Source of the DNA: Micrococcales bacterium 31B
GTDB lineage: Bacteria > Actinomycetota > Actinomycetes > Actinomycetales > Dermabacteraceae
Assembly: GCA_022803075.1 (NCBI GenBank)
Contig: JAFFTF010000001.1
Span: forward strand, 551,573-615,572
Reading direction: 5' to 3'
Length of the DNA: 64,000 nucleotides
This document shows, piece after piece, positions 1 to 64,000 of this stretch (position 1 is its first letter; every line of letters begins with the position of its first letter). The notes below the pieces were generated by a model. The model was not told where the DNA came from. It made no database searches and worked only from the letters and a program-made list of their open reading frames with translations. Both the position numbers and the translations under genes were made by a program.

Positions 1-208
1 TGGGGGTGCGGGCCTGGGAGGCCCGGGGGCGTTTTGCCATGGAGTCCTTGGTCGCGAGGCTGACGATCTGAGCGGGGGCGCCCTGCCAGGGTAGACGGTG
101 GCGGACCGGTTCATAAACCTGGGCGGTCTCTGTCACTATGGACGCAGCGGAGCGAACGGCCGCGCGGGTGTGCTTGCGGCCCGCCGTGAGTGCAGCGTAG
201 GTCGTCAA
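1..208 (-). CDS. Possible 5' end of a divergent gene (partial, unknown)
   Basis: Reading the minus strand from a TTG at 208 gives about 69 codons with no stop before the window edge. Codon use is rich in G or C at the third position, as in the neighbours. The peptide is basic and Ala/Thr/Arg-rich, with a PWQGAPAQIVSL segment. I do not recognise a family. The reading frame would diverge from dinB. No convincing Shine-Dalgarno precedes the TTG, and internal starts (GTG near 136, ATG near 40) are possible. It could be chance, because GC-rich DNA often leaves long open frames. Confidence 0.33.
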   Translation of the reverse strand, partial: MTTYAALTAGRKHTRAAVRSAASIVTETAQVYEPVRHRLPWQGAPAQIVSLATKDSMAKRPRASQARTP

Positions 209-236
209 ATCGATTGCCAGAGGGGAGGGCACAGCA

Positions 237-1586
237 GTGAATAACGTGCGGGTGGGGGAGCGCCCCGCCTCAATAATGCACGTCGACATGGACAGCTTCT
301 TCGCCTCCGTCGAGATTCGCGATAATCCCGACCTCGCGGGACTACCCGTGGTGGTGGCGGGGGCCGGGCCACGCGGTGTCGTGGCGGCAGCGTCCTACCC
401 GGCGCGCGCCTACGGTATTCGCAGCGCCATGGCGACGGCGCGGGCGCGGCAATTGTGCACCGGCCTCGTAGTGGTGCAGCCCCAGGGTGAGAAATACTCC
501 GCGGCTTCGCGGCAGGTGATGGAGATCCTGCAGCGCTTCACTCCGGTGATCGAGCAGGTCAGCGTCGACGAGGCGTTTCTCGACGTGCAGTCGGTTTTGC
601 ACTTTGGCCGCAGCGCCCCGGACATTGCCCGCAGTATCAAGCGTGCGGTGCGAGACGAGGTGGGCCTCACGTGCACTATCGGGGTGGCCACCAATAAGAC
701 TGTTGCAAAAATTGCCTCTGCCCATTACAAGCCCGACGGCCTCGTCGTGGTGCCCGATCGCGATACCGAGCGGTTTTTGCGACCCCGCCCCGTGCGCCAC
801 CTCTCGGGGGTGGGGCCGAGCCTCGGCGAAAAGTTGGCCAAGTTGGGCGTGGTGACCATCGGTGACCTCGCCGATCTGCCCGAGCCCGACGTCGCGCGAC
901 TGCTCGGTGCGGGTGGCATGACCCTGCAACGTCGGGCGCGGGGTCTCGATGACGCGGTGCGTGCCGTGCGGGACCGTGACAAGTCGATGAGCGCGGAGCG
1001 GACCTTCGACACTGACCTTGCCGACCTCGACGAACTGAGGGCGCACATTTTGTCGCTCAGTGACAAGGTCGCCGCGAGGCTGCGCCGTCACGGGTACGCG
1101 GCCCGCACCATCGGCCTGAAGGTCAAGACCGCTCGGGGTGACACAGTGTCGCGCTCCCACACGTTGCCTCAGCCGACTGACACCACGCGTCGCATCTTCG
1201 AAACTACGCGAGACCTGCTGGACGTGCTCCTGCGCGTTCCGGGGGTGCGCCCTATTCGCCTCGTGGGCGTGCGCGGGGAGTCGCTGTCTGGCCCGGGCTT
1301 GAGCGTGCCCAGCCAGCGCGTAGCGTTCCAGTCTGATGCGGGTCCAGGCGAGCAGGGGTCTCTGTGGTCTGCCCAGGACGCCGGGGTGGCCCGCGAATTG
1401 GGGGCGGGTGCGGCATGGCGTGACCTGGACTCGGCGGTGGACCGTGCTCGCGGCCGGTTCGGGCGCGACCTCGTGGCACCTGCCTCGGCGCTGAAATTGC
1501 GTTCCGGGGGCACGCTCACCAAGCAGGAACTGGGGGCGCAGCACAAGGACGAGGACGGTCCTCGAACGGGTGGCGCCCGCGCCTAG
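237..1586 (+). CDS. dinB: DNA polymerase IV (Y-family translesion polymerase)
   Basis: 449 aa. Error-prone Y-family polymerase that extends mispaired or damaged primer ends. The catalytic palm carries the HVDMDSFFASVE motif (about residues 15-26) and SVDEAFLDV (about 109-117), giving the metal-binding acidic residues D17, D111 and E112. The thumb and little-finger regions follow. The C-terminus has the FGRDLVAPASAL segment typical of actinobacterial DinB. The GTG start at 237 is preceded by a purine-rich GAGGGGAGGG ribosome site about 8 nt upstream. It stands alone between a possible divergent gene and the DUF3040 gene. I see no actinobacterial LexA box (TCGAAC-N4-GTTCGA) upstream, so SOS control is not supported here. 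Confidence 0.95.
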   Translation: MNNVRVGERPASIMHVDMDSFFASVEIRDNPDLAGLPVVVAGAGPRGVVAAASYPARAYGIRSAMATARARQLCTGLVVVQPQGEKYSAASRQVMEILQRFTPVIEQVSVDEAFLDVQSVLHFGRSAPDIARSIKRAVRDEVGLTCTIGVATNKTVAKIASAHYKPDGLVVVPDRDTERFLRPRPVRHLSGVGPSLGEKLAKLGVVTIGDLADLPEPDVARLLGAGGMTLQRRARGLDDAVRAVRDRDKSMSAERTFDTDLADLDELRAHILSLSDKVAARLRRHGYAARTIGLKVKTARGDTVSRSHTLPQPTDTTRRIFETTRDLLDVLLRVPGVRPIRLVGVRGESLSGPGLSVPSQRVAFQSDAGPGEQGSLWSAQDAGVARELGAGAAWRDLDSAVDRARGRFGRDLVAPASALKLRSGGTLTKQELGAQHKDEDGPRTGGARA

Positions 1587-2070
1587 GGGCCTCTAAATGT
1601 GGGTCGTTAGTCCCGCGCGACAGCTTGCGTTGGGCGGCTGCGAGACGCGTGGAATTGCATGTCGCGTGATGCAACTTAATGGCCGCGTCGGGCGTTGATG
1701 AAGTATCTCGTGATGTGTCGCGTGCGGACCTGATCGCGGTTGGGGCTCGCTGCCCTTGTCGCGGCGGGTTTGCTCGTCATTGCGGAGCGATCGCGGAGAC
1801 TCAGCGTTTGCTGTGTGTTTTCGTGTGGCGGCTTGAGAGGGCACGGAGTAACCTTCGATTCTGACGTGGTGAACACCACTTTTCAGGGGTACGGATGCTG
1901 ACTCAGCAGCGCTCGATGGCCGTAATCGACATATCATGAGATCGAAGTGAAATTTGACCGTTGGATCGGCGTGTGCAGGCCCCAATTCGGGTGGATGCAG
2001 GTTCTCTCGGGTGAGTAAACTTCAATACGTACACAATCGAGGGCGATTTTCTACAGATGGGGTGGGGACA
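1587..2070. other. Intergenic region dinB - DUF3040
   Basis: No gene with convincing codon use or ribosome site was seen in these 484 bases. Two small inverted repeats are present: TTGCAT(1655-1660)/ATGCAA(1669-1674), and GTGGTG(1866-1871)/CACCAC(1874-1879) followed by TTTT, which could be a weak terminator. The region is less GC-rich than its surroundings and probably holds the promoter of the DUF3040 gene. Confidence 0.4.
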
Positions 2071-2451
2071 ATGCCGCTTTCGGAACATGAACAGCGCATG
2101 CTTGACCAGTTGGAGGAGCAACTGGCCAAAGAGGACCCAAAATTTGTCAATGCGATGCAGGCGACGAGCCGCAGTTGGTCGATTGGCCGGGTGCTCGGCG
2201 GAATCGTCATCGTTTTGGTTGGCTTGGGTGTGCTCATCGGTGGCGTGGCCACCAAACTACTGATCCTGGGCATCCTCGGCTTTGTCCTCATGGTCGGCGG
2301 TGCATGGCTGGCGTTCTCGACCTCTCGCAAACCGGGGGCCCCCGAGGCGCAGTCGAAGTCAGTCGGCGAAGCCACCACGAAAAAGTCTTTTACGTCGAAG
2401 TTTGAAGAGCGCTGGGAGAAGCGCCAGCAGGACGGCTGGGACCAGCGCTAA
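2071..2451 (+). CDS. DUF3040 family small membrane protein
   Basis: 126 aa. Starts MPLSEHEQRMLDQLEEQL, the signature opening of DUF3040 proteins found next to the dcw cluster in Actinobacteria. A charged N-terminal helix is followed by two membrane segments (about residues 38-57 and 60-80) and a basic, Lys/Arg-rich tail. The function of the family is unknown. The ATG at 2071 was chosen because the family motif begins there and a GGTGGGG ribosome site lies just upstream; a longer frame from 1954 would add 39 residues unlike the family. A strong hairpin terminator follows the stop, so it is probably transcribed separately from mraZ. Confidence 0.88.
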   Translation: MPLSEHEQRMLDQLEEQLAKEDPKFVNAMQATSRSWSIGRVLGGIVIVLVGLGVLIGGVATKLLILGILGFVLMVGGAWLAFSTSRKPGAPEAQSKSVGEATTKKSFTSKFEERWEKRQQDGWDQR

Positions 2452-2471
2452 CTGACACCCCCCCTCATTGA

Positions 2472-2499
2472 ATGCCGGGCTTTTGCCCGGCATTTTTTT
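2472..2499 (+). terminator. Rho-independent terminator after DUF3040 gene
   Basis: ATGCCGGGC (2472-2480), loop TTTT, GCCCGGCAT (2485-2493), then a run of T. The 9-bp stem is perfect and the T tract makes this the clearest intrinsic terminator in the window. Confidence 0.9.
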
Positions 2500-2546
2500 G
2501 CCTTGTTCGGCGGCGTGCATGGGCGGAAACCTCGTGCCCTCTTCTC

Positions 2547-2566
2547 CCCACTTTCCTCCACCCCCC
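2547..2566 (-). promoter_or_regulatory. MraZ-box-like tandem repeat 1
   Basis: Read on the minus strand this is GTGGAGGAAAGTGGGGAG: two GTGG(A/G)G units with 10-nt periodicity. MraZ proteins bind short tandem G-rich repeats upstream of their own operon (TGGGN in Escherichia coli, AAAGTGK in Mollicutes). The assignment is by similarity and position upstream of mraZ. Confidence 0.5.
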
Positions 2567-2680
2567 TGGGCGAGGGCCTTCCGCATCGCAAACATGCAGG
2601 TCAAAGTCGATCTCAGAGGCGATCGCATCGGCGAGGTCGCGAGCGGCACTCCACGTGTGGCGCGGCGTCCCAAATTCCCG

Positions 2681-2694
2681 CCACTTTCCTCCAC
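2681..2694 (-). promoter_or_regulatory. MraZ-box-like tandem repeat 2
   Basis: The minus strand reads GTGGAGGAAAGTGG, identical over 14 bases to the core of the element at 2547-2566, again with a 10-nt repeat period. The repetition of one sequence in a non-coding stretch upstream of mraZ argues for a regulator site. Confidence 0.5.
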
Positions 2695-2764
2695 CGTATT
2701 TACCTGCATTTTTAGGGGTTTGCTGTCGCTGATTCGCGAATTTGGGGTGCGAAGAGGGTCATAA

Positions 2765-2780
2765 GTGGAGTAAAGTGGAG
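2765..2780 (+). promoter_or_regulatory. MraZ-box-like tandem repeat 3, mraZ proximal
   Basis: The plus strand reads GTGGAGTAAAGTGGAG, two GTGGAG units 10 nt apart, about 33 nt before the mraZ ATG. The orientation is opposite to the two upstream copies. The position fits autorepression of the mraZ (dcw) promoter by MraZ. Confidence 0.55.
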
Positions 2781-2812
2781 GAACTGCATGATCGTGGTGT
2801 GAGGGGGGGTTG

Positions 2813-3253
2813 ATGGCGCTCGGTTTTTTGGGTACCTATACCCCTCGGCTCGACGACAAAGGCCGCCTCATCCTTCCCGCCAAGTTTCGTGCAGATATGG
2901 CGAACGGCATCGTGCTCACCCGGGGCATGGATCGCTGCATCGCCGTGTACACCGTCGCAGCGTTTGAGCAACTCAGCGAGAAACTGCGTCAGTCACCGGC
3001 CTCCAACCGGGCCGCGCGAAACTACATTCGCGTGCTGCTCTCAGGTGCCAGTGACATGACGCCGGACTCGCAGGGTCGCATCCCCATCCCACCCACGCTG
3101 CGGGAGTACGCGGGGTTGGAGCGAGACGTCGCGGTCGTGGGTCAAGGTGATCACGTCGAAATCTGGGATTCGTCCGCGTGGGACGAGTTCTTGGTGCAGA
3201 CGGAGCAAGAGTTCGCCAACATTTCGGACGAGATCATTCCGGGCCTCTTCTAG
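2813..3253 (+). CDS. mraZ: MraZ, dcw operon transcriptional regulator
   Basis: 146 aa. MraZ forms a ring of two SpoVT/AbrB-like half-domains per chain and binds repeats upstream of its own operon. Both DXXXR signatures are visible: [14 protein letters not shown] near the N-terminus and [14 protein letters not shown] in the second half. The ATG at 2813 follows a GAGGGGGGG ribosome site; a TTG directly before it is an alternative. First gene of the division and cell wall cluster, which runs in one direction for 17 kb. GTGGAG repeats upstream are candidate self-binding sites. Confidence 0.96.
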
Positions 3254-3408
3254 CGGCCCGCCACCGATGTCGCCCCGGCTCATCCCATGGGCCAGCAACA
3301 GGTGTGCGTAGGCCTCCGGCCGTTACCTCCCTGACGTCACTTCCCCGGTGTCAGGTAGTAATGGCAGGGGACCTAAACACACCTGTTCTGCATCACCGAA
3401 AAGGACCC

Positions 3409-4401
3409 ATGAGCGAGAAGAAGCCCGCCGAACAGCGACACGTACCCGTCATGTTGCAGCGTTGCGTCGACCTCATGAAGCCCTCGCTCCAACACGAGGG
3501 TGCCATCGCCGTAGACGCCACGTTGGGCATGGGTGGCCATTCGCAGCGCATTTTGCAGGACGCCCCGTCGGCCCGTCTGATCGGTATCGACCGAGATACC
3601 CAGGCCCTCGACCTCGCCCGCGACCGCCTGGAACGGGCCGGGGTCGCCGATCGTGCCACGCTCGTGCACTCCGTCTACGACGAGATCCCCGAGGTGCTGG
3701 CTGACCTTGGGCTGCCTGGCGCCGATGCGATTCTGATGGACCTTGGCGTGTCGTCTCTCCAACTCGATGAGGCCGACCGCGGCTTCGCCTACGCGATCGA
3801 CGCACCCCTCGACATGCGCATGAACAAGACGGGCGATGACCTGACGGCCGCCGACATTCTGAACACCTACTCAGCCCAAGAAATCTCCCGGATCCTCTTC
3901 ACCTATGGCGAGGAGAAGTTTGCGCGCAAGATCGCCGCCGCCGTCGTGCGCGAGCGAGAACAGGCCCCATTCGACACGAGCGGTCGCTTGGTTGACTTGC
4001 TCCGCCGCACCGTGCCGCAGGCCAGCCAGCGCACCGGGGGGCACCCCGCCAAGCGCACCTTCCAGGCACTGCGCATCGAGGTCAACCAAGAACTCAGTGT
4101 GCTCGAAGCCGCAATTCCCGCGGCATGCGATGCGCTGCGCCCCGACGGCAGACTCGTCGTCATGTCCTATCATTCTTTGGAAGACCGGATCGTCAAGCAG
4201 GAGTTTGTGCGGCGCACCGCAAGCAAGGCCCCGCTTGGCCTCCCGGTCGAATTGCCCGAGCATCGCGCCGGGTTCGAAACCATAGTGCGAGGCAGCGAGA
4301 AGGCCAGCCCTGCGGAACTCGAGGAGAATCCTCGCTCCGCTTCGGTTCGCCTGCGAGGCCTGCGCCGACTCAGCACCCAGGAGGTTGCCCGTGGCCAATG
4401 A
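3409..4401 (+). CDS. rsmH: 16S rRNA (cytosine-1402-N4) methyltransferase
   Basis: 330 aa. Methylates N4 of C1402 in the 16S rRNA P site using S-adenosylmethionine. The SAM-binding motif [11 protein letters not shown] lies at about residues 35-45. Further family motifs are [10 protein letters not shown] and the late [13 protein letters not shown]. The start is the ATG at 3409 ([15 protein letters not shown]), with AAAAGGA upstream; the open frame extends further 5' but would overlap mraZ. It is separated from mraZ by 155 bases and overlaps the next gene, ftsL, by 11 bases. Confidence 0.96.
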
Positions 4402-5047
4402 GCCCACCCCGCGAGGTCGCGTGATTGACGCGCGACGCCTCGTGACGGGCGAGCGAGGCCGCGGCGACGACGAGCGCAGGCTCGTCTCGGTGCGCTACAT
4501 CGTGGCCGTGGCCGCGCTGCTTGCCGTCACGGCCATCTTGCTTCAGCTCATGCGCCTCCACGTCGACGCAGCGGCGTACGAGCAGCAGCGACTCACCACC
4601 ACCCAGGCCGACCTGCAAGATCGGATTGGCGTGCTGAAACTCGACCTGCAGAGCCGCGACACCTCGCAGTACCTGAGCGGAGAGGCTGCGAAGCTCGGCA
4701 TGGTGCCCGCCCCCGCTCCGGCGTTCCTCGAAGTGGGCACCTCCACGGTGATTGGCACCCCCAAAGCGGCCGAGTCCGTAGATCCCGAGTCCCTTTCGCA
4801 GCTCGGCGACGCCAGCGTTGATTCCAGCGACAGTCCGTCAGCGGGGGCCACCCCGGACGCCCCGGGGGACGCTGGCAGCGCCACTGCACCTGCCAGCGGG
4901 GCGGCCGAGGCGTCCGCCACCCCCAGCCCCCAGGCTCAGCCGAGCGCAAGCGAGCAGCCGGCCCAGGCGCCAACTACGGGAGGGCCCAGCGCGCCAGCGG
5001 CGGAGGCGACTCCAGGGAACGTAGCATCGAGTGGGAACGCGCAATAG
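4391..5047 (+). CDS. ftsL: FtsL-like septum formation protein
   Basis: 218 aa. A short basic cytoplasmic N-terminus, one membrane segment (about residues 35-54) and a heptad-like coiled-coil region after it ([20 protein letters not shown]) match the FtsL/DivIC type of divisome protein. The position between rsmH and ftsI supports this. The last 120 residues are Ala/Ser/Pro/Gln-rich and probably disordered, longer than usual for FtsL. The GTG at 4391 is chosen because AGGAGG lies at 4379-4384, inside the end of rsmH. FtsL links FtsQ and FtsB to the FtsW-FtsI synthase. Sequence conservation is low in this family, so context carries much of the call. Confidence 0.8.
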
Positions 5048-5106
5048 TTGTCCCCGTTTCGAGGGGTCGGCGCACCCGAGGTAACGCAACACGGCGACAG
5101 GAAACC

Positions 5107-6966
5107 ATGACCACGAGAAGGACTCCCCCCAACGCGGCGCTACCGGCCGTTGCGGCGGGGCCGCGCAGGGACCTCAAGCAGGCCACGGGACGTCGCCATA
5201 ATTACGTGCTGGTGATCGTGCTGGTGCTGCTGCTGGCTCTGTCGGGGCGTTTGATCTGGATCCAGGGCATCAACCAGTCCAAGGTGGCGTACGACTCGGT
5301 GGCGAGCCGTCTCGCGCGCATCGAGTTGCCCGCGCAGCGCGGCGTCATCTCCGATGCCAACGGCACCGTCATGGCGTCCACCAGCATCACGTACTCCATC
5401 ACCATTGACCCCTCGCAGATTGCCGCCGCGCGACTGAGCCTCGACGGAGGCAGGACCCGGCTCGAAGGCGCCGACGCCATGGTGCCCTATGTGGCCGATA
5501 AGCTGGGCCTGACCCGAGCCGCCCTCGCCGCCACGCTGCAGGAGCAGGAGACACGCGTACAGGAGGCCATCGCGGCGGGCACGAGTCCGCCCCGCTACTT
5601 TGTGATCGCGAGCGGCATTTCGCCCGTAGAGCGCCGCGACATCATGACCTACGCACGCAACAATTCTCTGCCGTACTTCAGCGAGTCCAAGGAAAGCCGC
5701 GTATACGCCGGCAATGAGGTCGGGGCCAACGTTCTGGGCGGCCTCACCGCGACCGATCAGACGCCCATCGGCGGCATCGAGTTGAGTCTCGACGAGTACC
5801 TCAAGGGCACGGACGGTGCGCAGGTCTATGAGCAGGGCCGCCTCGGCCAGGAGATTCCCGGCGGCGAAAACTCGTATGTGGCTCCCGTCAACGGTAGCGA
5901 CATCAAACTCACCATTGACTCTGACGTGCAGTGGAAGGCGCAACAGGAGTGCACGGCAAAGCTCGAAGAAATCAAGGGCGATACGTGCACGGCCGTGGTG
6001 ATGGACGTCGCCACCGGCGCCATCGTGGCCCTCGCCGAGGCGCCCACCTATGATGCGAACAATCCGGGAGCCGCCCCCGCCGGTGCGCTCGTAAACCGGT
6101 CCATCTCGGACGTGTTCGAGCCCGGCTCGACGGGCAAGGTCATCACCGCTGCGGCCGCCATCGAAGAGGGCAAGGTCACGCCCACGACTCCCTACACGGT
6201 CCCGTACGAGTTCACGACTCCCAACGGCCAAGTGTTCACCGACGCCGAGCACCATGAAGAGCTGAAACTGACCCTCGCGGGAGTGCTGGCGGAGTCATCC
6301 AATACCGGCACCGTGCAGGTCGGCAGCACGCTCCCGGCCGAGGTGCGCTTCCAGTACATGAAGAAGTTCAACATGGGCGTCAAGACCGGGGTCGAGTTGC
6401 CCGGCGAATCCCAGGGCTTGCTCGCAAATTACGTGGATTGGGACGGCCGCACCAACTACACCACGATGTTCGGCCAGGGCTACGCCGTCAACGCGCTGCA
6501 GCAGGTCAGCGTGTTTGCGACGGTGGCCAACGGGGGCGTGCGGATGCCCGTGCACCTCGTCGACACGATCACCAAGCCCGACGGAGAGACCGTCGAACTG
6601 GACCGCGAGCAGCCCGTGCAGGTGATCACGAAGGACACCTCCGACCAAATCATGCGCATGCTTGAGGGCGTCGTCGCGGGCGGCACCGGCAAGTCCGGCG
6701 CGGTCGCGGGCTATCAGATCGCGGGCAAGACGGGCACCGCCGAGATTCTTGGCGAAGACCCCGCCTACGTGGCCTCGTTCATTGGCATCGCCCCCGCCGA
6801 GAACCCCAAATACGTCGTGGGCGTCTTCGTGCGCAAGTCGGGCGCCCTGATCTACGGCTCCGAGGTGGCCGCCCCCGTGTTCAGTGATCTCATGACCTAC
6901 GTGCTGCAAAAGCAGTCGGTGCCGCCGAGCCTGACCCCCGCCGTGCCCTACCCCCTCACCTGGTGA
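5107..6966 (+). CDS. ftsI: Septal class B penicillin-binding protein (FtsI/PBP3)
   Basis: 619 aa. Transpeptidase that cross-links septal peptidoglycan. A single membrane anchor at about residues 32-52 is followed by the PBP dimerisation domain and the transpeptidase domain. Active-site motifs: STGK with nucleophile Ser341 and Lys344, the SxN motif at S397-N399, and KTGT at 541-544. The length fits the family. It sits between ftsL and murE; FtsW, its glycosyltransferase partner, is encoded 6 kb downstream. The ATG at 5107 is preceded by GACAGGAAACC. Confidence 0.96.
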   Translation: MTTRRTPPNAALPAVAAGPRRDLKQATGRRHNYVLVIVLVLLLALSGRLIWIQGINQSKVAYDSVASRLARIELPAQRGVISDANGTVMASTSITYSITIDPSQIAAARLSLDGGRTRLEGADAMVPYVADKLGLTRAALAATLQEQETRVQEAIAAGTSPPRYFVIASGISPVERRDIMTYARNNSLPYFSESKESRVYAGNEVGANVLGGLTATDQTPIGGIELSLDEYLKGTDGAQVYEQGRLGQEIPGGENSYVAPVNGSDIKLTIDSDVQWKAQQECTAKLEEIKGDTCTAVVMDVATGAIVALAEAPTYDANNPGAAPAGALVNRSISDVFEPGSTGKVITAAAAIEEGKVTPTTPYTVPYEFTTPNGQVFTDAEHHEELKLTLAGVLAESSNTGTVQVGSTLPAEVRFQYMKKFNMGVKTGVELPGESQGLLANYVDWDGRTNYTTMFGQGYAVNALQQVSVFATVANGGVRMPVHLVDTITKPDGETVELDREQPVQVITKDTSDQIMRMLEGVVAGGTGKSGAVAGYQIAGKTGTAEILGEDPAYVASFIGIAPAENPKYVVGVFVRKSGALIYGSEVAAPVFSDLMTYVLQKQSVPPSLTPAVPYPLTW

Positions 6967-6970
6967 TTCC

Positions 6971-8566
6971 ATGCGACCTCAACACGTAGCCGCCCAGTCC
7001 CTGCGCTCCCTGCTGGAGCCCCTCGCGGGCACCGCCGCGCTCGAGACGGACGCCGACATTTCGGGAGTCACGCTCGATTCACGCGGGGTGAAGCCGGGCG
7101 ATCTGTATGCGGCGTTGCCGGGCGCCACGACCCACGGGGCCAAATTTGCTGCCGCGGCTGCGGGGGCCGGGGCGTCCGCAATTTTGACGGACGCCGAGGG
7201 TGCCGCGTTGGCCGGGTACCTCGAGATTCCGATCGCGGTGCATCCGGAGCCCCGGGCCATCCTGGGCGATTTGGCCGCCGCCCTGTACGGCCGCGCCGCC
7301 GATGACCTCGTGATGTATGGCCTCACGGGAACGAACGGCAAGACGACGACCGCCTATTTGGTGGCGGGTGCCCTCGCGCACCTCGGGCAGAATCCCGGTC
7401 TGATCGGAACCAATGGCACGTTCGTGCGGGGGGAGCGGCTGCCCACGCAGCGCACCACGCCCGAGGCCACCGACCTGCACGGCATTTTCGCTCTCATGCG
7501 CGAACGCGGCTGTGGCAGCGTCTGCATGGAGGTCTCCTCGCACGCGCTCACGCTGCACCGTGTCGACGGCATGCGCTTCGACGTGGCCGGGTTCACGAAC
7601 CTCAGCCAGGACCACCTGGATTTTCACCCGACGCTCGAAGACTACTTTGATGCGAAGGCGAGCCTGTTCACGCCCGAGCGCTCGCGTGCGGGCATCGTGT
7701 GCCTCGACGACGAGTGGGGAGCGCGCCTCGCGGAGCGCATACGCGCGCACTACCCCGACTACCCCCTCACGACGTACGCGACGACCGGCTCACCCGGGGC
7801 CGACGGCGCCGACTACGTGGCATCGGAGGGCAGCAGTGAGGGCCACGCCGCACTCGGGGGCACCAGTGCTCTCGACTTCCTCGTTCAGGACGCCGCGGGC
7901 CACCGCTGGCCGGGTCGCTCCCCGCTGCCGGGCCGACATAACATGGCGAACGCCACGCTCGCCATGCTGATGTTGCAGGTTGCCGGGGGGTGCAACCTCG
8001 CGGATGCCGCCCGGGCGGTCGCCCACGCGGGCCAGGTACCCGGTCGGATGGAGTGCGTGAATCCCGAACCCCCCGGCGTCCGCACCCAACCGCCCGTGTT
8101 CGTTGATTTTGCCCATTCGCCCGATTCGCTCACGCAGGCCTGCGATACGCTGCGGCCACTCGTCGGCGCGGGCGGTCGGCTGCTCATGGTGATGGGCGCA
8201 GGCGGAGACCGCGATGCGCTCAAGCGACCGCTGATGGGCGCCGCTGCAGTTCGCGGCGCCGATGTCGTCATCATCACCGACGACAACCCGCGCAGCGAAG
8301 CACCCGGCACCATTCGCGCTGCCGTCAAGGCCGGCGCCTATGGCGAACTGGAGGCCCGGGCCGCTGCCGGGGGTTCACTGGGCGAAGTAGTGGAGATTCC
8401 CGGCCGCAGAAGTGCAATTATGGAGGCTATCCGCCGCGCCACGCCCCGTGACGTCGTGTTGTTGGCGGGCAAAGGCAGCGAGAGTGGCCAAGAGATTAAC
8501 GGTGTGACCACCCCGTTTGATGATCGCGAAGAAGGCCGCGCGGCCCTCGCGCAGAGGAACACCTAG
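6971..8566 (+). CDS. murE: UDP-MurNAc-tripeptide synthetase (MurE)
   Basis: 531 aa. Adds the third amino acid to UDP-MurNAc-L-Ala-D-Glu. The ATP loop GTNGKTTT begins at about residue 120. The substrate-selecting loop reads DDNPRSE at about residue 437; DNPR is typical of meso-diaminopimelate-adding enzymes, though in Actinobacteria with L-Lys or L-Orn walls the motif alone is not decisive. Starts 4 bases after the ftsI stop and is followed closely by murF. The Shine-Dalgarno is weak, so translational coupling to ftsI is likely. Confidence 0.95.
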   Translation: MRPQHVAAQSLRSLLEPLAGTAALETDADISGVTLDSRGVKPGDLYAALPGATTHGAKFAAAAAGAGASAILTDAEGAALAGYLEIPIAVHPEPRAILGDLAAALYGRAADDLVMYGLTGTNGKTTTAYLVAGALAHLGQNPGLIGTNGTFVRGERLPTQRTTPEATDLHGIFALMRERGCGSVCMEVSSHALTLHRVDGMRFDVAGFTNLSQDHLDFHPTLEDYFDAKASLFTPERSRAGIVCLDDEWGARLAERIRAHYPDYPLTTYATTGSPGADGADYVASEGSSEGHAALGGTSALDFLVQDAAGHRWPGRSPLPGRHNMANATLAMLMLQVAGGCNLADAARAVAHAGQVPGRMECVNPEPPGVRTQPPVFVDFAHSPDSLTQACDTLRPLVGAGGRLLMVMGAGGDRDALKRPLMGAAAVRGADVVIITDDNPRSEAPGTIRAAVKAGAYGELEARAAAGGSLGEVVEIPGRRSAIMEAIRRATPRDVVLLAGKGSESGQEINGVTTPFDDREEGRAALAQRNT

Positions 8567-8597
8567 ATGGTTGGCCGCACAAGAAAGGCGTAGTACA

Positions 8598-10055
8598 TTG
8601 ATCGACGTTTCGCTGGGCGATATTGCTCGCGCCCTGGGGGGCATCTTGAGCGCCGACGCTGACCCTGCGGCTCGCGTCACGGGTCGGGTAACGATCGACT
8701 CGCGCGCCGTGGCGGAGGGCGACCTGTTCGTCGCTTTCGTCGGTGAGCAGGCCGACGGTCACCGCTTTGTGCCGCAGGCGCTCGCGGCCGGCGCCGTGGC
8801 GGCGATCGTCGAACGACCGCAGGACGGGCCGCACGTGCTCGTGTCGGATGCCCTGGAGGCCGTGGGTGCCCTGGCCTCTTTCGTGCTGGCGACGCTGCGT
8901 GAAGCCGGAGACATTACCGTTGTCGGGATCACCGGTTCGTCCGGCAAGACCGGTACGAAAGACCTCCTCGCGGGGGTGCTGCGCGACTTCGCGCCCGCCG
9001 CCGGGGCCGTCGTCGCCACGCAGGCCAATAACAACAATGAATTGGGCGTACCCCTCACGATCCTGGACGCGACGCGTGACACGCGCTACCTCGTACTCGA
9101 GATGGGCGCGCGCGGCATCGGACACCTCGCGTACCTGACGAAGCTCGCTCCCCTCGACATTGCGCTCGTCTTGAACGTAGGTACGGCGCACGCTGGAGAG
9201 TTCGGGGGCATCGAGGCGACCGCCCAGGCGAAGGGCGAGCTCGTCGAGGGCCTGCGGCCAGGCGGGATAGCCGTTCTGAACGCCGATGACGACCGAGTGC
9301 TCGCGATGCGTTCGCGGCACGGGGGCATTACCCTCACCTACGGCACCGAGGGGCGGGGCGAGGTTCGCGCCGAGAATCTTGAGCTCAATGACCGCGCCTG
9401 CGGAGAGTTCGACCTCGTGGTGCCGGCGCACCCGGCCGTGCCTGCCGACGCGCAGGGTTCCGGTCACGTCACGCTCCAGATCATCGGTGAGCACCTCGCG
9501 TCGGGGGCGCTTGCCGTGGCCGCGGTCGCGGGAGTACTGAGTATGCCGGCGGGGGAGTGCGCCGCGTCACTCTCGGCGGCGAACCCCGCAAGCCGGTGGC
9601 GGATGGAACGCACCGATCGCGAGGACGGCGTCACGATCATCAACGATGCCTACAACGCGAATCCCGACTCCATGCGCGCAGCCCTAAAGACCCTCGCCTA
9701 CCTCGGCAGTCGCAGCAACGCCCGCACGTGGGCGGTGCTGGGTGCCATGTTCGAACTCGGTCCTGAATCTGCGGTAATGCACGATGCCATCGGTCGACTG
9801 GCCGTGCGCCTCAACATCACTCGACTCGTGGTGATCGGGGACGCTGCCGGCGCCATTCACCAGGGTGCCTCGCTGGAGGGTTCGTTCGGCGGCGAGTCAA
9901 CGTTCGTGCCGGACGTGGACGCCGCGTACGAGCTGATCGAGCCGCAGCTGCGTCCCGGTGACATTGTGTTGCTCAAGTCATCGCGTGATTCTGGGCTACG
10001 CTATCTGGGAGATCGACTCACGCAATTACGCGACATCGAGCAAGGAGCGCACTAG
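8598..10055 (+). CDS. murF: UDP-MurNAc-tripeptide-D-Ala-D-Ala ligase (MurF)
   Basis: 485 aa. Adds D-Ala-D-Ala to complete the UDP-MurNAc-pentapeptide. The ATP loop is GSSGKTGTKD, followed by the NNNNELG segment and the NDAYNANPDSM motif of the C-terminal half. I chose the TTG at 8598, giving MIDVSLGDIARALGG, because this matches the family's usual first residues, has GAAAGG upstream and avoids a long overlap with murE; the open frame begins at 8517. A TTG start suggests modest translation. Confidence 0.93.
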   Translation: MIDVSLGDIARALGGILSADADPAARVTGRVTIDSRAVAEGDLFVAFVGEQADGHRFVPQALAAGAVAAIVERPQDGPHVLVSDALEAVGALASFVLATLREAGDITVVGITGSSGKTGTKDLLAGVLRDFAPAAGAVVATQANNNNELGVPLTILDATRDTRYLVLEMGARGIGHLAYLTKLAPLDIALVLNVGTAHAGEFGGIEATAQAKGELVEGLRPGGIAVLNADDDRVLAMRSRHGGITLTYGTEGRGEVRAENLELNDRACGEFDLVVPAHPAVPADAQGSGHVTLQIIGEHLASGALAVAAVAGVLSMPAGECAASLSAANPASRWRMERTDREDGVTIINDAYNANPDSMRAALKTLAYLGSRSNARTWAVLGAMFELGPESAVMHDAIGRLAVRLNITRLVVIGDAAGAIHQGASLEGSFGGESTFVPDVDAAYELIEPQLRPGDIVLLKSSRDSGLRYLGDRLTQLRDIEQGAH

Positions 10056-10058
10056 CCG

Positions 10059-11150
10059 ATGGGCATTATCATGATCGCGGGCATCCTGGCGTTGCTGGTC
10101 AGCCTCCTGGGTACCCCGATTTTTATCCGCTTCCTGACGCGCAAGCGCTACGGTCAGTTCATTCGCGACGATGGCCCAACCTCGCACCACTCTAAGAAGG
10201 GCACCCCCACGATGGGCGGCGTCCTCATTATCTCGGGCACGCTCGTGGGCTACTTCTTGTCGCACGTCATCATGCAAACGGTCCCGAGTATTTCGGTGGG
10301 CCTCGCAATGTTCATGATGCTCGGCCTCGGCCTGCTCGGGTTCCTCGATGACTTCATCAAGATCAAGAAGGAACGCAGCGAGGGTCTCAAACCGCGCGGC
10401 AAGTACATCGGTCAGGTCTTGATCGCCACCATTTTCGCCGTGTTGGCCCTCCAGTTCCCCAACGCCGAGGGCGTCACTCCGGCGTCAACGGCCGTCTCTC
10501 TTATTCGCGATACGGCACTCGATCTCGCGTTCGGTGTCCCCGCAGTCGGCATCGTGCTCTTTGCCATCTGGGCGAACTTCATTGTGGTGGCGTGGTCTAA
10601 CGGCGTTAACCTCACGGACGGCCTCGATGGCCTCGCGACGGGCATCTCGATCGTCGTGTTCGGGGCCTACGTGCTCATTTGCCTGTGGCAGGCGCAGCAG
10701 CTGTGTGGCTCGGAGCGTGTTGGTACCAGCCCCGCCTGCTATGAGGTGCGCGACCCGCTCGACCTGGCCGTCTTCGCGTCCGCGATCGTGGGCTCCTGCA
10801 TCGGGTTCCTGTGGTGGAACACCTCCAAGGCGAAGATCTTCATGGGCGACACGGGCTCACTCTCGCTCGGCGGTGCCCTCGTGGCGGTCACCATCTTGAG
10901 CCGCACCGAACTGCTGGGTGTGCTCGTCGGCATCATGTTCGTTGTCATCACGGCCTCGGTCGCGATTCAGATCGGCGTGTTCAAGGCGACCCGCAAGCGA
11001 GTGTTCAAGATGGCCCCCCTGCAGCATCACTTCGAAATGATGAACTGGCCCGAGGTCACCATCGTGGTGCGGTTTTGGATCATCGCGCTGATCGGCGCGG
11101 CCCTTGCCCTCGGCATCTTCTACGGCGAATGGCAGTTCGCTAACGGTTAA
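10059..11150 (+). CDS. mraY: Phospho-MurNAc-pentapeptide transferase (MraY)
   Basis: 363 aa integral membrane enzyme that transfers phospho-MurNAc-pentapeptide to undecaprenyl phosphate, making lipid I. About ten membrane segments. Family motifs are visible in order: KKGTPTMGG near residue 47, LGFLDDFIKIKK, NGVNLTDGLDGLA, GDTGSLSLGG and APLQHHFE; the Asp pairs bind Mg and the substrate. AAGGAG lies 12 bases before the ATG, within the murF 3' end region. Length is normal. Confidence 0.96.
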   Translation: MGIIMIAGILALLVSLLGTPIFIRFLTRKRYGQFIRDDGPTSHHSKKGTPTMGGVLIISGTLVGYFLSHVIMQTVPSISVGLAMFMMLGLGLLGFLDDFIKIKKERSEGLKPRGKYIGQVLIATIFAVLALQFPNAEGVTPASTAVSLIRDTALDLAFGVPAVGIVLFAIWANFIVVAWSNGVNLTDGLDGLATGISIVVFGAYVLICLWQAQQLCGSERVGTSPACYEVRDPLDLAVFASAIVGSCIGFLWWNTSKAKIFMGDTGSLSLGGALVAVTILSRTELLGVLVGIMFVVITASVAIQIGVFKATRKRVFKMAPLQHHFEMMNWPEVTIVVRFWIIALIGAALALGIFYGEWQFANG

Positions 11151-11221
11151 TCGCACGCGGCGCGTTGCTCGCGCTCGTCCGTGCCTCCCCATTCACATTT
11201 CCTGAGGTGTAAAAGGTCGTC

Positions 11222-12796
11222 ATGACGAATCCCGTTGCCCTGCAAGACCTCCTTGTCAGCGTCGAGGAGGAAAGCGTTGCGGACGCCGGTCGGCTCGCTG
11301 ATCCGGCCGCCTGGCGTGATCGCGTGGTCGTGGTCGCGGGGTTCGGCGTCACGGGCTACCCCCTGGCCGATCAGCTCGCCCAGCGCGGCGCCCGCGTGAC
11401 CGTCGTCGACGGCAAGGCGGCCACGGAGGACCTCGCGCGCCAGGCGGAACTGCTCGAACAGTACGGGGTCGAGGTGCGCTTCGGGTACGACGCGTCAGCC
11501 CTGCCCGCCGACCTCGACATTGATCTCGTCGCGACGTCGCCGGGGTGGCGCCCCACGACGGGCATGCTCGTCGAAGCGGCTGAGCGCGGCATCCCCGTGT
11601 GGGGTGAACTCGAGCTCGCGTGGCACATGCGCCCCGCGAACGCGGCCCCGTGGTTGGTCGTGACTGGCACGAACGGCAAAACCACGACGGTGCAGATGCT
11701 CGAATCGATGCTCCGGGCGAGCGGCAAACGCGCCATGGCCTGCGGCAACGTCGGGCAGCCGCTGATCGAGTGCGTGCTGCACCCCGATCAGCCGTTCGAT
11801 GTGCTCGCGGTTGAAGTATCGACCTTTCAACTGCACTGGCAAAGTTCGCGCCTGCAACCGCTCGCATCGGCGCTGCTGAACATTGATGTCGACCACGTCG
11901 ACTGGCACGGCAGCTTCGAGGAGTATCGTCGCGTCAAAGGGCTGGTCTTCGAAAACAGTCAGGTGGCGGCCCTCTACAACGTCGAGGACCCCGCCACGCG
12001 CACGCTGTTGGAGAACGCCGACGTGCGTGAGGGCTGCCGCGCGATTGGCTTCACGCTTGGCACTCCGGACGTCTCCATGTTGGGGGTGGTCGACGACTAC
12101 CTGGTGGACCGCGCGTTCCTGGATTCGCGCCGCACCAGCGCCGCCGAACTCGCGACGCTAGCCGACCTCGCACACCTGGGCGGCGAGCGTCCGCCCCGAC
12201 ACCTGGTGGCCAACGCGCTGGCCGCGGCGGGTCTCGCGCGCGCCTACGGGGTCGAGCCACAGGCCATCCGCGAAGGGCTCCGCTCCTTCACTCCCGACGC
12301 GCATCGGGTGCAGTCCGTGGCCGACGTGGCGGGAGTGCGCTGGGTGGACGACTCCAAAGCGACCAACGCGCATGCCGCGGCGGCCTCCCTGTCGGCGTTT
12401 GACTCCATCATCTGGGTCGCCGGGGGCCTCGCCAAGGGGGCCGAATTCGATGACCTGGTGGCCGGAGCGTCCGGCAACCTCAAGGCGGCTGTCGTGATTG
12501 GCACCGATGTGACGGGGCTGCTCTCCTCAATCGAGCGACACGCGCCGAATGTTCGCGTGGTACGCATTGACCCCAGCGAAACTGGAACCGTGGATCCGCG
12601 CGAGGGCAGGCGAGTCATGGCGGCTGTGGTTGAGGCCGCGAGCGCTCTCGCGGCGCCGGGCGACACGGTGCTGCTGGCGCCCGCGTGTGCGTCCATGGAT
12701 CAATTTGTGTCGTATAAGGAACGCGGCGACTTCTTCCACGAGGCAGTGCACCACCTGGTGCGCAGCCAGGAGGGAACCCCGCGCGCAGAAGGGTAG
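11222..12796 (+). CDS. murD: UDP-MurNAc-L-alanine-D-glutamate ligase (MurD)
   Basis: 524 aa. Adds D-Glu to UDP-MurNAc-L-Ala. The N-terminal nucleotide-like fold (VVVAGFGVTGYPLA), the ATP loop GTNGKTTT and the closing LLAPACASMDQFVSYKERG are clear MurD signatures. It is longer than the usual 450 residues, partly from about 35 extra residues before the first strand. The ATG at 11222 has AAAAGG 5 bases upstream. It stands between mraY and ftsW. Confidence 0.95.
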   Translation: MTNPVALQDLLVSVEEESVADAGRLADPAAWRDRVVVVAGFGVTGYPLADQLAQRGARVTVVDGKAATEDLARQAELLEQYGVEVRFGYDASALPADLDIDLVATSPGWRPTTGMLVEAAERGIPVWGELELAWHMRPANAAPWLVVTGTNGKTTTVQMLESMLRASGKRAMACGNVGQPLIECVLHPDQPFDVLAVEVSTFQLHWQSSRLQPLASALLNIDVDHVDWHGSFEEYRRVKGLVFENSQVAALYNVEDPATRTLLENADVREGCRAIGFTLGTPDVSMLGVVDDYLVDRAFLDSRRTSAAELATLADLAHLGGERPPRHLVANALAAAGLARAYGVEPQAIREGLRSFTPDAHRVQSVADVAGVRWVDDSKATNAHAAAASLSAFDSIIWVAGGLAKGAEFDDLVAGASGNLKAAVVIGTDVTGLLSSIERHAPNVRVVRIDPSETGTVDPREGRRVMAAVVEAASALAAPGDTVLLAPACASMDQFVSYKERGDFFHEAVHHLVRSQEGTPRAEG

Positions 12797-12799
12797 TAC

Positions 12800-14224
12800 A
12801 TGGCATCCGCTAAACCTCTCGGCGAGCGGGGAGACAACCCCGACGCCCTTCGGCGGACGCCAGCTGCGAGTGGTCGCACCGGCGCGGCGGCGCGCCGCGA
12901 GACCGACGGATCGCGCTGGAGTACTAACCCCGCTCTGAATTTCTATGTGCTGTTCCTGACGACCCTCGTGCTCGTCGGGTTTGGTCTTTTCATGGTGCTC
13001 TCGGCATCGAGTGTTGAATTGATTGCGGACGAGGCGAGCCCCTTCGCGCGCACGATCCAGCAGGCGCTGCTCGCCTGCGTCGGGCTGGTCGGCCTCGTGG
13101 TCACGGCGTTTTTCATTCGTACGCAGTTGCTGTTTAGGTTGAGTTACGCAGTGCTCGCCTGCGCCCTGCTGCTGCAGGTGCTGCTGCTGGTGCCGGGTCT
13201 TGGGCTCAATATCAATGGCAACCTGAACTGGCTGCAGGTGGGCCCCGTGTCGCTGCAGCCCGCCGAATTCTTGAAGGTCGCGCTCTGCATGTGGCTAGCC
13301 TTCTTCTTTCGCACGTACTACTTTCGCATCGAGCGACCCATCCTGCGCTGGGTCGAGTTTGCCCTCGTGGCAGGCCTTTCGCTGGGGTCGGTGCTGGTCA
13401 TCAGCGGCGACCTGGGCACGGGCCTGGTCATCATGCTGATCTTGTTCTCGGCCATGATCTACGGCGGGGTGCGGTTCAAGTGGATGCTCTTGGTGGCGGC
13501 AGCGGCGGCGGTGCTCGCCGTTGGTTTCGTGGTCTCGAGCCCCAACCGCATGGCCCGCATCTACGCGACGTTTACGGGCTCCGGCGGGGGCAATGACTTG
13601 AATTATCAGGTCGAAACCGGCCTGCAGGGGCTCGCGCAGGGCGCCTACTTCGGCCTCGGCATTGGTGAATCCCGTCAGAAGTGGAGTTACCTGCCCGAGG
13701 CGGAGACCGACTTTATTTTCGCCATCATCGGCGAAGAGGGTGGGCTCGTCATGAGCCTGCTCGTGATGGTCCTCTACGGGTTGCTGGCCATTGCGATGCA
13801 TCGCGTGGCACGACAGGCGACCTCGCGCTACGCCAAGGTTGCGACGGGCACCATCATGACGTGGTTCATGTTCCAGGCCGTCATCAACATTTCAGTGGTG
13901 GTGGGGTGGATGCCGGTGGTGGGCTTGCCCCTGCCGTTCATTAGCGCCGGTGGTTCGGCGCTGCTGGTGAGCCTGCTCGGCATGGGCGTGGTGCTGAACT
14001 TCGCGCTGAATCAGCCGGGCGCGCGCGCCGAGGTGTACAGCGTGCTGCGCAGCGCCACCCCGAAGCGGTGGCGGCGGCCGAACCCCGTGCGCCTCCTGCG
14101 TCGTCGGGTGCGCCTCGATAAGTTTGGACGCCCCGTCGCCCCGACTACCGCAACCGACCCGAACCCGGGAGGCGCCGAGGCGTCCACCCCTGCATCGTCC
14201 CCTTCGACACCTAACGCCAAGTGA
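12800..14224 (+). CDS. ftsW: Septal peptidoglycan polymerase FtsW (SEDS family)
   Basis: 474 aa. SEDS glycosyltransferase that polymerises lipid II at the septum with FtsI. A cytoplasmic N-terminus of about 45 residues is followed by some ten membrane segments. The motifs GPVSLQPAEFLK, ISGDLGTGLV, AETDFIFAIIGEE and GLPLPFISAGGS are characteristic. The C-terminal 70 residues are basic, then Pro/Ser/Thr-rich. AGAAGGG precedes the ATG by 6 bases; the murD stop is 3 bases before it. Confidence 0.96.
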   Translation: MASAKPLGERGDNPDALRRTPAASGRTGAAARRETDGSRWSTNPALNFYVLFLTTLVLVGFGLFMVLSASSVELIADEASPFARTIQQALLACVGLVGLVVTAFFIRTQLLFRLSYAVLACALLLQVLLLVPGLGLNINGNLNWLQVGPVSLQPAEFLKVALCMWLAFFFRTYYFRIERPILRWVEFALVAGLSLGSVLVISGDLGTGLVIMLILFSAMIYGGVRFKWMLLVAAAAAVLAVGFVVSSPNRMARIYATFTGSGGGNDLNYQVETGLQGLAQGAYFGLGIGESRQKWSYLPEAETDFIFAIIGEEGGLVMSLLVMVLYGLLAIAMHRVARQATSRYAKVATGTIMTWFMFQAVINISVVVGWMPVVGLPLPFISAGGSALLVSLLGMGVVLNFALNQPGARAEVYSVLRSATPKRWRRPNPVRLLRRRVRLDKFGRPVAPTTATDPNPGGAEASTPASSPSTPNAK

Positions 14225-15369
14225 GTTCCACCATGACCGAACAGTCGTCATCTTCTGCCCCTCGTCCCCTGCGCGTCGTCCTCGCGGGGGGCGGGACCAC
14301 GGGTCATGTGGCCCCCTTGCTCGCTACCGCCACGGCGCTGCGAGCCCGCTGCGCGGATTCGGAGGTCACGGTCGTGGGCACCACCTCGGGGCTCGAGACG
14401 CGGCTCGTGCCGCAAGCGGGATTTGAGCTCGCCACCATCGAGCGGGTGCCGTTTCCGCGGTCGGTGAATCGGGCGGCGCTGGCTTTTCCCGCTCGATTCG
14501 CGCGGGCCTTTCGGCAAAGCCGTGACCTGCTGCGTTCGGCGCGTGCCGAGGTGGTCGTGGGCTTTGGCGGCTACGTATGCACGCCCGTGTATCTGGCCGC
14601 GCGCAGCCTGAGGATCCCCACCGTCGTGCACGAGGCGAACGCCGTGCCCGGGCTCGCCAATAAGGTGGGTGCGAAAAACCCCGGCGCGCTGGTGGCCAGC
14701 ACGTTCCGCGGTTGCCCCCTGCCGGGAGCGCGCACCGTGGGCATGCCGATGCGCAAAGAGATCAGCGGGCTACATCGGGAAAGCTCGCTTGCGTTCGCAC
14801 GGGAGAAGTTGGGTCTCGACCCGCGCCGCCTGACGCTCGTGGTGACGGGTGGCTCGTCCGGTGCTCAGCGTATTAACGAAGCTCTCGTGCAGCGAGCGGC
14901 CGAGTATGTGGCGACAGGTGCCCAGGTGTTGCACATCACCGGGGCCGGGAAGGCCGTGGACCCGGGCGTGCCGGGATTTCACGTGGTCGAGTACGTCGAT
15001 GGCATGGAGACCGCCTACGCCGCGGCCGACTTCATGGTGTGCCGCGCCGGTTCGGCAACCGTTTCTGAGGTGAGCGCGGTGGGCCTGCCCGCCTTGTATG
15101 TGCCGCTGGGCATCGGCAATGGTGAGCAGGCGTTGAACTGCAAGCCCGTCGTGGAGGCGGGCGGCGCCATGATGCTGCTGAACAGCGAATGTACCGCCGA
15201 TACCCTCTTCGACCAGATTGCGCCCGTGCTTTCGGACGCCGCGGCGCTGGCCGAGATGGGTCGCATTGCGGCCACCTTCTCGATCACCGACGCCGACGAG
15301 GTCATGGCAGACCTCACCTATCAGGCGGCCGGACCGGCCACCCCGACCGCAAGTGAGGACCAGGCATGA
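14221..15369 (+). CDS. murG: Lipid II synthase, GlcNAc transferase (MurG)
   Basis: 382 aa. GT28 enzyme that adds GlcNAc to lipid I at the inner membrane face. The glycine loop AGGGTTGHV (about residues 22-30), VVGFGGYVCTPV, TGGSSGAQRINE and the C-terminal UDP-GlcNAc-binding CRAGSATVSE region are present. The GTG at 14221 overlaps the ftsW stop (GTGA); the ATG at 14233 is an alternative start that would remove 4 residues. The 3' end overlaps murC by 4 bases (ATGA), consistent with coupled translation. Confidence 0.95.
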   Translation: MSSTMTEQSSSSAPRPLRVVLAGGGTTGHVAPLLATATALRARCADSEVTVVGTTSGLETRLVPQAGFELATIERVPFPRSVNRAALAFPARFARAFRQSRDLLRSARAEVVVGFGGYVCTPVYLAARSLRIPTVVHEANAVPGLANKVGAKNPGALVASTFRGCPLPGARTVGMPMRKEISGLHRESSLAFAREKLGLDPRRLTLVVTGGSSGAQRINEALVQRAAEYVATGAQVLHITGAGKAVDPGVPGFHVVEYVDGMETAYAAADFMVCRAGSATVSEVSAVGLPALYVPLGIGNGEQALNCKPVVEAGGAMMLLNSECTADTLFDQIAPVLSDAAALAEMGRIAATFSITDADEVMADLTYQAAGPATPTASEDQA

Positions 15370-16889
15370 GCGCCGACATCGTAAACCCCTTCGGCGAGGC
15401 GCGCACGGTGCTGACGCCGGTGGCCGAGGGCGTGGTGACGCACGCGTCCTGGGAGGACGCCGAGGCCCACCGCGAGCGCGTCGGGGCCAGCGGTCCGGTT
15501 CGCACGGTCCACTGCATCGCGGTCGGCGGAGTGGGAGTGTCGGCGGTGGCGCTGTTGCTGCGCGCTCGGGGATACGTCGTGACGGGCTCTGACCGTGCCG
15601 AGGGCGAGTCCGCGGAGGTACTGCGCGAGGCGGGCGTGACGGTGCACATCGGGCATGACGCCGCGCATGTCGCGGGCGCCGACCTGGTGGTTGTGTCGAC
15701 CGCGATTCCCGCGAGCAACCCCGAGGTGGTGGCCGCTCTTGAGGCGAACCTGCCGATCATCCACCGGGCGGCCGCGCTGGCCCACGCCGTGGGTGGAGCG
15801 GAGACGATCGCCCTGGCGGGCACTCACGGCAAGACGTCGACGTCGTCGATGGCGGCCGTGGCCTTGACGCGAGCCGGTGCGGATCCTTCGTTTGCCGTGG
15901 GCGCCATCGTGCGCGATTTGGGCCGGGGCGCCGCGGTCGGCGAGGGACCTCAGTTCGTGGTCGAGGCGGACGAGTCCGATGGGTCTTTTGTGGCGTACCG
16001 GCCGCGCGTCGCGGTGATCACCAATCTCGAGCCCGACCACTTGGACTTTCACGGTACTTTCGATGCCGTCCAGGCTGCGTTCTTTAACTTTACGCAGCGT
16101 ATTGTTGAGGGTGGAGCGCTCGTGGTGTGTGCCGACGATGCCGGGGTGATGCGTTTTGCGCAGTCGGTGCCCGCGTCGATTCGCCGCCTCACGTATGGAT
16201 TTGCAGACTCTGCGGACGTGCGAATCCTTGACTTCGCAGCGACGCCGGAGGGTTCGGTGTCGAGGGTGCGGCTCGCCGACGCGCGAGAGGTTGAGGTGCG
16301 GTTGCGGGTGTTGGGCCGCCATCAGATGCAAAACGCCGTGGGCGTTCTGGCGGCCCTGCTCGACGTAGGAACCGACCTCGAGGGAGCCCTGCGGGGCCTC
16401 GCCGAGTTTGGCGGCGCGACGCGACGCTTCGAGGTGCGCGGCGTCGCCGACTCGGTGCACGTCGTGGACGACTACGCGCACCACCCCACGGAGATTGAGG
16501 CAACCATCGCTGCGGCGCGCGACGCGGCTCCCGGCGGCCGCGTGGTGGTGGGTTTTCAGCCTCACTTGTTCTCGCGGACCCGCAATCACTTTGAGGAGTT
16601 CGTGACGGCACTCTGTCGGGCCGACCTCGCGGTGTTGGCGCCGATCTACCCGGCTCGTGAGGAGTTTGATCCCACGATTTCCTCGCAGATGCTGGCCGAG
16701 GCGTGCGTGGCGCGCGGCGGGCCGGTGGAGGTGGCAGCCGATCTGGACGCCGTGTTGGCCCGTTTGGTTGACGCGTCCCGCCCTGGCGACATCGTGTTGA
16801 CGATGGGCGCGGGAGACATTACAACGCTGGGCCCGCGGCTTGTGGAGGCGTTGCGTGGGCGCCAGCAGGGAGGCGCGACTCATGAGTGA
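15366..16889 (+). CDS. murC: UDP-MurNAc-L-alanine ligase (MurC)
   Basis: 507 aa. First amino-acid-adding ligase of peptidoglycan synthesis. N-terminal HCIAVGGVGVSAVA loop near residue 43, ATP loop AGTHGKTST near residue 154, and the DDYAHHPTEI motif of the C-terminal region are typical. The first 40 residues are an extension not usual in MurC. The ATG overlaps the murG stop as ATGA. The 3' end overlaps ftsQ by 8 bases. Confidence 0.95.
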   Translation: MSADIVNPFGEARTVLTPVAEGVVTHASWEDAEAHRERVGASGPVRTVHCIAVGGVGVSAVALLLRARGYVVTGSDRAEGESAEVLREAGVTVHIGHDAAHVAGADLVVVSTAIPASNPEVVAALEANLPIIHRAAALAHAVGGAETIALAGTHGKTSTSSMAAVALTRAGADPSFAVGAIVRDLGRGAAVGEGPQFVVEADESDGSFVAYRPRVAVITNLEPDHLDFHGTFDAVQAAFFNFTQRIVEGGALVVCADDAGVMRFAQSVPASIRRLTYGFADSADVRILDFAATPEGSVSRVRLADAREVEVRLRVLGRHQMQNAVGVLAALLDVGTDLEGALRGLAEFGGATRRFEVRGVADSVHVVDDYAHHPTEIEATIAAARDAAPGGRVVVGFQPHLFSRTRNHFEEFVTALCRADLAVLAPIYPAREEFDPTISSQMLAEACVARGGPVEVAADLDAVLARLVDASRPGDIVLTMGAGDITTLGPRLVEALRGRQQGGATHE

Positions 16890-18639
16890 ACCCACCGCGC
16901 GGCCGTCGAGCGCGGCAGACACTGAGAGTGACATCAACACCACGGAGATCGCGCAGGGTAAGCGGTCGTCGCTACCGTCGTGGTTGCGGGAGGAGCCCGA
17001 CGAGGGAGCCATCGATACCTGGTATAGCGCCCCGATTGCGATTCAGCGTGGGCGTGATGGATACACAGCCGCGCTGGAGAGCGATTCGCTCAGTGACGTG
17101 ATTCAGGTGTCGGCGCGCTCTGAGGGGGAGGCCGGTGCCCGCAGATTCCCCCGCGAGGACGACTCGGAGTTCGACACTGACGTGTACCGGGCCGCCTCGG
17201 ACGACGCTGACCCCGCGCCGGACTCGGACTCTTCCGCTGTTATGCGCGGCGGCGAACAGCCGCGCGAGGAGGAGGTCGAGGCGAGCGCGGAGCCCGACGA
17301 GGCGCCACGGGTAGAGCCGCTAGCGGTCGAATCCGTGGGTTCCCCGGGAGTCCGCGAGGCAGGCAATTCCGACGAGCCTGACAGCGCGGTGCAGGCGGCG
17401 GTCGCCCCGCCGCAGGGCAACCCTCGTGGGGGCACGCTCGCGCGCGCCTTTGGCGGACTCTTTAACGCGAAGACTCGGGCCCTGGATTCCGGGCTGCGCG
17501 ACGAAGACCCCGGCACCTCGGGGTCGGTGCGTTCCGCAGAGGCCGTCGGCGAGGCGGCAAACCCAGATGATGTGACGGCCCAGTATGCGCCCGTGCCCGC
17601 AGACCCCGACGGCTCCGAGGATGTCACGGCCGAGTACGCGCCCGTCCCGGACTCCTCGAACCAGCCCGCGCCCGCCGCGGCAGCGGAGTTCGTTCCGCGC
17701 GTCGTGACGTCGAGCGCCTCGACCCGTGCAGGCCAGGCGGAGGACCGTCCAGGCCAGACCGGGGAGCAGTCGCAGGGCCAACCCGACGCGCGGCCACGCG
17801 CCGCGGCATCCGGTGGCTCGGCCAGCCGCGGCGCCCCCACCACTACAGAGGCAGGCAGCCGGGGCGGCGGGGCGACCCGGCCACCCGCGCGTCCGCACCC
17901 CACGACCGTGATGCGGGACGCCATGGGGGCCCTGTCAGAGGGCGGGGCGCGGTCGGGAGCCTACGTCCGCAAGCTCTCGTGGAAGGTATGGGTGTCGCTC
18001 GGCGCGGTGCTCGCGGTGATCGCGGCGGGGCTCGTGGTGGTCTTCGCGACGAGCGTTTTCGCGGTGCGAACCATCACGTTCGAGGGCCAGCAGGCCGTCA
18101 CGCAGGAGGCTCTGGCCTCGGCCACACAGTCACTCGTTGGCGTACCACTCGCACGGGTCTCCTTGCCCGATGCCGCGGCCGCGGCCGCGGCCGTACCCGG
18201 CGTCGAGACCGCCACAGTGAGTCGAGAGTGGCCCAATACGTTGCGCGTGACCATCGTCGAGCGGGTGCCCGTGGCGGTGTACCGGGCCGGCGACGGTCTG
18301 GTCTTGATTGACAAGACGGGGTATTCGCTGCGCCCCGTGAGCGAGGCCCCCGCAGGCATGCCGCTCGTGTCGGTGGAGCCGTTTGACGGCATGTTGCTGG
18401 CCCAGTCGCTCGCGATATACGAGCAGATGCCCTCCGCGATCAAGCCGCAGATCGTGGACTTTGGAGCGACGAGCCGCGACGGCATTTACTTCAATCTCAC
18501 CGACAATCGCCAGGTGATCTGGGGAAGCGCCGATCTCACGCCCGCCAAGATTGCGGTACTGCCCACGGTGCTTGGCCAGCCCGGAATGGCGGTGTACGAA
18601 GTGAGCTCGCCCGAGTCGGTCGTCACGCGCGCCCAGTAG
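16882..18639 (+). CDS. ftsQ: FtsQ/DivIB divisome protein with very long N-terminus
   Basis: 585 aa. The C-terminal third is a standard FtsQ: one membrane segment at about residues 370-392, a POTRA domain starting FAVRTITFEG, then the beta domain (PNTLRVTIVERVPVAVYR). Before the membrane segment lie about 365 cytoplasmic residues rich in Ala, Glu, Asp, Ser and Pro with no recognisable domain. They include two copies of DVTA(Q/E)YAPVP encoded near 17570-17660. Ordinary FtsQ is about 250-300 residues. The ATG at 16882 follows AGGGAGG and overlaps the murC end. FtsQ recruits the FtsB/FtsL complex. Confidence 0.9.
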   Translation: MSEPTARPSSAADTESDINTTEIAQGKRSSLPSWLREEPDEGAIDTWYSAPIAIQRGRDGYTAALESDSLSDVIQVSARSEGEAGARRFPREDDSEFDTDVYRAASDDADPAPDSDSSAVMRGGEQPREEEVEASAEPDEAPRVEPLAVESVGSPGVREAGNSDEPDSAVQAAVAPPQGNPRGGTLARAFGGLFNAKTRALDSGLRDEDPGTSGSVRSAEAVGEAANPDDVTAQYAPVPADPDGSEDVTAEYAPVPDSSNQPAPAAAAEFVPRVVTSSASTRAGQAEDRPGQTGEQSQGQPDARPRAAASGGSASRGAPTTTEAGSRGGGATRPPARPHPTTVMRDAMGALSEGGARSGAYVRKLSWKVWVSLGAVLAVIAAGLVVVFATSVFAVRTITFEGQQAVTQEALASATQSLVGVPLARVSLPDAAAAAAAVPGVETATVSREWPNTLRVTIVERVPVAVYRAGDGLVLIDKTGYSLRPVSEAPAGMPLVSVEPFDGMLLAQSLAIYEQMPSAIKPQIVDFGATSRDGIYFNLTDNRQVIWGSADLTPAKIAVLPTVLGQPGMAVYEVSSPESVVTRAQ

Positions 18640-18681
18640 CGGCGCCGTGCGGCGCGTGTGCCCGTGAGTCCGCAGTCTTTC

Positions 18682-18710
18682 GAGAGCCCTCCGTTCGCGG
18701 GGGGGCTCTC
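18682..18710 (+). terminator. Hairpin after ftsQ
   Basis: GAGAGCCC (18682-18689) pairs with GGGCTCTC (18703-18710), with further pairing inside around a TTCG loop. No T run follows, so it is either a U-less terminator or an RNA 3' end and stability element between ftsQ and ftsZ. Confidence 0.6.
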
Positions 18711-18810
18711 GCTGTGATGTCGTCAAACTTTTGGCGGACACGCGCTGAATTAGCCGGATTACCGCCCGACAGTCACTAGTCTCTCTGCAGCACAAAACGA
18801 GGTAATACTG

Positions 18811-18833
18811 AACCTCAACTAGAGGTTGAAGTT
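18811..18833 (+). promoter_or_regulatory. Dyad operator candidate upstream of ftsZ
   Basis: AACCTCAAC (18811-18819), spacer TAGAG, GTTGAAGTT (18825-18833): arms match as inverted repeats at 8 of 9 positions. A shorter nested repeat AACCTC-AACTA-GAGGTT overlaps it. The shape resembles MerR-family operators. FtsR, a MerR-type activator of ftsZ, is known in Corynebacterium; linking it to this site is inference. Confidence 0.45.
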
Positions 18834-18943
18834 TGGGTGGCGATTATCGTGCGGCAAACTCACCTTTGCCGCCTGGCCTGGCCGGACAGAGCCCACTCGT
18901 GAGTGACTAAGTGAAAACCTGGCTCTAATCAAGGGAATAAATC

Positions 18944-20287
18944 GTGGGAGACTCCCAAAACTACCTGGCTGTCATCAAGGTCGTCGGGATCGGCGGCGGC
19001 GGCGTCAACGCTGTCAATCGAATGATCGAATCGGGCCTGAAGGGCGTCGAGTTCATTGCCATCAACACCGACGCGCAGGCGCTGCTGATGAGCGACGCAG
19101 ACATCAAACTCGACGTGGGCCGCGAGCTCACGCGTGGCCTCGGTGCCGGTGCGGACCCCGAGGTCGGCCGCAAGGCTGCCGAAGACCACGCGGCGGAGAT
19201 CGAGGACGTCCTGCGGGGCGCCGACATGGTCTTCGTGACAGCGGGCGAAGGCGGCGGCACGGGCACCGGTGGCGCACCCGTGGTCGCGCGCATTGCGCGT
19301 TCTCTCGGTTCGCTCACCATCGGCGTCGTGACCCGACCCTTCGGCTTCGAGGGTCGCCGTCGTTCGACGATGGCGGAGACGGGCATCGCCGCGCTGCAGA
19401 GCGAGGTCGACACCCTCATCGTGATCCCGAACGATCGACTGCTCTCGATCAGTGATCGCAACGTGTCAGTATTAGACGCATTCCGCGCCGCCGACAAGGT
19501 GCTGACGAGCGGTGTGCAGGGCATCACCGACCTGATCACGACCCCTGGCCTCATCAACCTCGACTTTGCGGACGTCAAGTCCGTCATGGCGGGCGCCGGT
19601 ACGGCACTCATGGGCATCGGCTCGGCGCGAGGAGAAGACCGCGCCACCGTGGCCTCGGAGTCCGCGGTGTCCTCGCCGCTGCTCGAGGCGAGCATTGACG
19701 GCGCGCACGGCGTGCTGATCTCGGTGCAGGGCGGCAGCGATCTCGGTCTACACGAGATTTCGGAGGCTGCTCGCCTCGTGCAAGAGGCAGCACACCCCGA
19801 CGCCAACATCATCTTTGGTGCGGTCATTGATGATGCCCTGGGCGATGAGGTGCGCGTCACAGTCATCGCCGCGGGTTTCGATTCGGGCGGACCGAACCTT
19901 CGCGAAGAGTCGACGTCGCTCCCGCAGGCTCGCAAACCGCAGAACACGGGCGCCCAGCCGGTAGCCTCGTCGTTCGCCCCGGCTCAGTCTTACGCCCCCG
20001 CGCAGGTGCCGACGACGGCGCCTCAGCCCGCGTACGCGGGCGCCCAAAGTTCGGGCGGCTACGTGCCTCGCAGCACGGCCCCGAAGGCTCCCGGCACGGT
20101 GTACAACACGCCCGCCGCGCAGCCAAGCCAGCCCGCGTACGCCCCCACGGCGCACGCGGAGCAGCCGCAGTACAACGTTCCCGAGGTGCCTGCGTCGGCC
20201 AGCCAGACGCCGCAGGTTCCCCGGTACGTGGAGCCTCGCTCCAATGCGGCACAAGATGACCTCGATATTCCCGACTTCTTGAAGTAA
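18944..20287 (+). CDS. ftsZ: Cell division GTPase FtsZ
   Basis: 447 aa tubulin-like GTPase that forms the Z ring. The GTP-binding motif [13 protein letters not shown] lies at about residues 101-113. The T7-loop region [11 protein letters not shown] is intact. A Pro/Ala/Gln/Tyr-rich linker of about 120 residues leads to the conserved tail [10 protein letters not shown], the docking site for SepF and other partners. The GTG at 18944 has AAGGGA upstream. Separate regulation from ftsQ is suggested by the 300-base leader with a hairpin and a dyad. Confidence 0.97.
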
Positions 20288-20314
20288 GTCACCGGCCAGG
20301 TAAAGAGGTCATCG

Positions 20315-21109
20315 ATGCACGACGCTGTCGCCCCCGAAATGTTGCGCACACACCTTCCCTCAGTGAGGGCGGGTTTCACGCAACGTTTCGGAGGGCACAG
20401 TGTTGGCACCCGTGCGGGTCTCAATCTGGCCCTGCACGTGGGCGATGAACCCGAGGTGGTCGCCCGCAATCGCGCCGACCTGGAGGCGCAGTGGGGTCGG
20501 CCGCTGGTTTTCATGAATCAGGTGCATGGCACGAACGTGCGTGTCATCGAGGAGTCGGACCCCCTCGACCCGCGCACTGCTGCCGAAACCGCGTGCGATG
20601 CGCTCGTGACCCGCAGGGCCGACGTGGCGCTGGCCGTGATGGTCGCCGACTGCATCCCCGTGTTGTTGGTTGACCCGGACGCCGGGGTGATTGGCGCGGC
20701 GCATGTGGGGCGGCCTGGCATGATGGCCGGGATGGGTCGGCACGTGCTGGATGCGATGCGCGACCTGGGTGCCCGCCCCGAGCGCGTCCGCGTTTCGCTA
20801 GGCCCCAGTGCCTGCGGCGGGTGCTACGAGGTGCCCGAGGCCATGGCGGCCGAGTCGGAGGCGATTTTTCCTGGCTCTCGCGCCACGACCACCTGGGGTA
20901 CAACGAGCATCAACATTGCGGCTGGGCTATCCTTTGACCTGCAAGAATGCGGTGTGCGCAGCGAGCATATCTGGCTACCTCCCGCGTGCACCATTGAGGA
21001 TGAGCGATTCTTTTCGTATCGGCGCGAACCTCACACGGGCCGCTTTGCCGGCATCATTGCCTGGCAGCCATTCCCAGCGGGGGAGTCCAGTATTCGGGAC
21101 GCTCGGTAA
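20315..21109 (+). CDS. pgeF: Peptidoglycan editing factor / purine nucleoside phosphorylase family (YfiH/PgeF)
   Basis: 264 aa. Multicopper-polyphenol-oxidase (DUF152, YfiH/YlmD) family. Members act as purine nucleoside phosphorylases or adenosine deaminases, and Escherichia coli PgeF affects peptidoglycan precursor fidelity. Catalytic zinc residues are recognisable: NQVHG (H71), VADC and AAHVG, plus CGGCYEV near residue 170. The usual AHAGWRG motif reads AHVGRPG here. It lies 27 bases after ftsZ, its usual place, and was probably co-transcribed with it. The start ATG has AAAGAGGTC upstream. Confidence 0.92.
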   Translation: MHDAVAPEMLRTHLPSVRAGFTQRFGGHSVGTRAGLNLALHVGDEPEVVARNRADLEAQWGRPLVFMNQVHGTNVRVIEESDPLDPRTAAETACDALVTRRADVALAVMVADCIPVLLVDPDAGVIGAAHVGRPGMMAGMGRHVLDAMRDLGARPERVRVSLGPSACGGCYEVPEAMAAESEAIFPGSRATTTWGTTSINIAAGLSFDLQECGVRSEHIWLPPACTIEDERFFSYRREPHTGRFAGIIAWQPFPAGESSIRDAR

Positions 21110-21132
21110 TGGATTCGCAAAGTATTTAATCT

Positions 21133-21160
21133 CCGTGACTTACACGCGTGTAATTCACGG
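21133..21160. promoter_or_regulatory. 28-bp palindrome upstream of sepF
   Basis: CCGTGACTTACACG (21133-21146) followed directly by CGTGTAATTCACGG (21147-21160). The halves are inverted repeats at 13 of 14 positions, with the perfect core TTACACGCGTGTAA at 21140-21153. This is long and symmetric enough to suggest a dimeric regulator site controlling sepF and the genes after it. Confidence 0.55.
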
Positions 21161-21388
21161 TCAGGTGCGGCACTCTCCGGTACGTTCGGTCGTGACACGA
21201 TTCCGCAATCGGCGCGAATCGACGTTTGATGAGGTTGGACGCAGTGGGGCGCCATCACACATTGGTCCCCTTTGGGGTTCAGGTATCCAACTCTTGGCGT
21301 CGTGAACTGCTGATTTCTCTTTCTTCTCCACATCGCGCTATCTCGATGTTGAGCGGAGTCGTGTCTGGATCAACCAGGGAGCCTAGGC

Positions 21389-21961
21389 ATGAAAGCATTG
21401 CGGAGTTTAATTCATTTCGTGGGTTTGACTGAGGACGAGGAAAACCACACCGGTCGACTCGTCGTTCAGGAACGACCCACACCCTTGGCAGCGGAACCGC
21501 TGCCCACCCCCGGCGTCCCGATGTCCGTGGCGCCCGCCGTGGCCACGCCGGACGCCATGACGCCCGAGTCGGCGCGTCGTCCCGTCGTATCTCCTGCGCC
21601 AGTCACGGAGCACGCCCCTATCCGTCCCGCGCGTCCCGTGGCGGCTCTTCCCGTACCCGTCGCCCCCTCCGTAGGAGAAGAAGTGAACCGCATCGAGACC
21701 GTGCACCCCTCCACCTTTAATGACGTCCGTCGCATCGGCGAAGTGTTCCGTGAGGGTGTGCCCGTCATCATGAACCTCACCGGTGTTGAACATGCTGACG
21801 CGGTGCGCATGGTGGATTTCGCGACGGGCCTGATTTTTGGCACGCACGGCAACATCACGCGTGTCACCGAGCGAGTTTTCTTGCTGACGCCGCAGACTGT
21901 GGCCGCCACGGAGGATGAGCCCAAGGTCGTCGAGCGCGACTTTGCCATGCTGAACGGATAG
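21389..21961 (+). CDS. sepF: SepF, FtsZ membrane anchor
   Basis: 190 aa. Peripheral membrane protein that anchors FtsZ in Gram-positive bacteria. The N-terminus [13 protein letters not shown] is amphipathic and suits membrane binding. A Pro/Ala-rich linker follows, and the C-terminal SepF domain (about 98-190) carries [27 protein letters not shown] and [12 protein letters not shown]. The ATG at 21389 is 9 bases after GGGAG. The yggS gene that often lies before sepF in Actinobacteria is not present; a 279-base gap with a palindrome takes its place. Confidence 0.94.
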
Positions 21962-21977
21962 TCGGGTTCGAACCTGC

Positions 21978-22037
21978 GAGAACCCCCCGGGTTCTCCGCC
22001 GTCCGTGAACGTGGCCCGTGTCGAGTGACCGGGCCAC
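21978..22037 (+). terminator. Two consecutive hairpins between sepF and yggT
   Basis: GAGAACCC-CCC-GGGTTCTC at 21978-21996 is perfect. It is followed by GTGGCCCG (22011-22018) with CGGGCCAC (22030-22037), also perfect. Neither has a T run. They may terminate or attenuate sepF transcription, or stabilise the processed message. Confidence 0.55.
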
Positions 22038-22146
22038 GCCGCGAGGCTATAGGCTGGTGCGTGAACAGGAGCCATCTCGAAGCCGTTGCGGTGGCGCCAC
22101 CCTTCCCGTTTTTCGCTCTGGGGCGTGCGGGCGAAAGTTAGAGTCC

Positions 22147-22443
22147 ATGAGTCTGATACTCCAAGTGCTTGCTTTTATTGCCACCGTCTTCGTTGTGGCG
22201 CTTGGCATACGCATAGTCATTGACATCGTGCAAAGTTTTGCTCGTGCGTGGCGCCCCCGCGGAGTTGTGGTGGTGTTAGTGGAGTCCGTGTACTCCGTGA
22301 CCCAGCCCGTGTTGGGCGTGGTTCGCCGCGTGATTAAGCCGCTTGACCTCGGCGGGTTTCGCCTCGACCTGGCATTCATCGTCGTGTTCATCGTGGCGGT
22401 CATAGTTAAGCAGTTGTTGACGGCGGTGGCGCTTTCGTACTGA
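22147..22443 (+). CDS. YggT family membrane protein
   Basis: 98 aa. Two hydrophobic stretches (about residues 3-28 and 75-95) flank a basic loop, and the middle has the family-like TQPVLGVVRRVIKPL segment. YggT proteins are conserved between sepF and divIVA in Gram-positive bacteria; deletion affects division or ion tolerance in some species, but a biochemical role is not settled. The ATG at 22147 was chosen by family length; the frame is open further upstream from 22018. Ribosome site weak. Confidence 0.88.
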   Translation: MSLILQVLAFIATVFVVALGIRIVIDIVQSFARAWRPRGVVVVLVESVYSVTQPVLGVVRRVIKPLDLGGFRLDLAFIVVFIVAVIVKQLLTAVALSY

Positions 22444-22675
22444 ACCTCTGCGTAACTATCCTCTAGCCCAGAGTGACCAGCGTCTATGCGCGCCGCTATA
22501 ACTATCCATCCGTGCTCGATGTCGGCTATTCTTTAGTAAATGTGCGCCGTCGTGCGGCGCCTGCTGAATCGAGACGGGTTGCGTCTTTCGATTCCCAGCG
22601 GGAGGTCGCGGGTCAATACGTGCGTATGTCGGGTAGTCGGCGTGAGGTCGACATGTGAGGTTTGAAGAGGTTGCA
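22444..22675. promoter_or_regulatory. divIVA upstream region
   Basis: About 230 bases with no gene. A small hairpin GCGCCG-TCGTG-CGGCGC lies at 22544-22560. TA-rich patches near 22500 (TATAAC) and 22530 are candidate -10 elements, so divIVA probably has its own promoter. No precise assignment is made. Confidence 0.35.
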
Positions 22676-23305
22676 ATGGCACTGACCCCGAATGATCTGC
22701 TTGAAAAGCGGTTCACTCCAACGAAGTTCAAAGAGGGCTACGACCAGGACGAAGTCGATGACTACCTGGACAACGTGATCCTCCCCGAATTGACGAAGCT
22801 GATTGACGAAAACGCGGAACTAAAGAATCAGGTTGCGGCCCTCGAGGCGCAACTCGAAGCTGGCGGCGACGCACCTGCGGCAGCCACCGCGGTCACCGAA
22901 GCAGCTGCGCCCGCAGAGACGGCGTCCACGTCGGTTGCTGCCGCCGCGCCCGTAGCGGCCTCGGCTGCGGCTTCCGCACCGGGCGGCCCCATCGACGCCA
23001 ACAACATGTTGGTGCTCGCGCAGCGCGTCCACGATGAGCACGTGGCGAACGGACAGGCGACCGCCGACCGCCTCGTCAACGAAGCCGAGTTGAAGGCCCG
23101 CCAGATCGTCGGCGAAGCCGAGGAGAAGTCGCGCCTCACGCTCGAAAACCTCGAACGCGAGCGCACGGGTCTCGAGCGCAAGATTGACCAGATGCGTTCA
23201 TTTGAGCGCGATTACCGTGCCCGCCTCAAGGGTTACCTGGAACAGCAACTGCAAGAACTCGAGGCCAACGGCCCCGGTTCGGGCAAGTTGCAGCCTGCCG
23301 TTTAA
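22676..23305 (+). CDS. divIVA: DivIVA/Wag31 polar growth scaffold
   Basis: 209 aa. Opens with MALTPNDLLEKRFTPTKFKEGY, the classic DivIVA membrane-binding module, then a coiled coil (about 30-60), an Ala/Pro-rich insert (about 60-110) and a second long coiled coil (about 115-200). It marks poles and septa by binding curved membrane and directs polar wall growth in Actinobacteria. The ATG at 22676 is preceded by GAAGAGG; an upstream ATG at 22655 would add 7 residues outside the family motif. A strong hairpin terminator follows. Confidence 0.95.
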   Translation: MALTPNDLLEKRFTPTKFKEGYDQDEVDDYLDNVILPELTKLIDENAELKNQVAALEAQLEAGGDAPAAATAVTEAAAPAETASTSVAAAAPVAASAAASAPGGPIDANNMLVLAQRVHDEHVANGQATADRLVNEAELKARQIVGEAEEKSRLTLENLERERTGLERKIDQMRSFERDYRARLKGYLEQQLQELEANGPGSGKLQPAV

Positions 23306-23322
23306 GGCACATTCAACGCGGT

Positions 23323-23362
23323 ACGAGTGGCCGTCCACCTTTGTCGGTGGGCGGCCACTCGT
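23323..23362 (+). terminator. Strong hairpin terminator after divIVA
   Basis: ACGAGTGGCCGTCCACC (23323-23339) pairs with GGTGGGCGGCCACTCGT (23346-23362), a 17-bp stem with a single G-T wobble and a 6-base loop, followed by CGTTTGG. It separates divIVA from lspA. Confidence 0.85.
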
Positions 23363-23469
23363 CGTTTGGCGGAAAGATCACGGAGCCGCAGCACGCGTGG
23401 GTGCGGCGCGCGGGGTAGTGAAGTGGGATCAATGTCGCGGCACCGGGCGGCGCGTGAAAAAATAGGTCG

Positions 23470-24072
23470 GTGACTAGCGAGCAAGCAACCCCCGCGGAGG
23501 GGGCCAAGGAGGCGGCGCGCGCGTCCGGCTTCACTAAATTTCCCGCCGTACTGGCCGCCATTGCCGTGGTCGTGTGGTGCCTCGACCAGGGGTCCAAGCA
23601 GTGGATCCAAAGCGAGCTGGGCGGTGGCGGGCGCATCAGCATTATCGGAGATTTCTTCCGCTTCGTGCTCGTGTACAACCCCGGCGCTGCGTTCAGCATG
23701 GGCGTTAACTACACCTGGGTCCTCACGGGCATTGCCATCGCGGTCACGGTCGGCATAATCATCATGTCGCGGCGACTGGGGTCGTGGCTGTGGACGGTCG
23801 GCCTCGCCATGATCCTCGGCGGCGCCCTCGGCAATCTCACGGACCGACTATTCCGGGCCCCCGGGCCGGGGCTGGGGCATGTCGTCGACTTCATCGCGGT
23901 GGGCAATTTCGCCGTGTTCAACATCGCGGACTCCTCGATTTGCTGCGGCGCCGCCATCATGGTGCTTGCCACGCTGCGAGGCGTCGGTATCGATGGGCGC
24001 ACGGACACCCAGCGCGAAGCCGAGAAGCGCGACACCGAGACCCGCGCTTCGGAGGGCGGCGCCAGTGAGTGA
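23470..24072 (+). CDS. lspA: Prolipoprotein signal peptidase (LspA)
   Basis: 200 aa. Aspartic membrane protease that cleaves lipoprotein signal peptides before the lipidated Cys. Four membrane segments. Conserved motifs: [20 protein letters not shown] and [20 protein letters not shown]; the Asp of VVDFI and the Asp of NIADS are the catalytic pair. The GTG at 23470 lacks a good Shine-Dalgarno. The C-terminal 25 residues are charged. It overlaps rluD by 8 bases, so the two are co-translated. Confidence 0.94.
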
Positions 24073-25003
24073 CACTCGGCACTTGCTGGTTCCCGACGGC
24101 CTCGCGGGGGAGCGGGCCGATGCCGGACTCGCTCGTCTGCTGGGCTTTTCACGCACGAAGGCTGGACAGATCGCGAGTGAGGGTGGTGTCATCCAAGACG
24201 GTCACGCGCTGCAAAAGTCGGATCGATTGATCGCGGGCGCGCTGCTCGAGGTCACTATTCCCGACGAGCGCCCGCCCGTTCAGGTGGTCCCCGAAGTGGT
24301 CGATGGCATGCGCATCATTCACGACGACGATGACATCGTCGTCGTCGATAAGCCCGTCGGCGTGGCGGCGCACCCCTCGGTGGGCTGGTCCGGTCCGACC
24401 GTCGTGGGGCACCTCGCGGGCAGTGGTTACCGCATCTCGACCTCCGGCGTTTCGGAGCGGCAGGGCATCGTCTCGCGGCTAGACGTCGGCACCTCGGGTC
24501 TCATGGTGGTGGCGAAGTCTGAGGTGGCGTACACGCTGCTGAAGCGCGCCTTCAAGAAGCGCACCGTGTCGAAGACCTATCACACCGTCGTACAGGGCAT
24601 GCCCGACCCGCACCAGGGCACCATCGATGCGCCCATTGCGCGACACCCGCAGCACGACTACAAGTACGGCGTGATCGACGGCGGCAAGCCCTCGGTGACG
24701 CACTACTCCCTGCTCGAGGCGTTTCGCCACGCCTCGCTGCTGGAGATCAAGCTCGAGACGGGCCGTACGCATCAGATTCGCGTTCACATGAGCGCGATCA
24801 AGCATCCCTGCGTGGGTGATCCCCTCTACGGCGCCAACCCGCGGCTGGCGGATCACGTGGGCCTCGACCGGCAATGGCTGCATGCCATGAAGTTGGGTTT
24901 TGAACACCCGGGCACGGGCCGTTGGGTCGAGTTTGAGTCCGAGTATCCGGCTGATCTGGAGGCCGCGCTCGAGGTCCTGCGGCGGGGTGATTTCGCGGCC
25001 TAG
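24065..25003 (+). CDS. rluD: RluA-family 23S rRNA pseudouridine synthase
   Basis: 312 aa. Converts uridines to pseudouridine in large-subunit rRNA. An N-terminal S4 RNA-binding domain (about residues 10-75) precedes the catalytic domain with [15 protein letters not shown], whose Asp is the nucleophile, and [13 protein letters not shown]. The GTG at 24065 overlaps the lspA end by 8 bases, the usual lspA-rluD arrangement. RluD is the likely subclass, but RluA-type members are hard to separate by motif alone. Confidence 0.92.
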
Positions 25004-25077
25004 TCCGCGGCGTGGACCGCGCACGCGGCGCCCGCGGGGCGGCGGCTGACGGCTCCGAGACCGCTCCTCCAAACGCG

Positions 25078-25105
25078 TTGAGGGGCCGTAGAGTTGATCT
25101 ATATC
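25078..25105 (+). promoter_or_regulatory. Candidate promoter of dnaE
   Basis: TTGAGG (25078-25083), 16-base spacer, TATATC (25100-25105), about 130 bases before the dnaE GTG. A short hairpin CCGGC-ACGC-GCCGG at 25108-25121 follows at once. Hexamer match is partial (TTGA and TATA). Confidence 0.35.
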
Positions 25106-25235
25106 TACCGGCACGCGCCGGCCGAGATGCCCACTGGTGGGCCGCGCGTCCAGGCCCCGAGCCCGGACGCACCTGCCCTCCCACCAGCGCATTCCTCGGT
25201 CGTCGGCGTGAGGAGTTGGCCAATGAGGGAGTCCT

Positions 25236-28200
25236 GTGGGCGATAATTTTGTGCACCTTCATGTGCATACGGAGTATTCGATGCTCGACGGCGCGGCGCG
25301 CATCGGAGAACTCGTTGACGAGGTGGCCCGCCTGGGGCAGCCGGCCGTCGCGATAACCGACCACGGGTATGTTTTTGGCGCCCACGAGTTCGTGAAGGCC
25401 GCTCAGGCGAAGGGCGTGAAACCCATTGTGGGCATCGAGGCCTACGTGACCCCCGGTACGCATCGCACGGACCGCACGCGTGTGTTCTTCGGCGACCAGA
25501 ATTCCGCCACCTGGAACCGCCGCGACGACGTGTCGGCCGGCGGCACGTACACGCACATGACCCTGTGGGCCGAAAACAACGAGGGCATGCGCAACCTCTT
25601 CACGATGAACTCACGCGCGTCGCTCGACGGCGTGTACGCGAAATATCCGCGCTTTGACCGTGAACTCTTGGGCACCTATGCGAAGGGTCTGATCGCCACG
25701 ACCGGCTGCCCCTCTGGGGAGATTCAAACCTACCTGCGGCTCGGCATGTACGAGAAGGCGCGCGCGGCGGCGGGCGAGTTCCGCGATATTTTCGGCCGCG
25801 AGAACTATTTTCTCGAACTCATGGAGCACGGACTCGAGATCGAGCAGCGCGTGCGGGGTGACCTGCTGCGCCTCGCGAAAGATCTGAGCCTGCCGCTGGT
25901 GGCGACCAACGATCTGCACTACGTCAAGCACGAGCACGCGCGCGTGCAGGAGGCCCTGCTGTGCATTAACTCGGGCTCCACCCTGCAAGATCCCGATCGC
26001 TTCAAGTTCGACTCCGACGATTACTACGTCATGAGCGCCGAGCAGATGCGACGCACGTGGAAGGACCTCCCCGAGGCCTGCGACAATACGCTCTTCATTG
26101 CCGAACGCTGCAACGTGTCGTTCGAGCGCGACGAGTCGCTGCTGCCCCAGTTTCCTATCCCCGAGGAGTTTGTGACAACGGACGTCTTCGCCGACAAGGT
26201 GCGGATGGGACTGGAAGCGAAGTACGGCGGCACGGCGCCCGAGGACGCCGTCGCGACGCTGCAGCGCGAGACCGCGTACTTCTGGCACGAGGTCGAGCGT
26301 GGGCTGCGGCGCCGCTACCCCGGGGGCATACCCGAGAAGGTGCAGCGTCAGGCCGAGTACGAGGGCGCGATGATCGGCCAGATGGGCTTCCCCTCGTACT
26401 TTCTCGTGGTGGCCGACTTCATTAACTGGGCGCGAGAGGCGGGAGTGCGCGTTGGTCCGGGCCGCGGCTCGGCGGCGGGCTCCATGGCGGCCTACGCGAT
26501 GGGCATCACCGACCTCGACCCCCTCGAGCACGGACTCATCTTCGAGCGGTTTCTAAACCCCGAGCGCATTTCGATGCCCGACGTCGACATTGACTTCGAT
26601 GACCGGCGCCGCGGTGAGGTCATCGAGTACGTGCGGCGCAAGTACGGCGAAGACAAGGTGGCCCAGATCGTCACCTACGGCAACATCAAGGCTAAGCAGG
26701 CGCTCAAGGATTCCGCCCGCGTGCAGGGATTCCCCTTTGGACTGGGTGAAAAGCTGACGAAGGCGATGCCGCCTCCGGTGATGGGTAAAGACATTCCCCT
26801 GCAGGGCATCTTCAATGCCGAGCACCCGCGCTATCACGAGGCGTCCGAGGTGCGCGACGCCATCACGGCCGACCCCGATGCCAAGCAGGTCTACGACCTC
26901 GCGGTGGGCCTCGAGAACCTGAAGCGACAGTGGGGGGTGCACGCGGCGGGCGTGATCATGTCGTCAAAACCCCTCATCGACCACATTCCCATCATGCGGC
27001 GCGAGTCGGACGGCGCGATCATCACGCAGTTCGACTACCCCACGTGCGAGGGCTTGGGCCTGCTCAAGATGGACTTCTTGGGCCTGCGCAACCTCACGAT
27101 CATGGAAGACGCCCTCACCAACATCGTGGCCAACGGCAAGGAGCCCGTGCATCTCGAGGGCCTCACTCTCGATGATCCCAAGGCCTACGAATTGTTGTCT
27201 CGTGGCGACACGAACGGCGTGTTCCAGCTCGACGGTGGCGGCATGAAAGAGTTGCTGCGTCGCCTGCGACCGGACAACTTTGAAGACATTTCGGCCGTCC
27301 TGGCGCTGTATCGTCCCGGCCCCATGGGCGTCGGGTCGCACACGAACTTCGCACTGCGCAAGAACGGCCTACAGAACATTGACCCCATTCATCCCGAGGT
27401 CGAGAAGCCGCTCGAAGAGATCCTGAAGTCTACGTATGGATTGATCGTTTACCAGGAGCAGGTGCAGTTCGCGGCTCAGATTCTGGCCAACTATTCCCTC
27501 GGCGAGGCCGATATTCTGCGCCGCATCATGGGCAAGAAGAAGGCCTCGGAACTCGAAAAGGCATTCATCCGCTTCGAGCAGGGCTGCAAGGAGAATGGTT
27601 ACTCGGACGCAGCCATCAAGGCCGTGTGGGACGTGCTCGTGCCCTTCGCCGGTTACGCCTTCAACAAGGCTCACACGGCGGCCTACGGCCTCGTGTCGTA
27701 TTGGACCGCGTACCTCAAGGCCAATTATCCCGTGGAGTACATGGCCGCGCTCCTCACCAGCGTCAAGGACGATAAATCGTCGACCGGTAAGTTGCCTGGC
27801 TACCTCGCCGAGTGCCGCCACATGGGCATCAAAGTGTTGCCTCCCGACGTGAACGAATCGGGTATGAACTTCAGCCCCGTGGGCGACGTTCAGATTCGCT
27901 TTGGACTCTCGGCCATCCGCAACGTTGGCACGGCCGTGGTCGAGTCGATCATCGCGACCCGCGAGGAGAAGGGTAAGTACTCGTCGTTCCTGGACTACCT
28001 CGACAAGGTGCCCCTCGCGGCCTGCAACAAGCGCACCATCGAATCGCTCATCAAGGGCGGCGCCTTTGATTCGCTCGAAGTCAGCCGGCGTGCGCTCGTG
28101 CTCAAACACGAAGAGGCCGTCGACGCGGTGGTGGACATCAAGCGCAACGAGCAGAACGGCCAGTTCGATCTGTTCGCGGCCTTTGGCGACATGGATTCCG

Positions 28201-28889
28201 GAACCCCCGCGGGCGGAGCCTCGAGCATGGTGACGATTCCCGACGTGCCCGAGTGGGACAAGCGCGAGAAGTTGCAGTTCGAGCGAGAAATGCTGGGTTT
28301 GTACGTGTCAGACCACCCGCTGTCCGGCCTAGAGGCCGTGATCACGCAGCATTCAACGCACTCGATCTCCCAATTGGCCGACGCCGAGACGGTGCCGGAC
28401 GGCGCTATGGTGAAGATCGCGGGCATGATCTCTAACCTCCAGCGCAAGCTGTCCAAGAACGGCAACGCATGGGCCGCGACCACGATCGAGGACCTCGACG
28501 GCGGGGTAGAGGTGGCGTTCTTTAGCCAGACCTACCAACTGGTTTCCCCCCTCCTGGCCGAGGACCTCTTCGTCTCCGTGCGGGGGCGGCTGCGCCGCCG
28601 CGACGACGGTACGGCCTCGATTACGGCGCAAGAGATGTCGATCCCCGATGTCGTCTCGCGCGAGGACCGGCCGGTGACCATCACGATGCCTGCGCAGCGC
28701 TGCACGCCCGATCTGGTGGGGCAGTTGAGCGGCGTGCTCAAGTCGTATCCGGGCAACACCGAGGTTCGTTTGAAACTGCTGCAGCCGGGCAAGGCGACCA
28801 TCATGCGACTGCCGAGCCTGCGCGTCGAGGCCGATTCGGGGCTGTTTGGTGAGCTCAAGGGCCTGTTGGGCCAGAGATGTCTGGACTAG
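25236..28889 (+). CDS. dnaE: DNA polymerase III alpha subunit (DnaE1)
   Basis: 1217 aa replicative polymerase. The N-terminal PHP domain (about 1-280) starts FVHLHVHTEYSMLDG and keeps the His/Asp metal ligands (ITDHG) associated with proofreading in actinobacterial DnaE1. The polymerase core includes GPGRGSAAGS and the catalytic PDVDIDFDDRRR near residues 447-458. An OB fold (VKIAGMISNLQRKLSKNG) lies near residue 1060. The GTG at 25236 has GAGGGAG just upstream. Full length and intact. Confidence 0.96.
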   Translation: MGDNFVHLHVHTEYSMLDGAARIGELVDEVARLGQPAVAITDHGYVFGAHEFVKAAQAKGVKPIVGIEAYVTPGTHRTDRTRVFFGDQNSATWNRRDDVSAGGTYTHMTLWAENNEGMRNLFTMNSRASLDGVYAKYPRFDRELLGTYAKGLIATTGCPSGEIQTYLRLGMYEKARAAAGEFRDIFGRENYFLELMEHGLEIEQRVRGDLLRLAKDLSLPLVATNDLHYVKHEHARVQEALLCINSGSTLQDPDRFKFDSDDYYVMSAEQMRRTWKDLPEACDNTLFIAERCNVSFERDESLLPQFPIPEEFVTTDVFADKVRMGLEAKYGGTAPEDAVATLQRETAYFWHEVERGLRRRYPGGIPEKVQRQAEYEGAMIGQMGFPSYFLVVADFINWAREAGVRVGPGRGSAAGSMAAYAMGITDLDPLEHGLIFERFLNPERISMPDVDIDFDDRRRGEVIEYVRRKYGEDKVAQIVTYGNIKAKQALKDSARVQGFPFGLGEKLTKAMPPPVMGKDIPLQGIFNAEHPRYHEASEVRDAITADPDAKQVYDLAVGLENLKRQWGVHAAGVIMSSKPLIDHIPIMRRESDGAIITQFDYPTCEGLGLLKMDFLGLRNLTIMEDALTNIVANGKEPVHLEGLTLDDPKAYELLSRGDTNGVFQLDGGGMKELLRRLRPDNFEDISAVLALYRPGPMGVGSHTNFALRKNGLQNIDPIHPEVEKPLEEILKSTYGLIVYQEQVQFAAQILANYSLGEADILRRIMGKKKASELEKAFIRFEQGCKENGYSDAAIKAVWDVLVPFAGYAFNKAHTAAYGLVSYWTAYLKANYPVEYMAALLTSVKDDKSSTGKLPGYLAECRHMGIKVLPPDVNESGMNFSPVGDVQIRFGLSAIRNVGTAVVESIIATREEKGKYSSFLDYLDKVPLAACNKRTIESLIKGGAFDSLEVSRRALVLKHEEAVDAVVDIKRNEQNGQFDLFAAFGDMDSGTPAGGASSMVTIPDVPEWDKREKLQFEREMLGLYVSDHPLSGLEAVITQHSTHSISQLADAETVPDGAMVKIAGMISNLQRKLSKNGNAWAATTIEDLDGGVEVAFFSQTYQLVSPLLAEDLFVSVRGRLRRRDDGTASITAQEMSIPDVVSREDRPVTITMPAQRCTPDLVGQLSGVLKSYPGNTEVRLKLLQPGKATIMRLPSLRVEADSGLFGELKGLLGQRCLD

Positions 28890-29338
28890 CCGTGAGCGCT
28901 TCACCGGGGGAGTGGGGGGCGGGACGCCGACGGGTCCGGTTGAGCCCTGAGGCACGCGTTTTCGTGACGGAGCGGCACCTCGCGACCCTCACGACGCTGC
29001 GGCCGGACGGCACGCCCCACGTCGTGCCCGTGGCGTTCACGTGGGACGACGAGCGGGGCGTGGTGATCGTGACCACCAATCGCACGAGTTATAAGGCCCG
29101 CAATGTGGCTCGGCAGGAGCGCGCGGGCGCCCCGCGGGCCGCCCTGTGTCAGGTGGACGGCGGGCGCTGGCTGACCTTCGAGGGCACCGCCCATGTTGTC
29201 ACCGACCGCGAGCGGGTGGCCGAGGCCGAGGCACGCTATGCGCGACGGTATCGGACCCCCCGCGAGAACCCCGAACGGGTCGTGATCGAGGTGAGAGTCG
29301 ATCGCGTGCTGGGTTCGGGCTACATGGTCGATTCATGA
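28877..29338 (+). CDS. PPOX-class F420/FMN-dependent oxidoreductase family protein
   Basis: 153 aa. Split-barrel flavin fold: LATLTTLRPDGTPHVVPVAFTW is the standard first strand pair of the pyridoxamine-phosphate-oxidase-like family, and VTTNRTSYKARNVARQ lies where FMN or coenzyme F420 binds. The actinobacterial members are commonly F420-dependent; which cofactor is used here cannot be decided. The ATG at 28877 overlaps the dnaE end by 13 bases; a GTG at 28892 would remove the overlap. Specific substrate unknown. Confidence 0.85.
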   Translation: MSGLAVSASPGEWGAGRRRVRLSPEARVFVTERHLATLTTLRPDGTPHVVPVAFTWDDERGVVIVTTNRTSYKARNVARQERAGAPRAALCQVDGGRWLTFEGTAHVVTDRERVAEAEARYARRYRTPRENPERVVIEVRVDRVLGSGYMVDS

Positions 29339-29422
29339 GTGCGCGACCAGCCGCCCGCACCCACCCACGGGCCCAGCCACGACCCAGATCCGTCCCGCCA
29401 TTCCGTTAGCAGACACAGCACC

Positions 29423-30712
29423 ATGCTCAAAAAGTTTGCGCTCGACCTGAGCCCCCTTGCGAAGTACCGCAATTTTCGCCTGCGTACCTATTCGCAGTTC
29501 TTTGCCTCCATCGGTTTTTATTTCACGCTGGTCGCCGCGCCCCTGCAGGTGCAGCAGCTCACCAACGATCCGGCCGCCGCGGGCCTGATTGGCGTTGTCA
29601 CCATCGTGCCGCTCATTGTCTGCGGACTGCTGGGCGGCATCATGGCCGACCGGTTCGACCGGCGGCTCGTGGCTATTCTCAGCGAGGGCGGTGCGGCGCT
29701 GGCGGCATTGGGTCTGTGTCTCAATGCGCTGTTGCCGTCTCCCGAACTCTGGTTCATCTACCTTATTGCGGCGGTGAACGCGGGCGTCGGTTCGATACAG
29801 GGGCCGAGCCTCACGGCCATGACCCCGCGCTACGTGGCGTACGAGGATCTCGGCCCCGCGGCGTCCATCGCGTCGGCCGTGCGGGTGTTTGCGGGACTGC
29901 TCGGGCCCGCGGTGGGAGGCATCATCGCGGCGCACAACATGCCGGTGGCGTATGCGGTGACGACCGTGTGCCTGTTTGCCTCGCTGCTGTTCATGCTGCC
30001 GCTGAAGCCGTTGCCCCCGCTCGCCCTCGAGGCCGGGCTGACGTTGCGTCGCTCGCTCATCGACATGCGCGACGGCATTGTCTACGCGTGTCGCCGCCGC
30101 GACCTGCTCGGTTCGTACCTGGTTGACACGGTGGCCATGCTGCTCGCAATGCCGATCGTGCTTTTCCCGTTTTTCGCGGAGTTGCTCGGCGAGCCCGAGA
30201 AGGTTGGCTATTTCTACACGGCCGAGGCAGTGGGCGCGCTCGTGGGCACGGCGCTGTCGGGAATCATCAATCACGCCCGGCGCTACGGTGTCTGGATCTG
30301 CCTCTCGGCTGCGGCGTGGGGCGCGTTCATGGGCCTCGCGGGGCTGATGCCGACGCTCGGGTGGGCCCTCGTGATGATCGCGGCCGCGGGCTGCGCCGAC
30401 ACGTTCTCGATGCTGTTTCGCGGTTTGCTGTGGAACCGCTCTATTCCCGATGAACTGCGGGGTCGCCTCGCGGGCATTGAATTGCTGTCGTATTCGGTGG
30501 GTCCGAACCTCGGCAACGCGCGGGCGGGTTTTATGGCGGACGCCTGGGGGGTGCGTCGGTCGATCGCGCTCGGTGGCGGCCTGTGCGTGTTGGGTGTGGC
30601 GGCGGTCGCGGCCGCCCTGCCGTCTTTCCGGCGCTATGACGTCGAAACCGACGAGCACGCGCTCGCCCAGAAGGACCGCTCGGACGAAGCGGAGGCGCGC
30701 GGCGAGCACTAA
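29423..30712 (+). CDS. MFS transporter, EntS-like exporter
   Basis: 429 aa, about twelve membrane segments. The MFS loop signature GGIMADRFDRRLVA follows the second segment, and the overall pattern resembles the enterobactin exporter EntS / TIGR00900-type transporters (MFS_3). No siderophore genes are nearby, so the cargo is unknown. The start is the ATG at 29423 (MLKKFALDLSPLAKYRNFRL); the frame is open from 29339 but that stretch lacks transporter features. A large inverted repeat downstream separates it from the convergent Gfo/Idh gene. Confidence 0.87.
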   Translation: MLKKFALDLSPLAKYRNFRLRTYSQFFASIGFYFTLVAAPLQVQQLTNDPAAAGLIGVVTIVPLIVCGLLGGIMADRFDRRLVAILSEGGAALAALGLCLNALLPSPELWFIYLIAAVNAGVGSIQGPSLTAMTPRYVAYEDLGPAASIASAVRVFAGLLGPAVGGIIAAHNMPVAYAVTTVCLFASLLFMLPLKPLPPLALEAGLTLRRSLIDMRDGIVYACRRRDLLGSYLVDTVAMLLAMPIVLFPFFAELLGEPEKVGYFYTAEAVGALVGTALSGIINHARRYGVWICLSAAAWGAFMGLAGLMPTLGWALVMIAAAGCADTFSMLFRGLLWNRSIPDELRGRLAGIELLSYSVGPNLGNARAGFMADAWGVRRSIALGGGLCVLGVAAVAAALPSFRRYDVETDEHALAQKDRSDEAEARGEH

Positions 30713-30748
30713 CTGCGTCGGCTTCCCACGCGCGCGAGGCAAGGGGGA

Positions 30749-30788
30749 GGGCCCGGGCGTCCGGCCATATGGCGGATCACCCGGGCCC
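30749..30788. terminator. Bidirectional terminator between convergent genes
   Basis: GGGCCCGGG (30749-30757) pairs perfectly with CCCGGGCCC (30780-30788); the loop itself holds a nested repeat around GCCATATGGC. It lies between the MFS stop (30712) and the stop of the minus-strand oxidoreductase (30802). No T tract on either side. Confidence 0.7.
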
Positions 30789-30801
30789 AGGGGCACCGCG
30801 A

Positions 30802-32073
30802 TTAACGATGCACGCGGGTGACCTGCGGGCCATCGCCGAAGTCGCGGATCGGCAGGCGCGCGCCGCCCTGCTTGGCGGACTCCATGGCCACGATGCCGGG
30901 CAGGTTGAATCGAGCCCCGACCCAGGCGTTGACGGGGGGCTGTTGCCCGGTCTTGATGGCGCGCACGAAGTCATCCGCCAGGAAGTGGTGAGCGCCCTCG
31001 TGACCGTTGGGGGCGCCCTCGTAGGAGGCGGGCAGCTGCGAGCGGTCGTGAGCGGGCGCGCAACCGGATTCGAACGAGTGCAACAGCGCGGGGTCGATGC
31101 CCTGGTTAACCGCGTCGGCCTTGCGCTGTTCGGCCTCTCGCGTTTCGGCCGCCTTCTCTTCGCCTTCGAGCAGCCAGTTGGTGCGCATGAGTGAGGTCTC
31201 GATCTGGTCGCCGACCTCTTCAATAGTGTCGCGAGAGGCGAGGGTCGCGCCGGTGTTGCCCTGTTCGAAGACCTTCTCAGTACCGTAAATGCGCACGCGC
31301 GATTCGGGTACGAAGGCGGGGTGGCCCACGCGGCGGAACTCGTTGGTGCGCATGACGCCGCCGTCGGCCATCTCGAAGTGGGCGCTCATGTTGGACCACT
31401 CGTTGCCGAACATCGAGACGTTCTTGTCGAACACGCCGTCGCCGCGATCGTCGGCGATGCCGATGCAGGAGACCGAGACGGCGTGGGTGTTCCACGCGCC
31501 GAGCACGCCACCGACGGCGTGCGTGGGGTAGAGCATGGGCGGGTAGGAGGCGGTTTTCTTCCAGTCGTCGCCACCGCTGTACCGGTAGGCGGCGTAGAAG
31601 CCGTTGTCCATGTCGTGCACGTAATCGCATTCGCCGTAGAACACGCGACCCAGGTCGCCCGCTTCGATGAGGCGGCGCACGTACACGACGGCCGCGTTGT
31701 AGAAGCTGGTTTCGCCCAGCATGTAGGTCTTGCCGCTTGCTTCGACGGCCGCGATGATCGCCTCGATTTCGGCTTCGCTGATCGCCATCGGCACCGCGGA
31801 GTAGACGTGCTTGCCCGCCTCGAGGGCCTGGACGGCAAGGGGACCGTGGGTCCACCGCTGGGTAAACAGGGCAACCGCGTCGATGTCGCTCGCCAGGAGT
31901 TCATCGAAGGTGGCGAAGGAGCGGGTGGCGAAGCCGTCGGTGACGGCTCGCTCCGCGCGTTCGGGTAGGGCGTCGCTGCAGTAGATCTCAGCAACGTCGG
32001 GGTGCAGGTTCCAGAGCTTCATGAAGCTGGGGGCGAATTGCCCCACGCCGAGAACGCCGATCTTAATGGTCAT
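30802..32073 (-). CDS. Gfo/Idh/MocA family oxidoreductase
   Basis: 423 aa. N-terminal Rossmann fold begins IKIGVLGVGQFAPSFMKLW, followed by the family's AGKHVYSAVPMA segment with H instead of the usual EKP lysine region, and a C-terminal alpha/beta domain. Such enzymes oxidise or reduce sugars, inositols or their derivatives with NAD(P). The absence of the common EKP motif makes the substrate and even catalytic competence uncertain. The ATG at 32073 has a clear GGAGGA site. A possible operator at 32137-32157 lies in its promoter region. Confidence 0.85.
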   Translation of the reverse strand: MTIKIGVLGVGQFAPSFMKLWNLHPDVAEIYCSDALPERAERAVTDGFATRSFATFDELLASDIDAVALFTQRWTHGPLAVQALEAGKHVYSAVPMAISEAEIEAIIAAVEASGKTYMLGETSFYNAAVVYVRRLIEAGDLGRVFYGECDYVHDMDNGFYAAYRYSGGDDWKKTASYPPMLYPTHAVGGVLGAWNTHAVSVSCIGIADDRGDGVFDKNVSMFGNEWSNMSAHFEMADGGVMRTNEFRRVGHPAFVPESRVRIYGTEKVFEQGNTGATLASRDTIEEVGDQIETSLMRTNWLLEGEEKAAETREAEQRKADAVNQGIDPALLHSFESGCAPAHDRSQLPASYEGAPNGHEGAHHFLADDFVRAIKTGQQPPVNAWVGARFNLPGIVAMESAKQGGARLPIRDFGDGPQVTRVHR

Positions 32074-32136
32074 GGGTTCCTCCGTGAATGTCAGGTGGTC
32101 TCATTAAACCTACCGGCTGGAGGTAATCCCAGCGAC

Positions 32137-32157
32137 TTAATTTCGAATTGAAAGTAA
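32137..32157 (-). promoter_or_regulatory. Dyad operator candidate upstream of Gfo/Idh gene
   Basis: TTAATTTC (32137-32144), GAATT spacer, GAAAGTAA (32150-32157); arms match as inverted repeats at 7 of 8 positions. The AT-rich sequence stands out in a GC-rich genome and lies about 64 bases before the start codon of the oxidoreductase gene. It resembles operators of sugar-responsive regulators such as ROK proteins, but no regulator gene is adjacent. Confidence 0.4.
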
Positions 32158-32163
32158 CTTTTT

Positions 32164-32484
32164 TTAGGCGCCGACGAGTCGTACCGATTCGCCATGCGCG
32201 CTCACCACGTCGCCCGCATGCAACTGCCGGCCCCGCTGCAGCACCACTTCGCCGTTGACCTGCACGAGCCCCTGCTCGATCAGCTCGCGCGCCTCGGCGC
32301 CGTTCTCGGCCAGATCGGCGAGCTTCACGAACTGACCCAACCGGATCATCTCGTCGCGAATCCCCACCTCACGATCCACGCGGCCCTTTTTCTCGGACGC
32401 CGCGTCCCTCCCTGGCCCCCTGGCCTCCTTGGCAGCCAACTTCTGTTCGCGCAGTTGCGCGTAGCGCGACACCTTCTTGGCCAT
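32164..32484 (-). CDS. S4-domain RNA-binding protein
   Basis: 106 aa. A basic, charged N-terminal half (about 1-45) is followed by an S4 domain of about 60 residues: MIRLGQFVKLADLAENGAEA, VNGEVVLQRGRQL. It resembles small YbcJ/RlbA-type S4 proteins, which bind structured RNA, possibly rRNA. I chose the ATG at 32484 over the ATG at 32490 because AAGGGA is spaced 5 bases before it. Confidence 0.82.
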   Translation of the reverse strand: MAKKVSRYAQLREQKLAAKEARGPGRDAASEKKGRVDREVGIRDEMIRLGQFVKLADLAENGAEARELIEQGLVQVNGEVVLQRGRQLHAGDVVSAHGESVRLVGA

Positions 32485-32553
32485 CGCCATCCCTTCGCGG
32501 CGAGAGACTCGCCTGTATCTACTGTGTGTGAGCCCTGCTTGACGTGGGTGGCC

Positions 32554-33054
32554 CTACGTGGACTTGCGAATCGGCGCGAACCGGCCCCGAGTGAGCGCCA
32601 CCAGATCGGAGGCCGACAGCTCAACGTCGAGACCGCGGCGTCCGGCCGACACCACGATCGTGTCAAATTGCTGAGCCGAATCGTCGACCACCGTGGGGAG
32701 CGGCGTGCGGCCCCCCGCCGGAGATATGCCGCCGGCCACCGAACCCGAAATGCGCTCGGCATCCGCGACCGGCACCAGGGCAGCCTTCTTGCCGCCGCGC
32801 GCGCTCGCGAGTGCCTTCACATCGAGCAGGCTGTCCACGGGTACGACGGCGAGCACCTTGGCACCGTCGCAGTCGACCATGAGGGTCTTAAAGACTCGCG
32901 CCGGGTCGACCCCGAGGGCGTGGGCCGCCTCGAGTCCGTAGCCCTCGGCGGCGGCACCTGCGGCGGTGTGTTCGTAGGTGCGCACGGTGTGCTCGATGCC
33001 GGCCCGTGTGAGGTTTGCCAGGGCCGGCGTGGCGGCCGATATTTTCTTGCCCAC
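32554..33054 (-). CDS. ybaK: YbaK/EbsC family Cys-tRNA(Pro) deacylase
   Basis: 166 aa. Trans-editing enzyme that hydrolyses Cys mischarged on tRNA(Pro). The family pattern is complete: VFKTLMVDCDG, VVPVDSLLDVKALA and the late ISGSVAGGISPAGGRTPLPTVVD. It starts 28 bases from hisD on the opposite strand, so the two promoters must overlap; the hisD -35 element would lie inside the first codons of this gene. AGGGAGG stands about 11 bases before the ATG. Confidence 0.92.
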   Translation of the reverse strand: MGKKISAATPALANLTRAGIEHTVRTYEHTAAGAAAEGYGLEAAHALGVDPARVFKTLMVDCDGAKVLAVVPVDSLLDVKALASARGGKKAALVPVADAERISGSVAGGISPAGGRTPLPTVVDDSAQQFDTIVVSAGRRGLDVELSASDLVALTRGRFAPIRKST

Positions 33055-33076
33055 GCTCGGCGGACCTCCCTAGAGT
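33047..33076 (+). promoter_or_regulatory. Leaderless promoter of hisD
   Basis: TTGCCC (33047-33052), 18-base spacer, TAGAGT (33071-33076), then exactly 6 bases to the ATG at 33083. A -10 element this close to the start codon implies that transcription begins at or next to the ATG. No Shine-Dalgarno is present. Confidence 0.6.
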
Positions 33077-33082
33077 TGAATC

Positions 33083-34414
33083 ATGCTCAATCAGATCGAC
33101 CTTCGCGGCCGCACCCCCAGTCTCGCAGAATTGCGCCGCATCGTGCCGCGCGCCGAGCTCAGCGTGGACGTCGCCACCGACACCGTGCGCCCCCTGCTGG
33201 CCGATCTGCAGCAGCGCGGCGGCGAGGCCCTGCGCGAACTGGGGGAGCGCTTCGACGGGGTGCGACCTCCCCACCTGCGCGTACCCGCAACCGCCCTGCG
33301 GGAGGCGCTCGAAAGCCTCGACCCGCAGATTCGGGCGGCCCTGGACGAGGCGATTCGTCGCGTGCGAGACGTGGACGCCGATCAGGTGCGGGCAGACGAC
33401 GTGACAGAGGTGGCGCCGGGGGCCCTCGTGACGCAGCGCTGGGTGCCCGTGCGCCGCGTGGGCATGTACGTGCCCGGCGGCCGGGCGGTGCTTCCCTCCA
33501 GCGTCGTCATGAACGTGGTGCCCGCGCAAACCGCGGGAGTGCCCGAGCTTGCCGTCGCCTCGCCCCCGCAGAAGGAGTTCGGCGGCCTGCCGCACCCCAC
33601 CATCCTCGCGGCCTGCGAATTGCTTGGGGTCACCGAGGTGTACGCCGTGGGCGGCGCCCAGGCCATTGGCATGTTCGCCTACGGGGCCGAGGGCATCGAG
33701 AATCCGGGGGAGCAGCCGCTCGCGTGCGACCCGGTCGACCTCATCACCGGCCCGGGCAACGTGTATGTCGCCGCCGCGAAGCGCCTCGTGCAGGGCATGG
33801 TGGGTATCGACTCCGAGGCTGGTCCGACCGAGATCGCGATTCTCGCCGACGACACGGCAGACGCGGACCACGTCGCGTCCGACCTCATCTCTCAGGCCGA
33901 GCACGATCCGCTCGCGGGGGCCGTGCTGGTCACCGACTCTCCAGACCTTGCTGCGGCCACGCTCAAGCGAGTCGCCGCACGCACGGAGGCGACAGCCCAC
34001 AGCGCGCGCGTCACGGAGGCCCTCACGGGAACCCAGTCGGCCGTGATTCTCGTGGACGACATCGAACAGGGACTGCGCGTGGTTGACGCCTACGCGGCCG
34101 AGCACCTCGAAATACACACCGCCAACGCCCGCGAACTGGCGTTTCGGGTCAATAATGCTGGGGCGATCTTTGTCGGACCGTACGCGCCCGTCTCGCTCGG
34201 CGATTACTGCGCGGGCTCAAATCACGTGCTGCCCACGGGCGGTTGTGCCGCATACTCGAGTGGGCTCGGCGTGCAGACGTTCTTGAAGGGCGTGCATGTG
34301 GTCGAGTATGACGAGGCCGCCCTGAAAGAGGTAGCGGACCACGTCGTGACCCTAGCCAACAGCGAGAACCTGCCCGCCCACGGGGAGGCCGTGCGGGCGC
34401 GCTTTGAAGGCTAG
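33083..34414 (+). CDS. hisD: Histidinol dehydrogenase (HisD)
   Basis: 443 aa. Zinc enzyme that oxidises L-histidinol to L-histidine in two NAD-dependent steps. Motifs: [49 protein letters not shown] and the C-terminal [20 protein letters not shown], which contributes the zinc ligands. Complete. It appears to be transcribed from a leaderless promoter rather than from dnaE. It stands apart from hisC by two minus-strand genes, so the his cluster is split here. Confidence 0.97.
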
Positions 34415-34441
34415 CGCGGCTGACCCCTACGCGACCGACTC

Positions 34442-34837
34442 CTACTTGGAGGGCGCCTTGACGGCCTTGACTACGGTCACGGGCACATCTGCGTCGAGCA
34501 AAATGCGCTGGGCATTCGACCCCAGGAACAACTTGCCGACCGGCGAACGTCGGCGCATGCCGATCACGATCGAGCGCGCTCCGGTCTCTTGTGCCGCGTC
34601 GAGCACGGCAGACGCGACGTCCTGGCTATCACTGCGGCGCACCACGGTGTAATCGTCCGACGGGTTAGTCACCGACTCGATGGCCTGGGTGAGCAGCGAG
34701 TCGGCCGCAGGGTGCGCAGGGGAGTCCGTGAGGTCGAGCACGATCATGGATTCGCCGGTGCGATCGATCTTGGCGAAGCCGTAGGCCAGGGCCGAGCGGG
34801 CCTCTGCTGAATCGGCAAAGGCGACGAGAAAAGCCAT
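34442..34837 (-). CDS. Universal stress protein (UspA family)
   Basis: 131 aa, one Usp domain. The ATP-binding signature of UspFG-type proteins is present: GMRRRSPVGKLFLGSNAQR, that is G-2x-G-9x-G(S/N). The nucleotide-binding first strand reads FLVAFADSAEA. Cytoplasmic; likely ATP-binding stress or dormancy protein. Converges with hisD, 27 bases apart. GGAG precedes the start. Its insertion between hisD and hisC is unusual. Confidence 0.9.
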   Translation of the reverse strand: MAFLVAFADSAEARSALAYGFAKIDRTGESMIVLDLTDSPAHPAADSLLTQAIESVTNPSDDYTVVRRSDSQDVASAVLDAAQETGARSIVIGMRRRSPVGKLFLGSNAQRILLDADVPVTVVKAVKAPSK

Positions 34838-34871
34838 GAGTGTGTCTCCAGGTCAGACAGCGGAAGAGTTT

Positions 34872-34897
34872 GAGGACGCGAGGAACAATCAGTCCTC
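34872..34897. repeat. Inverted repeat between DUF3054 and usp genes
   Basis: GAGGAC (34872-34877) and GTCCTC (34892-34897) form a perfect 6-bp inverted repeat with a 14-base spacer, upstream of the stress protein gene and downstream of the DUF3054 gene. It may be an operator or a weak terminator. Confidence 0.3.
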
Positions 34898-34931
34898 TCG
34901 CTGACCATCGTAGCGACAAACGCCGGGTCGA

Positions 34932-35381
34932 TCAGCGTGAATTGCCCGACGGTCCCGTGGTGGGATCCACGTGCGCGCCCGCCTCGCGGGCGGCGTCGAT
35001 GATCGCCTGGTCTGCGGCGCTCATTCTCCGTCGGGCCTCCTGGGCGCTCGCGATCCACCGCCAGCCCAGCAGGCACAGGCTGAGGAACGCGGTCGTGACG
35101 AGCACGAAACTGAGCTCGACCCCGGCCCGGGTGAGCAGCCGCAGGGTCATGGCCGCCACAATGGTGATGGCCACCACAAACACGCCGGTGGGCCACACGT
35201 GTGCGGGTCGCCGCCAGGCCTGCACGGCGAGCCAGGCCAGCCCGAGGCCCGCGTAAAAGGGCCATGCGACCTGCAGTAAGGCGGCGCCGTCAGCGGCCTT
35301 ATCGTGGCTCAGCGTGCCGATCACGACGAACGCGGCGACAAACAGGAGGTCCAGCCCGAGGGCTGCCAGGATTTTCTTCAC
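34932..35381 (-). CDS. DUF3054 family membrane protein
   Basis: 149 aa. Four membrane segments in the first 110 residues with the DUF3054 pattern AWPFYAGLGLAWLAVQAWRRP and WPTGVFVVAITIVAAMTLR. The C-terminal 40 residues are soluble and charged. The family is widespread in Actinobacteria and has no known function. It is divergent from hisC with a 66-base gap. Confidence 0.83.
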   Translation of the reverse strand: MKKILAALGLDLLFVAAFVVIGTLSHDKAADGAALLQVAWPFYAGLGLAWLAVQAWRRPAHVWPTGVFVVAITIVAAMTLRLLTRAGVELSFVLVTTAFLSLCLLGWRWIASAQEARRRMSAADQAIIDAAREAGAHVDPTTGPSGNSR

Positions 35382-35435
35382 TCGTCTACCGTAACGAGGC
35401 GGTGAGACCCCGCAAAATCGCTGGACCCCGTTTTC

Positions 35436-35441
35436 TAAGAT
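35436..35441 (+). promoter_or_regulatory. -10 element of leaderless hisC promoter
   Basis: TAAGAT at 35436-35441, exactly 6 bases before the GTG at 35448. Same geometry as hisD and priA. No clear -35 hexamer is visible. Confidence 0.55.
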
Positions 35442-35447
35442 TGCACT

Positions 35448-36596
35448 GTGACCTTAGAGACGAACCCCGCCGCAGGGGGACCACCGGCCGGTGCCGCCGG
35501 GGCGCTTCCCTTGCGCGCCGACCTCGTGGGCTGTGAACCCTACGGGGCTCCCCAGCTCGACGTGCCGCACCTGCTGAACGTGAACGAGAATCCCTACGCG
35601 CCGCCCGCCGTCGTGGTGGCCGAGGCTGCGGCTGGAGTGGCCGAGGCCGTCGCGCATGCCAATCGCTACCCGGACCGAGAGTTTCTCGACCTGCGCGCCG
35701 ACCTCGCGGCGTATCTCGTGCGCGAGTCGGGCGGCCAGGGTCTCACCGCGCGCAACATCTGGGCCGCCAACGGCTCGAATGAGGTCATGCATCACGTGTT
35801 TCAGGCGTTTGGCGGGCCGGGTCGCACGGCCCTCTCGTTTGCGCCGACGTACTCGATGTACCCCGATTATGCGCGAGACACCTTCACGGCGATCGAGTTC
35901 GTCGAGCGCACCCCTGCCCCCGCGTTTGCGATCGATCTTGCGGCCGCATTGCCCGTGATCGAGAGTCAACGACCCACGATTGTGATCGTCACGTCGCCAA
36001 ACAACCCCACCGGTACGAGTGTTGACCTCGAGACGATTCGCGAGTTGGCCCGCGCCCAGCAGGTTCACGGCGGCGTGATCGTGGTCGACGAGGCCTACGG
36101 CGAGTTCCGCCGCGAGGGCACGGCGAGCGCCGTCACGTTGCTGCCCGAGTTTGGCCATATGGCTGTGCTGCGCACGATGTCGAAGGCCTTCGCGTACGCG
36201 GGCAGCCGACTGGGGTACCTGGCGTCCGCCCCCGAATTGGTGGACGCACTGCGTATCGTGCGCCTGCCGTACCACCTTTCCAGTTCGACGCAGGCCATCG
36301 CGCGAGCCGCGCTGCGCCACAGCGACGTGCTGCTGGCCCAGGTCAATTCGTTGCGGGCGGAGCGCGACGTGCTCGAGGAGTGGCTGCGGCAGCGCGGTTA
36401 TGCGGTCGCGGCGTCGGACGCCAATTTTGTCTACTTTGGCACCTTCGAGGACCGTCAGGCAGTGTGGCAGGGACTCCTGGATCGCGGCGTGCTGATTCGC
36501 GCGACGGGCCCGGCTGGCTGGCTGCGCGTGAGCGTGGGCACCCCTGACGATATGACCGCATTCAAGAACGCACTCACGGAGGTTGACCCCCGATGA
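35448..36596 (+). CDS. hisC: Histidinol-phosphate aminotransferase (HisC)
   Basis: 382 aa. PLP enzyme converting imidazole-acetol phosphate to histidinol phosphate. Opens with the family's [11 protein letters not shown] segment (about residues 45-55); [27 protein letters not shown] and the PLP lysine region [16 protein letters not shown] are intact. First gene of a tight plus-strand operon hisC-hisB-unknown-hisH. No Shine-Dalgarno before the GTG; a TAAGAT -10 box 6 bases upstream suggests a leaderless message. Overlaps hisB by 4 bases. Confidence 0.96.
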
Positions 36597-37252
36597 CCCA
36601 GACCCCAAGCACAGGTACCTTCGCGGCCGAGGGCGTGCCCACCGCTCACCAGGGTGGCCGCCGCGCCCGCATCGAGCGCGCCACCAAAGAGTCGAGCGTG
36701 CTGGTCGACCTGAACCTTGACGGCACGGGCACCGTCGACATCTCGACGAGTGTGCCGTTCTACGACCACATGCTCACGGCCCTCGGTCAGCACGGTCTGT
36801 TCGACCTCACGGTGAAGGCGACGGGCGATACCCACATCGATGTGCATCATACGGTGGAAGACACCGCGATCGTGTTTGGCCAGGTGCTGCGAAAGGCCCT
36901 GGGAGACAAGCGTGGCATTCGCCGCTTCGCCGATGCCATGGTGCCGCTGGATGAGGCGCTAGCGCAGTGCGTCGTGGACGTCTCGGGCCGGCCCTATCTC
37001 GTGCACGACGGCGAACCGGCGGGGCAGGAATACCACCTGATCGGTGGACATTTCACGGGCTCCCTGACGCGTCACGTGTTCGAGTCGATCGCTCATCACG
37101 CGGGAATTTGCATTCACATGCGCGTGTTGGGAGGCCGCGACCCGCACCATATCGTCGAGGCGCAATTCAAGGCGCTCGCCCGGGCTCTGCGTTTCGCCTG
37201 CGAGCCGGACCCCCGCGTCACGGGCATTCCCTCGACGAAGGGTGCGCTGTGA
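36593..37252 (+). CDS. hisB: Imidazoleglycerol-phosphate dehydratase (HisB)
   Basis: 219 aa, monofunctional dehydratase. After about 20 variable residues the enzyme core starts [14 protein letters not shown]. The Mn-binding motifs [11 protein letters not shown]-like ([10 protein letters not shown]) and [12 protein letters not shown] are both present, together with [17 protein letters not shown]. The ATG overlaps the hisC stop (ATGA) and the stop overlaps the next GTG (GTGA), so translation of the three genes is probably coupled. Confidence 0.96.
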
Positions 37253-37941
37253 GCGAGCCCACCGGGGCGTCCCGAGATTTTGAGAATCAACCCAATGTGG
37301 CGGTGGTGGTGACGCCGTTGCGCCAGGCGGCGAAGCTGGCGGCGGCGCTGAAGTTGGGAGAGTCGCAGGGTTTGGAACTTGATTGTCGCGTGGTCGAGTC
37401 GCGCTCGGGCGCCCTGGCCGTGCGAGAGGTTCCCGTCAAGGCACTGGGCGCGTTGACGGTCGATGACATCGATGCGATTGATTTCGACTCGCTCAGCATG
37501 GATGACCTGCTGGGCGGTACCGGAGCCGGGTCCGGGGCGTCCGTTCCCGACGATGCTTCGGCGCTGCTCGGGGGCTCGACCGGGGAGTCTAGCGACGCGG
37601 CGCCATTCGAACGCAACGAGGCTCCAGCCCTGGACCCGACGAGCGTCGAGGCGCTGGCGCAGTACGTCTCAACCCTCTTGCCGAAGTACGAGGTCTTGTT
37701 GCTGAACAAGGTGGGCGGCAAAGTGACGGCGACGCGGTGGCTGGACGGCAAGGCGATCGGCACGGTTGCCCCTGGCCTGGTAATGATGCAACTTGATGAG
37801 TTTACGCAGTCGCTCGTGCTGGGCACGCGACGCATCGGCGAGATCGCGGACGCCCTTGACCCCGCAACGTTCACTCCGGGTCAGACCATTCGGGGGATCT
37901 TCAACCCCTTCAAGAAAAAGCCAAAGGATTCAGATGACTGA
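37249..37941 (+). CDS. Unknown protein coupled into the his operon
   Basis: 230 aa. The GTG start overlaps the hisB stop by 4 bases, and its own stop overlaps the hisH ATG by 8 bases, so it is embedded in the operon. Residues 1-75 look like a small alpha/beta module ([20 protein letters not shown]). The middle (75-130) is acidic and Gly/Ser-rich. The last 100 residues begin [20 protein letters not shown] and end with a basic tail. No membrane segment and no motif I can assign. Comparable unassigned genes occur between hisB and hisH in some Micrococcales, from memory. Confidence 0.85.
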
Positions 37942-38569
37942 TCGCCAGCAGGTTGTAGTCTTTGACTACGGTTCGGGCAACGTGCGCTCCGTGGTGCGCG
38001 CACTGGAGAACGTGGGTGCCGAGGTGCAACTCACGCGTGACCCCCAGGCCGTGCGGGCCGCCGATGGACTGGTCGTGCCCGGGGTGGGCGCGTTTGCCTC
38101 GGTCATGGCGCAATTGCGGGACGCGCAGGGCCCCCGGTTGATCGAGCGTCGGCTGTCTGGTGGGCGGCCCGTGCTCGGCATTTGCGTGGGTGCCCAGGTG
38201 ATGTTCGAGGGTGGTGTCGAGCACGGGGACTTCACGGAGGGGCTGCAGCAGTGGCCGGGAGTGGTGGAGCGGCTGAAAGCCGATGTGGTGCCGCACATGG
38301 GCTGGAACACGGTTGACGTACCGGAGGGCACGCGACTGTTTCGTGGCATTGAGTCGGAGCGGTTCTACTTTGTGCATTCGTATGCCGCGCAGGCCTGGAC
38401 ATTGGAGCCGTATCCGTCGATCCCGGCCCCGCTCGTGACCTGGTCGGAACACGGTTCTCGTTTTGTGGCGGCGGTCGAGAATGGGCCCCTGTCGGTGACG
38501 CAGTTTCACCCCGAGAAGTCGGGTGCGGCGGGCGAGGCGCTGCTGCGCAACTGGTTAGGCACGCTCTAG
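37934..38569 (+). CDS. hisH: Imidazole glycerol phosphate synthase, glutaminase subunit (HisH)
   Basis: 211 aa. Class I glutamine amidotransferase that feeds ammonia to HisF. The nucleophile elbow reads [14 protein letters not shown] (family usually GICLGMQ), with the C-terminal [10 protein letters not shown] providing the catalytic His and Glu. The oxyanion strand PGVGAF is intact. The ATG at 37934 overlaps the preceding unknown gene by 8 bases. hisF is not in this window. Confidence 0.95.
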
Positions 38570-38748
38570 TGTGGCAGGCGCTGGTGTGCCTCGTCGTCGC
38601 GGGGTTCTTGGGCGGCGGCGCGTGGTCGATGGCCTCCCAGGGTAAGCCGCGGTCGGTCGTGGTGTTGCTCGTGATTCCGGCGGTAGTTTTGGCGGCCTTC
38701 GCGGTGTGGATGCTCGTCGAGGTGGCCCGCTCGGCCGCTGCATCCTAG
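38569..38748 (+). CDS. 59-aa small membrane protein after hisH
   Basis: A GTG at 38569 overlaps the last base of the hisH stop (TAGTG) and opens 60 codons to a TAG at 38746. The peptide has two hydrophobic stretches, VCLVVAGFLGGGAWSMA and VVVLLVIPAVVLAAFAVWML, joined by a short basic loop QGKPRS, i.e. a likely two-span membrane protein. Third codon positions are GC-rich. Small membrane genes occur at this place in other Micrococcales, as far as I recall. Function unknown. Confidence 0.72.
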   Translation: MWQALVCLVVAGFLGGGAWSMASQGKPRSVVVLLVIPAVVLAAFAVWMLVEVARSAAAS

Positions 38749-38809
38749 AGTTTTTACCAAAACTTGAACCTTTGATGACTTTCGATGGTATTTGTGGCAC
38801 TCTTTACGC

Positions 38810-41800
38810 ATGGCTAGTAAAGAAACCCTCACAGAGTCCCCTGTTTACTGCTTGGGTTACGAGGCCGGCTACGCGCTGGCGCTGAACGCCTCGACCCAGG
38901 CACTACCCCCGCTCGAGACCATCGGTCTTGGCGTACAAACGGCAGTCATCACGTTCCCAGCGACCTTCAACCAACGCTGGGCACACGAGTACCAGGCTGG
39001 CCACAGCGTCGGTCAGTTCGACGGCTACCGGCAAGGTCGCGAAGCAGTGCCAGCGCCCACGGCCGCGCCGCGGCAGCCGTGGGCGGCCCCCGCGCCGTCC
39101 GTCCCACCGGCACAGTCGTCGCCCGCCCCGTTCGTGGCTCCCGTCGCGTCGCCCGCCCCGTTCGTGGCTCCCGTCGCGTCGCCGGCCCCGTTCGTGGTTC
39201 CCGTCGCGTCGCCCGCCCCGTTCGTGGCTCCCGTCGCGTCGCCGGCCCCGTTCGTGGCTCCCGTCGCGTCGCCCGCCCCGTTCGTGGCTCCCGTCGCGTC
39301 GCCCGCCCCGTACGCGTCCCCGGCCCCGTACGCAACCGCGGCCCCGTCGCTGCCGCAGTCAAGCCGCACCGCGCCGCCGTCGCCCCCCGTCGCCTCCCGG
39401 CCGGGTGCCGACAAGCCGAGGGGCAACCTGGGCCTCAACCTGCTGCTGTTTGTCGGCGCGGGGCTCGTGATCGCGGCGGCCGCCGTGATGATCGCGGTGA
39501 TGGGCAGCGACGTCTCCAAGTTCATCGGAATCCTGGCGCTCGCGGGCGGAACCTACGCGCTCGGCCTCGCACTCTACAACCGGGTGCGGACGTTGCGCCC
39601 CGCGGCCGTGGCCTTCCTCGGAATCGGCCTCGCGTCGATTCCCCTGGCTGGAGTCGCGTTTACCTACTATCTCGACGTTCCCGCCACCACATCGTGGCTG
39701 GTCGCCTCCCTCGTGGGCGTCGTCGCCTTCGCGGTCGCGACCCTCATCACGCGCAGCGAGTTCGTCGCCTATTTCGCCATCTTGTCTCTCGCCTCGGCGA
39801 TTACGTCGCCGGCCGCGGGCTTCGCTACGCATCTGGCGTGGCAGATCGCTGCCCTCATAGTGCTCTCCACGGGGCTCACCGTGCTCAATGCCACCCTGGG
39901 AACGACATTGCCGCCCTACTTGCGTCGGCCCGCGCGGATCAGCGGGGCGGCCCTCGGCTGGCTGATGTTAGGCGTGATGCTGTTCGTACAGCCGCAAATC
40001 ACGACCGCGCAGATGTGCACCTTGTTGCTGGTCTCCGCCCTCAATTTCGCGGTCACGGCACGCATCGTTGGTGCGCCACTGACCGTGGTGCGGTCGGGTT
40101 ACGGTGCTTCATCGCGAATCCTCGCGGCCCTAGCCGTGCTGTTTCTGGCCGAAGACGCCGGCGCCTCCAGCGTCGTGCTCATCGCTCTAGCAGTGGCCCT
40201 GTGCGCGGCCAACCTGGTGGCCTCGGTGGAGGTTTTGCGCCGTGGCAAGGCACGCGTCGGGGGGCTGCGCACCATTTTCGACACGCTGCATGAAGACACG
40301 CCCCTGCCGGAGATTGGCCAACCCGCGCCGATCATGCTGGAGAAGCGGTCTCCCGCAGCCACCGCTCGACTGCAGGTGCAGGGCGCTCTCGTGCTCGAAT
40401 TCTGCATGCTACTGGCCGGGCTCTGTGGCCTGGTGGGCGTCTACATCTTGGCGAGCATCTCGGCCCTAGGCCAGGCGGGCGGGGCCTTCACGCTGGAGGC
40501 CGCGATGCCGTATCTCCCCGTTGCCTGCCTGCTCGTCGCGAGTTACTACCTCGTGGTACGCCTCTCCGCACCCGGCTGGATGGTCGTGGGCGCCGCAGCC
40601 TGCATAGCCCTCGGCGATGCCGTCAACCACAGCGTCGGCGCGGCCCAATACGGCGGACTCTTGGTGTGTACGCTGGCGGTTTTGGGTGCGCTGGCGAGCG
40701 TAGCGGTCATGGAACGCCTTGCCGACAGCAGCGCGATTCGCGTGAGCGGAGCCGTGGCGCTTGGTCTACTGGCCGTTGCGGCTCCCGTGCTCGGCCTCGA
40801 CGCCGATCGCCTCGCCGTGTGCGTCATGCTCGTGCTGCTCGCGGGATCGCTGGCCATCGCCCAGTATTCGTTGCGGGTCTGGTGGGGGTTGATTCCGGCC
40901 GTGCTGCTGCTAACGCTCGCCGTGTATCAGGCGTTCGCGCTTCGCTTCGACGAGGGCTACGCCCAGTACCTCTCGACCGCCGTGACGGGTGCCGCCGTGG
41001 TGGTTACCCAGCAACTCGTGTGCCTGCGACCCGCGAACGGCGCTCCCTCGGCGTCCAGTAATCGACTGCGCGTTACAACCATGCTCGTGTCTGGTGTGGT
41101 GCTGGGCATGATGTCGGTCGCGTTCGTGCCGAGCCTGGTGCTCCTGAACAGTGATTGGGCGGTCACTCCGGGCGTCCTGGTGCTCACTCTGCTGCCGCTG
41201 GCCGCTCCGACCCTTGGGCTGGCCGCGCAATCCCTGCGGCCCCGCCTCGTGCCCACCCTCGGCCTCACGCGGCGCGGCATGTGGCTCGGTGCGACGATCC
41301 TGCCGGCGGCGGGCGTCCTGTGGGCGGCAATTCTCGAGACGGGCGCCACGGAGGTGCTCGCGGGCGTCTCTGCGCTCGCGCTGGCCGCGGGCCTGCACGC
41401 GCTCAGCACGAGTCGTCTCGGTTCGTACTGGCAGCGGCTGGACGCCTCGGTGGGCATTATCAGCGAACCTAACTCGGGCAGCCTGCCGTCGGAGCGCCCC
41501 CTGTGGCCCGTCACGATCGCGCTGGTGATGCTGCTTTGTGTCGGCGGTGGCGCGGCCACGGTGCTCGGCAATGGTGGCATGAGCGTGTTCTTGGCAGAGA
41601 TGCTGGTCGTGCTCCTGGCCTCGGTGTCGTGGCGCTACCCCGCTGGCCGCGTGATCGCCGTGGTCGGCATCGTGGGCGCCATCATCTACCTGTCCCGATC
41701 CAGCGCCTGGGCCATGATGATGATCGCGGGCTTCGCGATCATCGCCGTGGTGATCTTGCTGCTGCTGCGCGCCGGGCGGGCCTCCCGGGTTGCTCCGGAG

Positions 41801-41845
41801 CCGGTGTCGCCGCATGACCTCGGCGCCGCGGGAACGCGCCTCTAA
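38810..41845 (+). CDS. Large polytopic membrane protein with Pro/Ala repeats (SCO7613/DUF2157-like)
   Basis: 1011 aa. An N-terminal soluble part (about 1-75) is followed by a Pro/Ala-rich stalk (about 80-205) with six near-identical 10-residue units PAPFVAPVAS, then at least 20 hydrophobic segments to the C-terminus. The first membrane pair (LLLFVGAGLVIAAAAVMIAV, then ILALAGGTYALGLAL) resembles large actinobacterial membrane proteins of the SCO7613 C-terminal/DUF2157 type, whose role is unknown. The ATG at 38810 has no Shine-Dalgarno; the upstream DNA is AT-rich and the message may be nearly leaderless. It interrupts hisH and priA. Confidence 0.82.
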   Translation: MASKETLTESPVYCLGYEAGYALALNASTQALPPLETIGLGVQTAVITFPATFNQRWAHEYQAGHSVGQFDGYRQGREAVPAPTAAPRQPWAAPAPSVPPAQSSPAPFVAPVASPAPFVAPVASPAPFVVPVASPAPFVAPVASPAPFVAPVASPAPFVAPVASPAPYASPAPYATAAPSLPQSSRTAPPSPPVASRPGADKPRGNLGLNLLLFVGAGLVIAAAAVMIAVMGSDVSKFIGILALAGGTYALGLALYNRVRTLRPAAVAFLGIGLASIPLAGVAFTYYLDVPATTSWLVASLVGVVAFAVATLITRSEFVAYFAILSLASAITSPAAGFATHLAWQIAALIVLSTGLTVLNATLGTTLPPYLRRPARISGAALGWLMLGVMLFVQPQITTAQMCTLLLVSALNFAVTARIVGAPLTVVRSGYGASSRILAALAVLFLAEDAGASSVVLIALAVALCAANLVASVEVLRRGKARVGGLRTIFDTLHEDTPLPEIGQPAPIMLEKRSPAATARLQVQGALVLEFCMLLAGLCGLVGVYILASISALGQAGGAFTLEAAMPYLPVACLLVASYYLVVRLSAPGWMVVGAAACIALGDAVNHSVGAAQYGGLLVCTLAVLGALASVAVMERLADSSAIRVSGAVALGLLAVAAPVLGLDADRLAVCVMLVLLAGSLAIAQYSLRVWWGLIPAVLLLTLAVYQAFALRFDEGYAQYLSTAVTGAAVVVTQQLVCLRPANGAPSASSNRLRVTTMLVSGVVLGMMSVAFVPSLVLLNSDWAVTPGVLVLTLLPLAAPTLGLAAQSLRPRLVPTLGLTRRGMWLGATILPAAGVLWAAILETGATEVLAGVSALALAAGLHALSTSRLGSYWQRLDASVGIISEPNSGSLPSERPLWPVTIALVMLLCVGGGAATVLGNGGMSVFLAEMLVVLLASVSWRYPAGRVIAVVGIVGAIIYLSRSSAWAMMMIAGFAIIAVVILLLLRAGRASRVAPEPVSPHDLGAAGTRL
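39121..39300 (+). repeat. Six tandem 30-bp repeats within the large membrane protein gene
   Basis: Six units of exactly 30 bases begin at 39121, 39151, 39181, 39211, 39241 and 39271. They differ at only two positions, a C/G at base 4 and a C/T at base 18 that gives V for A in unit 3. Each encodes one 10-residue unit of the stalk. Near identity at silent positions points to recent expansion. Confidence 0.95.
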
Positions 41846-41876
41846 GGCAGCGCGGGCGCACCGCGCCTTCAAAATC

Positions 41877-41919
41877 ACGTCATCGCCGCTCCGCTGATTT
41901 CGCGGGGCGGCGATGACGT
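41877..41919 (+). terminator. Hairpin terminator after the large membrane protein gene
   Basis: ACGTCATCGCCGC (41877-41889) pairs perfectly with GCGGCGATGACGT (41907-41919), with additional CCGC/GCGG pairing in the loop. No T tract follows. It separates this gene from priA. Confidence 0.8.
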
Positions 41920-41970
41920 GTGTCGCGAGCACATGGCGATATGCCGCGCGGTGTGGCGCGCGGCGGCCCT

Positions 41971-41976
41971 TAATCT
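41971..41976 (+). promoter_or_regulatory. -10 element of leaderless priA promoter
   Basis: TAATCT at 41971-41976, exactly 6 bases before the GTG at 41983. The absence of a Shine-Dalgarno and this spacing indicate a leaderless transcript. Confidence 0.55.
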
Positions 41977-41982
41977 AGGGTG

Positions 41983-42726
41983 GTGACTGATTCTTTGCGC
42001 CTTGAACTTCTTCCCGCTGTCGACGTCGCCGATGGCCAGGCTGTGCGCCTGGTCCAGGGCGAGGCGGGCAGCGAATCCCGCTACGGTGACCCCATGGCCG
42101 CCGCCTTGGCCTGGCAAAATTCCGGTGCCGAGTGGATCCACCTGGTAGACCTCGATGCGGCCTTCGGCCGCGGCAGTAACGCCGAACTCCTGGCCGACGT
42201 GGTCGGCCGCCTCGATGTGGCGGTCGAGCTCTCCGGCGGCATTCGCGACGACGAGTCGCTCGAGCGGGCGCTCGCGACGGGGTGTAAGCGCGTCAACCTC
42301 GGCACGGCAGCGCTCGAAAACCCCGACTGGACCGCCAAAGTGATTTCGCAGTACGGCGACCGCATTGCGGTGGGCCTCGACGTGCGCGGCACGACGCTCG
42401 CGGCCCGCGGCTGGACCCAGGAGGGTGGCGACCTGTGGGAGGTTCTCGCTCGCCTCGATGCCGACGGATGCTCGCGTTACGTGGTGACCGACGTGACCAA
42501 GGACGGTACGCTGCAGGGTCCAAACCTCGACCTCCTGCGCGAGGTGTGTGCGCGAACCACGGCACCCGTGGTGGCCTCGGGCGGCATCTCGAACCTCGAC
42601 GATATTAGGGCGCTCCGCTCGCTCGTCGAGGTGGGTGTTGAGGGAGCCATCGTCGGCAAGGCCCTCTACGCGCAGGCGTTCACCCTCGAAGAGGCGCTCG
42701 ACCTCGCGGGCCGTCCGGGGGCATGA
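41983..42726 (+). CDS. priA: HisA/PriA (beta/alpha)8 isomerase
   Basis: 247 aa. Isomerises ProFAR in histidine synthesis; in most Actinobacteria the same enzyme also serves as TrpF. The catalytic Asp of LLPAVDV near the N-terminus and the Asp of [10 protein letters not shown] are present, as are the phosphate-binding loops [10 protein letters not shown] and VVASGGISN. The Arg of AARGWT is typical of the bifunctional PriA type. GTG at 41983 chosen from the leaderless promoter spacing; the in-frame GTG at 41980 is the alternative. Overlaps sseB by 4 bases. Confidence 0.93.
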
Positions 42727-43502
42727 GCGACTACTCGCATCTGCCCAGGGCCGATTCGGCGGGCATCAGCTTTAGCGGCCGCACCCTCGGCGCGACACCT
42801 TTCGCGGGCGACACGGGGGAGACCCCCGCCGGCCTGCGTGCGGCGCTGCAAGCGCTCGGAGGCGAGCCTGCCGACCCGGCCGCCAGGGCGTCCGGACTGA
42901 CCGATCTCGTGGCGGCGCTCGCCGGCACGCGCGTGTTCGTGCCCGTGGTGGCGGTGCTGGGCGAGACGGCCGCGGGTGCGAGGGGCGTGACCAGCGACAA
43001 GAATGCCGACATGGCGCTCGTGACGGTGGCGGCGCCGGACGGCCGCACCGCGTTGCCGATCTTCACGTCGGTTGCCGACCTGGCCGCGTGGAACGCGTCT
43101 GCCCGACCGATTCCGGTCGAAGCGGAGCGCGCCGCGCTCTCGGCGGTCTCCGAGCGCTGCGATGTCATGGTGGTGAACCCCGGCAGCGATGCCGCGGTGA
43201 TTTCGCGCACCGCCATGTGGGCCCTCGCGCGGGGGCTCGGCTGGGTGCCGTCGTTTACCAACCCCGCGGTGCTGGACGCCATCGTGGCCGCGTTGGCACC
43301 CGAACCCGCGGTGCTCTCTCATGCGTGTGGGCCGGGCCGCTCGGGTGCGCTGCGCCTGACCCTGACGCTCGTGGACGGGCTGAACTCGACGCAGGTCAAC
43401 GACCTGGTGGGCCGAGTGCAGTCGCGGTTGTCGGAGGCTCAGGCGGTGGCTGACGGGGTCGATGGGCTCGAAGTGACGTTGCGCAGCGGGGGCACCCGCT
43501 AG
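42723..43502 (+). CDS. SseB family protein
   Basis: 259 aa. The SseB N-terminal domain spans about residues 60-190: [38 protein letters not shown] split around residue 100, and [15 protein letters not shown]. SseB proteins are conserved next to priA in Actinobacteria; the biochemical role is unknown. The ATG overlaps the priA stop (ATGA), so the two are co-translated. Its 3' end overlaps the convergent cation transporter gene by 4 bases. Confidence 0.88.
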
Positions 43503-44452
43503 CGTTCCGCTGCCACGTGTTCCGCCCCGCCGATGCACGCGCCGGGCGTGGGCCCGCACAGGGAGCGAGGCTCCAGTTGAAAGGTCGCGTGGGCGATGGG
43601 CACTTCGAAGTGGGTCGCGACGCACTGCTTCAGGTCGGCGAGCTGCTGCCGGGCATGGCCGTCGTCGAAGCACTCGTCGTCGACGACGATGTGCGCCGTG
43701 AGCACGGGCAATCCCGTGGCGATTAGCGACGCGTGCAGGTCGTGCACCGACCGCACGTGGGGCACCTCGAGCAGGTGACCGCGCACGGCGTCGAGGTCGA
43801 GCCCGGCCGGTGTGCTCTCGAGCAGCACGTCCACGGTCTCGCGAATGAGTCGCACTGCGCGGGGCACAATCAGGGCGCCGATGAGGAGCGCGGCGATGGA
43901 GTCAGCGGCCGCGTAACCCGTGAGGGCAATGACGATGGCCGCTACGATGACCGCCACCGAGCCGAGGGCATCATTGACGACCTCGAGAAACGCGGCGCGC
44001 AGGTTCAGGGAGTGCCCGCGCCGCGAGGCCAGGATGGCAATGGCGATGAGGTTACATACCAGGCCCAGGATGCCGAACCAGAGCATTTCGCTCGCGGCGA
44101 CGGTAGAGGGGTGAAGTAGCCGGTTCACGCTTTCGGCGACGACGAAGAGACCCACCGCGCACAGGAGTATGGCCTGCAGGAGGGCTGAGATGACCTCCGC
44201 GCGGCGCAGCCCCCAGGTGCGGCGATTGGTGGGCGGCCGACTCGAAAGGTATGCCGCGCAAAGGGCCATGGCGAGCCCGGCGACGTCGGTGAGCATGTGT
44301 GCGGCATCGATGAGGAGCGCGAGGGAGCGGGTGAGGGCGGCGCCCACGAGTTCGGCGACCAGCACGATGCTGGTGAGGATCAGCGCCGCGCGCAGCCGCG
44401 CAGAGCCGTGGTCGAGGTTGTGGCTGTGGCCGTGTGCGTGCTGATGGCTCAT
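43499..44452 (-). CDS. Cation diffusion facilitator (CzcD-like Zn/Cd/Co efflux)
   Basis: 317 aa. His-rich start (MSHQHAHGHSHNLDHG) then six membrane segments and a C-terminal cytoplasmic domain ending Cys/Gly-rich. The TM2 metal motif is H52-M-L-T-D56. In TM5 the usual HxxxD reads E157-V-V-N-D161, so one His is replaced by Glu, as in part of the actinobacterial branch; metal preference is therefore uncertain. I chose the ATG at 44452 (GGAAG upstream); an ATG at 44482 adds 10 residues inside the neighbouring palindrome. Probably proton-coupled metal export. Confidence 0.9.
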   Translation of the reverse strand: MSHQHAHGHSHNLDHGSARLRAALILTSIVLVAELVGAALTRSLALLIDAAHMLTDVAGLAMALCAAYLSSRPPTNRRTWGLRRAEVISALLQAILLCAVGLFVVAESVNRLLHPSTVAASEMLWFGILGLVCNLIAIAILASRRGHSLNLRAAFLEVVNDALGSVAVIVAAIVIALTGYAAADSIAALLIGALIVPRAVRLIRETVDVLLESTPAGLDLDAVRGHLLEVPHVRSVHDLHASLIATGLPVLTAHIVVDDECFDDGHARQQLADLKQCVATHFEVPIAHATFQLEPRSLCGPTPGACIGGAEHVAAER

Positions 44453-44475
44453 GCGGGGGGCTTCCAAATCGACAT

Positions 44476-44509
44476 GACTCATAAATACATGCGAATGTAT
44501 TTATGAGTC
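44476..44509. promoter_or_regulatory. Perfect 15-bp-arm palindromic operator between CDF and NmrA genes
   Basis: GACTCATAAATACAT (44476-44490), GCGA, ATGTATTTATGAGTC (44495-44509): arms are exact inverted repeats. On the minus strand TTGACT and TATTTA flank the centre about 18 bases apart, so the palindrome would cover the promoter of the cation transporter. ArsR/SmtB-type metal sensors use similar AT-rich dyads, and so do HxlR and TetR regulators. Confidence 0.7.
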
Positions 44510-44586
44510 AACTGTGGAATGACTCTCGGTGGCAATTCGTTACGCCTACGTACGTCATCTCACCTCTTCGAGAGAATGGACCACTC

Positions 44587-45435
44587 ATGACCATTGCCAT
44601 TACGGGAGCCAGCGGCAACATCGGCGGCACGACCGCGCGACTGCTGGCCGAGCGCGGGCTCACCGACCTTCGGCTCGTGGTTCGCAACGCCGCGCGTGCG
44701 CCCCAGATCGACGGCGCTACAGTCGCCCAGGCAACGTACCTCGATGAGGCGCCCCTGCGTGACGCCTTCGCGGGCGTAGACACGCTGCTGCTGGTCTCGG
44801 CCGGCGAGAGCGAAAACCGCGTGGCAGAGCACGTGAACGCCGTCACCCAGGCCGTCGCGGCGGGCGTGCAGCACATCGTCTACACGTCGTTCGTAGGCGC
44901 GTCGCCCACCTCCACATTTCTGCTTGGCCGCGACCACCATGCCACCGAACAGGCCATCATCGCGAGCGGCGTGAACTACACGTTCCTGCGCGACAACTTC
45001 TACATCGACGTCTTCCCGCACTTCGCTAACGAGCAGGGAGTCATCGCCGGGCCCGGCGGGCAGGGCCGGTCCGCCGCCGTCGCGCGCGCCGACGTGTCGG
45101 CCGTGGCGGCGGTCGTCCTCGCCAACCCTTCGGCCCACGCGGGCGCCACGTACAACCTCACGGGCGCCCAAGCGCTCACGCTCGACGAGATTGCGGCGGC
45201 CATCACTGCCGCCAGCGGCCGGGAGACCACGTATCACGAGGAGACCCTCGACGAGGCCTACGCCTCGAGGGCGGTCTACGGAGCCGAAGCGTGGCAAGTC
45301 GACGCGTGGGTGAGCACCTACACCGCCATTGCCGCAGGAGAACTCGCCGCCGTCAGCACCGACGTCCGCACCCTTCTCGGCCGTGAACCGATCGGATTCG
45401 CCGAAGCCCTGGGGAAATCCCAGCCCCGGGGGTAG
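44587..45435 (+). CDS. NmrA-like NAD(P)-binding oxidoreductase
   Basis: 282 aa. Atypical short-chain dehydrogenase: nucleotide motif ITGASGNIGGTTARLL (GxxGxxG), AAGVQHIVYTSFVGA and FLRDNFYIDVFP follow the NmrA/quinone-oxidoreductase (QorB-like) pattern. These enzymes reduce quinones or sense NADP. The start ATG at 44587 begins exactly at the Rossmann strand; the longer frame from 44503 is not supported. It diverges from the cation transporter across the large palindrome. Confidence 0.88.
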   Translation: MTIAITGASGNIGGTTARLLAERGLTDLRLVVRNAARAPQIDGATVAQATYLDEAPLRDAFAGVDTLLLVSAGESENRVAEHVNAVTQAVAAGVQHIVYTSFVGASPTSTFLLGRDHHATEQAIIASGVNYTFLRDNFYIDVFPHFANEQGVIAGPGGQGRSAAVARADVSAVAAVVLANPSAHAGATYNLTGAQALTLDEIAAAITAASGRETTYHEETLDEAYASRAVYGAEAWQVDAWVSTYTAIAAGELAAVSTDVRTLLGREPIGFAEALGKSQPRG

Positions 45436-45507
45436 GGGGCCGCCGCGCCAGGGAGGGAGGCGGCGTCCGAAAAGAAAAAAATTGCCACAACCTGCGAACA
45501 TGGTGTC

Positions 45508-46731
45508 ATGCGTCTTGATGCCTTTCGCAGCGTACTGAAGGTACCCGGTCTGCGCACCCTCCTGATCGTCGGCGTTTTCGCGCGGATTCCGCTGTCGGCG
45601 GCGCCGCTCGTGTTGACCCTGCACGTCACCCTTACCCTCGGCCTCGACTTCTTCGAGGCGGGCATCGTGGCGGCGGCGGCGACCGTCGGCTCGGCGATCT
45701 CAGGACCGTGGCGGGGCCACCTCGTGGACAAGCACGGACTGCGCCGGGCGCTGCTGCCCTCCGTCATCGTCGAGGTGCTGTTTTGGGGGGCCGCCCCGAG
45801 CCTGCCGTTCGTGTGGCTCGTGGGTGCGGGATTCATCGCGGGAGCCTTCTCGCTGCCCGTCTTCACGGTGCTGCGTCAGGCCCTCGGGGCCATGGTGCGC
45901 GGCCCGCAACGCCGCGCCGCGTACTCGCTCGACTCGATCGGCACCGAACTCACCTTCATGCTGGGCCCCGCCGTGTTCGCGGCCCTGGCTTCGGTGGTCT
46001 CGACCGCGCTCGCGATGTACCTGATCGGGGCGAGCCTCGTGCTGAGCGGCATCGCGCTGATGTGGATCAACCCGCCCACCCGCTCGGTGGAGGGTGCCGT
46101 CGAGGGCGAAGACGCCAGCTCTCCGGACGCCCGCGCGACCGGCCCTGCCTATACGGCACGCGAGTTCGTGCGCTCCGGGCCGGGCCTCGCGATCCTCGCC
46201 GCGAGCGCGTGCGCCACGTTCATCCTCACGGGTACCGACGTCGGCATCGTGGCGTTCCACCGCGAGCAGGATATCGTGCCGTTCGTGGGCGTCTCTATCG
46301 CCTCGTGGTGCCTCGGCTCCCTGATCGGCGGGTTCGTCTACGGCATCATGCATAGGTCGCGCTCGCCCTACGTGATCTTGCTGCTGCTCGGGCTCGCGAC
46401 GATTCCCATTGGCCTCGCGTCGTCGCTATGGCTGCTCTGCGTGCTCGCGTTCCTCGCGGGCTTGTTCTGCGCGCCGATGGTCACGGCCGCCTCGGAGGCC
46501 GTCGCGGGCATGGTGCGCGAGGACTCCCGCGGTCAGGCGATGGGCTGGCAGGGCACGGCATACACCGTCGGCGGCGGCATCGCGTCACCCACGGTGGGTC
46601 TCACCATTGATCACTTCGGGGCGCACGGCGCCTTTATCGCGGCGGGGGCGATCGGGCTCGTGATCGCGGCCCTGGGCCTCGGCTTGGGCCGCATCAAGCG
46701 CGCCAAGCGCGAGATCGCGCTCGACATTTAG
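45508..46731 (+). CDS. MFS transporter, unknown substrate
   Basis: 407 aa, twelve predicted membrane segments in two halves around a hydrophilic loop near residues 195-220 ([18 protein letters not shown]). The MFS signature is weakly conserved as [15 protein letters not shown] after segment 2. It resembles drug-resistance type exporters, but no substrate motif is visible. There is no strong Shine-Dalgarno. Its end overlaps the convergent aroQ gene by 4 bases. Confidence 0.87.
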
Positions 46732-47180
46732 GAGTGGCTCGCGAGGCGTTCGGCGAGGACATCCACCGCGAACCGGTAGCCTTGCGTGCCGGCTCCCGCG
46801 ATCACGGCCACGGCCATGTCGGAGATGTAGGAGTGGTGGCGAAACGCCTCGCGGGCGTGCACGTTGGAGATGTGCACCTCGACGACGGGCAGGGCCACGC
46901 CCAGCAGTGCGTCGCGCAGCGCGACTGAGGTGTGCGTGAACGCCCCCGGATTGATCACGACCCCGGCGTGCGTGGTGCGCGCCGCGTGGATCGCGTCGAG
47001 CAGCACGCCCTCGTGATTGCTTTGCACGGCGTCGACGGCGAGACCGCGGTTCGTAGCGTGTGCCGCGACCATCGCCTCGACGCTCGCAAGCGTCTCGGTG
47101 CCGTACTTGTCGGGTTCGCGAACACCGAGCAGGTTCAAGTTGGGGCCGTTGACCAGTAGGAGTCGGGGCAGTTCAGGCAT
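46728..47180 (-). CDS. aroQ: 3-dehydroquinate dehydratase, type II (AroQ)
   Basis: 150 aa, normal length. Dehydrates 3-dehydroquinate in the shikimate pathway and assembles as a dodecamer. The catalytic lid [20 protein letters not shown] carries the essential Arg and Tyr; [19 protein letters not shown] and [18 protein letters not shown] supply the active-site Asn, His and binding residues. It lies alone, convergent with an MFS gene, not with other aro genes. Confidence 0.95.
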
Positions 47181-47219
47181 GCAGCGAGTATACGCCGAGC
47201 GTCTGCGGCCACCCGCCGC

Positions 47220-47705
47220 TTAGCTGACGCGGCCCGTGTACTTTTCGCCCGGGCCCTGGCCGGGCGCGTCGGGCAGCGGCAGGGCCTCGGCGAACGCGAG
47301 CTGCAGGGCGCGCAATCCATCGCGCAGGGGGCGGGCATGGCTGTCGCCGATCTCCGTCGCGCCCGCGGTCACGAGCCCCGCGAGGGCTGTGATGAGCTTG
47401 CGCGCCTCATCCAGGTCTTGGAACTGACCCTCCAGCTCGTCATCGGCGAGGCCGCACTTCACGGCCGCCGCGCTCATCAGGTGTACGGCCGCCGCGGAGA
47501 TGATCTCGACCGCGGGAACATCCGCAATATCGCGGGCGGCCTGCATCTCGGCCTGGGCCTCGGCGTTGGCTTGGGCTGCAGCAGCGGACGCCTCGGTGCC
47601 CGGGTGGGCAGCGGACGCCGCGTCTGGCTGGGAGGGGGCCGCCGAGGCGTCCGAATCGGTGCCGGAAAAACTAAAATGCGTGGGGGTGGAATCGTTGCTC
47701 GTCAT
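47220..47705 (-). CDS. DUF1844 family protein
   Basis: 161 aa. Ala/Ser/Gln-rich first half, then the DUF1844 domain: VPAVEIISAAAVHLMSAAAVKCGL, LDEARKLITALAGLV. The family is regularly adjacent to infC in Actinobacteria and of unknown function. It is transcribed away from infC. A 389-base divergent region separates the two. Confidence 0.88.
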   Translation of the reverse strand: MTSNDSTPTHFSFSGTDSDASAAPSQPDAASAAHPGTEASAAAAQANAEAQAEMQAARDIADVPAVEIISAAAVHLMSAAAVKCGLADDELEGQFQDLDEARKLITALAGLVTAGATEIGDSHARPLRDGLRALQLAFAEALPLPDAPGQGPGEKYTGRVS

Positions 47706-48094
47706 GACCCTATGGTTTCACGCGCGCGGGGGAGCGGGCCCCACGGGCCGGGTCGTGAGCGCGGCGGGGCGAGCGTGTGACGAGCATCAAGCGCTCGGAT
47801 GCCCCGGTGGCCTGGTTCGCCGTCGGTCGATATGTCATGATAGTTGGGCAAGTGGAGCGCCTGCTCCCACCTTGGTGATGTCACTTTGCGTTTCACGCAT
47901 CGCCCCCATGCCCCGCACGGTACGTGCCGGTGGCGCGAGGGCCCACAAACTAGTCACCGGGTACATCGTATGCCACGGCATCGCGCTCCGAACCTTCGGA
48001 GTCGTCGCGGCATCATGTTCTAGTAGGCCTCCCTCGCAGTGCGAACGGAGGCCTTTTCGTTTGCACTCTTTTCCATGAATTTGAGGAGAGCACA
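47706..48094 (+). promoter_or_regulatory. Long structured leader / promoter region of infC-rpmI-rplT
   Basis: 389 bases without a gene. Several stem-loops follow one another: GTGGAGC (47852-47858) with GCTCCCAC (47863-47870), CTCCGAA-CC-TTCGGAG (47986-48001), and the attenuator-like hairpin at 48025-48054. The patch TATGTCATGATAGT near 47831-47844 is a candidate -10 area. IF-3/L20 operons are commonly controlled by leader RNAs; I cannot match this to a known class by eye. Confidence 0.5.
48025..48060 (+). terminator. Intrinsic terminator or attenuator in infC leader
   Basis: AGGCCTCC (48025-48032) pairs with GGAGGCCT (48047-48054), followed by TTTCGTTTG. The loop can also pair CGC with GCG. 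It lies only 35-40 bases before the infC start, so it would stop transcription before the gene unless it is regulated. Confidence 0.65.
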
Positions 48095-49156
48095 ATCAGC
48101 GAGCCCCGTATAAACAACCAGATCCGCGTATCGGAGGTACGCCTGGTCGGTCCTAACGGTGAACAGGTAGGCATCGTGCGGCTGGAGCAGGCTCTGCACC
48201 TGGCCAACGAAGCTGATCTCGACCTCGTAGAGGTCGCTCCTGACTCGCGTCCACCAGTGTGCAAGCTGATGGACTATGGCAAGTTCAAATACGAAGCCGC
48301 CATGAAGGCGCGCGAAGCCCGCAAGAACCAAGCCAACACGGTTCTCAAGGAGATTCGCCTGCGTCTCAAGATCGATGATCACGACTACGAAACCAAAAAG
48401 GGTCACGTAGTGCGGTTTCTCGATGCCGGTGACAAGTGCAAGGTCATCATCATGTTCCGTGGCCGCGAGCAGTCGCGCCCCGAAATGGGCCTGCGTCTGC
48501 TGCAGCGCATGGCCGAGGAGATCCAGGAGCACGGCTTCGTGGAGTCCTCGCCGCGCCTCGACGGTCGAAACATGATCATGGTGCTCGGCCCGCACAAGAA
48601 GAAGGCCGACGCTCGCGCCGAAAAGCGCAAGGGTGACATGACTCGTGACGAGGTCAAGGCACTCAAGGCGGAGCAGCGTGCCGAGCGCGCCGCGTCGCAG
48701 GGCGCCCCCTCGCGTCCCGCCGCCTCCAGCCCCGCGGTGGCCCCGGCAGCCGGTGCCGTCGAGGCGGAGCCGTCCGTGCCCCGCGTCGCGCCGGCCACCG
48801 CTCCATCGCGACCGGCCCAGGCCTCGCGCTCGGAGCAGGCGCCGCGCCCCTCGCAGTCTTCGCGCCCCGCGACCGCTCAGTCGAGCGCACCGCGTGCCGC
48901 GACGGCACCCCGACCCGCACAGGCCTCCCGCCCGGCGGCGGCCCCGCGACCCGCACAGGCCCCCCGCCCAGCGGCGGAGGCCCCAGCACCTGCGCCGCGT
49001 CCAGCCGTGATGCCGAAACCAGCAGGGGCGGCCAAGCCCGTCCCCGCTCCCAAGCCTGTCGCTGCCAAGCCAGCGGCAAAACCGGCAGCAGCAAAGCCTG
49101 CGGCCAAACCGGCAGCAGCAAAGCCTGCAGCCAAGCCCGCGTCCACCGAGGCGTAA
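48095..49156 (+). CDS. infC: Translation initiation factor IF-3 with ATC start and long tail
   Basis: 353 aa. Begins [19 protein letters not shown]; the first residue is encoded by ATC at 48095, with GAGGAG at 48083-48088, 6 bases before it. No ATG, GTG or TTG lies in frame between here and the region upstream, and the first in-frame GTG (48176) would remove the conserved N-terminus. AUU or AUC starts are the known means of IF-3 autoregulation. N- and C-domains end near residue 168; about 170 more residues are an Ala/Pro/Arg/Lys-rich tail with repeated AKPAAKPAA units. Heads infC-rpmI-rplT. Confidence 0.93.
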
Positions 49157-49245
49157 GCACCTGCACTTTCCGCCGCCGCACGCCACCGTGTGCGGCAACG
49201 AAAATCCGGACCCGTCGGGTTCGGCAGACTGAGGAGAACGGCAAC

Positions 49246-49440
49246 ATGCCGAAGAACAAGACGCACAGCGGCGCCAAGAAGCGCTTCAAGGTCACGGGCT
49301 CGGGTCGCCTTATGCGCGAGCAAGCCAATGGACGCCACCTGATGGAGCACAAGTCCAGCCGTCGCACTCGCCGCATCGCGGGCGATCTGCCCGTTGCAGA
49401 CGGCGACGCGAAGCGCATCAACCGGTTGCTCGGCCGCTAA
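49246..49440 (+). CDS. rpmI: 50S ribosomal protein L35
   Basis: 64 aa, basic. [20 protein letters not shown] and the [10 protein letters not shown] stretch identify L35. GAGGAG precedes the ATG. It lies 89 bases after infC and 62 before rplT, the standard order, and is presumably co-transcribed. Confidence 0.97.
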
Positions 49441-49502
49441 TCCAGTCCAGAACGTTCGCTTGAGCTAGCAGCGGACGCTCGAATATCTAGAAGGAGACTC
49501 AC

Positions 49503-49883
49503 GTGGCACGCGTGAAGAGGGCGGTCAACGCCCGCAAGAAGCGTCGGGTAATTCTCGAACGCGCCAGTGGTTACCGTGGACAGCGCTCGCGCCTGTACCG
49601 CAAGGCCAAGGAACAGGTTACCCACTCGCTCGGCTACGCATACCGCGACCGCCGCGCCCGCAAGGGCGACTTCCGTCGCCTGTGGATCCAGCGCATCAAT
49701 GCCGCTGCCCGCGCGAACGGTATGACGTACAACCGCTTCATCCAGGGCCTCAACCTGGCCGGCATCGGCCTGGATCGCCGCATGCTCGCAGAGCTCGCCG
49801 TCAACGATTCGGACGTGTTCGCGAAGCTCGTCGAGGCCGCTAAGGCTGCCCTTCCCGCGGACGTGAACGCACCCGCTGCCTAA
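49503..49883 (+). CDS. rplT: 50S ribosomal protein L20
   Basis: 126 aa. [20 protein letters not shown] opening and [14 protein letters not shown] identify L20, which binds 23S rRNA early in assembly and in many bacteria also represses its own operon. GTG start at 49503 with AAGGAG upstream. A strong hairpin terminator follows, closing the infC operon. Confidence 0.97.
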
Positions 49884-49902
49884 AGTAGGCCGGCAGGCTG
49901 CC

Positions 49903-49943
49903 AAGCGGCGCCCCACGCATTGCGAGCGGGGCGCCGCTTTGTT
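49903..49943 (+). terminator. Terminator after rplT
   Basis: AAGCGGCGCCCC (49903-49914) pairs perfectly with GGGGCGCCGCTT (49928-49939), followed by TGTTG. A 12-bp GC-rich stem closing the infC-rpmI-rplT operon. Confidence 0.85.
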
Positions 49944-50086
49944 GCGCTATAGCGCCGGGCGCGCAACCCGGCAAGGTCGGGGCGGCGGGCATTTTTGTTG
50001 CGCTCCGCGAGCCGGGCGCTCCCGATAGCATGGTCAGCGCGGCGGGCACTCGCTCCCGCAATCCCGACATTGCACAAGGCGGCAGC

Positions 50087-50860
50087 GTGACACTCTTCGA
50101 CCTCACCGGGCGCACGGCCCTCATTACCGGATCATCCCGCGGCATCGGTCGCGCCCTCGCGGGAGGCCTGCTGCGCCACGGCGCCAACGTCATCATCAAC
50201 GGTCGAGACGCCGCCGCCGTGGCCGACACCGCAGCGACCCTCGCGCACGCGGCGGCCGGAGCAGCGGGCACGGTCTACGCGCGAGCGTTCGACGTGACCG
50301 ACCCGGAGGCCGCCGAAACGGCCGTGGCCGACCTCTCGGAGGAGACCGGCGGCATCGACATACTCATCAACAACACGGGCATGCAGCATCGCGCCCCCGT
50401 CTTGGAGTTCCCCCTGGACGCCTGGAACCAGCTCTTCACCACGAACGTGACGAGCGCGTTCATCATGGCGCAGGTGGTTGGGCGTCGCATGAAGGAGCGC
50501 GGAGCCGGCAAGATCATCAACATCGCGAGCGTTCAATCTGAACTCGCGCGACCGGGCATCGCCCCGTACACGGCGACCAAAGGCGCCATGCGCAATCTGA
50601 CGCGCGGGCTGTGCACCGATCTCGCCCAATTCGGCATTCAGGTCAACGCCATCGCTCCCGGCTACTTCGACACCGAACTCACACAGGCGCTCGTTCAGGA
50701 CGCCGAGTTCACGGCCTGGGTCGAGAAGCGCACCCCGGCCGGGCGGTGGGGGCAGGTCGAGGATCTCGTGGGCGCCGCCGTGTTCTTCGCGTCGGACGCC
50801 TCTTCGTTCGTCAATGGGCAGGTACTACACGTCGACGGCGGCATGACCGTGTGCCTCTGA
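50087..50860 (+). CDS. SDR oxidoreductase, gluconate 5-dehydrogenase-like
   Basis: 257 aa classical short-chain dehydrogenase. NAD(P) motif TGSSRGIGRALA, NNTGMQHRAPV, catalytic Ser region ASVQS and YTATK with the catalytic Tyr and Lys. The LFDLTGRTALITGSSRGIG start and MQHR segment match gluconate 5-dehydrogenase (Ga5DH/IdnO) proteins. I chose the GTG at 50087 (AAGGCGG upstream) because the fold starts there. The gene lies between rplT and trmH, where actinobacterial genomes usually have none. Confidence 0.88.
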   Translation: MTLFDLTGRTALITGSSRGIGRALAGGLLRHGANVIINGRDAAAVADTAATLAHAAAGAAGTVYARAFDVTDPEAAETAVADLSEETGGIDILINNTGMQHRAPVLEFPLDAWNQLFTTNVTSAFIMAQVVGRRMKERGAGKIINIASVQSELARPGIAPYTATKGAMRNLTRGLCTDLAQFGIQVNAIAPGYFDTELTQALVQDAEFTAWVEKRTPAGRWGQVEDLVGAAVFFASDASSFVNGQVLHVDGGMTVCL

Positions 50861-51011
50861 GTGAGACCCGCAGACAGCCACGAGTGTCCACATAGCAATC
50901 CTAAAAATCTCGAATATAGAGAATCCCGAATGGGCGTTTGCAAGATGTCGGCACCCGGCACGCGACTGCGCCGCACACTAAAGCCATCACTCAACGGCAC
51001 CCGGAGGAATC

Positions 51012-51563
51012 ATGACCACCTACAACCCAGCACGCGAGACCATCTTCGAACGGCTCGCCCCGGCACCCGAACTGCACGTCACCAGCCCCGACCTCAAGGA
51101 CGGTCGCCTCGCCGCCGAGAACGCCTCGGCCATCTTCGGAGTGCCCGGCGGCCGAGATATCTCGCCCGCCCTCGCGTGGAGCGGAGCGCCCGATGACACC
51201 GTCAGTTACGTGGTGCTTGGTTACGACCCCGATGCCCCCACGTTGGCGGGCTTCTGGCACTGGGGCGTGTACAACATCCCTGCGAGTGTCACGAGCCTCC
51301 CGGCCAACGCGGGCGACCCCGAAACGGGCAACCTCCCGGAGGGCGCCGTTACGGTCACCAACGACGCCGGACTCAAGCGCTACATCGGCGCCGCGCCCCC
51401 CGCGGGCCACGGCGCGCACCGCTACTTCTTCGTCGTACACGCACTGAAGACCACCCTCGAGCTGCCCGAGGGCGCGACCCCCACGTTCCTCGCGTTCAAT
51501 GTGTTTGGCAGCGAGCCACTCGCCCGGGGCCACGTGATGGCCACCTTCGAGGTGCCGGCCTAG
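51012..51563 (+). CDS. PEBP / YbhB-YbcL family protein
   Basis: 183 aa. Phosphatidylethanolamine-binding-protein fold. The ligand-pocket motif GYDPDAPTLAGFWHWGVYNIP corresponds to the family's DPDAP...HW sequence, and GAHRYFFVVHAL to the second conserved segment. No signal peptide, so cytoplasmic. Good GGAGGA ribosome site before the ATG. Bacterial members have no settled function. Confidence 0.92.
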   Translation: MTTYNPARETIFERLAPAPELHVTSPDLKDGRLAAENASAIFGVPGGRDISPALAWSGAPDDTVSYVVLGYDPDAPTLAGFWHWGVYNIPASVTSLPANAGDPETGNLPEGAVTVTNDAGLKRYIGAAPPAGHGAHRYFFVVHALKTTLELPEGATPTFLAFNVFGSEPLARGHVMATFEVPA

Positions 51564-51633
51564 ATCCGCCACCGCAGCGTCCAGCACGCGCGACCGGCAT
51601 CTGCGCCGGTCGCGCGCATGCTGCAATAGAGGC

Positions 51634-52521
51634 ATGACCCCAGACTTGTGGCACGACCAGCCCGCCCTGAATGAGCGCTCCGACCGCGTCAAGGCCGTCC
51701 GTGCGCTCACCACCAAGGCGGGCCGCGATAAGCGCGGCCAATACCTCGTCGAGGGTCCCCAGTCGGTGCGCGAGGCCCTGCGCGCGGGTGACGACGGCGG
51801 CGTGCTCGCCGTTTACGCGACCCCCGCGGCCCTCGATCGTCACCCGGAAATCGGCGCCGCCGCCGTCGCGGCGGACGTGCACCCCCATGAATCCAGCGAC
51901 GCCGTGATCGCCGCCATGACCGGCACCACCGTGGCCGGTTCGAACGCCCAGGGGATCCTCGCCGTATGCCGCAGCCCGCGCACCGACCTGGCCAGCCTGC
52001 TCGCCCGGCGTCCCCGGCTCGTTGCGGTCCTCAGCCAGGTACGGGACCCGGGCAACGCCGGCACCGTGATTCGAGTCGCCGACGCTGCGGGAGCTGACGC
52101 CGTGATCGTCACCGCGGGCAGCGTGGACGTGCTGAGCCCCAAGGTGGTGCGCTCCACCGCGGGCAGCCTGTTTCACCTTCCCGTCGTGACGGGGGTGGAC
52201 TTTCACGAGGCCGTCGCGGGGCTGCGCGAGTCAGGCTGCGGCGTGCTCGCCGCGGACGGAGCGGGCACAGAATTGCTCAGCGACCTCCAGGACGAGGCGG
52301 AGGCGGGGCCGGACGCCGTGTTGCGCCGACCCACCGCCTGGATATTTGGAAACGAGGCCTGGGGGCTCGCGGCGGCAGATCGAGAGGCCGCCGACCGCGT
52401 CGTGCGGATACCCATTCACGGCAGCGCGGAATCGCTCAACCTCGCGATGGCCGCCACGGTGTGTCTCTATGCGAGCGCCCGGGAACTGCGCCGAGCGGAT
52501 TCGCAGACTGAAAGCGCCTGA
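51634..52521 (+). CDS. TrmH/SpoU family RNA 2'-O-methyltransferase
   Basis: 295 aa. N-terminal substrate-binding domain (about 25-120) and a SPOUT knot domain with the three SpoU motifs: NAGTVIRVADAAGA, AWIFGNEAWGL and SLNLAMAATVCLY. It methylates ribose in tRNA or rRNA; the target cannot be told from sequence. A gene of this type normally lies between rplT and pheS; here pheS-pheT do not follow. No obvious ribosome site. Confidence 0.92.
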   Translation: MTPDLWHDQPALNERSDRVKAVRALTTKAGRDKRGQYLVEGPQSVREALRAGDDGGVLAVYATPAALDRHPEIGAAAVAADVHPHESSDAVIAAMTGTTVAGSNAQGILAVCRSPRTDLASLLARRPRLVAVLSQVRDPGNAGTVIRVADAAGADAVIVTAGSVDVLSPKVVRSTAGSLFHLPVVTGVDFHEAVAGLRESGCGVLAADGAGTELLSDLQDEAEAGPDAVLRRPTAWIFGNEAWGLAAADREAADRVVRIPIHGSAESLNLAMAATVCLYASARELRRADSQTESA

Positions 52522-52538
52522 ACGTTAGAGAACTCGGC

Positions 52539-53501
52539 CTAGTAGGAACTCTCGAATGCCTCATCGCCCGCCAGCTCGGTGCGTCGCAGCATCGTGATCA
52601 TCGCGACGCAGAACACCACAAACAGTGCAATGCCCGCGCCGATCCAGCCATAAAGCACATACGCTGCGGCAATGACGCCCGTACCGAGCGCGAAGATCAC
52701 CACGGTGCCGATGGCAAGTCCGCACACGAATCGGCAGAGGGCGTCGAGCATCGTCAGCCCAAGCGAGGCGCCGGGGCGGCGCAGGCCGAATTGGAGTGCC
52801 GCAGCGATCAGCGCGAACACGCCGAAGGTCACGAGACCGGGCAGCGAACCCAACCAGATCGTCAGGGTCCACACGAGGTTCACCCCCAACTCCACGGGCC
52901 AGAGGTTCACCCCGTACTGCAGCCAATCCGGGCCGAACGTGAAGGGGTCCGTCTTGAGTTCGGGATGCTGCCCCAGCAGCCAAGCCCACGCCACCAGCAG
53001 CGCAAGGGTGGGCGCCGTGACCCATACGGAGAGGTAGAGGCGGCGAAACTTCTCGCTCGGCTCCGCGCTGCCGTCTGCTCCCGCGACCTGGCGCCCCGCC
53101 GCGATCAGATTGCTCACCACGTGGCACAGCAGCGTGAACAGCACCACGAGGGCGCCCGCTGGCAGCAACGCGAACAGCGGGGTCAGGAGCAGCCAGACGA
53201 AATAATTCTCGATGTCGGTGAAGTACGGCACCGAAAAGGTCAGCCACACGCACAGTTGCAGCACGAGGCTAGGGATCGCGATCAACCACGGCAGGTACTT
53301 CCACACCCGCACGCGCACCACGAAGAAATCCACCAACAACAGATTCAGCATCGTGAGAGCCACCCCCACGAACAGCATAAGCAGTGTGGACATCGCGAGG
53401 GCGACCCAGAAGCCGCCGTTGGGCGCGGCAATCAGAGTGCACTCGGCCGCGTTGCCGGTGGCGCACGCGAGGAGATCTCGTGCGCTATCGAGGGGATTCA
53501 C
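52539..53501 (-). CDS. Multi-pass membrane protein, unknown family
   Basis: 320 aa with about seven hydrophobic segments. A 20-residue loop near the middle (AGADGSAEPSEKFRRLYLS) separates two halves. Acidic C-terminus. Residues 1-25 contain two Cys. I do not recognise a family, and neighbours do not suggest a role. It converges with the TrmH gene 18 bases apart and lies downstream of the iron transporter gene on the same strand, with a 46-base gap. Confidence 0.8.
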   Translation of the reverse strand: MNPLDSARDLLACATGNAAECTLIAAPNGGFWVALAMSTLLMLFVGVALTMLNLLLVDFFVVRVRVWKYLPWLIAIPSLVLQLCVWLTFSVPYFTDIENYFVWLLLTPLFALLPAGALVVLFTLLCHVVSNLIAAGRQVAGADGSAEPSEKFRRLYLSVWVTAPTLALLVAWAWLLGQHPELKTDPFTFGPDWLQYGVNLWPVELGVNLVWTLTIWLGSLPGLVTFGVFALIAAALQFGLRRPGASLGLTMLDALCRFVCGLAIGTVVIFALGTGVIAAAYVLYGWIGAGIALFVVFCVAMITMLRRTELAGDEAFESSY

Positions 53502-53547
53502 GGGTTGCTCTCGTCTCTGGGTCGGTGGAGGGGCGATCAGTTCACAA

Positions 53548-54672
53548 TTATCCTACGGTCGAACCAAACAAGAGACCCAATAGGTAGGTAACAGCTGCGG
53601 CGCCATAGCCCACAGCTACCTGACGCAAACCACCCCGCATCGCGGACGCACCCGAGAGCAGGGCCGCCACCGCACCCGTCAGCAGGAGGCAGAGGCCCAC
53701 CAAAACGGCGGATAGCACGATCGCCGTTACCCCGCTCGCACCGAACAGCAGCGGAATCAGCGGCACGATCGCGCCGGACGCAAAGAAGCAGAAACTTGCG
53801 AGCGACGCGCCCACCGCGGTTCCCACGGCCTCATGGTCATCCGAGCCGGGGGAGTCAATGCCCGGGGCGTGCAGGCTCGCGGCCGTGGCCTGGTCGCGGC
53901 CCAGGGTCGCGATCACCTCCTCGGCGTGCGCGTTGGCCTCCTCGGGGTCCATACCCCGCGCCCGGTACACGAGCGCCAACTCGTTCGCGTCGACGTCGAG
54001 GTGCGGCACGGCCTCGCTCGAAGCGCTCGCCGGAGTCGAGGCCGCCAACAACTCACGTTGCGAACGCACCGAGATGAACTCACCGGCACCCATCGACAGG
54101 GCCCCCGCGAGCAATCCGGCGATGCCCGCGAGCAGCACGGCACGATTGTCGACCCCGGTTGCCGCCATGCCGATGATCAGCGCCAGGTTGCTGACCAGGC
54201 CGTCATTGGCGCCGAAAATGGCGGCGCGGAAATTACCCGAAATTTGCTGACGCCCGCGAATAGCGAGGCCACGCACCACCTCGCCGTGAATCTTCTCGTC
54301 CGCCGCCATCGCGGGGGACGCGTCGCGGTCGTCGTCGTAGGGGGAGCGGCTCTCGGCCCGTTGAGCGAGCGCGAGCACGAATACCGAACCAAAACGGCGA
54401 GCGAGCCACCCCAAGAACCGGGTGCTCGAATCGGCCCGCACGGGGCTGCCCTCGCGACTGCCCAGCATCATCTCCCAGTGCGCCTGGTGGCGCGACTCGG
54501 CCTCGGCCAATTCGAGCAAGATGCTGCGTTCCTCGCCCGTGCGGCGTCGCGCGAGATCGCGATACACGGCGGCCTCCGAGCGCTCATTGGCCAGGTATTG
54601 GCGCCAGCGTCGGAGGTCGGCGGCCGAAGCCTCGGGTCTATGGTGATCGTCGCTGCACGTCTGGGCGTGCAT
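53548..54672 (-). CDS. Ferritin-like domain fused to VIT1/CCC1 iron/manganese transporter
   Basis: 374 aa. The N-terminal 130 residues are a small erythrin/rubrerythrin-like domain with two ExxH diiron motifs, E59-S-R-H62 and E126-K-I-H129. The rest is a VIT1-type transporter of five membrane segments: FRAAIFGANDGLVSNLALIIG, GALSMGAGEFISV and the late AAVTYLLG segment. Related MbfA proteins export iron. The soluble domain may sense or deliver Fe(II). I prefer the ATG at 54672 (GAGG 8 bases upstream); a GTG at 54717 would add 15 residues. Confidence 0.9.
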   Translation of the reverse strand: MHAQTCSDDHHRPEASAADLRRWRQYLANERSEAAVYRDLARRRTGEERSILLELAEAESRHQAHWEMMLGSREGSPVRADSSTRFLGWLARRFGSVFVLALAQRAESRSPYDDDRDASPAMAADEKIHGEVVRGLAIRGRQQISGNFRAAIFGANDGLVSNLALIIGMAATGVDNRAVLLAGIAGLLAGALSMGAGEFISVRSQRELLAASTPASASSEAVPHLDVDANELALVYRARGMDPEEANAHAEEVIATLGRDQATAASLHAPGIDSPGSDDHEAVGTAVGASLASFCFFASGAIVPLIPLLFGASGVTAIVLSAVLVGLCLLLTGAVAALLSGASAMRGGLRQVAVGYGAAAVTYLLGLLFGSTVG

Positions 54673-54848
54673 GCGGTGGGCCTCGCGGCGGTCCTCTGGA
54701 GGCTTCACAGTGGGCACAGGTCGGTACTTTCGCTGGTTGGGCGGCGCCGGTTGCCGGGCGCAGACAACCGCGCCCTCGCTCGCCCCCGTGCTCGCGACGA
54801 CTCGAGTTCGGCGCCGTGGGGGCTTCAGCCGCTCAGTTTACGACAGTC

Positions 54849-55451
54849 TTAGGCCTCGGCCAAGAGCGAGGGCGGCGCCAGCGCGGCGAGACGCGCGGTC
54901 GATTCCCTCGGATCGGTGAAAAAATCGCGAATGGTCACACCGTGCGCGGGCACCGACTCGACCAGAATGGCGTCCCCTTGCGTGAGGAGGCCCGGAGTGA
55001 GCACGCGCGCGTACGCGCCCGCGAGCCCCCGACTCGTAAAGCGCTTGACCCACTGCGGCTGCTGCATCCACCGCGCAAACGTCTGGCAGGGAATCCGGGG
55101 CTTGGTGAACTCGATGCGCACCGTGTCGCCGAGTTTCCACACCGACCCCATCACGGCGTCATCCACGGCGATGCCGCGCGTACGCAGATTCTCGCCAAAC
55201 TGGCCCGGCGCGAGGCTGGACGCGAGCTCGGCCTCCCACTCCGCGGCGGCCTCCTCGGCATACAGGTAGAGGGCCTGGTCCGCGCCGCCGTGATGCTCGT
55301 GATCGAGGCACGTGTCTCCCATCAGCCCGTGCACCGTAACGCGCACGGCGCCCTCCACGGGGCGCTTATCAATGGCAGTCGCGCCGACGCGACCCTCGTC
55401 CGGCTGCAGCTGAAACACGCGGCACACGGCCGTAATAGTGGGTGTGTTCAT
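54849..55451 (-). CDS. MOSC domain protein (YiiM-like)
   Basis: 200 aa. MOSC domain: VHGLMGDTCLDHEHHGGADQALYLYA, FGENLRTRGIAVDD and the conserved Cys in PRIPCQTFARWM. Family members bind molybdenum or transfer sulfur and reduce N-hydroxylated compounds. No molybdopterin genes are near. The ATG lacks a ribosome site; a TATGCT box lies 6 bases upstream, suggesting a leaderless message. Confidence 0.9.
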   Translation of the reverse strand: MNTPTITAVCRVFQLQPDEGRVGATAIDKRPVEGAVRVTVHGLMGDTCLDHEHHGGADQALYLYAEEAAAEWEAELASSLAPGQFGENLRTRGIAVDDAVMGSVWKLGDTVRIEFTKPRIPCQTFARWMQQPQWVKRFTSRGLAGAYARVLTPGLLTQGDAILVESVPAHGVTIRDFFTDPRESTARLAALAPPSLLAEA

Positions 55452-55457
55452 GCTGGC

Positions 55458-55463
55458 AGCATA
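55458..55463 (-). promoter_or_regulatory. -10 element of leaderless MOSC gene promoter
   Basis: On the minus strand TATGCT (55463 down to 55458) is followed by exactly 6 bases and the ATG at 55451. Same TANNNT-N6-start geometry as the his genes. The upstream GTCGAC (17-base spacer) is only a weak -35 match. Confidence 0.5.
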
Positions 55464-55495
55464 TCGAACGAGGGTCGCGGGTCGACCAGCTAACT

Positions 55496-56803
55496 TTAGA
55501 AGTTGAGGTCGCGGCCCGCGGTCTCCTTCTGCTTCAGGACGGCGACGATGGACACCACGCCGAGCAGCATCATGTAGTAGTTAAAAAAGTCGGAGTGACC
55601 CGCACCCGCGAGGGCCTTCTGCAGGTAGGGGGCCGTGCCACCGAACGCGGCAACGGCGATCGCGTAGGGAATGCCGAAGCCGATGGAGCGAATCTTGGCG
55701 GGGAACATCTCGGCGTACATCGCCACCATCGAGGCGCACGGACCACCCAGCAAGAAGCACATGATCGCGACGCAGATGAAGAGGCGCACCGGGTCCTGGT
55801 TAAGGAACGCCGTCATCGGCAGGGTCAGTACCACGAGGGCGGCGAGGCAGCCCGCCACGACGGGGCGGCGCCCCACGCGGTCCGACAGCATGCCCCACAG
55901 CGGCAGGGACACAATGAACACGATATTGGCACCCAGGCCGGCCCACATGGCGTCCGTCTTGGAGACGTTGTAAATCGAAATGGCGCTCGCGACCGCATTC
56001 ACGGCCCACACGTAGTAGATGACCGTGAGGCCACAGGTCATGGCGATGGTGGAAATCGCGGGCTTGGGATTGCGGCCGATCTCGCGGAACAGGTCGCGCA
56101 GCGTCAGGCGCTTGGCCGTCTCCTTGTTGTTTTCGAAGGTTTCGGTTTCTTTCATCGTGCGACGCAGCCACACGGCGACGAGCCCGAGCACGCCACCGAT
56201 CAGGAACGGGATGCGCCAGCCCCACGAGTCCATGAAATCGCTCGAGAACGTGCTGCCCAGAACCGCGCCGAGCAGGGTCGCGAACACGATGCCGAGCGTT
56301 CCCGAACCATAAATCACCGACGACCACAGCCCGCGGCGGTGGCGGGGCGAGACCTCGGCGATGTAGGTCTGCGCGGACGGCAGCTCGCCGCCGTGGGCGA
56401 GACCCTGGGCGAGGCGGGCCACCACGAGCAGGACGCCCGCGGCCGCGCCAATGCTCGCATAACTGGGAATCAGGGCGATGAGGAACGAGCCGCCCGCGCC
56501 CATGATAACCGTGAGGTTCATGGCGGGTTTGCGGCCGTACTTATCGCTAAACCAGCCGATCAGGAACCCGCCGAAGGGACGTGCGACGAAACCGACCGCG
56601 AACACGGCAAGGGTCGACAACAGCGCCGAGGTGGGGTCTGCCTTACTGAACAACGCTCCCGCGAGAAACGTCGAGAACAGTGCGTAGACGTTCCAGTCGT
56701 ACCATTCGATCAGGTTGCCGATGCCAATCGCGGGAAGCCGCTTGCGCGCGGCCTCGCGAGTGCTGACGGCGTTGTCGCCGTGGGCATTAGTGGTAGTGGA
56801 CAT
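55496..56803 (-). CDS. MHS-family MFS transporter (metabolite:H+ symporter)
   Basis: 435 aa, twelve membrane segments. The MHS/ProP-KgtP type is recognised from NLIEWYDWNVYALFS at the first segment, RPFGGFLIGWFSDKYGRKPA after the second, and ARLAQGLAHGGELPS. Members import organic acids, betaine or other zwitterions with protons. The ATG at 56803 overlaps the end of the upstream M20 hydrolase gene by 17 bases, so the two form an operon and the transporter may import the hydrolase substrate. Confidence 0.92.
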   Translation of the reverse strand: MSTTTNAHGDNAVSTREAARKRLPAIGIGNLIEWYDWNVYALFSTFLAGALFSKADPTSALLSTLAVFAVGFVARPFGGFLIGWFSDKYGRKPAMNLTVIMGAGGSFLIALIPSYASIGAAAGVLLVVARLAQGLAHGGELPSAQTYIAEVSPRHRRGLWSSVIYGSGTLGIVFATLLGAVLGSTFSSDFMDSWGWRIPFLIGGVLGLVAVWLRRTMKETETFENNKETAKRLTLRDLFREIGRNPKPAISTIAMTCGLTVIYYVWAVNAVASAISIYNVSKTDAMWAGLGANIVFIVSLPLWGMLSDRVGRRPVVAGCLAALVVLTLPMTAFLNQDPVRLFICVAIMCFLLGGPCASMVAMYAEMFPAKIRSIGFGIPYAIAVAAFGGTAPYLQKALAGAGHSDFFNYYMMLLGVVSIVAVLKQKETAGRDLNF

Positions 56804-58070
56804 GCTTAGCCTTCCAGGCGGCGGGAGCAACACTGCTCTCGCAAGGGGTGGGGGAGGGTGCTTTGAGGCTCGCGAGGCGGCGCACCGCGAGTTCGGTGTA
56901 CACGGAGGTGCCATCCGACAGCACCGTGCTGTCAAAATCGGCGTAGGGCGAGTGATTGAAAGCCGCCGTGGCGTGATCACGCCCGGGAGGGCAGGCACCA
57001 AGAATCACCATGCTGCCGGGCACTCGATTAAGCACGCGGCTGAAATCCTCAGAGCCGTTGAAGGGGTCGCGCAGGTTTTCGTAGCGCTTGGGGTCGAGCA
57101 GATCGGAGATGACCTGGCCAGCGAACTGGGTTTGGTCGGGGTTCGTGATGGTCGGGGGGTACTGCTCGATGAAGTCGACGTCGACCTCGACGTTGTGAGC
57201 CGCCGCGATGCCGCGCAGTAAGCGGGGGAGGGCGACGCGCAACTGCTCGAGCGTGGAATCCGAGAATGCCCGCACCGTGGCCTCGAAGTACGCGGTCTCG
57301 GGGATCACGTTGATGGCCTCGCCCGCCCGCAGGACGCCCACCGAGATGACGGCGGAATCGAACAGGTTTAGTTGGCGCGTGACGAGCGTTTGCAGGGAGA
57401 CCACCATCTCGGCGGCCACCACGACGGGATCCTTCGCGAGGTGCGGGGTCGAGCCGTGCCCGCCGGCGCCGCGAACCGTGACGTGGAGGCGGTTCGACGA
57501 GGCCATGAGCAGGCCCTCGCGGCTGCGGAACTCGCCGAGGGGCGTGTTGGCCGACATGACATGCAGGGCGAAGGCGGCGTCAGCGGTGCGGCCAGCGGCC
57601 TCGAGCACGCCTTCGTCGACCATGTAGCGGGCACCATCGCAGCCCTCTTCGCCGGGCTGGAACATCAACACGACGTCGCCCTCGAGGTCGTCGCGGCGAT
57701 CACGCAATTGGCTGGCCGCGCCGAACAGCATCGTGGTGTGTAGGTCGTGGCCGCACGCGTGCATATTGCCGTTGGTCGAGGCGAAGTCGAGACCGGTGGA
57801 CTCGGCGACGGGCAGGGCGTCCATGTCGCCGCGCAGCAGGACGATCTTGTCGGCCACGCCGTTCGCGTCACGGGTGGCCTTGCCGCCCCGGATCACGCCT
57901 GTGATGCTCGTGACGCTGTCGCCTGTGCTGAGTTCGATGTCGCCGAGCGCCTCCAGCTGGGTGAACATGAACTCTTGAGTCTGCGGCAGGTGCAGGCCGA
58001 CCTCGGGAATTTGATGCAGGTGCTCGCGCATCGCGGTAAGGTCGCGGGCAAAGTCGGTTGAGACAGTCAT
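56787..58070 (-). CDS. M20D-type amidohydrolase (hippurate/IAA-amino-acid hydrolase family)
   Basis: 427 aa. Zinc/Mn aminoacylase. Metal-binding motif HACGHDLHTTMLFGAA near residue 105, FQPGEEGCDGARYMVDEG, and NHSPYADFDSTV near the C-terminus. Members release amino acids from N-acyl conjugates such as hippurate, N-acetyl amino acids or diaminopimelate. The start ATG has AAGGGA upstream. It forms an operon with the MHS transporter and is divergent from a double Lrp regulator; the three genes look like one uptake-and-hydrolysis unit. Confidence 0.92.
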   Translation of the reverse strand: MTVSTDFARDLTAMREHLHQIPEVGLHLPQTQEFMFTQLEALGDIELSTGDSVTSITGVIRGGKATRDANGVADKIVLLRGDMDALPVAESTGLDFASTNGNMHACGHDLHTTMLFGAASQLRDRRDDLEGDVVLMFQPGEEGCDGARYMVDEGVLEAAGRTADAAFALHVMSANTPLGEFRSREGLLMASSNRLHVTVRGAGGHGSTPHLAKDPVVVAAEMVVSLQTLVTRQLNLFDSAVISVGVLRAGEAINVIPETAYFEATVRAFSDSTLEQLRVALPRLLRGIAAAHNVEVDVDFIEQYPPTITNPDQTQFAGQVISDLLDPKRYENLRDPFNGSEDFSRVLNRVPGSMVILGACPPGRDHATAAFNHSPYADFDSTVLSDGTSVYTELAVRRLASLKAPSPTPCESSVAPAAWKAKHVHYH

Positions 58071-58305
58071 GGGGATCCCTTCGCAAACGCTTCGTTGGAT
58101 GATTGCCGGACTTCAACGGACGCCGTTGTTCGCTGCGGCGCCGCCCTAGGTTTAGCGCCGAGCCCGTGAGACCAGGATCGCATTCGCTCCGGCTCATGCG
58201 GAAAATGCCACAGAAAGCACCACAAGATTGCGCTTGAATCACGTTTAGCGCCATATTGGTCGGCATAAAATTGAGTATCCACCATTGCGGAAAGAACTCA
58301 AAGCC
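58071..58305. promoter_or_regulatory. Divergent promoter region, amidohydrolase / Lrp regulator
   Basis: About 235 bases between the divergent starts. No gene is supported. The AT-richer stretch near 58225-58270 probably holds promoters and the Lrp-type binding site, but I could not define a palindrome. Confidence 0.4.
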
Positions 58306-59352
58306 ATGCCACCCGAGACCCCTGAGCTGCCCAAAGAGAATGCCGTCGCGCCCGACCTCGCCCCCACCGACTACGAACTCATCCACCTGCTCCAGCTGGC
58401 ACCCCGGCTCAGTTGGACGCACGCGTCCCCCATTCTCGGGGCCACCCCGGCCACCCTCGCCCAACGCTGGCAACGACTGCAGTCGAGCAACACAGCCTGG
58501 GTCACGTGTTATCCCGTCGCGGACATCACGGTCGCGCTCGTCGAGGTCAACGCCGAACCCGCCGACCTCGACAGCGTGATCGCCCACCTCTGCTCCATGC
58601 GCGCCGTGCTTACGGTCGAGGACACCGTCGGTGCCGCCACGATCGGCCTCACCGTCATCACCAAGTCTCTGGCGCAGATGCGCGAAGTGCTGTTCGACCG
58701 GCTGCGTGCCGTGCCGGGACTCAGCATGGGCCGGATCCGCCTTGCCACCGCCCTGCACCGCCACGGCGGCGAATGGCGCCTGCACGCCCTCGACGCAACG
58801 CAACTACAGCAGGCGCAGCGCCACGCACCACCCGCGCGTCCGCACCGAGCCCAGCGCCTCGGCGCGCACCTCGAACCCCTCGTCGAGGCGCTCATGCGCG
58901 ACGGACGAGCCACGGCGGCTACCCTCGCCAAGCACCTCGGTCGCCCCGAAACCACCGTGCGCCGACAGGTCAGCGAGGTGCTGCAGAGCGGGGTGATCGC
59001 GATGCGAACCGAGATCGCTCAGCTCACTACGCAGTGGCCCGTCACGGCGACGTGGTACGCCTCGATTCACCCCCGCAACCTCAGCGAAACCCTCGCCGCC
59101 ATGTCGACCTTGAGCGAGGGACGACTCTGCCTCAGCCTCGCGGGGGCCAGCAACCTGTCGCTCATGGTGTGGGCCGCGAGCCTCGAAGACCTCCTGAGGA
59201 TCGAGGTGATGCTCTCGACGAAACTCCCGCACCTCGAGATTCACGAGAGCGCTATCACGCTGCGCACACACAAGCGCATGGGCTGGATGATCGGCCCCGA
59301 CGGTCGCCGCACGGGCGCGTTCGTGCCCCCCGAAACCATTAACTACTGGTAG
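58306..59352 (+). CDS. Lrp/AsnC family regulator with two Lrp modules
   Basis: 348 aa, about twice the usual Lrp length. Two repeats of helix-turn-helix plus RAM-like sensor: first HTH near residues 30-55 (TDYELIHLLQLAPRLSWTHA), its sensor half ending near 155; second HTH near 190-220 (GRATAATLAKHLGRPETTVR) with a second sensor half. Doubled Lrp proteins are known in Actinobacteria. It is divergent from the amidohydrolase-transporter operon, which it probably controls. The ATG at 58306 has GGAAAG upstream at some distance; a TTG at 58285 is less likely. Confidence 0.87.
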   Translation: MPPETPELPKENAVAPDLAPTDYELIHLLQLAPRLSWTHASPILGATPATLAQRWQRLQSSNTAWVTCYPVADITVALVEVNAEPADLDSVIAHLCSMRAVLTVEDTVGAATIGLTVITKSLAQMREVLFDRLRAVPGLSMGRIRLATALHRHGGEWRLHALDATQLQQAQRHAPPARPHRAQRLGAHLEPLVEALMRDGRATAATLAKHLGRPETTVRRQVSEVLQSGVIAMRTEIAQLTTQWPVTATWYASIHPRNLSETLAAMSTLSEGRLCLSLAGASNLSLMVWAASLEDLLRIEVMLSTKLPHLEIHESAITLRTHKRMGWMIGPDGRRTGAFVPPETINYW

Positions 59353-59382
59353 CGGGGGGCCGGGCCAATCTTGCTTATCGGG

Positions 59383-62300
59383 CTAGGGTTGCGGCCGCGA
59401 CCGCGAGATCATGTGCGCCACCAGTGCGGTCCATCCGGTCTGATGGGTCGCGCCAAGGCCCTCACCCGAATCGCCGTTGAAGTATTCGCTGAACGTGACG
59501 TGATCACGCCACAGGGGCGATGGCGACGCCTCGATGCGCTGACCGTCGCTGGGCCGGTACCCAGTGCTGCCGACCCGGAACAAACTGATGAGGCGCTGCT
59601 CGATATCGTCCGCGACGTCGAATAGCGTCACGAACTTTCCGCTGCCGGTCGGGTATTCGATGGTGCCCTCGCGGCCCAGACCGTCGGCCATCGTGCGCAG
59701 CGCATCGACCAACAGCGCGTTGATGGGGAACCACACCGGGCCGCGCCAATTCGAATTGCCGCCGAACATGGGGGAGTCGGACTCGCCCGGCACGTACGCA
59801 ATCGAGTAGTCGTTGCCGCCGGCCTTCACCGTGAACGGCTGGCGGTACTCGGCTGATAGCGAGCGGATGCCATGAGGAGACAGGAACTCATTCTCGTTCA
59901 GCATGCGCGTGAGGGTAAGCAGGTTCTGCCGCGGGCTCAGCAGCGACAAAAACACCGACTTGTCGAAGCGCTCGACCGACAGGGCGACCACCTCGGGGCG
60001 GCGCTTCTTGATCCATTCCCAGCGCTTTTGGAAGTCCGGCAGCTTCGCGAGGGCCCCGGAATTAATCACCGATACCGCGAGCAGGGGAATCAGGCCCACC
60101 ATCGAGCGCACGCGCAGCGGCTCCGACCCATGGCGGCCCACCAAGAGGTCGTAGCAGAATCCATCGCTTTCGTCCCAAATGCCCACCCCGCGCGAACCAA
60201 ACTTTCGCGCCGCAGTCGCGATGTGCAGGAAGTGCTCGAGATAGGTGGTGGCCATGTCGTCGTAATGCGCCTGGTCTTGCCCCAATTCGACGGCGCACGC
60301 GAGCATCGTCAGCGCGAAAAAGCCCATCCAGCTGGTCGCATCTGACTGTTCGAGGCGCAGCCCGTCCGGCAGGGGGTCGGAGCGATTGAACAGCGAGATG
60401 TTGTCCATGCCGAGGAACCCGCCCTCGAACAACCCCGAACCGTCGCTGTCCTTGCGGTTGACCCACCACGTGAAATTAATGGTCATCTTGTCGAAGATGC
60501 GCGCCAAGAAGTCTTTGTCGCGCGCCCCGTCGATGAGATAAATCTGATATGCCGACCACGCATGCACGGGCGGGTTCACATCGGAGAACTCCCACTCATA
60601 GGCGGGCAGCTGACCGTTGGGGTTCATCGACCACTCGCGAGCGAGCAGGAGCATTTGCGCCTTCGCGAACTCGGCGTCGACGTGCGCGAGCGTGACGGTA
60701 TGGAACGCGAGGTCCCAGGCCGCGAACCACGGATACTCCCACTCGTCCGGCATCGAAATCACATCGGCGAGGGTGAAATTCGTCCATTGATGATTGCGAT
60801 TGCGCGCGGGAGGCGGGGCGGCAAAAGCCGGGTCGCCCTCCATCCACTGCCTGACGTCGTAGCGGTAGAGCTGTTTGGACCACAGCAGGCCCGCGTAGGC
60901 GCGCCGAGCGATCAGCCTGTCTTCATTCGTCACGTGCGACGGGATCACCTGGTCATAGAACTCGTCGGCCTCGACTTGTCGCTCCGTAAACACGCCGGTG
61001 AACGCCGCGGCGTCGAGGTCGGCGGGATTTACCTCGCCCGCGGTCAGCAGCAAACGAATGCTGCGCGTCTCGCCCGCCTGCAGGTCATCCATCTGAAACC
61101 AAAAGCCCGCCTTGGTGCCCGTGCGGGCGGGGTTCGGGGCGGTGGTTTCGCCCCGCACAATGCGCCGCTCGATGGCGTCCTTCGGGTAGGCCGACTGCCG
61201 CTCGAGGTCGCCGTATACGGCCACGGTATTGGTCTCGTTTTCGCAGAACAGCACGTCGCGAAGCACGGTCTGGGGGGCCTCGCTGACCACGGCCACCTGG
61301 TAGTTGCCGAGGTGGCGGTGCTCGATGCTCGCGATCGCGGGCGCGGCCTGCGGGGCGAGGCTCCCGACCAGCGACAGGGGCGGGGCTGGGGTGGTCGAGG
61401 CGGGGGGCGTGGACGCCGGGGTGGCCGGGGTGGCGGACGCCCTGGGGGCAGCTACCTGGTCCCGTGCCGTGGGCTGCGCCGCGGCGAGGGGGCGGCCCGT
61501 TGCCGGCGCCGAAGGCGTCGGTGCCGGGCTGGTCGCCCCGGGGATTGCCACCTGTGCCGCGTTGACGGGTGCCGGGCTGGCGGCCCCCTGGGAACTCACC
61601 TGTGTCGCATTGACGGGTGCGGACGTGCCGCCGGGCCCCGCGGCGTCCGGACCGACAAAACCAGCCCCGGGCTGATCGGCTGCCGCCCGAACCTCCTGCG
61701 CGAGACCGCTCGCGTCGCTCGTGAGGGTGATGCTGCCCTTGGCGCTGTCACGGCCCCACGACCAGGTGTTGCGCAGCCACACCTGCGGGATCACGTCGAT
61801 GCTCTCGGGCTTCGTGCCGTGATTCGTTACGGTAATTTCGAGCAACAGGCTGGTGGGTGACGATTTCGCGTAATTGAACTGCACGTCAAAGAAGGCGTCG
61901 TTCGCGAGCACTCCCGTGTCGGCGAGCTCAAATTCGCGGTCGCCGCGACCCCGCCGACCGTTCTCGTCGCGCAACCGCTGGTAGGGAAACGCGGCCTGCG
62001 GATACCGATACAGCCACCGCATGAGCGAGTGACTGGGGGTGCCGTCGAGGGTCCAGAAGTATTCCTTGACGTCTTCGCCGTGATTGCCCTGGTTGTTAGT
62101 GAGCCCAAAGAGGCGCTCTTTGAGCCGCTCGTCGCGGCGGTTCCACAGAGCCGCGCCAACATTCAGGAAGCCATAGCGGTCGCACACGGCGCCGAGACCG
62201 TCTTCGCCCCAGCGATAGGCGCGCTGACCGGAATGTTCGAACGGAAAATATGCCCACGCGTTGCCGTCCGCCGAATAATCCTCGCGCACGGTGCCCCACT

Positions 62301-62532
62301 GCCGAGCTGAGACGTAGGGCCCCCACGTGCGCCACGGGCCGTCGGCGCCGCGACACTCCGCGATGCGGCGTGCCTCGGCACCGACCTTGGCCTGACTCGT
62401 GTAATGAGCACTCACGTGATCCGAAAGCGAGGTGGGATGATGAGACGAGTTCGGCAGCGTGTCGGTGCCGAAATGGTGCACTTCAAGCGGTTGGGTCTCG
62501 TCCATCAACAGCGGCTCTTGCGGCGTAGTCAT
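59383..62532 (-). CDS. GH63/MGH1-like glycoside hydrolase with low-complexity insert
   Basis: 1049 aa, cytoplasmic (no signal peptide). N-terminal part includes ECRGADGPWRTWGPYVSARQWGTVREDY; the C-terminal (alpha/alpha)6 domain includes PWFAAWDLAFHTVTLAHVDA and GPVWFPINALLVDALR, typical of bacterial mannosyl-oligosaccharide-glucosidase-like (MGH1/GH63) enzymes that act on alpha-glucosides. Between about residues 285 and 395 an insert of Ala/Pro/Thr/Ser with repeated ASPAPVNAAQV-like units interrupts the beta-sandwich region. Substrate unknown; glucosylglycerate or similar is possible. It converges with the Lrp gene, 30 bases apart. Confidence 0.85.
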   Translation of the reverse strand: MTTPQEPLLMDETQPLEVHHFGTDTLPNSSHHPTSLSDHVSAHYTSQAKVGAEARRIAECRGADGPWRTWGPYVSARQWGTVREDYSADGNAWAYFPFEHSGQRAYRWGEDGLGAVCDRYGFLNVGAALWNRRDERLKERLFGLTNNQGNHGEDVKEYFWTLDGTPSHSLMRWLYRYPQAAFPYQRLRDENGRRGRGDREFELADTGVLANDAFFDVQFNYAKSSPTSLLLEITVTNHGTKPESIDVIPQVWLRNTWSWGRDSAKGSITLTSDASGLAQEVRAAADQPGAGFVGPDAAGPGGTSAPVNATQVSSQGAASPAPVNAAQVAIPGATSPAPTPSAPATGRPLAAAQPTARDQVAAPRASATPATPASTPPASTTPAPPLSLVGSLAPQAAPAIASIEHRHLGNYQVAVVSEAPQTVLRDVLFCENETNTVAVYGDLERQSAYPKDAIERRIVRGETTAPNPARTGTKAGFWFQMDDLQAGETRSIRLLLTAGEVNPADLDAAAFTGVFTERQVEADEFYDQVIPSHVTNEDRLIARRAYAGLLWSKQLYRYDVRQWMEGDPAFAAPPPARNRNHQWTNFTLADVISMPDEWEYPWFAAWDLAFHTVTLAHVDAEFAKAQMLLLAREWSMNPNGQLPAYEWEFSDVNPPVHAWSAYQIYLIDGARDKDFLARIFDKMTINFTWWVNRKDSDGSGLFEGGFLGMDNISLFNRSDPLPDGLRLEQSDATSWMGFFALTMLACAVELGQDQAHYDDMATTYLEHFLHIATAARKFGSRGVGIWDESDGFCYDLLVGRHGSEPLRVRSMVGLIPLLAVSVINSGALAKLPDFQKRWEWIKKRRPEVVALSVERFDKSVFLSLLSPRQNLLTLTRMLNENEFLSPHGIRSLSAEYRQPFTVKAGGNDYSIAYVPGESDSPMFGGNSNWRGPVWFPINALLVDALRTMADGLGREGTIEYPTGSGKFVTLFDVADDIEQRLISLFRVGSTGYRPSDGQRIEASPSPLWRDHVTFSEYFNGDSGEGLGATHQTGWTALVAHMISRSRPQP

Positions 62533-62555
62533 GCCGCCAGTTTCCCACGCCTTTC

Positions 62556-62584
62556 ACGTGGCACCCGGCTCACTCTTGCCACGT
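62556..62584 (-). terminator. Inverted repeat at the 3' end of malate synthase gene
   Basis: ACGTGGCA (62556-62563) pairs perfectly with TGCCACGT (62577-62584); the repeat straddles the malate synthase stop codon. It may act as a terminator before the downstream glycosidase gene, although no T tract follows. Confidence 0.4.
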
Positions 62585-64000
62585 GGCATGAGCCAACTCG
62601 TAGAGGTAGCGAGCGTACGCGGTGGGCGTGAAGTATTCAGGAAACTCGCTTTCGAGGCACGATTCGGAGAGCACCTCCACGGCGGCACTTATGCAGGCGC
62701 GCCGAAAGAAATCGGCACCCTCCGCGAGGCGCGCCGCCTCGCCCTGCATGAAGCGCCCCACGAAATCGACGCTTACCCGATGGCTAGCGCCCTCGGCGTC
62801 CACCGCCTCGGCCCCGCGCCGGATCCACTGCCACAGTTGCATGCGCGAGATCTCAACCGTCGCGGCGTCCTCCATGCGCCCATCAATGACGCACGCACCG
62901 CGGCCGCCGAGCCAGCCACTCAGGTATTCGAGGCAGGCGCGCACGTTCTCGGCGACGCCCGCCACGGTGATGCGACCCGTCACGGTGGTGAGGTCCGTGA
63001 GGTTCTCGGCGCTGATATTGACGGGTGCGAACGGGCGCCCCAGGGCGTTCGGAGCGTCGCCCTGCTCGGCCACAAACTCGGCACGCGCGGTCTCCACGAG
63101 ATCCGGGTGCGCCACCCAGGCACCGTCGAACCCGGCCTTGGCCTCGGCGCGCTTCTCGCGGCCCGTGGCGTCACGAGCGGACGCCAGGGCGGCCGGGTCC
63201 CCAGGGACGGGCGCGAAAGAACTGGGCCCGCCAATCGCGTGCGCGCCGCGCTTGTGGCACGTCTGAATCAGCAGGGTCGAGGCGGCCCGAATAAACGGGG
63301 CCCTCAGCGTGAGGTGCTCACGGTCGGGCAACACCTTGCCGCCCTCGGTGTGCGCGGCCGACTTGATGACGCTGAAAATGTAGTCCCAGTGGCCCACGTT
63401 GAGGCCCGCACTGTGCTCTCGCAGCTCATACAGGATCTCCTCCATCTCGCACGCGGCCGACAGGGTTTCAATGAGGACGGTCGCGCGAATCGTGCCCTGC
63501 GGCAGGCCCAACATGCGTTGGGCCCGCACGAACAGGTCGTTCCAGAGCTTTGCCTCCGCCGCCGACTCGAGTTTGGGCAGGTAGAAGTATGGGCCCCGCC
63601 CGGTCTCCACGAGATACACCGCGTTATGGAACATGAACAGGCCGAAATCCACGATGCTCGCGGAGACACTGTGCCCGTTGCGCGTGACGTGCTTCTCGGC
63701 CAGGTGCCACCCGCGCGGCCGCATCATGAAGGTCGGCGGCGGCGCGAGACGCTCGGGGGAGAGGCGCGCCCCTCCGCGCAGATCGCCCGCCGCGGCCTCC
63801 GGCCTGACCCGACCGCGCACCGCGTCCCGCACGTGGATCTGCCCCTCGATGATGTTCTGCCAGGTGGGGGACAGGGCGTCCTCGAAATCGGCGATGCAGA
63901 CATCGGCGCCGCTACGGTGGGCCCTCGCCAGCATGCGCTGAGTCGCCGGGGTCACGATCTCCACCTGCCGCCGCTCCAGTCCCGGAGCAGGCTCGGCCAC
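62570..64000 (-). CDS. aceB: Malate synthase A (partial, 5' end outside window)
   Basis: 476 residues visible; the N-terminal 40-60 residues of this roughly 530-aa enzyme are beyond the window edge. Condenses glyoxylate and acetyl-CoA to malate in the glyoxylate shunt. Catalytic and binding segments seen: MMRPRGWHLAEKHV with the active Arg, VLIETLSAACEMEEILYELR, GLNVGHWDYIFSVIKSA and GFDGAWVAHPDLV. The GTG at the very end of the window is internal, not a start. Isocitrate lyase is not in view. Confidence 0.94.
   Translation of the reverse strand: MAEPAPGLERRQVEIVTPATQRMLARAHRSGADVCIADFEDALSPTWQNIIEGQIHVRDAVRGRVRPEAAAGDLRGGARLSPERLAPPPTFMMRPRGWHLAEKHVTRNGHSVSASIVDFGLFMFHNAVYLVETGRGPYFYLPKLESAAEAKLWNDLFVRAQRMLGLPQGTIRATVLIETLSAACEMEEILYELREHSAGLNVGHWDYIFSVIKSAAHTEGGKVLPDREHLTLRAPFIRAASTLLIQTCHKRGAHAIGGPSSFAPVPGDPAALASARDATGREKRAEAKAGFDGAWVAHPDLVETARAEFVAEQGDAPNALGRPFAPVNISAENLTDLTTVTGRITVAGVAENVRACLEYLSGWLGGRGACVIDGRMEDAATVEISRMQLWQWIRRGAEAVDAEGASHRVSVDFVGRFMQGEAARLAEGADFFRRACISAAVEVLSESCLESEFPEYFTPTAYARYLYELAHATWQE

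Follow-up and report, generated by a model that had tools for sequence, protein, structure and literature searches.

The window, by which we mean the whole stretch of 64,000 nucleotides analysed, carries a perfect palindrome between two divergently oriented genes, one encoding a cation diffusion facilitator (CDF; Pfam Cation_efflux, TIGR01297) and the other a protein of the NmrA family. The gene order around it is SseB-like, CDF, NmrA, MFS, and then an aroQ-like gene. With SseB-like and NmrA as neighbours, no regulator gene (arsR/smtB, in operon or divergent) lies adjacent to the palindrome, as a previous reading made from the sequence alone had already noted. The features of the locus are as follows.

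43499..44452, minus strand: CDF-family metal exporter, 317 aa, with a His-rich N-terminus.
44461..44465, minus strand: Shine-Dalgarno-like GGAAG, 8 nt before ATG 44452, read directly from the DNA.
44475..44510, no strand: perfect 36-bp palindrome, the proposed operator spanning the CDF promoter; single copy in the 3.93-Mb genome.
44484..44501, no strand: core AATACAT-N4-ATGTATT, with half-sites TACA/TGTA (TACA-N6-TGTA).
44482..44511, minus strand: possible CDF promoter, with a predicted -35 element TTGACT (44511-44506), an 18-bp spacer and a weak -10 element TATTTA (44487-44482).
44474..44503, plus strand: mirror promoter-like layout towards nmrA, predicted from symmetry only, with ATGACT (44474-44479), 18 bp and TATTTA (44498-44503).
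44587..45435, plus strand: NmrA/NAD(P)-binding oxidoreductase, 282 aa, divergent from the CDF gene.

The CDF protein scored 141.9 bits with PF01545 and 238 bits with TIGR01297, and its nearest equivalog model was ZitB (200 bits, under the cut-off of that model). The ORF finder set its start at 44482, within the palindrome; the ATG at 44452 appears the likelier start, because GGAAG lies 8 nt upstream and because the protein then begins with the His-rich MSHQHAHGH, as in its homologues, which likewise open with a short His-rich stretch at this position. For nmrA, the start at 44587 is likely. Elsewhere in the window, a large membrane-protein-like ORF (38792-41845) displays tandem PAPFVAPVAS repeats close to its N-terminus.

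The palindrome, TGACTCATAAATACAT-GCGA-ATGTATTTATGAGTCA, consists of two 16-bp arms with 100% complementarity and no mismatches, flanking the loop GCGA at 44491-44494. The sequence-only reading had rightly called it perfect and given it 34 bp with 15-bp arms, which is one base short on each side, and its description as AT-rich and unlike the surroundings agrees with a GC content of 31% within the palindrome versus 66% across the window. No other perfect hairpin in the window is as long, the runner-up having 12-bp arms. When the window was simulated 30 times with a first-order Markov model, the longest arm measured 9 to 12 bp, versus 16 at the palindrome, which is not a product of chance. A perfect GC-rich hairpin with 12-bp arms, CGCGCGACCGGC-ATCTGC-GCCGGTCGCGCG, occurs at 51587-51616 between two plus-strand ORFs. 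RNA folding of the palindrome region yielded a z-score of -5.5. An intrinsic terminator was considered and rejected, given the lack of a GC-rich stem with a following T run, and a search of Rfam returned three weak matches to the palindrome, all far below the cut-offs; two of these were miRNA families, a result to be expected of any perfect hairpin.

The centre of the dyad lies 40.5 nt upstream of the CDF start codon. An overlap with the CDF promoter had been claimed for it; the placement upstream of the CDF gene stands, while the promoter itself is a prediction, a consensus scan for sigma-70 promoters in the palindrome region having been negative. A MerR-type arrangement, in which the dyad is centred in a long spacer, was dropped, the dyad here being off-centre in an 18-bp spacer.

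Searches for further copies of the full palindrome were negative in 395 other genomes of the order (up to 3 mismatches), in a GTDB contig collection (exact match; the source genome was possibly left out of it), in 58 relatives and in viral contigs, and phage and plasmid sequences gave nothing significant. A single arm had no second copy within 2 mismatches in its own genome, where only 3-mismatch matches occurred. The 12-base core ATACAT-N4-ATGTAT was present in 4 of 394 other genomes of the class, and a 16-base core gave 57 matches in viral contigs; on inspection, the core matches in relatives had no CDF or NmrA context. Palindromes of similar strength were absent upstream of 29 NmrA and 29 CDF relatives, and a literature search with the motif strings returned nothing relevant, only plant and human genes. 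As for the gene pair, no CDF gene was found in 109 other NmrA loci (0/109; flanks of about 1.5-3 kb), whose upstream neighbours vary and, as judged from sequence, include an aldo/keto-reductase-like gene in Arthrobacter relatives and, within the window's own family, a gene of lipoprotein type. Within the limits of these data, the CDF-NmrA pair thus appears private to the window's lineage, and there is therefore no support for a conserved metal-redox unit; the proposal that the palindrome couples metal export to redox stress finds no backing either in these loci or in the palindrome, itself not conserved.

The only other promoter with a strong likeness to that of the window was found at a divergent arsR-CDF locus on a Leifsonia shinshuensis plasmid (NZ_CP043643), whose CDF is 58% identical to that of the window. 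In the CDF direction, the window reads TTGACTCATAAATACATTCGCATGTATTTATG and the Leifsonia CDF promoter TTAACTAATTTACATATTCGCATGTATTGACG; the two align without gaps from -35 to -10, share ATTCGCATGTATT in the same orientation, and have in common an 18-bp spacer, the Leifsonia layout being TTAACT-18-TATTGA. The ungapped match score of the window core against the Leifsonia CDF promoter was 16, while 400 shuffles gave at most 11; the 18 other ArsR promoters likewise stayed at or below 11 against the window core. The distance from dyad centre to start codon is also alike (40.5 nt in the window and 42.5 nt in Leifsonia). The two loci differ in that the Leifsonia dyad is shorter and imperfect (TACA-N8-TGTA), whereas that of the window is perfect (N6), and in the divergent partner, which in Leifsonia is an arsR gene of the NmtR/SmtB type, its product carrying DDHVVEFFDQALLHLGH in a DxHx10HxxH pattern, and in the window is nmrA. 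On this comparison, the simplest account would be that the window keeps a Leifsonia-like CDF promoter-operator, that the regulator gene has gone from its side, and that the dyad became, or stayed, fully symmetric.

Linkage of CDF genes to metalloregulator genes was frequent among the relatives: all 10 CDF relatives examined on plasmids had a metalloregulator ArsR gene next to them, and an ArsR-like protein was encoded within flanks of roughly 1.5 kb at 16 of the 29 chromosomal ones. Dyads were seen upstream of several of the CDF-linked arsR genes (e.g. GAATACAGGCACACGTGTATTC, CGGTACACGCGTGCGTGTACCG and CGGTACACCGATGCGTGTACCG). In 0.98 Mb of fetched loci, most of them picked for encoding CDF or ArsR proteins, TACA-N8-TGTA occurred 5 times, each time at an arsR or divergent arsR/CDF promoter. 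When spacers of 0 to 12 were allowed, 11 of 24 TACA/TGTA dyads fell within the 4.1 kb of arsR promoters (0.4% of the sequence; 0.1 expected), the remaining 13 being scattered over the other 979 kb. TACA was the most enriched among the 12 permutations of its letters, a control that covers composition only partly, intergenic DNA being more A+T-rich. The motif was chosen post hoc. The arsR-linked N8 set includes both CmtR-like and NmtR-like sensors. The half-sites of the palindrome match this set, but their spacing, N6 versus N8, does not, and since they stand 2 bp closer together the present regulator may differ. Lack of conservation, which the sequence-only reading had named as evidence against its proposal, was thus found for the exact 36-mer and not for the half-site and its position at CDF promoters.

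The same loci permit further observations. Across diverse actinobacteria, TACA-N8-TGTA marks promoters of arsR or arsR/CDF (L051, L052, L055, L063 and L279), and in several of these its right half-site extends into a -10-like TAnnnT. It offers a testable operator motif for arsR-linked CDF genes in actinobacteria. A second type of arsR-CDF operator, ATCGC...GCGAT beside TATGATCG, is found at L054, L075-L078, L278, L280 and L282, and accompanies ArsR proteins with LAQSTVSKHL.

The genome encodes three clear ArsR proteins. Directly after the gene of ArsR-1 (G000:C1:77305, locus L143) comes another CDF-like gene, its product His-rich at the N-terminus, so that this second CDF beside its own ArsR gene shows the ordinary arrangement that is missing at the CDF of the window. 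The gene of ArsR-3 (C23:305101) is flanked by genes reading as arsenic-resistance genes. ArsR-2 (G000:C27:102292-102639) is an orphan SmtB-like protein encoded beside an nrdF-like gene; among solved structures, its best relatives are NmtR, SmtB, CzrA and an ArsR protein (8qkf). The alpha-5 metal site of SmtB, CzrA and NmtR follows the pattern D-x-H-x10-H-x2-E/H, and the alpha-5 stretch of ArsR-2, DTHITHIIADAFEHSKE, fits D-x-H-x10-H-x2-E. The motif recurs in its orthologues within the family. Their genes are often followed by one for a small His-rich protein and once by one for a Fur-family protein, and by eye they appear to have a ATATTGCAATAT-like dyad operator upstream (L250 and L254-L263). 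Several of these SmtB-like ArsR genes precede one for a small protein with His-rich repeats (HGDHVDYVHDGHRHA) that belongs to no Pfam family. In the genome studied here, the ATATTGCAATAT-type operator gave 2 three-mismatch matches, equal to the control, with none at the CDF gene, and the orphan ArsR-2 gene itself has neither this operator nor the palindrome. No copy of the palindrome was found upstream of the three arsR genes. Pattern searches over the whole genome, in line with the earlier suggestion to look for the half-site near regulator genes, placed no copy of the palindrome near any of them, and autoregulation is therefore not seen. The genome holds no clear CmtR-like ArsR, NCBIfam CmtR scores being far under the cut-off. 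HxlR, one of the sensors suggested earlier, drops out, as no PF01638 protein is encoded in the genome, while 14 of 14 control genomes were positive.

Taking the TACA/TGTA enrichment and the Leifsonia match together, we lean towards reading the palindrome as a probable operator of ArsR/SmtB type that overlaps the CDF promoter, with the sensor acting in trans. In the absence of metal, an ArsR/SmtB dimer would sit on the dyad and block RNA polymerase; excess metal (most likely Zn, or else Cd, Co or Ni) would free the sensor from the dyad, and the pump would be made. Related actinobacteria have the sensor gene beside the CDF gene; here it is absent and nmrA occupies the divergent position, which would call for action in trans, the best candidate, still putative, being orphan ArsR-2. 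The nmrA gene may be co-repressed by the same sensor, given the symmetry of the site and its placement between divergent genes. Binding by a sensor, its response to metal, the identity of the regulator, its action in trans and any control of nmrA are what we infer for this site. The earlier suggestion of an ArsR/SmtB-type sensor is thus supported for an operator at the CDF gene and lacks support for the coupling to nmrA: control of nmrA by the palindrome is possible but unsupported, and redox coupling is without comparative support. In a stronger version, the 36-bp dyad would combine -35, -10 and ArsR/SmtB operator for either direction; exporter and NmrA would then be switched jointly by an unlinked metal sensor, and polymerase loading for the two genes would be mutually exclusive. 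This version seems to us unlikely. Read as a metalloregulator operator at a metal exporter, the object is of an ordinary class; its state is unusual, with perfect 36-bp symmetry, no linked regulator and a different divergent partner.

Several other explanations were weighed against this reading. The dyad might serve a dimeric regulator of some other family (TetR, MarR, GntR or similar), acting on nmrA, the CDF gene or both and answering to a non-metal inducer. Many regulator families typically use a long perfect dyad placed between divergent genes, and copies of the site pointed to no cognate regulator; yet both half-site and position fit arsR-linked CDF promoters, HxlR proteins are excluded, and the 29 NmrA relatives scanned had no similar dyad upstream, which leaves this a rather doubtful alternative. 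The mirrored arms also invite comparison with a symmetric bidirectional promoter, whose -35 and -10 elements would load polymerase either towards CDF or towards nmrA, with or without a repressor. TGACT in the outer arms and TATTTA in the inner arms, on both strands and at 18-bp spacing, would suit it, as does the precedent of pseudo-symmetrical bidirectional promoters documented in E. coli (PMC12825309). TATTTA, however, is without the conserved final T of a -10 element, the consensus promoter scan was negative, and a symmetry of 16/16 far exceeds what promoters need, so that we hold such a promoter improbable as the explanation.

The site could also be a relic, its regulator lost in the rearrangement that brought nmrA beside CDF and the dyad now being an unused cis element or an RNA hairpin. 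The missing arsR linkage, the non-conserved exact site, the private gene pair and the strong RNA hairpin all accord with this, but an unused 36-bp site would be expected to lose its perfect symmetry, terminator features are absent and the best Rfam matches are far under their cut-offs; a relic is in our view quite improbable. Lastly, an AT-rich perfect inverted repeat within a GC-rich genome, at a place where the local gene order is private, recalls a mobile element, either one of its ends or a footprint left by it (abutted terminal repeats, a MITE or an attachment site); nevertheless, neither arm recurs in the genome within 2 mismatches, no target duplication was seen on inspection and the phage and plasmid searches gave nothing significant, all of which renders a mobile origin most improbable.

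Should the reading as an ArsR/SmtB-type operator be true, the locus would present an exporter that keeps such an operator without a linked sensor, and thereby a test of how easily control is rewired to act in trans. If nmrA were co-regulated, metal and redox stress would be linked, although nothing found here requires that.

Among known systems, the operator of the ArsR protein Rv2034 in M. tuberculosis is built of 8-bp inverted repeats 4 nt apart, a spacer of the same length as that of the palindrome; its half-site, CCGTAAGT, is unrelated in sequence to the palindrome and its target is no metal exporter (PMC3338718). The zitB gene of Streptomyces coelicolor resembles the present proposal in that a CDF zinc exporter has a dimeric metalloregulator at its promoter, but there the regulator is the Fur-family activator Zur with a Zur box, unlike the ArsR-type repressor proposed here (PMC5472717); by inspection, the 36-mer is also unlike the Zur box given for mycobacteria in PMC7174638. 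KmtR of Mycobacterium tuberculosis, an ArsR-family protein sensing Ni and Co, represses a CDF exporter, as is proposed here (PMC7055735). The SmtB protein of Mycobacterium smegmatis binds zitA and represses it in trans, with no recognisable motif at zitA, so that, as in our proposal, an unlinked ArsR/SmtB zinc sensor controls a stand-alone CDF exporter; there, smtB shares an operon with zur, while the sensor proposed here is an orphan (PMC7174638).
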